Part shown: positions 1 through 22,518 of the stretch, piece after piece
How the letters are laid out: each line of letters opens with the position of its first letter
Position numbering within the stretch: the stretch's first letter is position 1
Virus record (IMG/VR): IMGVR_UViG_3300008448_000723
Span: 1 to 22,518 of that record
Direction: 5' to 3' (one strand)
DNA from: a virus
DNA length: 22,518 nucleotides
Position numbers and translations under genes: made by a program
The notes under the pieces: model-generated
The model's database searches: none
The model's input: only the letters and a program-made list of their open reading frames with translations
What the model was told of the DNA's origin: nothing

Positions 1-96
1 CCAGCTTACCGACTACTGGGGTACCTTATCGTTGTACCGGCTTTAGACGCTCCTAAGGTAGTAGAGTCTTTACGTTCCCATCCCGAGGGAGTATTT
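1..96. other. Non-coding edge segment, relatively GC-rich
   Basis: All three minus-strand frames are closed by stops within this stretch, so I see no continuing gene on the coding strand. It is visibly richer in G and C than the rest of the window and holds short inverted repeats: CCAG/CTGG at 1-19, and GGTAC/GTACC around 20-38. It may be a structured leader or untranslated spacer ahead of the next gene (gp43, DNA polymerase, in T4 order), but that gene is outside the window. A plus-strand frame is open across it but has no start codon and runs antisense to the next gene. Confidence 0.4.
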
Positions 97-282
97 TTAT
101 TTATCCAATTTTACGAAAGCTTCACCATTCACAAAGTATTTTCTTTGTGGATTTTCTGCTTTGTATACCTGGATAAATGTCATTGTACTGTCTTGTCTTT
201 TCTCAAACAGATTACTGGTGTACACTACCTCACCAGTATAAATGTTTTTCAACTTATCAATTTTTTCTTTCACTTGCTTCAT
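97..282 (-). CDS. Small conserved-type protein downstream of regA, 61 aa
   Basis: I do not recognise a family. The product is 61 residues, hydrophilic, lysine-rich at the N-terminus (MKQVKEKIDKLKN), with a probable beta-strand segment around the FIQVY stretch. It starts with ATG eleven bases after the regA stop codon and has no strong Shine-Dalgarno, suggesting translation coupled to regA. Position and direction fit the replication operon, which is the main reason to believe it. The last codons contain the sequence GATAAATA, which looks like a late box but may simply be coding sequence (LDK followed by stop). Confidence 0.6.
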   Translation of the reverse strand: MKQVKEKIDKLKNIYTGEVVYTSNLFEKRQDSTMTFIQVYKAENPQRKYFVNGEAFVKLDK

Positions 283-293
283 AATATATTTAC

Positions 294-698
294 TTATTGA
301 GGTGTAATCTTTTTACCAATATTGTATTTTGGTACCAAATTCCACTCATCCTTCTCCTTGTGAGAGATAATTTTAATCTGGTGCAATGGTGCAATATTAT
401 CACCCATCAATTCTGGATTAGAAACTTTCACCAAACCCCATTCTTCCAATAATCTTGCAATTGCATTTCTTCTTTGAATATCATTCTCTGTAATATCGGT
501 TGGTTTGCCATCCAATTGGAATAATTCTTTGAAGTGTACAATATAATATTTACCTTGTTTGTGTAAAATGTGGCATGACTGATACAAAATCTTATCTTTA
601 CGTGAAGAAACACCGATTCTGGTTAATGTTTCACGTACCTTTAAAAAATCATCCTCTTGCTTTAATTTAACCTCAACAAACTTGTTTAAATCTACCAT
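294..698 (-). CDS. regA: RegA translational repressor
   Basis: RegA binds the ribosome binding sites of early phage mRNAs, including those for clamp-loader and clamp proteins, and represses their translation. The 134 residues carry the family signature: the DFLKVRETLTRIG segment near residue 17, the strongly conserved LYQSCHILHKQGKYYIVHFKE core around residues 39-58, then RRNAIARLLEEWGL (about 76-89) and a C-terminal EWNLVPKYNIG. T4 RegA is 122 residues, so the length is normal with short extensions. ATG is preceded by a good GAGG and lies one base after the stop of the truncated gp62 copy, the same tight gp62-regA junction known in T4-like phages. Confidence 0.95.
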   Translation of the reverse strand: MVDLNKFVEVKLKQEDDFLKVRETLTRIGVSSRKDKILYQSCHILHKQGKYYIVHFKELFQLDGKPTDITENDIQRRNAIARLLEEWGLVKVSNPELMGDNIAPLHQIKIISHKEKDEWNLVPKYNIGKKITPQ

Positions 699-699
699 A

Positions 700-915
700 T
701 TATTTCCTCAATCCACCGATACCGGTTTTTTCTTTTAATTGTTGGATTTGTTCATTAGTCAATAGGCGGAGTGCTTCAAGTGCTTTCGTATCAGAAAAAC
801 CATAGACGGTTTTAATGCATTGTATATCTTCACTTTTATCAGACTTAGCCCACTTTACGAACGGTCTTTTCTTAGACCTTATGGTATTTAGTGTTTTAAT
901 AATTTCATATAACAT
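700..915 (-). pseudogene. Duplicated C-terminal fragment of clamp-loader gp62
   Basis: This 71-codon frame encodes a second copy of the gp62 C-terminus. From LNTIRSKKRPFVKW to GIGGL it matches residues of the full gp62 at 1411-1800 at 49 of 61 positions by my count. The first eight codons (MLYEIIKT) have no gp62 counterpart and overlap the 3' end of the HNH gene in another frame. The N-terminal half of gp62 is absent. Because this copy abuts regA by one base, the ancestral gp62-regA arrangement, I infer that it is the original C-terminus, displaced when an HNH gene arrived with a replacement C-terminus. It could still be translated as a short polypeptide from its ATG, but no convincing Shine-Dalgarno is seen. 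Confidence 0.85.
832..873. repeat. Direct repeat, copy 1 (gp62 tail duplication)
   Basis: These 42 bases match 1549-1590 with a single mismatch (g at 859 against a at 1576). They encode the KKRPFVKWAKSDKS segment shared by gp62 and its truncated copy. The flanks are also similar but more diverged. The two copies are 717 bp apart in the same orientation. Confidence 0.95.
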
Positions 916-1385
916 AACAATTTTTCAATATCAACTATACCACAATCATTCTTTAACCGATTAGCTTTGAACGATATAATCTGTATATTGCCTTTTACAT
1001 ATCCTTTACTATTATCAATCCTATCCAATGATGGTGACTTATCTGTTGGACCTTTACCGACACCGACTTCAAATTCAAAACCAAATACTGGACACAATTT
1101 TGGTATTTTGATATCATCCAACTCTATATTAAATTCTATACCAGTTTTCTCAGACCTTTTCTTAGCCCTCCACCACATAGATTTTATAAACTTCAATCCA
1201 AGTTCTTCATATTTCTCTTTGTGTATTTTTCTATTATCCAAAGATTTATTTTTGATATTAGCACATTCTACACATCCCATGTTTGAAACATATTTTTGAG
1301 ATATGTGTCCTTTTTTACAAGGTTTACCATTGAAATATCTAAAGAAACCTTGTTTTTTTGCTTCTTCTCTACTTATTATTTGCAT
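888..1385 (-). CDS. HNH homing-type endonuclease inserted between gp62 and regA
   Basis: Free-standing HNH-family nuclease of about 165 residues. Near the N-terminus are zinc-binding-type cysteines (CKKGH and CVEC), and near residue 120 the characteristic SLDRIDNSKGY..GNIQIISFKANRLKND block that holds the HNH catalytic region in many phage HNH proteins. A GTG lies six bases upstream, but the ATG at 1385 is placed better after the GAGG ribosome binding site. It starts shortly after the gp62 stop and its last codons overlap the truncated gp62 copy. It is more AT-rich than gp44. Enzymes of this type usually cut an allele lacking the insert and spread by recombination; the flanking duplication supports this history. 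Confidence 0.85.
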   Translation of the reverse strand: MQIISREEAKKQGFFRYFNGKPCKKGHISQKYVSNMGCVECANIKNKSLDNRKIHKEKYEELGLKFIKSMWWRAKKRSEKTGIEFNIELDDIKIPKLCPVFGFEFEVGVGKGPTDKSPSLDRIDNSKGYVKGNIQIISFKANRLKNDCGIVDIEKLLCYMKLLKH

Positions 1386-1396
1386 AAACACCTCAC

Positions 1397-1412
1397 AATA
1401 TTAGTTAATATT
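1397..1412. repeat. Perfect inverted repeat at gp62-HNH junction
   Basis: Seven-base arms AATATTA and TAATATT separated by two bases sit exactly where gp62 ends (its TAA is at 1411-1413) and the HNH leader begins. No T-tract follows, so it is not a typical terminator. It may mark the insertion boundary or be chance in AT-rich DNA. Confidence 0.5.
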
Positions 1413-1800
1413 ATTTAGTATTTTTTAGTCCTCCAATGGACATTTTTTCTTTCAAAAGATATATTTGTTCATCGGTCAACAGGCGGAGTGCTTCGAGTGC
1501 TTTTATGTCAGAAAAACCGAAATGAAATTTAATTGCGTCAATATCTGAACTTTTATCAGACTTAGCCCACTTTACAAACGGTCTTTTCTTTGAGCGAATA
1601 GTGTTTAACAAAAAATCATTCTGTAGTTTCTTGTCGATGAATGACCTGCGGTTCATTTCATTCGCATATGATACGCAATCAATTTGATATGACAGCGAAC
1701 GATTGACCAAAAACGGAACGTATTCAGATTCAGTCACATCATCAACAATTAACTGTTTCTTTCCTTGTAGAATTTGGTTTACATAATCAAACGGACTCAT
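1411..1800 (-). CDS. 62: Clamp-loader small subunit gp62
   Basis: gp62 is the small subunit of the phage clamp loader, which with four gp44 subunits opens and loads the gp45 sliding clamp. The 129-residue form seen here is the short version typical of aquatic T4-like phages (T4 gp62 is 187). Recognisable segments are PFDYVNQI at the start, VPFLVNRSLSYQIDCVSYANEMNRR in the middle (shared motif of these short gp62 proteins) and a KWAKSDKS...ALEALRLLTDEQI tail. The ATG overlaps the stop of the preceding membrane-protein gene (ATGA). A second, diverged copy of its C-terminal half lies downstream beyond an HNH gene. The copy here is full length and presumably functional. Confidence 0.85.
   Translation of the reverse strand: MSPFDYVNQILQGKKQLIVDDVTESEYVPFLVNRSLSYQIDCVSYANEMNRRSFIDKKLQNDFLLNTIRSKKRPFVKWAKSDKSSDIDAIKFHFGFSDIKALEALRLLTDEQIYLLKEKMSIGGLKNTK
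1549..1590. repeat. Direct repeat, copy 2 (within intact gp62)
   Basis: Partner of the 42-base repeat at 832-873, one mismatch. Recombination between the two copies would delete the HNH gene and restore a single intact gp62 joined to regA. Confidence 0.95.
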
Positions 1801-2084
1801 ACTACCATCCTTATTAATCCGATTGTGTCGATTGTGGTAAGCAAGAGGTAATTAGCCAACATACCAAAGGAACGCCTGTTGTAAGCGCACCAAGCGTATA
1901 TAGAACAACCAATAATCCAGATTGGGTATAAAACCAAGAGAGGTGGTGTTGGAACGGTGATTGCCATAGTGATAGAACAACCAATACTAAGAGCCCAAGC
2001 AAGGACCTCAAGACAAAAACGAACTCTATTACTTTTGTAGTCATCTGCAATCCAGTCTAATGTTGGTCTAAAAAGGTCATTCAT
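1797..2084 (-). CDS. Small three-helix membrane protein between gp44 and gp62
   Basis: A 95-residue integral membrane protein of unknown function. After a hydrophilic N-terminus (MNDLFRPTLDWIADDYKSNR) come three likely transmembrane segments, roughly residues 23-44, 48-68 and 74-92, separated by a proline-rich turn (VPTPP) and a basic stretch (YNRRS). I chose the ATG at 2084, since the upstream alternative (2108) would overlap the preceding gene by over 30 bases; the chosen start overlaps it by 8. The downstream end overlaps gp62 (ATGA). Co-transcription with the clamp loader does not by itself imply a replication role; membrane anchoring of replisomes or host takeover are only possibilities. 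Confidence 0.75.
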   Translation of the reverse strand: MNDLFRPTLDWIADDYKSNRVRFCLEVLAWALSIGCSITMAITVPTPPLLVLYPIWIIGCSIYAWCAYNRRSFGMLANYLLLTTIDTIGLIRMVV

Positions 2085-2265
2085 TTTCCATCTCAATCTG
2101 CACGGCATAATAGTCAGTCAATTCTTTGTATGCTTTGAACACGGAATTAGGAACGATGCCGTCACCATACTGATGTGTAATTTGTTCGATTGCGGAACTA
2201 AGTTGACGAGACAACTTAATTTCATTAGCAGTACCAATCGGATGTACTTCAAAATCTTTACTCAT
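2077..2265 (-). CDS. Small acidic protein after gp44, 62 aa
   Basis: Unrecognised 62-residue soluble protein, probably largely helical (LSRQLSSAIEQITHQYG and FKAYKELTDYYAVQIEMENE). Its ATG overlaps the gp44 stop codon (ATGA) and its own end overlaps the next gene by eight bases, so it is firmly embedded in the clamp-loader operon and likely translationally coupled. No cysteines or obvious catalytic motif. The function is unknown; small replication-operon proteins of this kind are common in T4-like phages. Confidence 0.75.
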   Translation of the reverse strand: MSKDFEVHPIGTANEIKLSRQLSSAIEQITHQYGDGIVPNSVFKAYKELTDYYAVQIEMENE

Positions 2266-3194
2266 TTGAACTCCACACTTACCATCAATTCAGTTAAACA
2301 AGCCACAGTGTTAATCTCAGGATCAGCCACGAATGCTTGTTTGTATTGATAGTCAGCAATAATGATAACTGCTTGAGGAATACTTTGTGGTTTCAAAACG
2401 TCATACAGACCATCATACAATTTACGGTACAATGTTGCAGCATCAATCTCAGTTGTAGCAACCCATTTACGAATTGCACCGAAGTCTTTGTCCTTAATGA
2501 ACTTGACGATGTTTGAAATCTCAACATCACCCATCTGAACAAGAATGCCAGAATCAATCTTACCAAACTGAGAATACCTTTGCATCTCATTAATGATACG
2601 GCGGAAATCTGGAAAGTGTTTCTTAACTAATTCTGCAATAACAGCGTCATCATAGTCAACTTTTTCACTTTGTAAAACCGACTGAATTCGCTTGAAGAAT
2701 GAACCAGCCATCTTGGCCTTCTCACCATTCATAAGACCAAACTCAATCACGGCACAACGAGAGTGCAATGGTTCAATGATGCGGTTCTTAAAGTTACAAG
2801 TAAAAATAAACGAACAGTTACCTGCAAACTCTTCAATCGCATTACGAAGAGCAGGCTGTGTGGAATTCGGATTTAGATAATCTGCCTCATCGATAATGAT
2901 AACCTTGCGGCCACCCGATAGAGACATAGAAGAAGCATAGTTCTTAATCTTGGTACGAAACACATCGATGCCAGATTCATCAGAACCATTAATGACAATG
3001 TAGTCACAACCAATCTCATTACACATGGCCTTGGCAACAGTTGTCTTACCGACACCTGCGCCGCCACTCAATAACAAGTTGGGAATGTTTTTCTGATTTA
3101 CGTATTCTTGAAACGGTGTTTTCAACCGTTCAGGTAAAATACATTCTTCAATAGTTTTAGGACGATACTTCTCTGTCCATAATAAATGTTCCAT
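2262..3194 (-). CDS. 44: Clamp-loader large subunit gp44 (AAA+ ATPase)
   Basis: ATPase subunit of the phage clamp loader, which uses ATP to place the gp45 ring on primer-template junctions. In 310 residues I see the N-terminal WTEKYRPKTIEE motif typical of RFC/gp44 proteins, Walker A (SGGAGVGKTT, about 43-52), Walker B with a DEAD box (IIIDEAD, about 99-105), the sensor region FIFTCNF and the RFC-type arginine finger SRC near residue 146. T4 gp44 is 319 residues. The ATG follows a strong GAGGTGA ribosome binding site. It heads the block gp44 / 62-aa / membrane protein / gp62 / regA, with an extended -10 promoter immediately upstream. Confidence 0.97.
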   Translation of the reverse strand: MEHLLWTEKYRPKTIEECILPERLKTPFQEYVNQKNIPNLLLSGGAGVGKTTVAKAMCNEIGCDYIVINGSDESGIDVFRTKIKNYASSMSLSGGRKVIIIDEADYLNPNSTQPALRNAIEEFAGNCSFIFTCNFKNRIIEPLHSRCAVIEFGLMNGEKAKMAGSFFKRIQSVLQSEKVDYDDAVIAELVKKHFPDFRRIINEMQRYSQFGKIDSGILVQMGDVEISNIVKFIKDKDFGAIRKWVATTEIDAATLYRKLYDGLYDVLKPQSIPQAVIIIADYQYKQAFVADPEINTVACLTELMVSVEFK

Positions 3195-3221
3195 AACTCA
3201 CCTCTTTCATAATAAAAAATA

Positions 3222-3230
3222 ATTATAACA
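3222..3230 (-). promoter_or_regulatory. Extended -10 sigma-70 promoter for gp44 operon
   Basis: On the minus strand TGT-TATAAT (a TGnTATAAT extended -10) lies about 28 bases before the gp44 start. I find no good -35 hexamer at 16-18 bp, which fits an extended -10 promoter. The element overlaps an inverted repeat with seven-base arms (AACATAT/ATATGTT, 3227-3233 and 3252-3258). Confidence 0.5.
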
Positions 3231-3264
3231 TATAACACCAACTAGAGTGGCATATGTTGTTCAC

Positions 3265-4665
3265 TTACTTATACAATAATCCCGACTCACTTATGGCAAA
3301 TCTTCTTTGTAATTCATCATTAATAGAACCAAAAAATGCCATTATTGCAGGATTATTCATTCCAAATCCATTTTTTCTTCTACCACCAATTTTAGTAGGA
3401 ATCTGGTCAATATAATAATCATTCAACTCTCTTAAAAGTTTAGTGGCATTAATCACATTGTAATCTTTTTGGCCACCAGATTGATTTAATATTTCCAGTT
3501 TTGTAATTTTAGACCATTTTCCTGGTATAGTAAATTTATCAATCAAAAAATCAGTCAATTGTTTTTTGGTCAATAATGGAGTTTGGTCTCCCATTTCTGT
3601 AGTAAAGTAATAATATAAATTAGCAAAACACATTACCGCTGAATGAGATATAACTTTTAAAGATTCTTTTTGTGTGTGATGAACTGAAATATATCTACAA
3701 ACACTCAAAGATTGTTTTATAATTTCTTGGCTATATTTTTTAAATATTCCAGAATTTATTCCACCATTCATACCTTGAATTGAAGATAGTGATGGTGTAT
3801 TATCAACATCAATTAATAATTTTTCTTGTTGGAGAATTTTACAATAATCAATTTGAAGTTCTTTTAATAAGTTAATTAACTCAACATATTCTTTCTTTTT
3901 GGCTTTGTATCCAGAATATGCTCTTTGGTCTTCAGTTTGTCCTTTTCGGTCCTGAGCATCGGTGTGATGGCCATCACTTTCACGAACCATAAAGTCTTCT
4001 AAACAATCATCATAATTAAGTGGATGAAAATGTAACACTATTAATATTTCAACTTTTTCACCACCATTTGCTCTTTTCTTTAAAGCGAAACGGTGATTAC
4101 CCATATATTTTACAATAGTTAGTCCATTTACTTTTTTAGATTTATTATAGTGCCAACGAACATATGCATTGGATGTAGGACAATCTGCGGAGATAAATCC
4201 TCTTTCTTCACCATTCAAATCACTTTTTCTTAAATTTTGAGTTACTGCTTCGTAATCAACATCTTCTGGTCGGTCATATCCATTGAATGGTTCTTTTTTA
4301 GATGATGAATAAATCATATCACTATCAACCCTTACAGTAATATTTTTACCAATATATTTTTTAGGATTTGATATGATATCATCAATTATATCATCAATGT
4401 GTGGATAAAATGAATAGTCACAATCATCTGGCCAAGTTTCAGTTATGTCTGATTTTGATTTATTTGAATAATGGTCAACAAATAGAAACTCATTATTAAC
4501 CAAATCTGGAAATAAATCGTGTTCTTTTTTTGATGAATCTTTATAAATTCCTTTAATAGGTAATTTATTATATTCAATTATTGTTTTTTGGTGTGAAATA
4601 TCTGCAACTGAATTTTCCACAAAAATTTCTAAATCATTAGGTGGAAATAAATTGTCATTATACAT
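3265..4665 (-). CDS. Unknown 466-aa protein inserted between gp45 and gp44
   Basis: I do not recognise this protein with confidence. It is soluble, with an acidic N-terminal third (PDDCDYSFYPHIDDIIDDI). A central region has TIVKYMGNHRFALKKRANGG followed by a hydrophobic strand and HFHP, reminiscent of the GHHR-type pocket of ParB/sulfiredoxin-fold domains. A conspicuous charged motif ESDGHHTDAQDRKGQTEDQ follows near residue 235, and then a helical C-terminal half. The gene is clearly more AT-rich than gp44 and gp45, has its own 119-base leader, and splits two replication genes that are adjacent in T4. I infer an acquired gene, possibly a mobile nuclease or a DNA-binding accessory. The ribosome binding site is weak (AGAAAGA). 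Confidence 0.75.
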   Translation of the reverse strand: MYNDNLFPPNDLEIFVENSVADISHQKTIIEYNKLPIKGIYKDSSKKEHDLFPDLVNNEFLFVDHYSNKSKSDITETWPDDCDYSFYPHIDDIIDDIISNPKKYIGKNITVRVDSDMIYSSSKKEPFNGYDRPEDVDYEAVTQNLRKSDLNGEERGFISADCPTSNAYVRWHYNKSKKVNGLTIVKYMGNHRFALKKRANGGEKVEILIVLHFHPLNYDDCLEDFMVRESDGHHTDAQDRKGQTEDQRAYSGYKAKKKEYVELINLLKELQIDYCKILQQEKLLIDVDNTPSLSSIQGMNGGINSGIFKKYSQEIIKQSLSVCRYISVHHTQKESLKVISHSAVMCFANLYYYFTTEMGDQTPLLTKKQLTDFLIDKFTIPGKWSKITKLEILNQSGGQKDYNVINATKLLRELNDYYIDQIPTKIGGRRKNGFGMNNPAIMAFFGSINDELQRRFAISESGLLYK

Positions 4666-4784
4666 TGAGTGTCTTTCTAATAGCGTTCAGCTAATTGTTA
4701 AGTTGATATCCTAAAAATACTGCATAGGGTCACTATCGTTTTTCTTTAGGCCGTTACATGATGTAACTTATTATTTAGTTGTGT
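4666..4784 (-). promoter_or_regulatory. Leader between gp45 and the 466-aa gene, with palindrome and late-like box
   Basis: This intergenic stretch holds a perfect palindrome with seven-base arms GTTACAT/ATGTAAC (4753-4767) and, just upstream on the minus strand, ACTAAATA (4772-4779), which shares the TAAATA part of the T4 late box TATAAATA. No T-run follows the palindrome, so it is not a standard terminator. It could be an operator or a late promoter region for the 466-aa gene. Confidence 0.3.
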
Positions 4785-5468
4785 TTATTCTTTGGAAAAC
4801 TTTGATCCGGCCTCGGTAGTAATCCAATATTGCAAATCTTTGCCCTTGTGGCGTAGATGTGAAATACCTTTTGAAGAAATATTCACATCATAAGCACCAG
4901 GCATAACCTTGCTAATATTTTCTGTGCGGAAAATCATCTTGTATTTACTGCCATTGCCATCACCAAGTTCAAGGCAATCTGTGTGTGCTGAGTCATTGGT
5001 TGTATCTAGTGTAACCAAATTGATTTTGGTACCATCAGATTCAACGGCAATTTGTGGTGAGGACAATACGTTAGCTGCACGTAGTACCCAATCCAAATCT
5101 TCTGCAGTCAAAGTGAAAGTAATCTCAGGATTTGGTACCTGCAATTCTTTCTCTGGTGCCGTAACAATCATAGTTGGATCGCAGAAACGATACTTGATTT
5201 TAGAACGACCTTTGTTACCAACAATGACAACATGCTTGTCATCAAACTCAAATGTGGTATCATCTTTGTGTAGAGATACAACAGACAAGAAATTGTTGAG
5301 GTCATAAACACCAAAGTCAGCAGGAACATCTTCAGTGATGTTGACCTGTGCTAGGATGTTTTTGTGTGAAGACATGGTCTTCAATGTATTACCTTTGCGA
5401 AAGTAAATACCTTGGTTGATTGCACCGAAGTTTTTCAGTACGTTTAGGGTGTCATTCGATAGTTTCAT
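4785..5468 (-). CDS. 45: Sliding clamp gp45
   Basis: Trimeric DNA sliding clamp that holds the polymerase on DNA and, in T4, also activates late transcription through gp55 and gp33. I start it at 5468 (MKLSNDTLNVLKNFGAINQG), which matches the T4 start MKLSKDT..LLKNFATINSG and follows a GGAG ribosome binding site; the longer frame upstream is not needed. The 227-residue length equals T4 gp45 (228). Conserved marks include the YDLNNFLSVVSL segment near residue 55 and the central DPTMIVTAPEKEL and ITFTLTAEDLDWVLRAA stretches. It has its own near-perfect sigma-70 promoter inside the end of the preceding gene. Confidence 0.95.
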   Translation of the reverse strand: MKLSNDTLNVLKNFGAINQGIYFRKGNTLKTMSSHKNILAQVNITEDVPADFGVYDLNNFLSVVSLHKDDTTFEFDDKHVVIVGNKGRSKIKYRFCDPTMIVTAPEKELQVPNPEITFTLTAEDLDWVLRAANVLSSPQIAVESDGTKINLVTLDTTNDSAHTDCLELGDGNGSKYKMIFRTENISKVMPGAYDVNISSKGISHLRHKGKDLQYWITTEAGSKFSKE

Positions 5469-5487
5469 AATATACTCCAAAAAATTA

Positions 5488-5516
5488 ATTATATATGGTT
5501 TACTTGTCTTTGTCAA
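5488..5516 (-). promoter_or_regulatory. Consensus sigma-70 promoter for gp45
   Basis: Minus strand: TTGACA (5511-5516), 17-bp spacer, TATAAT (5488-5493). All twelve hexamer bases match consensus. The -35 lies in the last codons of the upstream 100-aa gene. Expected start is about 5481, leaving a short leader with the GGAG site. Confidence 0.85.
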
Positions 5517-5802
5517 GCGAATATTTAATGTCATGCTCATATAAAAACATTAGGCAACACATAGCATGAGCCAAGTGATGTATGCCAGATTCGGGGTCAA
5601 GTTGCTCACCTTGTTTCCATGCCCAAACGTGCCGTTGTAATGCATCAAAGTACCTGCGTTTAGAATCAGGTACTTTCTGCCAATTATCACGTTCATATTT
5701 TTGAGCACCAAAGGTAAGAACTTTAACCGTTTCCTCTAGCGCAAGAGGCGGCAACAAACCATATTCTAGTTTGCCACCATCAAACTTACGACCAGCAGAC
5801 AT
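5500..5802 (-). CDS. Predicted dATP/dGTP diphosphohydrolase-type protein (DUF5664-like)
   Basis: A 100-residue protein matching the pattern of the phage family annotated as dATP/dGTP diphosphohydrolase (DUF5664). Visible are RKFDGGKLEYGLLPPLALEE at the N-terminus, VLTFGAQKYERDNWQKVP, RRYFDALQRHVWAWKQGEQ and the DPESGIHHLAHAMCCLMFL block; the acidic, histidine and lysine residues there would form the nucleotide and metal site. The predicted role is hydrolysis of purine deoxynucleotides, hence tuning of dNTP pools; substrate is not deducible here. Its ATG overlaps the glycosyltransferase stop (TAATG), so the two are probably co-translated, and its 3' end carries the gp45 promoter. Confidence 0.65.
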   Translation of the reverse strand: MSAGRKFDGGKLEYGLLPPLALEETVKVLTFGAQKYERDNWQKVPDSKRRYFDALQRHVWAWKQGEQLDPESGIHHLAHAMCCLMFLYEHDIKYSLDKDK

Positions 5803-6617
5803 TATAACCTTCCAGTTAACTCTGCTACTTTAGGCATATTACCTGAGAAGGCATATGTACCAATGTGTTGTGTCTTCATCCATGGGCACAAGAAAATATC
5901 TCCGCCCATCTTACGCCACATTTGACAGAACATATAATCTTCACTTAGATAACGTTCTGAACCACCGCCTGTGATAGAGTCTTTGGTGTCGATTACAGTA
6001 TCAAAGTAAGCATGAATGTAACGTGAACCATCAAAGTGAGCCTGACCAACGTGGTCTGGTTTGTAACGAATGTTTGGATACTCTACAGCCATCTTATCGA
6101 AGACTTCACGTTTAACCAACATAAAACCGGTACCAATTTCTAATACTTCTAGTGGTTCGGTAACTGAGAATTGTGATGTGCCTTTAACAACATTGAAGAC
6201 ATATTCACCAACCAATGTTTCTAATTCACGTGGTTCCAAATCTGGATGGTTACGTGCGGCATGTGCAATGTTATTCCAATTGATTGATTTCTTGGGGTAA
6301 GGACCACCAATAACATCTTTATCTAATGCCAATAATGCTACAACATCTTGTGGGTTGTAATGAATATCAGAATCCAAAAACAATAAGTGTGTGCAATCTG
6401 AGCGCAAGAATTCATCTACGAGGTAGTTTCTTGCACGTGTAATAAGTGATTCATTAAATAGGAAAGAGAACTTAACATCAACACCATAACGTGACATAAT
6501 ACCTTGAAGGTCTAAACAAGACTTCAGGTACAACCCGTGTGCCATGCCACCATACATTGGTGTAGCCACAAACAGTTTATTCTTTTTCAAATCTTCAACT
6601 TTGACTTGTATTTCCAT
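5802..6617 (-). CDS. GT-A type glycosyltransferase-like protein
   Basis: A 271-residue cytosolic protein with the hallmarks of a GT-A fold glycosyltransferase of a kind frequent in aquatic T4-like phages. It has LFVATPMYGGMAHGLYLKSC at the N-terminus, NESLITRARNYLVDEFL (55-71), THLLFLDSDIHYNPQDV (76-92) where DSD is the metal/nucleotide-sugar motif, and an IGTGFMLVKREVFDKM stretch followed by YLSEDYMFCQMWRKMGG, where ED is a plausible catalytic pair. No signal peptide. The acceptor is unknown: modified DNA bases, virion proteins or host surface glycans are all possible. It sits directly after a terminator, so it must be reached by read-through or an unseen promoter. Confidence 0.75.
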   Translation of the reverse strand: MEIQVKVEDLKKNKLFVATPMYGGMAHGLYLKSCLDLQGIMSRYGVDVKFSFLFNESLITRARNYLVDEFLRSDCTHLLFLDSDIHYNPQDVVALLALDKDVIGGPYPKKSINWNNIAHAARNHPDLEPRELETLVGEYVFNVVKGTSQFSVTEPLEVLEIGTGFMLVKREVFDKMAVEYPNIRYKPDHVGQAHFDGSRYIHAYFDTVIDTKDSITGGGSERYLSEDYMFCQMWRKMGGDIFLCPWMKTQHIGTYAFSGNMPKVAELTGRL

Positions 6618-6629
6618 AATTTATTCCAT

Positions 6630-6670
6630 AAAAAAAGAGGAGGGATATACTTATATATCCTACTCCTCTT
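6630..6670 (-). terminator. Intrinsic terminator after the HTH gene
   Basis: Minus strand hairpin of 8 plus 7 base pairs (AAGAGGAG/CTCCTCTT and GGATATA/TATATCC) with a two-base bulge and a TAAG loop, followed by seven T residues. It ends the HTH transcript just before the glycosyltransferase start. Confidence 0.85.
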
Positions 6671-6687
6671 ACAAAGAGACTACTCTT

Positions 6688-6960
6688 TTAGGCGAAAGTT
6701 GACATTCCTGCAGTGCGAAGTGCTTGCAAGCCAGCAGCAACTTGACGCTTAGTTGGTGTGCCTAGACGATAGAAAGAAACTTTCTCGCCATCAGACTTGA
6801 TACGGGTGTTCAAGTAAATAGCATGACCTTCTTCACGCAATTCGTTAATGCGAGCAGCAACGTTCTGAACGTTGAAACGAGCACGAGCTTGATTAACGGT
6901 CAACGTGTTGTAACCATCAGATTTGCTCAAGTAGGACAAGATTTTTGCTTTAGCGGACAT
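6688..6960 (-). CDS. Small helix-turn-helix protein
   Basis: A 90-residue basic protein. The segment ILSYLSKSDGYNTLTVNQARARFNVQ followed by AARINELREEGHAIYLNTR (residues about 7-53) looks like a winged helix-turn-helix: LTVNQARARF as helix and turn, VQNVAARINELREEG as recognition helix, and the YLNTR...SFYRLG strands as wing. I start at MSAKAK (6960) because GGAG precedes it at normal spacing and the predicted transcript begins near 7034. The gene stands alone between a consensus promoter and a strong terminator, implying high early expression. A transcription regulator or DNA-binding accessory is likely; its target is unknown. Confidence 0.8.
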   Translation of the reverse strand: MSAKAKILSYLSKSDGYNTLTVNQARARFNVQNVAARINELREEGHAIYLNTRIKSDGEKVSFYRLGTPTKRQVAAGLQALRTAGMSTFA

Positions 6961-6989
6961 AATAACTCCAAAATTTAAATAATAAAAAC

Positions 6990-7035
6990 GAACCACACTT
7001 CAAATAATTCTGAGAGGTGGTTCATTCTCTCAGAA
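6990..7035 (-). promoter_or_regulatory. Leader with two mutually exclusive hairpins
   Basis: Minus strand: TTCTGAGAG (7035-7027) pairs perfectly with CTCTCAGAA (7016-7008), loop 10. Inside that loop GAACCAC (7023-7017 side) can instead pair with GTGGTTC (6996-6990), which is followed by GTTTTTATT, like a weak terminator. The two foldings cannot coexist, since they use overlapping bases. The pair sits between the promoter and the HTH start and resembles an attenuator. Confidence 0.45.
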
Positions 7036-7040
7036 ATTCT

Positions 7041-7069
7041 ATTATAACAAAACTATTAACACTTGTCAA
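7041..7069 (-). promoter_or_regulatory. Consensus sigma-70 promoter for HTH gene
   Basis: Minus strand TTGACA (7064-7069), 17-bp spacer, TATAAT (7041-7046), with TG one base before the -10 (extended -10). All twelve hexamer bases match consensus, predicting a very strong early promoter. Confidence 0.9.
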
Positions 7070-7083
7070 CAGTTTTCAGGCAA

Positions 7084-8268
7084 TTAGAATGGTAATTCAT
7101 CACTGTTTGCCGAAATTGCATCTACGTTCACTTGCTGATTAGCCGTATTGGCGCCTGCATCCAGTTTGGTGTACAGGTCAATAAATGATAACTTGGTATC
7201 GGCATCAAAACGGTTCAAGCAGAGGGCAAGTGCCTTCATGCGGTCACCATGCACAGAATACGTTTTGCAAATGTGTACCAGACGGCGAGTGGAAATAATT
7301 TCATCAACACCACCTTCAGCAAACGTTTTGCGAATTACATCAGCCCATGTTACCAATTTCTCGGCAAATTCATCATCAGTACGGTTCAAAGAAGCCAATT
7401 CTTTACGAATGATTTTCTTCTCAACGTTGATTGGAGGAAACTCTTGCTCATATGTATTCAAGAAACGTTCAAGGAAAGCCTCATTCAAAACATTGGTAAA
7501 CATGTAACGACCATCTTCTGAACCTTTACCTTTTGTATTGGCAGTAGCCACAATTGTAAAACCTTCAGCAGGTGCAACCATTTCATTCTTCTTTTTAAGC
7601 AAGAAAGGTTTGCCTTCTAAAACACGTTGTAAGCAGGACAGGTTCTGAGCACCATAATCAATTTCATCAATACACAGCACAGCGCCTTGTCGAGCCGCAA
7701 CGGTAACTGGACCATCACGCCATTCCATTTGACCATTAATCAAAACATAATTGCCAAGCAAATCACTTTCATCGGTATCAGGTGTCATTGATACGCAAAC
7801 AAATTTACGTTTAGCTTTAGCGCAAGCTTGTTCAACTGACATTGTTTTGCCGTTGCCAGATTGACCAGTAATAAAAATAGGGTAGAACAAATTACTTTTT
7901 ACGATTGCCAACAAATCATCAAAGTTACCAAAAGGAACATAATTTGCATACTGTTTTGGAACCAGATTTTCTGTTTCGAGGTCAGTAACAATATTGGTAA
8001 TACGATTGCCGGTTGGCGCAACAGGTTCGGGTTTTTTCATTTGTATAACTTGAGCTGGCGCCATGTTAACTATGTTGGCGCTGTTAGAGGGAACTTTATA
8101 TAGACCACGACCAGCACGATAATCCATATCTTTCAAATACCACTGAGGTAACTTAATATCATTTTCAACGCACAGGTCTTTAATATCCTGTAATGTTAAA
8201 ATGTCCTTGCCTGAGGAAGAGGCAATAGAAATAAACTTTTCACGTTTGTCAACTTGAATACCACGCAT
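7084..8268 (-). CDS. CobS/MoxR-type AAA+ ATPase
   Basis: A 394-residue AAA+ ATPase of the CobS/MoxR group, the family often annotated cobS in aquatic T4-like phages. Residues 1-70 form a separate N-terminal region; then Walker A GQSGNGKT (135-142), SDLLGNYVLINGQMEWRDGPVT (the MoxR/CobS-type insert), Walker B LCIDEID (198-204), sensor 1 VATANT (about 240-245) and an arginine-rich ISTRRLVHI near the end. The first in-frame start is a TTG; I prefer ATG at 8268, which follows GGAG and lies properly downstream of the promoter. The neighbouring VWA gene is its natural partner, as in CobS-CobT. Cobalt chelation is not demonstrated, and protein remodelling is equally plausible. Confidence 0.85.
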   Translation of the reverse strand: MRGIQVDKREKFISIASSSGKDILTLQDIKDLCVENDIKLPQWYLKDMDYRAGRGLYKVPSNSANIVNMAPAQVIQMKKPEPVAPTGNRITNIVTDLETENLVPKQYANYVPFGNFDDLLAIVKSNLFYPIFITGQSGNGKTMSVEQACAKAKRKFVCVSMTPDTDESDLLGNYVLINGQMEWRDGPVTVAARQGAVLCIDEIDYGAQNLSCLQRVLEGKPFLLKKKNEMVAPAEGFTIVATANTKGKGSEDGRYMFTNVLNEAFLERFLNTYEQEFPPINVEKKIIRKELASLNRTDDEFAEKLVTWADVIRKTFAEGGVDEIISTRRLVHICKTYSVHGDRMKALALCLNRFDADTKLSFIDLYTKLDAGANTANQQVNVDAISANSDELPF

Positions 8269-8301
8269 CACAAAAACTCCATCAATCAATTTAATATACC
8301 A

Positions 8302-8329
8302 ATTATATCAAAACCACAAGGTTTGTCAA
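8302..8329 (-). promoter_or_regulatory. Consensus sigma-70 promoter for the AAA+ ATPase
   Basis: Minus strand TTGACA (8324-8329), 16-bp spacer, TATAAT (8302-8307), with a TGA before the -10 giving an extended -10. The ATPase can therefore be expressed independently of its upstream VWA partner. Confidence 0.85.
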
Positions 8330-8333
8330 TAGC

Positions 8334-8355
8334 ACTGTTGCATAAAAACAACAGT
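8334..8355. repeat. Stem-loop after the VWA gene
   Basis: ACTGTTG and CAACAGT (7 bp) enclose an 8-base loop, between the VWA stop codon and the next promoter. Neither strand has a T-run after the stem, so I do not call it a terminator; it may be an RNA processing or stabilising stem. Confidence 0.4.
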
Positions 8356-8367
8356 ACTACTTTAGTA

Positions 8368-10701
8368 TTACATTGCAATTTCACCAATAAAACGGTTAAC
8401 CAAGACACGGCTTACCTGTTTTTTCTTATTCATCTTAATAAATGCGGTACGCAATTTAGAAGCAGTGACATTACCTTCAACAGATAATTCTTCTTCTTCA
8501 ATATTCAAATCATTACCACCAGGAATCAAAAAGAATTTGTTGTAACCACCATTTTTAGATTCTAAAAACTTGGTTGTTTTAATCACTTTAAGCATTTCAC
8601 GTGCTTCTTCTTTTTCACGCAACCAACGATTATGTGATTCATAAGAATTGTATTGATCCGTTTTAACAGGCAATTCATTACCAGAAATATATTTACGTTG
8701 AATAGCATTTCTTGCATGATGACCAGCACCAATCAAAAAGAAACCAACAATCTTTGCACCAGTAACTTGTTTATACCAATCAAAAATAGCGACACGCATT
8801 GGATCATTATCTTTGTTGTTTTCATTCTTCAAAAGAAATTCAGTTTTGGATTGTTCATCACGAATAACAACCGATTGTGTTTTCTCACTAAACCAATTTG
8901 TTTTGTAAGTACCATAATCAGTCATACCTTCTTCATAATAACCAGATATATTATCGGCATCACCATCATGTATTAATACCATGTTAACAATATCAAGATT
9001 ATTCACTTTGCGAAATTCATTAGTAATGTAACGTGAAGCAACCATAGCTTCAATCATTGGTGTATTAGATAATGTTTCTGAACTGGGACGATTAATCTTA
9101 CGTTGAAATCTTGGCATATATGAATTCATTAATGAAACCATATTACGGAGGCAACGATTAAATTCGGCATTACCCATACGTGAATTCATATATTCACGCA
9201 TAAAAACATCGGAGAAATACAAGTCATTTTTATTTTTAGAAAATGAAGGAGGCATTTTACCACCATCAAATTGAATATCTAAAGCCCGACTAGCCATACA
9301 ATTACCAAAACCATATACAACAAAAGGAATATTCACTTTGCGGCAGAACATGGTTAGAATTAAAATCTGCTCAATTGAATTGGGCATATTATCATCCATG
9401 GAACCTGAACGGTCAAGAATCAAAACCAATCCGTGTGATTTACCTTTTGGTACACGCATCACTTTACGGAAGATATTATCATCAACTTTATATTTGTAAA
9501 TGCGGGAGATATCAATATCACCAGTCTCCGATATCTTTTGTTTAGAGAATTTGGAGGCAGCTTTACGCATTTCAAATTCTTTGGCAAGTAATGATACATA
9601 ACGTTCATTACGATTTTTAAATTCTTTCAAAAGATTTTCTTGCACTGAACGATTATGTTCAACATCAGGAAGATATTCACCTTTAAACCAGAAATTTTCC
9701 ATTAATTCATGTACACGTTTATATGGTGTAATTGAATTTTTTGGATTGTATTTTGGTATATTCACATAAACATATTCTTTGCTTTTCTCATCAAGCAAAA
9801 GTCCTTCATTATCACGGAAGTTTTCATCAGTTTCACAACGTGGTTCAAAATCATCATCATTATCCGAGAATGAATTTCTAGTATCTTTATAACGATTAAC
9901 TTTACGTTCGCCATATTCTTCACCAGTTGTTTCATCGGATTCAGAATCAGAATCTCCATCATTATCATTTTCTGTATCGTCACCGTCATTGGTACTATCA
10001 TCACCATCATCCGATTCATCATAATCATAATCACTATAATTATCCGATTCATCATAATCGTAATCATCATTCTCGCCATAAGAATCACCAGCTGTTGCTT
10101 TTTGTTTCAGTTTAGATTCTTCCTGTTGTTCTTTTTTCGAATAATCAAAAATAGCACCAGTAACTTCAACAACATCTTCCCATGATTCGCAAGCTTCTAC
10201 TGCTTCTAATAAAGCAGATTCATCGGCATTATCAAATTTAATACCAAGATTATAACCACCTTTAGTATATAAATTCAAGCGGTCAATAAACGGCAATGCA
10301 TTTACATCTTGGTCTTTAATACCAAAAAAATCACGGTCAATTAATTGGCCATAAGCTTTAATGAATGAAGGTTTAATACCTGGAAATTTACGTTTGATTT
10401 TCTTTTCGATACGGGCATCTTCAACAACATTCAAAAAGTGTTTGAAGTTTTTACTGAATTTGGATTTGCCTGTAGTAACAGCATCATGCCAACCTTCTTC
10501 AGGTGTTTCTAATGCGTGACCAACCTCATGCCCTAACAAAAGGTCGTACATTTCGCCTGACATATCTTTCCAGATTGGACATGACAAAATACGATTCTTA
10601 AGGTCAAAGGATGCGGTCTGAACCTTTTTGTGTTCAACAATAAGGTTCTCTGAAGCCAACAACTTGGCTAATTGAGACTTGGATTGTACTGAATATTGCA
10701 T
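8368..10701 (-). CDS. CobT-like HExxH plus VWA protein, partner of the AAA+ ATPase
   Basis: A 777-residue protein with three parts. Residues 1-200 form a zincin-like region with HEVGH (58-62) and VEDARIE (about 93-99), where E94 would be the third zinc ligand, as in the N-terminal regions of NorD/CobT-type proteins. Residues about 209-262 are almost only D, E, S, N, G, with a repeated DYDYDESD unit. From about 420 a von Willebrand A domain begins with the MIDAS motif DRSGSM (430-435) and continues with HDGDADN. I start at 10701: GGGA precedes it and the promoter -10 lies so close that the upstream ATG at 10722 would not be transcribed. Predicted role: substrate adaptor and possible protease working with the AAA+ ATPase. 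Confidence 0.8.
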   Translation of the reverse strand: MQYSVQSKSQLAKLLASENLIVEHKKVQTASFDLKNRILSCPIWKDMSGEMYDLLLGHEVGHALETPEEGWHDAVTTGKSKFSKNFKHFLNVVEDARIEKKIKRKFPGIKPSFIKAYGQLIDRDFFGIKDQDVNALPFIDRLNLYTKGGYNLGIKFDNADESALLEAVEACESWEDVVEVTGAIFDYSKKEQQEESKLKQKATAGDSYGENDDYDYDESDNYSDYDYDESDDGDDSTNDGDDTENDNDGDSDSESDETTGEEYGERKVNRYKDTRNSFSDNDDDFEPRCETDENFRDNEGLLLDEKSKEYVYVNIPKYNPKNSITPYKRVHELMENFWFKGEYLPDVEHNRSVQENLLKEFKNRNERYVSLLAKEFEMRKAASKFSKQKISETGDIDISRIYKYKVDDNIFRKVMRVPKGKSHGLVLILDRSGSMDDNMPNSIEQILILTMFCRKVNIPFVVYGFGNCMASRALDIQFDGGKMPPSFSKNKNDLYFSDVFMREYMNSRMGNAEFNRCLRNMVSLMNSYMPRFQRKINRPSSETLSNTPMIEAMVASRYITNEFRKVNNLDIVNMVLIHDGDADNISGYYEEGMTDYGTYKTNWFSEKTQSVVIRDEQSKTEFLLKNENNKDNDPMRVAIFDWYKQVTGAKIVGFFLIGAGHHARNAIQRKYISGNELPVKTDQYNSYESHNRWLREKEEAREMLKVIKTTKFLESKNGGYNKFFLIPGGNDLNIEEEELSVEGNVTASKLRTAFIKMNKKKQVSRVLVNRFIGEIAM

Positions 10702-10724
10702 ATTATTTCCCGATGTATGCATTA

Positions 10725-10752
10725 ATTATAACAGAATTGGGGCATTTGGCAA
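10725..10752 (-). promoter_or_regulatory. Sigma-70 promoter P1 of the VWA gene
   Basis: Minus strand TTGCCA (10747-10752), 16-bp spacer, TATAAT (10725-10730) with TGT before it (extended -10). The -35 lies in the loop of an imperfect inverted repeat (TTGGGGC/GCCCTCAA on the plus strand), a possible operator. Expected start about 10718. Confidence 0.75.
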
Positions 10753-10820
10753 GCCCTCAAAAAATGAATACTTTAGTACTACTTGTGGAACTGTTGTCCA
10801 TGTTCGTCTGTAAAGGTTTA

Positions 10821-10848
10821 ATTATAGAGGAACCAAGGTAAATGGCAA
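10821..10848 (-). promoter_or_regulatory. Sigma-70 promoter P2 of the VWA gene
   Basis: Minus strand TTGCCA (10843-10848), 16-bp spacer, TATAAT (10821-10826). Same hexamers and spacing as P1, 96 bp upstream, with a shared GCTTGCCA core. The leader from P2 would carry a short 14-codon frame (MDNSSTSSTKVFIF) of unknown relevance. Confidence 0.7.
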
Positions 10849-10852
10849 GCAT

Positions 10853-10886
10853 AAAAAAAGAGATGTTGTATTTCTACAACACCTCT
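10853..10886 (-). terminator. Intrinsic terminator after the DruA-like gene
   Basis: Minus strand AGAGGTGTTGTA, GAAA loop, TACAACATCTCT (12 pairs including one G-U), then seven T residues. It separates the recombination/late-sigma cluster from the VWA promoters. Confidence 0.9.
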
Positions 10887-10889
10887 AAT

Positions 10890-10952
10890 TGGAGCGGTTT
10901 TATGGAGTTTAACCAACTTTTCCCTTGGGAGGGACGTTTCACGGAAAACCGC
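10890..10952 (-). ncRNA. Cloverleaf-like, tRNA-resembling element (tentative)
   Basis: Minus strand, three bases after the stop of the DruA-like gene. An 8-bp closing stem GCGGTTTT (10952-10945) / AAAACCGC (10901-10894) is followed by T and then CCA (10892-10890), as in a tRNA acceptor end. Inside are CGT-GAA-ACG, TCCCT-CCCA-AGGGA (5 bp) and TGG-TTAAACT-CCA, the last like a short T-arm with a seven-base loop. It is about 13 nt too short for a normal tRNA and lacks a seven-base anticodon loop, so it is not a working tRNA. It may be a degenerate tRNA, a tRNA-like 3' end or a small RNA released ahead of the terminator. Confidence 0.3.
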
Positions 10953-10954
10953 AT

Positions 10955-12304
10955 TTATCTTCCTACTTGACTTAGATATTTATCCTTAGTTTCTTGCCAT
11001 GACAAATAAATCAAATCATCATAAAACAATGTTTCGGTAGAGACTTTGTTTTTCTTCTTTAGAAAACCAATCCGACCTCTTGCATGTTTTTCTTTCCATG
11101 TATTACTTAGGCTCTCTGTAGACGTTTCGAACGACTTTTTCAAATCATTGCCGTCACATTTGCCGCAAAGAAAATCATATGTGTTATCATACAATGGACT
11201 GAAATAAATTCCACGAGCATGTTCTGAACGAATCAACTCTTTAGGAATACCTAACTTTGAATATGTAAATGATAACGAACGATTCTTGTGGTCACGCTTG
11301 TATGGTTGACCACTAGGTTTCTTTGCAACGTACCATTCAAAGTATTTTCGTGTATGATTCTTTTTTAACCATTCACGTATTTCATATCTAGTATCTCTCT
11401 CAGGTTCAAATGAGACAGAACCAGATGTAAAGCCCATCGGCAACCAATGGTCAAGATTATCATATTGACTTAATCCGTTTGCCTTGGTTTTACCATAGAG
11501 TGATGTTGTAGTAACACCAACTAGTGTATCACCATATTGTTTCTTCCACAAATCTTGTACTGTATCAGATAAACAAAGTAAAGCAAGTAGTTTACCACCA
11601 ACGTAGTTATAACCTAATGGTTGAAACGGAACAATCGTAGAACCAATGGCAGTATAGTTAATCATACCGCCTTGTGTTTTCTTCTCACGTTCCCAACCAA
11701 TTACATTATCTCTTGGTGTTAAATCTAGGAAGTCGGATGAGATACAGATAACACCAAGGTACTTACCTGTCTTCTTATCCTGTGCAAAGAAATTTAAATT
11801 ACGGCCAATGTTAGAGTTGTTCTTCATTGTTGAAATGAATGTACGTGCTGCGTTCCATCTTTCAGGTAAATCAGAACGTTTAATTTTCTGAGTTACATTG
11901 GTGCCGTCCATACCCGTGGATACTTTTTCACCAGAGTCATCAGTATAGATTAGAACAGGTTCCAAATCTAAGTATGCATCAGGTGAATCAGGCGTCCAAA
12001 TGTTGGCCTTAACTTCATCAATCATTGTTTTCTGAGAGGGGTCAATTAACTGCATCTCAGTTCCAAACAATGTGTTCATCTCCTCAGTTGGATATTTCTC
12101 ATGCACCTCACACCATTTCTGGTACAAGGTGTATTCTTTAACATCCATAGCTGATACGAACGTCAAATCTTTCTTAACGTTCTCTGTTAGAACACCCAAA
12201 TCAATATCTTTATAAACAATACCTGAGTCTAACCACTTTTTGTATTGTGTTTCGATATCATCTTTAGGATCAAATGCGTATGCCACGTTTATAGTTTCTT
12301 TCAA
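10955..12304 (-). CDS. DruA/DUF4338-like protein, 449 aa
   Basis: The middle of this protein resembles the DUF4338 family, named for DruA of the Druantia anti-phage system. I see YLGVICISSDFLDLTPRDNVIGW (about 182-204), where DUF4338 proteins have a surface-strand then RD..IGW; then IVPFQPLGYNYVGGKLLALL (224-243); LWKKQYGDTLVGVTTTSLYG (252-271), paralleling the W...YG..P.LLETFV block; and DNLDHWLPMGFTSGS, paralleling the NW..LG.T.G region. This is pattern memory, not a search. No ATG is available: the frame opens with TTG at 12304 or GTG at 12286, both overlapping or abutting def. Function in phages is unknown; a nucleic-acid-acting enzyme is a reasonable guess. Confidence 0.6.
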   Translation of the reverse strand: MKETINVAYAFDPKDDIETQYKKWLDSGIVYKDIDLGVLTENVKKDLTFVSAMDVKEYTLYQKWCEVHEKYPTEEMNTLFGTEMQLIDPSQKTMIDEVKANIWTPDSPDAYLDLEPVLIYTDDSGEKVSTGMDGTNVTQKIKRSDLPERWNAARTFISTMKNNSNIGRNLNFFAQDKKTGKYLGVICISSDFLDLTPRDNVIGWEREKKTQGGMINYTAIGSTIVPFQPLGYNYVGGKLLALLCLSDTVQDLWKKQYGDTLVGVTTTSLYGKTKANGLSQYDNLDHWLPMGFTSGSVSFEPERDTRYEIREWLKKNHTRKYFEWYVAKKPSGQPYKRDHKNRSLSFTYSKLGIPKELIRSEHARGIYFSPLYDNTYDFLCGKCDGNDLKKSFETSTESLSNTWKEKHARGRIGFLKKKNKVSTETLFYDDLIYLSWQETKDKYLSQVGR

Positions 12305-12866
12305 ATTTCTTTAGTCGCTTCATCTGTTTCTCTTTGGCCATCATCATGGAAGTTTTGCCAACTCTGTCAGCCATTAACACACCATTCAAATGATCCAACT
12401 CATGTAAGAAACAACGAGCAGTTACTCCAGTCAAATTCATATTGACAAGTTCACCTTTTTCATTAGTGAATTCAACATCAATGTTGTCTGGACGTCCTAT
12501 TGTAACATGTAATGCAGGGTAAGACAAGCATCCTTCTTTGTCTCGCACAATGTTATCCGATTGTTTTACCACACGTGGGTTGATACAGGTAATTTTAAAA
12601 TCATCTCTATCACCTGTACCGATTACAAATACACGGGCACGAATACCACATTGGTTAGCTGCAAGACCAATACCATTATACATCTTCCTTGTCAGGTGCA
12701 TTTGTTTGGAGAATCTCTCCATGTTATTATTAGGTAACTTGTCTGTGTATTCAGGCATTACCTCTTTCAACATACCGAAAGCATCAGAATAAATTTTCAA
12801 TGGAACAATTTCTGACTCTTTGACAACTGTATTACTTTCGGTATTAAACGTGAGTACCTCACTCAT
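12270..12866 (-). CDS. def: Peptide deformylase
   Basis: Removes the formyl group from the N-terminal methionine of nascent proteins using a metal ion. All three family motifs are present: GIGLAANQ (65-72), EGCLS (111-115, the cysteine is a metal ligand) and HELDH (155-159, two histidine ligands and the catalytic glutamate). At 198 residues it is longer than typical phage deformylases because of an N-terminal extension and a basic C-terminal tail (KRLKKFERNYKRG). Phage-encoded deformylases are known from cyanophages, where host protein turnover is the usual explanation. Its start overlaps the preceding small gene by eight bases. Confidence 0.95.
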   Translation of the reverse strand: MSEVLTFNTESNTVVKESEIVPLKIYSDAFGMLKEVMPEYTDKLPNNNMERFSKQMHLTRKMYNGIGLAANQCGIRARVFVIGTGDRDDFKITCINPRVVKQSDNIVRDKEGCLSYPALHVTIGRPDNIDVEFTNEKGELVNMNLTGVTARCFLHELDHLNGVLMADRVGKTSMMMAKEKQMKRLKKFERNYKRGIRI

Positions 12867-13065
12867 TGGTTAATCCTTCACACAATTTTGTAATCTCTTC
12901 ATTGGTCAAAAAGAATTCATATGTTGATGAATGAACAATCTCTTCATCTTCACCCAAAACTTCTTGCACAAAATATACTGCATTCAAATCTTTTGGTACG
13001 AAACAGGGTTTAACCTGAACACGTAACTTAAATGCCGCATCATCTTTAATTAAAAACTCTTTCAT
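12859..13065 (-). CDS. Small protein between gp46 and def, 68 aa
   Basis: Unrecognised 68-residue protein. It reads as an alternating strand segment (FKLRVQVKPCFVPKDLNAVYFVQEV) followed by an acidic helix (TNEEITKLCEGLTNE). A good GAGG lies upstream of the ATG, two bases after the gp46 stop, and the stop overlaps def. The tight packing supports a real gene co-expressed with gp46 and def. Function unknown. Confidence 0.75.
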   Translation of the reverse strand: MKEFLIKDDAAFKLRVQVKPCFVPKDLNAVYFVQEVLGEDEEIVHSSTYEFFLTNEEITKLCEGLTNE

Positions 13066-13067
13066 AA

Positions 13068-14780
13068 TTACCTCACTATTCTAGAAAAATTCTTTACCTT
13101 CTCAAACCGAATCACATTTCGGAACTTGTCTTGTAGTATATCACCTTTATGTGAAATAACAAACAGATTAACATCTTCCAACATGTGTAGTATCTTCATT
13201 AGATTTTCAGTACCTTCTGTATCTAGTGAAGAATCAAAGACCTCATCCAGTATCAACAGGTTGGTGTTGGATGAATTCTTTAACTTGGCGACAGCACGCC
13301 ATGTCAGTAACAAGGCCATATCAATACGTTGTTTCTCACCTTCAGAAAACGATGCATATGAAAACTCATCACGGTGCCTAGACTTGATTGTTTCCTTAAA
13401 CGACTCATCGAGGTTGAAGTTGACAAAGAAATCTAAGGTAGATAAATACTTATTGACCAATTTATTAATGATTGGTAAATACTGGCGAACAATCTTTGTT
13501 TTAATGCCTGTATCTTTTAACAACACCGAAGCGGCCTCATAATATGTCTTTGTATCTATTAATGCTCTTAAGTCTTCTTCTAGCTTACTCAAATGATTTG
13601 CGAGTTCTTGTAGCTGGACTTGTTGTGTCTCTGTTGAATCTTTATTTGATTGCAATGCCGCAATCTCTTTTTGTATTTTAACAATATACTTGTTAATCTC
13701 GGTAATAGAAGTACTCTTTGTGGCAATCTGAATCTGTAGTGCCTGAATCTGTTTCTGTACCTCGGAGATAGAATTCAACTTAGTTTGTTCCGCAAGTAAC
13801 TTGGATTCTAATTGTGTCAATCCATGTTCACACTCACCAACTTTTGTACCTAGATTGAGAAGTTCCGTATCTTTGAAATCCGAGGCAATGGCTTGCCTAC
13901 AAGTTGGACAATCATCATTGTGCTGGAAGAAACTGATATCTTTACGTAGTTTGGATAAGTTGCTCTCAATTTGAGATTCAAGCTTTGTAATCTTTTTGAC
14001 CTTATCCTCGACAATAGATTTCTCTGCCACTGATGTTGACAACGTTTCGACCAATGTACTGGCGTTAGCAACTTCTCCATGTAAGGTTTGTATGGCGTTG
14101 TTGTTAGTTTGAATTTCATTCTCATATTGTTTTACCCTTAGGTCATTGTTCTGATTCAACTCATCAATATGTTTCTTCTGCATTTCATGTTTCTGTTTTG
14201 CCAATTCGATCTCACTCTTTTTGGCAACTGACAGTTCTTTGTTCTCAGTCATTCGTTCTTTTACCAAACTGTTCATAGTGGAAAAGATTTGAATGTCTAA
14301 CAAGTCTTCAATGATAGACCTGCGATCACCTGGAGACAACTGCATAAATGGTGTGAATGATGCCGAACCAAGAATCACAATCTGAGTAAATGATTTGTAA
14401 TTCAACTTGAGAATAAACTTCTCTAAGAATTCTTGATAGTCACGCATTGCGGCTTCTTGATTGATTAGAACACCGTCTTGATAAATTTCAAACACATTTG
14501 GTTTGATACCACGAACAATCTTATATGATTTGTTAGCGGTATCAAAACCAACTTCAACCACAGCATCTTTGCCATTGATTGAATTTACAAGTTGGGGTTT
14601 GTTAATGCTGCGAAATGGTTTGCCAAACAAAGAGAAACACAATGCATCTAACATTGTGCTCTTGCCTGAACCATTTTCACCGACTACTAGTGTGTTGTGT
14701 GAGTTGTCCAACTTGATTTCAGTCCAACTGTTGCCAGTGGATAGAAAGTTCTTCCAACGAATATAACGAAAAACAAGCAT
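13068..14780 (-). CDS. 46: Recombination nuclease subunit gp46 (SbcC/Rad50-like)
   Basis: ATPase subunit of the gp46/gp47 complex, which resects DNA ends for recombination-dependent replication and degrades host DNA. The 570 residues (T4: 560) show Walker A GENGSGKS (34-41), a long coiled-coil interrupted by the zinc hook CPTC (291-294), the ABC signature SFSEGEKQR (477-485) and Walker B LLILDEVFDSSLD (508-520) with its D-loop. The start is one base after the stop of an HNH gene, whose last codons occupy the region where a ribosome binding site would be; only a poor GGC is present, so translation may be coupled to the HNH gene. Confidence 0.97.
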   Translation of the reverse strand: MLVFRYIRWKNFLSTGNSWTEIKLDNSHNTLVVGENGSGKSTMLDALCFSLFGKPFRSINKPQLVNSINGKDAVVEVGFDTANKSYKIVRGIKPNVFEIYQDGVLINQEAAMRDYQEFLEKFILKLNYKSFTQIVILGSASFTPFMQLSPGDRRSIIEDLLDIQIFSTMNSLVKERMTENKELSVAKKSEIELAKQKHEMQKKHIDELNQNNDLRVKQYENEIQTNNNAIQTLHGEVANASTLVETLSTSVAEKSIVEDKVKKITKLESQIESNLSKLRKDISFFQHNDDCPTCRQAIASDFKDTELLNLGTKVGECEHGLTQLESKLLAEQTKLNSISEVQKQIQALQIQIATKSTSITEINKYIVKIQKEIAALQSNKDSTETQQVQLQELANHLSKLEEDLRALIDTKTYYEAASVLLKDTGIKTKIVRQYLPIINKLVNKYLSTLDFFVNFNLDESFKETIKSRHRDEFSYASFSEGEKQRIDMALLLTWRAVAKLKNSSNTNLLILDEVFDSSLDTEGTENLMKILHMLEDVNLFVISHKGDILQDKFRNVIRFEKVKNFSRIVR

Positions 14781-14781
14781 A

Positions 14782-15075
14782 TTATTTTTTGCCTTTTACA
14801 ATATTTTCTCTCCAAGGCAACATTTGTAAGTTGCCAATTTCAGATATTTCTTCGGCCGAAATGTTATTTTCAAATCCTTTTTTGCAAGATATGATATGAT
14901 CCAGATGATAACCACCTTCTATGCCAGCAAGTGTTCTCTTATATCCATTAGGATTAATTATTTTTTTATTCATCATATATGTTTGTTCTGTTAATTTTGT
15001 AACTCTATTTCTATATCTTCTAAATTCTGGTGTATCTTTCTTAAATCTTGTTTTTTTATATTCTTCTGTTTGCAT
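14782..15075 (-). CDS. HNH endonuclease between gp47 and gp46
   Basis: A 97-residue compact HNH nuclease. The catalytic block is GGYHLDHIISCKKGFENNI (54-72, with the DH pair) followed by EISEIGNLQMLPWRENIVKGKK, typical of small phage HNH proteins in which the N of NLQ and the later N form the rest of the motif. It occupies the gap between gp47 and gp46, adjacent in T4 only with small genes between. AT-rich compared with gp46 and gp47. No Shine-Dalgarno is evident. Its stop is one base before the gp46 ATG, so insertion has not broken either neighbour. Confidence 0.85.
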   Translation of the reverse strand: MQTEEYKKTRFKKDTPEFRRYRNRVTKLTEQTYMMNKKIINPNGYKRTLAGIEGGYHLDHIISCKKGFENNISAEEISEIGNLQMLPWRENIVKGKK

Positions 15076-15087
15076 ATCTAAAAATAA

Positions 15088-16158
15088 TCATTCTGAAGTT
15101 TCTGTATTCAATGCCTCAACGTATAATTCTTTCATTAAGTTCTTGAGTTTATCACGTTCTACATTAATTGTCAAGTTATCTATGTACTTTGATAGTATGG
15201 TCATTGTATCTTCTGCCTGATCCACAATATCGGCATCAATGTCGGTATCATAATCATTGAAGTCTTCAACAATGGATATATCAGCTGCACCAGATTTATA
15301 TAGATTATCCAATACTGTATCGAACAGGTAAGGATTCTGTTTGTTTATTACAACAACTTTAATGTAACACTCTTTGTATAAACTAAAGTCATGTGTCTTC
15401 CAATCTTCAAATGATTGTGCGCCATCATCATATGTTATCTTATGAAACATCTTATGTGGATTTGGTACAAATGTCAACTCTCTTGTGTCGGTATCAAAGA
15501 TATGAAAGCCACGTTGGTCATTATAATCTGCCCAAGTAATTTCATACTGATTACCCAAATAAGAAATGTTGCCATCACTTGATTTGTGGTGAAAGTGGCC
15601 AGACAATACAGTATCGAATCGGTCAAACATCTTCTTTTCTAAGCCTGTATGGCAAATATTACCTTTGTCCATTTCAAAGCCAGCAATCTCAAAGTGACCA
15701 AATACAATCTGTGCGGTTGTTTGTTGTACATCATCTAAGGTTTCTTGGTAATTACTAGAATTAATCCAAGGCACCATCAATACTTCTGTACCATCATAGT
15801 TCTTCTTTACTGGACTTGTGTACACATTTATGTTATCATAGTGGTCAAACAACTCATTCATGGCATTGATTTCATTTGTGTTCTTGTAAGTCACATCGTG
15901 ATTACCTACAATTACATCCATGGTAATGCCTTCGTTCTTTAACACATCAAAGAATCGTTTACGCCACGAATTCAGAATAACATAGTTAATAAACTTTCTT
16001 CGGTCTACCACATCACCAAGGTGGCAGATATGTTTAATGTCGTGTTCTTTCAAATAAGGAAAGAATGTACCTTCCCAGAATTTGAAGAAGTATTCATTAA
16101 AAGGTAAACTATCACCACGAGCACCCGCATGGGTATCATTTATAATTGCCAGCTTCAT
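15088..16158 (-). CDS. 47: Recombination nuclease subunit gp47 (SbcD/Mre11-like)
   Basis: Metal-dependent nuclease partner of gp46. The five calcineurin-type phosphoesterase motifs are clear: INDTHAG (6-12), GDVVDRR (48-54), GNHD (85-88), FGHFE (153-157) and SGHFHH (186-191). The 356 residues compare with 339 in T4. An acidic C-terminal part (DYDTDIDADIVDQAED) precedes a final helix likely to contact gp46. Its ATG overlaps the stop of an upstream HNH gene (ATGA), implying translational coupling. Confidence 0.97.
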   Translation of the reverse strand: MKLAIINDTHAGARGDSLPFNEYFFKFWEGTFFPYLKEHDIKHICHLGDVVDRRKFINYVILNSWRKRFFDVLKNEGITMDVIVGNHDVTYKNTNEINAMNELFDHYDNINVYTSPVKKNYDGTEVLMVPWINSSNYQETLDDVQQTTAQIVFGHFEIAGFEMDKGNICHTGLEKKMFDRFDTVLSGHFHHKSSDGNISYLGNQYEITWADYNDQRGFHIFDTDTRELTFVPNPHKMFHKITYDDGAQSFEDWKTHDFSLYKECYIKVVVINKQNPYLFDTVLDNLYKSGAADISIVEDFNDYDTDIDADIVDQAEDTMTILSKYIDNLTINVERDKLKNLMKELYVEALNTETSE

Positions 16159-16526
16159 AGTATTTTATTTTCTTCAATATATTCTATAAGTTTTTTAACT
16201 CGGTCGATATCTTCTTTTAGTAAACCTAAAGAAGTATTACAGTTTGAACAAAGTAGTTTTCTAATATTACCTGTTATATGACAATGGTCAACACTTAAAC
16301 TTTTTTTCTGTTCAGTATAATGTTTTTCACCAATATAACAATTACCATTCTGTTCAAATAACATCTTATTGTAATCTTCTAGAGATATACCATAGTTCCT
16401 AATCAACATCCTATTTTTAGATTTATCTTTATTATTTGCATAATACTCCTTCATTGCTTGTTTGCGTTCAGTTGTATTGTTATATTTTAATAAAGTAACT
16501 TTTCTTTTTTCTGGTGTAGTTCTCAT
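16155..16526 (-). CDS. Endonuclease VII-like HNH protein with an altered zinc site
   Basis: A 123-residue protein of the recombination endonuclease VII-like HNH family. A basic N-terminus (TTPEKRKVTLLKY...YYANNKDKSKNR) is followed by YGISLEDYNKMLFEQNGNC (about 45-63), LSVDHCHITGNIRKLLCSNCN (77-97) and LGLLKEDIDRVKKLIEYI. VDHCH is the catalytic segment and CSNC one zinc pair. The other pair, normally CxxC right after QNGNC, reads CYIGEK: the second cysteine is missing. The protein may therefore be unstable or use another ligand. ATG follows TAGGAG, and a perfect late box lies just upstream. It ends overlapping gp47. Confidence 0.85.
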   Translation of the reverse strand: MRTTPEKRKVTLLKYNNTTERKQAMKEYYANNKDKSKNRMLIRNYGISLEDYNKMLFEQNGNCYIGEKHYTEQKKSLSVDHCHITGNIRKLLCSNCNTSLGLLKEDIDRVKKLIEYIEENKIL

Positions 16527-16554
16527 TTTTTCTCCTATTAATTGGTATCATTAA

Positions 16555-16562
16555 TATTTATA
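16555..16562 (-). promoter_or_regulatory. T4-type late promoter box
   Basis: Minus strand TATAAATA, an exact match to the T4 late -10 element recognised by gp55, between the gp55 gene and the HNH gene. It lies 28 bases before the HNH ATG, leaving room for a leader that contains TAGGAG. Confidence 0.65.
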
Positions 16563-16591
16563 AAAAAACGATTTTCAACGACACTAAATCT

Positions 16592-17134
16592 TCATTTATC
16601 TTCATCAATCTCTTCAATGAACTTTTCAAGTCCTTTAGTTTTACTTTCTTTTTTCTTCTTTTTGTTTTCTTCAAAGTTGTAAATGAATTCGGAAATGTTT
16701 TCATACAACTGGAACTGTTTGTTGGCTCCGTCATCATCAGATAGAAATTCACCCTCATCTAGTATGCCGAACATCTCTGTTGCCTTATACTTAACATACA
16801 GTTGTTTCTTCTCACGCATAATTCGTCTGAGAAAAGCATAATATATGATTTGAGTAAAATAAGCAAATGGATTCTTACTCTTTACCGGATCAAAGTTGCG
16901 AAAGTACATCAGGCAATTCTCAACACCATCACTCATCATCTCATCACGGAAGGAATAGGAAATAAAGTTTGGTTTTCTAGACAAGTGTTCCGCAATTTTC
17001 AGGAAACATTCACCAATATAATTTGGAATCTGTGGATCTTCCTTACCATCCTTCTTTGCGGTTTCACAATCCTCACGGTATTGAATTAGAGCCTTCAGAA
17101 AGTCGGCGTTGTTCACATAATGTTTAGTACTCAT
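16592..17134 (-). CDS. 55: Late-transcription sigma factor gp55
   Basis: Phage sigma factor that directs host RNA polymerase to TATAAATA late promoters, activated in T4 by gp45 and gp33. The 180 residues (T4: 185) contain the conserved stretch PNFISYSFRDEMMSDGVENC (about 54-73) followed by LMYFRNFDPVKSKNPFAYFTQI and AFLRRIMREKKQ, corresponding to sigma region 2. The C-terminus is a lysine-rich charged tail with the clamp-binding-like final acidic stretch. A weak AAGG precedes the ATG. Its neighbour downstream carries a perfect late box, the sequence this protein should read. Confidence 0.95.
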   Translation of the reverse strand: MSTKHYVNNADFLKALIQYREDCETAKKDGKEDPQIPNYIGECFLKIAEHLSRKPNFISYSFRDEMMSDGVENCLMYFRNFDPVKSKNPFAYFTQIIYYAFLRRIMREKKQLYVKYKATEMFGILDEGEFLSDDDGANKQFQLYENISEFIYNFEENKKKKKESKTKGLEKFIEEIDEDK

Positions 17135-17141
17135 ATTTGCC

Positions 17142-17201
17142 TTATTTAACGCTTGACACGTTGGTTGGTTTAATCATATAATTGCGGTGTTGCTGTTTCA
17201 T
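17142..17201 (-). CDS. Possible 19-aa leader peptide before gp55
   Basis: A short frame MKQQHRNYMIKPTNVSSVK starts one base after the stop of the Sm-like gene and ends seven bases before the gp55 start, filling the gap. No Shine-Dalgarno is seen, but the position would let ribosomes terminate and restart through to gp55. It may be chance. Confidence 0.25.
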   Translation of the reverse strand: MKQQHRNYMIKPTNVSSVK

Positions 17202-17202
17202 G

Positions 17203-17610
17203 TTAATGGATTACACTGTTAGTTTTCTCTTCCATTACTTGTTCTAGGTTATCCAATTCAGAATGATCCATTGCACCAAGTAATCTCTCTCTCAAAATCT
17301 CTTCCGAGTTTTCAGTAGATAACAAATACTTCTCTACTATATTCAGGTAGTAATCAACCATATCATCTTTCAATTCCAATATAGTCACAATTTCTGCAAG
17401 GTCGATGACAGCGGCATCGACTTTAATCAACTCACTAGGCAACCATGGCATCATAGCCAATATAGTTGCACCAGTTGGAATCCTACGAAAAACTAATTTC
17501 ATAGGGTGTTGCAGAATAACACTATTGGACTCTATGTCTTCAACAAAGGCGGAGATAATGTCATCGCCTGTTGCCAATCTAAAAAGTTTAATTGATAATT
17601 CGTTGTTCAT
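17203..17610 (-). CDS. Sm-like fold protein between uvsW and gp55
   Basis: A 135-residue protein. The first 70 residues (IKLFRLATGDDIISAFVED, then SNSVILQHPMKLVF and a strand ending MMPWLP) read like the small Sm/LSm-type beta-barrel proteins common in T4-like phages of aquatic bacteria. The rest is helical and acidic. Function is not established; an RNA-binding role would fit the fold, but the sequence does not prove it. It starts inside the uvsW stop (ATGA overlap), so it is co-translated with uvsW and precedes gp55. Confidence 0.7.
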   Translation of the reverse strand: MNNELSIKLFRLATGDDIISAFVEDIESNSVILQHPMKLVFRRIPTGATILAMMPWLPSELIKVDAAVIDLAEIVTILELKDDMVDYYLNIVEKYLLSTENSEEILRERLLGAMDHSELDNLEQVMEEKTNSVIH

Positions 17611-19070
17611 TCTTTTATATCTACGTTGTAAAATTTATATTCAAACTTTTCTTCATCGTATATTTTAACACGGTCCAAAAGGTGAAGCAAGGTAAAATTG
17701 GTATGTTTGCCTGTTCTAAAATCATCTGCGATATCATATAACACAGCTTGGTCTTTGTTATCACCTAATCGTAATACACGGCCAATAGATTGTAAGTTTC
17801 TAATCCTGGACTTAGATGGTGATGCAAATATTACATTGTGTAGATTACGAATATTAATACCAGTAGAGAATGTACCATAAGATGCAACAATGATTGCATT
17901 AGTTTCTTTTTCTGTTACGGCACGAACATTCTCACGTTCTTCTACATCAGTACCACCATAAACAAAAGATATTGTTCTATCTATGTTACTGTCTTTGATG
18001 TGTTCATATAAAAACTTGCCATGTTTATCCACATATTGGAATAATACAAGTGTGTTACCTTCTAACGATAGAGTTAGATTCTTAATGAAATCATTTCTTT
18101 TTCTACTAGCAACAATGTAATCCATTTCAGCATTGTAATCCCAATTTCTGGATTCTTTACATACAACATCTGGATATTTTAGTACAATACATTTGATTTT
18201 AAAATCAGCAGCATGTTTGTTTTCAATCAATTCTTTAGTTGTTGTTGCCTTATGAACTGCACCAAACAAACCTTCTAATACTAATCTGTGTGTCTGAGTG
18301 CCATCTAATGTTCCAGTACATCCAACACGCATGGACGCATTCACACAACCAGATAGTATGGTTGTCAGAGACTTTGCTTTAAACTGGTGGGCCTCATCAC
18401 CTAGTACATAATCAAACTGTTCAAAGTATTCTTTCTCTCTGTTGTAGATGGATTGCCATGTTGTGATAGTTAAAAACTTATCTGTGTGTTTATCTTTACC
18501 TGCATACTGTCGGTGACAATACGTATCAACATCATAACCATATGACTTGAAATCAGAATACATTTGTTCAACCAATGATGTGGTTGGTACAATTAATAAA
18601 CCTTTAGAGTGATTCTGTTCTTGTATCTTAGAAAGAATGAGATACAATATAAGAGATTTGCCTGATGCTGTTGGTGATAATAACAACATTCGTTTGTTAC
18701 GAATGGCTTTTACGAATGCATCTAGTTGGTAATCACGTACCTCTAGTGGCAAGTTTAATGATGTAATGAATTCTTTTGCTTCGTGTACAGAGAAGTTAGT
18801 TGTGATATTAACTTCTTTTTCCAGTTCTAATGTGTATTCACGTTCTTCACAAAACTTTTGAATGTATGGAACTAGACCATGATAGATATTAAATGTTCTT
18901 AGGTCTGCCAATCTAATCTTGCCGTCCCATATGCGAGACTTATAAGCAGGAGTAAACTGGTAACCTGGAACATAGAATGTGAAATAATCACTTAACTCTT
19001 GTGCTATGTTTCTTTCACATTCAAACCTAATGTAAGCTTCATTAAGTTTTTTTAATATCAAATCTGCCAT
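17607..19070 (-). CDS. uvsW: UvsW DNA/RNA helicase
   Basis: SF2 helicase that unwinds R-loops and branched DNA, shutting off origin-dependent replication and promoting recombination-dependent replication. Starting at 19070 (MADLILKK), which overlaps the uvsY stop as TAATG, gives 487 residues (T4: 503). The N-terminal domain has FTPAYKSRIWDGKIRL, as in T4 (FNPRFRYGNWDGRIRL). Helicase motifs: SPTASGKS (132-139), GDEAH (224-228), CTGTLDG (251-257), VASYGTFSTGINIRNLHNVI (395-414) and QSIGRVLR (427-434). The longer upstream start would lie inside uvsY and is not needed. Confidence 0.96.
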   Translation of the reverse strand: MADLILKKLNEAYIRFECERNIAQELSDYFTFYVPGYQFTPAYKSRIWDGKIRLADLRTFNIYHGLVPYIQKFCEEREYTLELEKEVNITTNFSVHEAKEFITSLNLPLEVRDYQLDAFVKAIRNKRMLLLSPTASGKSLILYLILSKIQEQNHSKGLLIVPTTSLVEQMYSDFKSYGYDVDTYCHRQYAGKDKHTDKFLTITTWQSIYNREKEYFEQFDYVLGDEAHQFKAKSLTTILSGCVNASMRVGCTGTLDGTQTHRLVLEGLFGAVHKATTTKELIENKHAADFKIKCIVLKYPDVVCKESRNWDYNAEMDYIVASRKRNDFIKNLTLSLEGNTLVLFQYVDKHGKFLYEHIKDSNIDRTISFVYGGTDVEERENVRAVTEKETNAIIVASYGTFSTGINIRNLHNVIFASPSKSRIRNLQSIGRVLRLGDNKDQAVLYDIADDFRTGKHTNFTLLHLLDRVKIYDEEKFEYKFYNVDIKE

Positions 19071-19507
19071 TAACCTATGCCTTGTATGAACCTCTCCCAA
19101 GCAATATAGTCACGTAACTGAAATGTACGACTGTTGAGTTCCTTCATAATACTTTGGCAAACATCAACTATTTCATCATGCATTATTTTGCTGGCAGAGA
19201 GTTTGTTTAAATCTTCATCACTATCAAAGTATGTAGTAATGTCGGATTTGAGTACAAATGGAAATGGTTCCCATCCGTATTTTTTTAATTCGTCATCATC
19301 CATTTTGCCTGTATAATATTCCCACTTTATTTTTTTATATTTGTTAAACTTAAACTCAGCTTCTTTAGAAAGAAGTCTGTGCTTGGACATGATAGTCAAG
19401 TACTTCGAGTGTAGTTGTGGAATATTAATCAGTTCAACGTTGGGTTGTGTGCGGTCAATCTGTGCATCTTTACGCCACATCTCCAACAGTTCTTCAAGTT
19501 TAGTCAT
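19070..19507 (-). CDS. uvsY: UvsY recombination mediator
   Basis: UvsY loads the UvsX recombinase onto single-stranded DNA coated with gp32. The 145 residues (T4: 137) match the family in layout: an N-terminal LEELLEMWRKDAQID helix, LHSKYLTIMSKHRLLSKEAEFKFNKYKKIKWEYYTGKMD in the middle and a C-terminal helix ending with IAWERFIQGIG. The downstream neighbour is uvsW, as in cyanophages. It has its own near-consensus promoter and a strong AGGAGG ribosome binding site that can be hidden in a hairpin in longer transcripts. Confidence 0.93.
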   Translation of the reverse strand: MTKLEELLEMWRKDAQIDRTQPNVELINIPQLHSKYLTIMSKHRLLSKEAEFKFNKYKKIKWEYYTGKMDDDELKKYGWEPFPFVLKSDITTYFDSDEDLNKLSASKIMHDEIVDVCQSIMKELNSRTFQLRDYIAWERFIQGIG

Positions 19508-19512
19508 AGAGC

Positions 19513-19526
19513 CTCCTAGTTAGGAG
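19513..19526 (-). promoter_or_regulatory. Hairpin covering the uvsY ribosome binding site
   Basis: Minus strand CTCCT (19526-19522), loop AACT, AGGAG (19517-19513). The right arm is the uvsY Shine-Dalgarno (AGGAGG, ATG at 19507). The left arm overlaps the promoter -10, so only transcripts starting further upstream contain it. Confidence 0.6.
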
Positions 19527-19553
19527 TATACATTATAAATTACAGTTTGTCAA
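19525..19553 (-). promoter_or_regulatory. Sigma-70 promoter for uvsY
   Basis: Minus strand TTGACA (19548-19553), 17-bp spacer, TATACT (19525-19530): eleven of twelve hexamer bases match. The -35 lies in the last codons of the tail tube gene. Expected start about 19518. Confidence 0.75.
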
Positions 19554-20076
19554 TATCGTAATAGGTAAATCTGAATGTGGCATCGGCAGTAATGATATTC
19601 TCAGGTGTGTCGGTAGATGACATGGCGAATGAAGATATGCTTGTTGGGAATACTTCGTAGAATTTAAATCGGTACAATGGAATATTTGATGATGACAATA
19701 TGGTAATTGTTGCATCAGAATATTGGGGACCTGTAGTTTTACCTAAAGTTGAATATCGATTCAAGTTTGCCAAGTTTTGATACTCAGAGTAATCTTTAGG
19801 GAATGTCATGGCACGAATCCAATCGTGTACTTCTTTCCATGCCTGTAGTTCTTCGTCAACCATAAAGGTTACGTTTAACAAGTCATAGATGGCCTTCTCA
19901 CCAGGAATGTACATGTCAACGAAAGGTGTTGGCTTTGGTATTTCCGACAATGAAACTCCAGGTACCGTTACCGTTTGGCAAAAGTACTGCATGTTTGGTA
20001 GTCGACCAAAGTTTAACTCAAATTTATTTGGATGAATTAAATTTGGATTTGATGGGTTTCTTGTTAGTGCTGTCAT
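19540..20076 (-). CDS. Tail tube family protein (gp19-like)
   Basis: A 178-residue structural protein with the layout of the T4 gp19 tail tube fold: NKFELNFGRLPNMQYFCQTVTVPGV (17-41), PFVDMYIPGEKAIYDLLNVTFMVDEELQAWKEVHDWI (about 51-87) and a C-terminal beta sheet (PLYRFKFYEVFPTSISS...FRFTYYDIDKL). Gene 19-type proteins form the inner tube of the contractile tail; paralogues such as the tube initiator gp54 share the fold, so the exact role is open. The gene follows the gp23 terminator and has a late-like box but no Shine-Dalgarno. No upstream in-frame start fits better. Confidence 0.75.
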   Translation of the reverse strand: MTALTRNPSNPNLIHPNKFELNFGRLPNMQYFCQTVTVPGVSLSEIPKPTPFVDMYIPGEKAIYDLLNVTFMVDEELQAWKEVHDWIRAMTFPKDYSEYQNLANLNRYSTLGKTTGPQYSDATITILSSSNIPLYRFKFYEVFPTSISSFAMSSTDTPENIITADATFRFTYYDIDKL

Positions 20077-20081
20077 ACGTA

Positions 20082-20089
20082 TATTTAGG
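20082..20089 (-). promoter_or_regulatory. Late-like promoter box before tail tube gene
   Basis: Minus strand CCTAAATA shares the six bases TAAATA with the T4 late box. It lies five bases before the ATG, between the gp23 terminator and the gene, so a transcript from it would be almost leaderless. Confidence 0.35.
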
Positions 20090-20091
20090 CG

Positions 20092-20122
20092 AAAAAAAAG
20101 AGAAGGTCTTTCGACCCTCTCT
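20092..20122 (-). terminator. Strong intrinsic terminator after gp23
   Basis: Minus strand AGAGAGGGTC, GAAA loop, GACCTTCTCT (10 pairs, one G-U), then eight T residues. A stable GAAA tetraloop and long T-run make this the strongest terminator in the window, fitting the very high expression of the capsid gene. Confidence 0.92.
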
Positions 20123-20129
20123 TTTAAGT

Positions 20130-20150
20130 AACCCTCTTAACGGGGTTTTT
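20130..20150 (+). terminator. Second hairpin, oriented to stop plus-strand transcription
   Basis: AACCC (20130-20134) and GGGTT (20143-20147) enclose an 8-base loop and are followed by T-rich sequence on the plus strand. With no plus-strand gene here, it may block antisense transcription into gp23 or act as a 3' stabilising stem for gp23 mRNA. Confidence 0.35.
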
Positions 20151-20151
20151 A

Positions 20152-21489
20152 TTACATCAAGTTAGAAATCTTGAATGCACGATAGTACAAGTTAGCTCTA
20201 GCGGTCAATGCGCCAACGCCTTGTGTAGCACCTTCTGCAAATGGGTTAGCAACTAGACCATAACGTGTCTTGAAGCCAATCTTTGGTTGGAAGTTGTTTG
20301 TATCAACTGCACGAACCATTTGTAGAGGAACGTATGGGCAGTAGAAAATACCTGCGTCATATGCGTTAGAACCCTTATAACCCATAACGGCAAACTCGGA
20401 TGTGGAGTTAGCAGCAAAATATGGATCGATGTACACTTTGATACGACCGAACAATGTACCAGCAAATGTATTGCCAGTATCGTCAACTGTCAAGTTAACT
20501 TGGCTGTTCAAAGCAGATTGGTAGTCCAAAAGACCAGCCATTGCCAAAGCAGAAGCAACGTCAGATGAACAGATCATCACGTTACCTTTACCACGACGGG
20601 TTGTCTTAGCGATTGTATTGGCTTCACGTTCCAATTGGAATGCCAAACCTTTAATCTTTTCAACCATCCAGCGACCGTTGGAGTCTGTATCCAAGTCAAA
20701 TGTACCTGCAGTAGTAGTACCAACTTGAGCACCAACTTTAGCAACAGAGTAAATTGTACGGATAACTTCACGGTTAATTTCAGCAAGAATTTCAGTTGAC
20801 AAGATGTTTGCCAATTCTGTTTCTGCGTCTAGACCATGAACTGCCTTCAAGTCTTGTGCCAATTCCATTGAGTACTCTGCCTTCAAAGCACGTGACTTTG
20901 CAGTAACAGAAACTTTCTCAATTGAGAAGCCCATTTCATTGAATGTCAAATCTTCAGCAACAGAAGTTGCCATTGCACCGCCAGTTGTAACTGTAGAAGC
21001 AAAAACGTTTTGGTTACCCAAAGCAGTATTAGCAGCCATAGAAATAGCTGTTTGTGTAGCTTTATCACCAGAGAAACCAGTGTTGGCTTCATTGTAGAAA
21101 GCTTCGACAGCACCGCCATTCACATCACGGTTAGTACCGTAAGTAGAACGCATTGCAAAGATCAATCCTGTTGGGCCTGTCATTGGTTGAACGCCAGCGA
21201 TATCATAAGCGATAAGGTTAGGCAAAGAACGGCGAACCAAGCTGATTAGGATTGGATCGAAACCGGCAACAGGGCCTGTTGCAGTAGAACCACCGGAATA
21301 ACCTGTGCCACCCAAAGAATTGGTTGGTGCAGTTTCCATCATCATACCAGATTGCTTCTGCATTTCTTGAGCTTGATTCTCAAGAATAACAGCAGTCACA
21401 GCCTTGCGGTATGGGTCAGTAATTTTTGGTAGTTCTGGGTGGTCAATGACCGTTGCCCATTTAGTCTGAAGTTGTTCAGAAAGTAACAT
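20152..21489 (-). CDS. 23: Major capsid protein gp23
   Basis: Main shell protein of the head. The 445 residues contain segments diagnostic of gp23, such as FDPILISLVRRSLPNLIAYDIAGVQPMTGPTGLIFAM (about 75-111), VSVTAKSRALKAEYSMELAQDLKAVHGLD (around 197-225) and AGIFYCPYVPLQMVRAVD. T4 gp23 is 521 residues and cleaved by gp21; here MMMETAPTNS suggests a cut after glutamate 52. The ATG follows AAGGAGAT. It lies directly downstream of the scaffold gene and ends just before a strong terminator. Confidence 0.97.
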   Translation of the reverse strand: MLLSEQLQTKWATVIDHPELPKITDPYRKAVTAVILENQAQEMQKQSGMMMETAPTNSLGGTGYSGGSTATGPVAGFDPILISLVRRSLPNLIAYDIAGVQPMTGPTGLIFAMRSTYGTNRDVNGGAVEAFYNEANTGFSGDKATQTAISMAANTALGNQNVFASTVTTGGAMATSVAEDLTFNEMGFSIEKVSVTAKSRALKAEYSMELAQDLKAVHGLDAETELANILSTEILAEINREVIRTIYSVAKVGAQVGTTTAGTFDLDTDSNGRWMVEKIKGLAFQLEREANTIAKTTRRGKGNVMICSSDVASALAMAGLLDYQSALNSQVNLTVDDTGNTFAGTLFGRIKVYIDPYFAANSTSEFAVMGYKGSNAYDAGIFYCPYVPLQMVRAVDTNNFQPKIGFKTRYGLVANPFAEGATQGVGALTARANLYYRAFKISNLM

Positions 21490-21506
21490 ATTTAATCTCC
21501 TTGATT

Positions 21507-21514
21507 AATTTATA
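21507..21514 (-). promoter_or_regulatory. Probable late promoter for gp23
   Basis: Minus strand TATAAATT (seven of eight bases of the late box TATAAATA) overlapping the gp22 stop codon and 18 bases before the gp23 ATG. The start would fall just before the AAGGAGAT ribosome binding site. Confidence 0.45.
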
Positions 21515-22518
21515 GTTTGGTTTTAGAAATAGCGTTAGCAACAGATGACACATATGGGTCGGCGCTTACTTGTTTCTTAGTTTCGCCTGCGTCTTCTGCA
21601 GATACCTGTTCGTGTAGTTGCTCTTCGTCTGCCTTTTTAACACCAGATGGGAAGTAGTTTTCACGGATTGTCTCAAGTTTGTTTTGGTATTCTTCCTCTG
21701 TGGAGAATTCAACGCTCTCTGCAAGCGATTTGATTTTTTCAACTTGAGTTTCTGTTAGGCCTTCGCAAACAGAACGGGTAACTTCTTGTTTTGTGGCTTC
21801 GATTAAAGACTTCTTGTAACCGATGCTCTTTTCAATTTCTTCATTTAATTTGGACTCTAACTGTTCCACTTTAGTTGCCAACTCATCAACCAATTCTACC
21901 TTGTCTTCAGGTACATTGATGTAGTTCTCAGCAAACAATTTGTGTAGACCAGAAATAAAGTCTTCGGCCAATTCAGCACGCAAACCGGATTCGATAGCGA
22001 TTGCGTTTTCTTCTAGCCATTGTTCAACTACGTAGTTAACATAGTCGTCTACTTTTTCTTCTAACTGAGTGCGTACAGACTCGATAGCTTCTTCAAGCAT
22101 ATCAGCATACTTAGCTTCAGTTTGTTCTTCGATTTGTTGAATACGGTCAATAACACGTGCTTCAAAAATTGTAGAGACTTTAGATTTGAATTCTTCTGAG
22201 ATGGTATTATCGTCAGCAAAAAGAGCGTCAACATCCTCTTTCATCTTTTCTTTCATCTTCATTTTCTCCATCATTGCTTTGTCTTCGGCTTCATCACCAT
22301 GCATTTCAGTTATTTTTTTAACTGCTTTACTAATACCAGTTAGACGTTTTTTTTCTCTCGCTTCTTCTTCATTGGAATATTGAGCCGCAGCAATTTTTAC
22401 ACGAGGATTTCTTGCTCTGTCGCTTGTGCGAGCCCAATTTGTTGAAGCACTAGAACTTTTAACTGCATCTTTACTGGCTTTATTTACATAAGAACCAAGA
22501 GTTGATTTTGACAATTCA
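21510..22518 (-). CDS. 22: Prohead core scaffold protein gp22, 5' end outside window
   Basis: Scaffold protein that forms the prohead core and is degraded on maturation. The visible part is about 336 residues, almost all helical and highly charged, with predicted coiled coils (EDKAMMEKMKMKEKMKED; VELVDELATKVEQLESKLNEEIEK) and no enzymatic motif. Near the N-terminus STLGSYVNKASKDAV and KKRLTGISKAVKKI resemble a motif shared by many phage prohead proteins. The only early start in view is a TTG at 22514, but the frame is open to the window edge, so I expect the true start to lie beyond it. Position before gp23 supports the call. T4 gp22 is 269 residues. Confidence 0.85.
   Translation of the reverse strand, partial: ELSKSTLGSYVNKASKDAVKSSSASTNWARTSDRARNPRVKIAAAQYSNEEEAREKKRLTGISKAVKKITEMHGDEAEDKAMMEKMKMKEKMKEDVDALFADDNTISEEFKSKVSTIFEARVIDRIQQIEEQTEAKYADMLEEAIESVRTQLEEKVDDYVNYVVEQWLEENAIAIESGLRAELAEDFISGLHKLFAENYINVPEDKVELVDELATKVEQLESKLNEEIEKSIGYKKSLIEATKQEVTRSVCEGLTETQVEKIKSLAESVEFSTEEEYQNKLETIRENYFPSGVKKADEEQLHEQVSAEDAGETKKQVSADPYVSSVANAISKTKL

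Follow-up and report, generated by a model that had tools for sequence, protein, structure and literature searches.

Organization of the gp62–regA region

The window analysed here is a 22.5-kb virus record (22,518 nucleotides) from a T4-like freshwater phage that carries T4-type genes on the minus strand. The identities of gp44, gp62 and regA are backed by family searches, and those of gp45, gp46/47, gp55 and the capsid gene were assigned by position and sequence only. Between gp44 and regA lie, in this order, two small open reading frames (ORFs), a complete gp62, an HNH nuclease gene and a further copy of the C-terminal half of gp62. The gene gp62 is a clamp-loader gene and is essential in replication.

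All features of the locus described below are on the minus strand. The complete gp62 ORF (1411-1800; 129 aa) matches Pfam Phage_clamp_A (4.9e-9) and phrog_225 (8e-36), and the HNH gene (888-1385; 165 aa) matches the endonuclease families phrog_3322 (4e-31) and phrog_1035 (3e-24). The latter gene has its own start, stop and Shine–Dalgarno sequence, its likely start being the ATG that follows the Shine–Dalgarno sequence GTGAGGTG, not the GTG at 1391. The second gp62 end (the distal copy, Cd; 700-891) can also be read as an ORF spanning 700-915, and its TAA (700-702) lies one base away from the ATG (698) of regA (294-698; Pfam Translat_reg, 9e-48), the next resident gene. This arrangement, including the one-base junction to regA, had been described in a first-pass annotation of the same DNA and is confirmed here, as is its statement that no intron is involved, the upstream gp62 ending in its own stop codon. 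Both a group I intron and an intein were considered and rejected: gp62 is complete before the HNH gene, and what follows downstream is a repeat of the gene end and not a continuation of the gene, leaving the HNH gene outside either kind of element.

The proximal gp62 end (Cp) and the distal one share 49 residues, as had been reported, over 62 rather than 61 positions (79%). The reported spacing of 717 bp is exact, and the 42-base stretch with one mismatch corresponds to codons 71-84. The duplication across the HNH gene is far above chance, since it scores E = 1.3e-31 and the best of 300 random window positions reaches 1e-3. An assembly error is excluded, because nine more contigs, from as many metagenome datasets, show the same arrangement and junctions.

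Two further HNH/Endonuclease VII-type genes are present in the window, at 14782-15075 and 16155-16526. They are tightly packed against their neighbours, between the gp47/gp46 and gp55/gp47 positions, and TATAAATA is found ~30 nt upstream of the one at 16155-16526. Both were examined for flank duplication, which is absent.

Resident and incoming gene ends

Searching viral contigs with gp62 yielded nine that share the arrangement (L001-L009) and sixteen close relatives that lack the HNH gene (L010-L025); L457-L461 came from a second scan, based on an alignment of HNH sequences. In alignments of the gp62–regA region, the check that the annotation had proposed, HNH-free relatives hold one C-terminus, and it is closest to the distal copy. 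The single C-terminus of HNH-free L012 is 98% identical to the distal copy in nucleotides and 97% in amino acids, against 75% and 81% for the proximal copy; elsewhere L012 is equally close to the window, at 98% aa in the resident N-terminal part of gp62 (codons 1-64; 1609..1800, left of the insertion point) and 99% aa in regA. The close empty relatives of the window as a group show 95-97% aa identity to Cd and 79-81% to Cp. Likewise, the nearest empty alleles of the window, L008, L037, L457 and L458 are 95-100% identical in amino acids to the respective distal copy, whereas identity to the proximal one does not exceed 69-81%.

In these empty relatives, the position of the HNH gene falls inside the gp62 coding sequence, at codon 64/65. 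The compared stretch measures 1162 bp in the occupied and 445 bp in the empty allele, so that the insert amounts to 717 bp and the loss of resident bases to zero. The inserted element (893..1609), as delimited by this comparison, comprises the foreign gp62 C-terminus, a leader and the HNH gene, with boundaries at 1609/1610 and 892/893. The cleanest pair is that of L456 (occupied; the same contig as L037) and L425 (empty), which agree at 398 of 400 bp on the left and 895 of 900 bp on the right; over 1.3 kb they are 99.5% identical, and the 717-bp insert is their sole structural difference. By these comparisons, the insert lies between codon 64 and ACTAAATACC with every resident base kept, the proximal copy (codons 65-129 and the stop; 1411..1608) completes gp62, and the distal copy still abuts regA.

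The ages of the two copies bear on whether the gp62 end was simply duplicated in tandem, with the HNH gene invading later and the copies diverging in place. Relative to the empty L012 allele, dS is 1.30 for the proximal and 0.025 for the distal copy. Local duplication is disfavoured by these values because its products would be of the same age; further, the proximal copy completes gp62 and therefore should not be the faster-changing one. In a helicase gene with the same layout (L111, below), the proximal end comes from another lineage. In favour of tandem duplication, codons 71-84 are near-identical between the window copies, which gene conversion can also account for, and the proximal copies of L457/L458 have their nearest match in their own lineage (71-78% aa). 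Taken together, a local tandem origin is scarcely credible. The comparisons instead support the annotation's view that the distal copy is the resident C-terminus and the proximal copy foreign. The pattern of divergence would demand that Cp came from another lineage, although a scan with both Cp sequences gave no close single-copy match outside its own lineage. The expectation that other relatives would match the proximal copy is borne out in the helicase gene of L111, but for gp62 the donor was not found.

The insertion site

The element enters gp62 exactly at a TAAATA motif, whose context in the empty gene is TTACTAAATACCATAAGG. At codons 65-67, TAAATA is kept in 135 of 137 distinct HNH-free sequences. 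Leu65 is invariably encoded by CTA (106/106), compared with 20% CTA usage elsewhere, and Asn66 by AAT (135/135). Although these counts ignore kinship, such near-invariance across distant lineages suggests that the motif is under constraint as DNA. The late-promoter motif reported for phage Aeh1 is CTAAATA (PMC1524935) and that for S-PM2 is NATAAATA (PMC2984593), and the gp62 motif is likely to represent an internal late-type promoter serving regA. To the right of the insert, the resident sequence starts with ACTAAATACC and supplies the stop codon of the HNH gene, a TAA at 888-890 that belongs to the resident sequence. The ACTAAATA found at this junction (885..892) is the right half of the split target site and the first resident sequence, and empty alleles carry it at the same codons.

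The proximal copy is altered over precisely this region. Codons 64-70 (1591..1611) have all been changed synonymously relative to the resident sequence, leaving the residues unaltered, with codon 64 being TTG against the resident TTA. CTAAATA is found in none of eight occupied gp62s (0/8) and in 109 of 142 others, among which L421 and L424 (below) are counted (Fisher p = 2e-5, kinship ignored). The recoding fits, but does not prove, a resistance of the occupied allele to the element's own nuclease.

The nuclease gene and its leader

The last codons of Cp carry AATACTAAATA, which is invariant across six aligned leaders; the late-promoter-like motif ACTAAATA is located at 1412..1419, at the end of the proximal copy and ahead of the HNH gene, and is likewise invariant in six leaders. 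In L462, the motif sits beyond the gp62 stop codon, so that its conservation is one of DNA and not of protein. By its resemblance to known motifs, the segment at 1412-1419 may be the late promoter of the HNH gene. The leader continues with a 6-bp A-U hairpin (1397..1412), the Shine–Dalgarno sequence and the HNH ATG. This hairpin is the inverted repeat that the annotation had taken to mark the insertion junction; the repeat exists, but it is placed between the proximal-copy stop and the HNH start, away from both insertion boundaries. All hairpin positions are paired in six lineages, in which a single pair varies (A-U/G-U/G-C), too few varying pairs for covariation to serve as proof. Longer inverted repeats occupy the position in L462 and L463.

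An AlphaFold model of the HNH protein has a mean pLDDT of 81. Its best fold match in the PDB is PacI (3ldy), with a modest E of 0.013, a probability of 1.00 and a TM-score of 0.39-0.45. A sequence search of solved structures in the PDB returned no relative of the HNH protein or of gp62. D121, R122, N133 and K145 are invariant in 22 relatives, and in the SLDRID motif a D takes the place of the first H of the signature.

Mobility and range of the element

Among the window, L001, L008 and L009, the 717-bp insert shows 0-1 differences, whereas several percent or more separate the flanks of the three backbones that share it. The upstream region of L008 is a different one, and its right flank resembles that of empty L024; in L009, the gp62 N-terminal part is close to L024 and the right flank equals that of the window over 400 bp. 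A near-identical insert with exchanged flanks therefore places the element in at least three backbones, as homing with co-conversion would give. On this evidence, the unit of Cp, leader and HNH gene has spread recently between backbones, and the annotation's suggestion that the proximal C-terminus arrived with the nuclease gene is upheld, as the two travel as one unit.

Beyond this group, five divergent element lineages were recognised in 17 contigs including the window. All are inserted at the same codon and share one anatomy, and where the insert was measured its length is 717 or 715 bp. The HNH gene is open in all five, with dN of 0.15 against dS of 1.07 between two lineages. Between lineages, the HNH protein is 72-81% identical in amino acids and RegA 77-88%, so that the element diverges about as its neighbours do. 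Together with the common site and leader, this would suit an ancient element whose HNH gene and two gp62 copies were already present in a common ancestor, the empty alleles being products of excision or replacement; recombination with an empty phage could always replace an occupied allele. However, excision mediated by the repeats would leave a proximal-type site, and the expected recoded proximal start is seen in 0 of 137 distinct HNH-free alleles, a result that also speaks against the precise excision via direct repeats proposed in the annotation. Further, the insert is younger than its flanks in the group of the window, and distal copies are 95-100% identical to their own empties. An ancestral element is thus regarded as very unlikely.

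The site is also used by a second type of nuclease. In L424 (660-1220), a different nuclease gene (Pfam HNH and NUMOD3) lies in antisense orientation at the same site, between two gp62 C-termini, which may represent a second nuclease family with the same strategy; close relatives of this antisense nuclease are absent from the viral contigs. L421 (2285-2700), whose backbone is nearly that of L425/L456, contains an insert of 216 bp that provides a second gp62 end, with a short spacer but no nuclease, and is perhaps a Cp-only relic left after nuclease loss.

The existence of two gp62 ends without a nuclease in L421 leaves room for the HNH gene being a passenger and not the driver, with ordinary recombination moving a chance duplication that happened to contain a nuclease gene. 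Phages recombine freely, and cutting by the HNH protein is predicted only. Yet two nuclease families, in both orientations, are found at one site, the site is recoded in all occupied alleles, and the HNH gene has stayed open in all five lineages at the dN and dS given above. A passenger role is accordingly considered unlikely.

In two loci, L462 (2249-3097) and L463 (2255-3010), a related HNH gene (about 50% identity) follows a complete gp62 and is itself followed by regA, with no distal copy. These two loci may show either an ancestral condition or the outcome of erosion.

Fate of the distal copy

The distal copy is open in most occupied lineages, although in L459 its end is frameshifted and passes the normal stop. 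It might hence be a separate selected protein, such as a small subunit with a clamp-loader or regulatory role, with the HNH gene merely lying between two genes. A short in-frame start upstream (the ORF at 700-915) and, in L421, an ATG directly before the distal copy could serve such a protein. The annotation had held that common retention of both copies under purifying selection in related phages would count against a homing event. Several lineages do retain both, but in each one that has a near empty relative the distal copy is almost identical to the C-terminus of that relative, and it bears weak signs of relaxed constraint. Relative to near empties, nonsynonymous and synonymous changes number 8:19 in the distal copy against 6:61 in the gp62 N-terminal part (p = 0.02) and 16:100 in regA (p = 0.08), part of the distal-copy divergence in these counts being older than the insertion. 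No second copy is found in the HNH-free alleles examined except two, nor in sequenced isolates, where 478 records with this gp62 C-terminus hold it in 478 places. Phage C48C1, in which gp62 is only partly annotated, proved to contain a single ordinary gp62 whose annotated start is late. In view of these counts and the L459 frameshift, a selected second protein is judged highly improbable. The distal copy may be retained only as the promoter and leader of regA.

Proposed mechanism and comparison with known systems

Several ways in which phage nuclease genes persist are known: inside introns or inteins, in intergenic positions, or by dividing a gene into two parts that both work. The gp62 locus is very probably the result of a different event, in which an HNH homing element of the free-standing kind enters the gp62 coding sequence together with its own 3' gene end. 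The HNH protein would cut or nick an empty gp62 near TTACTAAATACC, and the break would be repaired from an occupied phage, with homology provided by gp62 on the left and by gp62–regA on the right. The resulting allele would resist re-cutting, because the site in Cp has been recoded and the distal one is without its left half. The motif ahead of the HNH gene would act as a late promoter and perhaps also as a homing-site-like operator, as in I-TevI. Against homing stand the missing Cp donor, the L462/L463 nuclease without a distal copy, the weak fold match of the HNH model and the D in place of the first signature H.

A similar solution is known from fungal mitochondria. In Glomus and Allomyces, a nuclease ORF accompanied by a foreign C-terminus completes an essential gene, and the native end is left downstream; the gene hybrids include atp6 of Allomyces macrogynus and atp6, atp9, cox2 and nad3 of Glomus sp. 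(PMC3630166). In both settings, the foreign C-terminus completes the gene and the stranded native end is almost identical to that of an insert-free relative. The fungal nucleases, however, are of the LAGLIDADG or GIY-YIG type, mitochondrial and sometimes fused in frame with the gene, whereas the phage has an HNH nuclease, a gp62 separated by a stop codon, a promoter-like leader and a ribosome-binding site. The phage element would thus work like the mitochondrial hybrids, with no common descent implied.

Among T4-like phages, the seg and mob nuclease genes are intergenic or split genes (mobE in nrdA, mobA in gene 60, and seg43), and their cleavage sites can be up to hundreds of bp away (PMC2988022). 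The gp62 element resembles them in its free-standing nuclease, late-promoter motif, leader hairpin and exchange of flanking sequence, but the replacement gene end carried here is absent from that review. T4 nuclease genes are under the control of late promoters with hairpins in the leader, and in I-TevI the promoter overlaps a homing-site-like operator (PMC2988022). The hairpin is also shared with I-TevI, and the presence of TACTAAATA in both leader and target suggests, by analogy, a similar logic. I-TevI, in contrast, is a GIY-YIG enzyme in a self-splicing intron, and the gp62 element needs no splicing. Similarly, PacI offers the best fold match to the predicted HNH model, but it is a restriction enzyme, matched at a low TM-score and with no PDB sequence hit to accompany it.

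Surveys of phage nucleases report intergenic and split-gene cases, and duplicated gene ends are absent from the accessible reviews and surveys (PMC2988022, PMC10448857, PMC12724721; subscription literature lay outside the search). Within the accessible literature, the route is thus known from fungal mitochondria, and no description was found for bacterial viruses. It would constitute a further route for phages, in which an essential gene is interrupted and completed in one step by a carried, site-altered end. Through such an element, phage lineages also exchange the C-terminal part of a replication protein. With pairs of occupied and empty alleles and a putative Cp-only relic at hand, the route is directly testable.

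The same layout in other genes

The layout is not confined to gp62. In L111 (1258-3490), a complete T7-type primase-helicase gene is followed by an HNH gene and then by a second helicase end, 19 residues long. The last 100 nt of the proximal helicase end are 89-90% identical to L358/L372 against 68% to L301, whereas the helicase body further upstream has L301 as its nearest relative; for the distal end, HNH-free L348 agrees at 55 of 60 nt. A donor-like proximal end and a resident-like distal end, both anticipated by the annotation, are therefore seen together in the helicase case. L480 (2300-3125) repeats this layout in a related primase-helicase gene, at a different point. In L479 (2310-2812), a 9-residue end of another gene is fused to the C-terminus of the nuclease; this short case is less sure. 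Most other HNH neighbours examined show no flank duplication, and their matches of 4-14 residues with weak E were taken as chance, L479 excepted.

These cases raise the prospect, which we put forward tentatively and at somewhat less than even odds, of a general class of phage homing elements that replace gene ends. Nucleases of various families would target constrained motifs in essential genes (here the late-promoter core inside gp62), survive by means of a carried, recoded 3' end and become ordinary intergenic nucleases once the stranded end erodes. Such erosion may be suggested by the state of L462/L463, and it would offer a possible arrival route for some intergenic nuclease genes. As a separate observation, inspection by eye finds nuclease-like ORFs in the gp44–gp62 interval of L459 (1622-2086; Endonuclease VII-like) and L460 (1339-1845; GIY-YIG-like).
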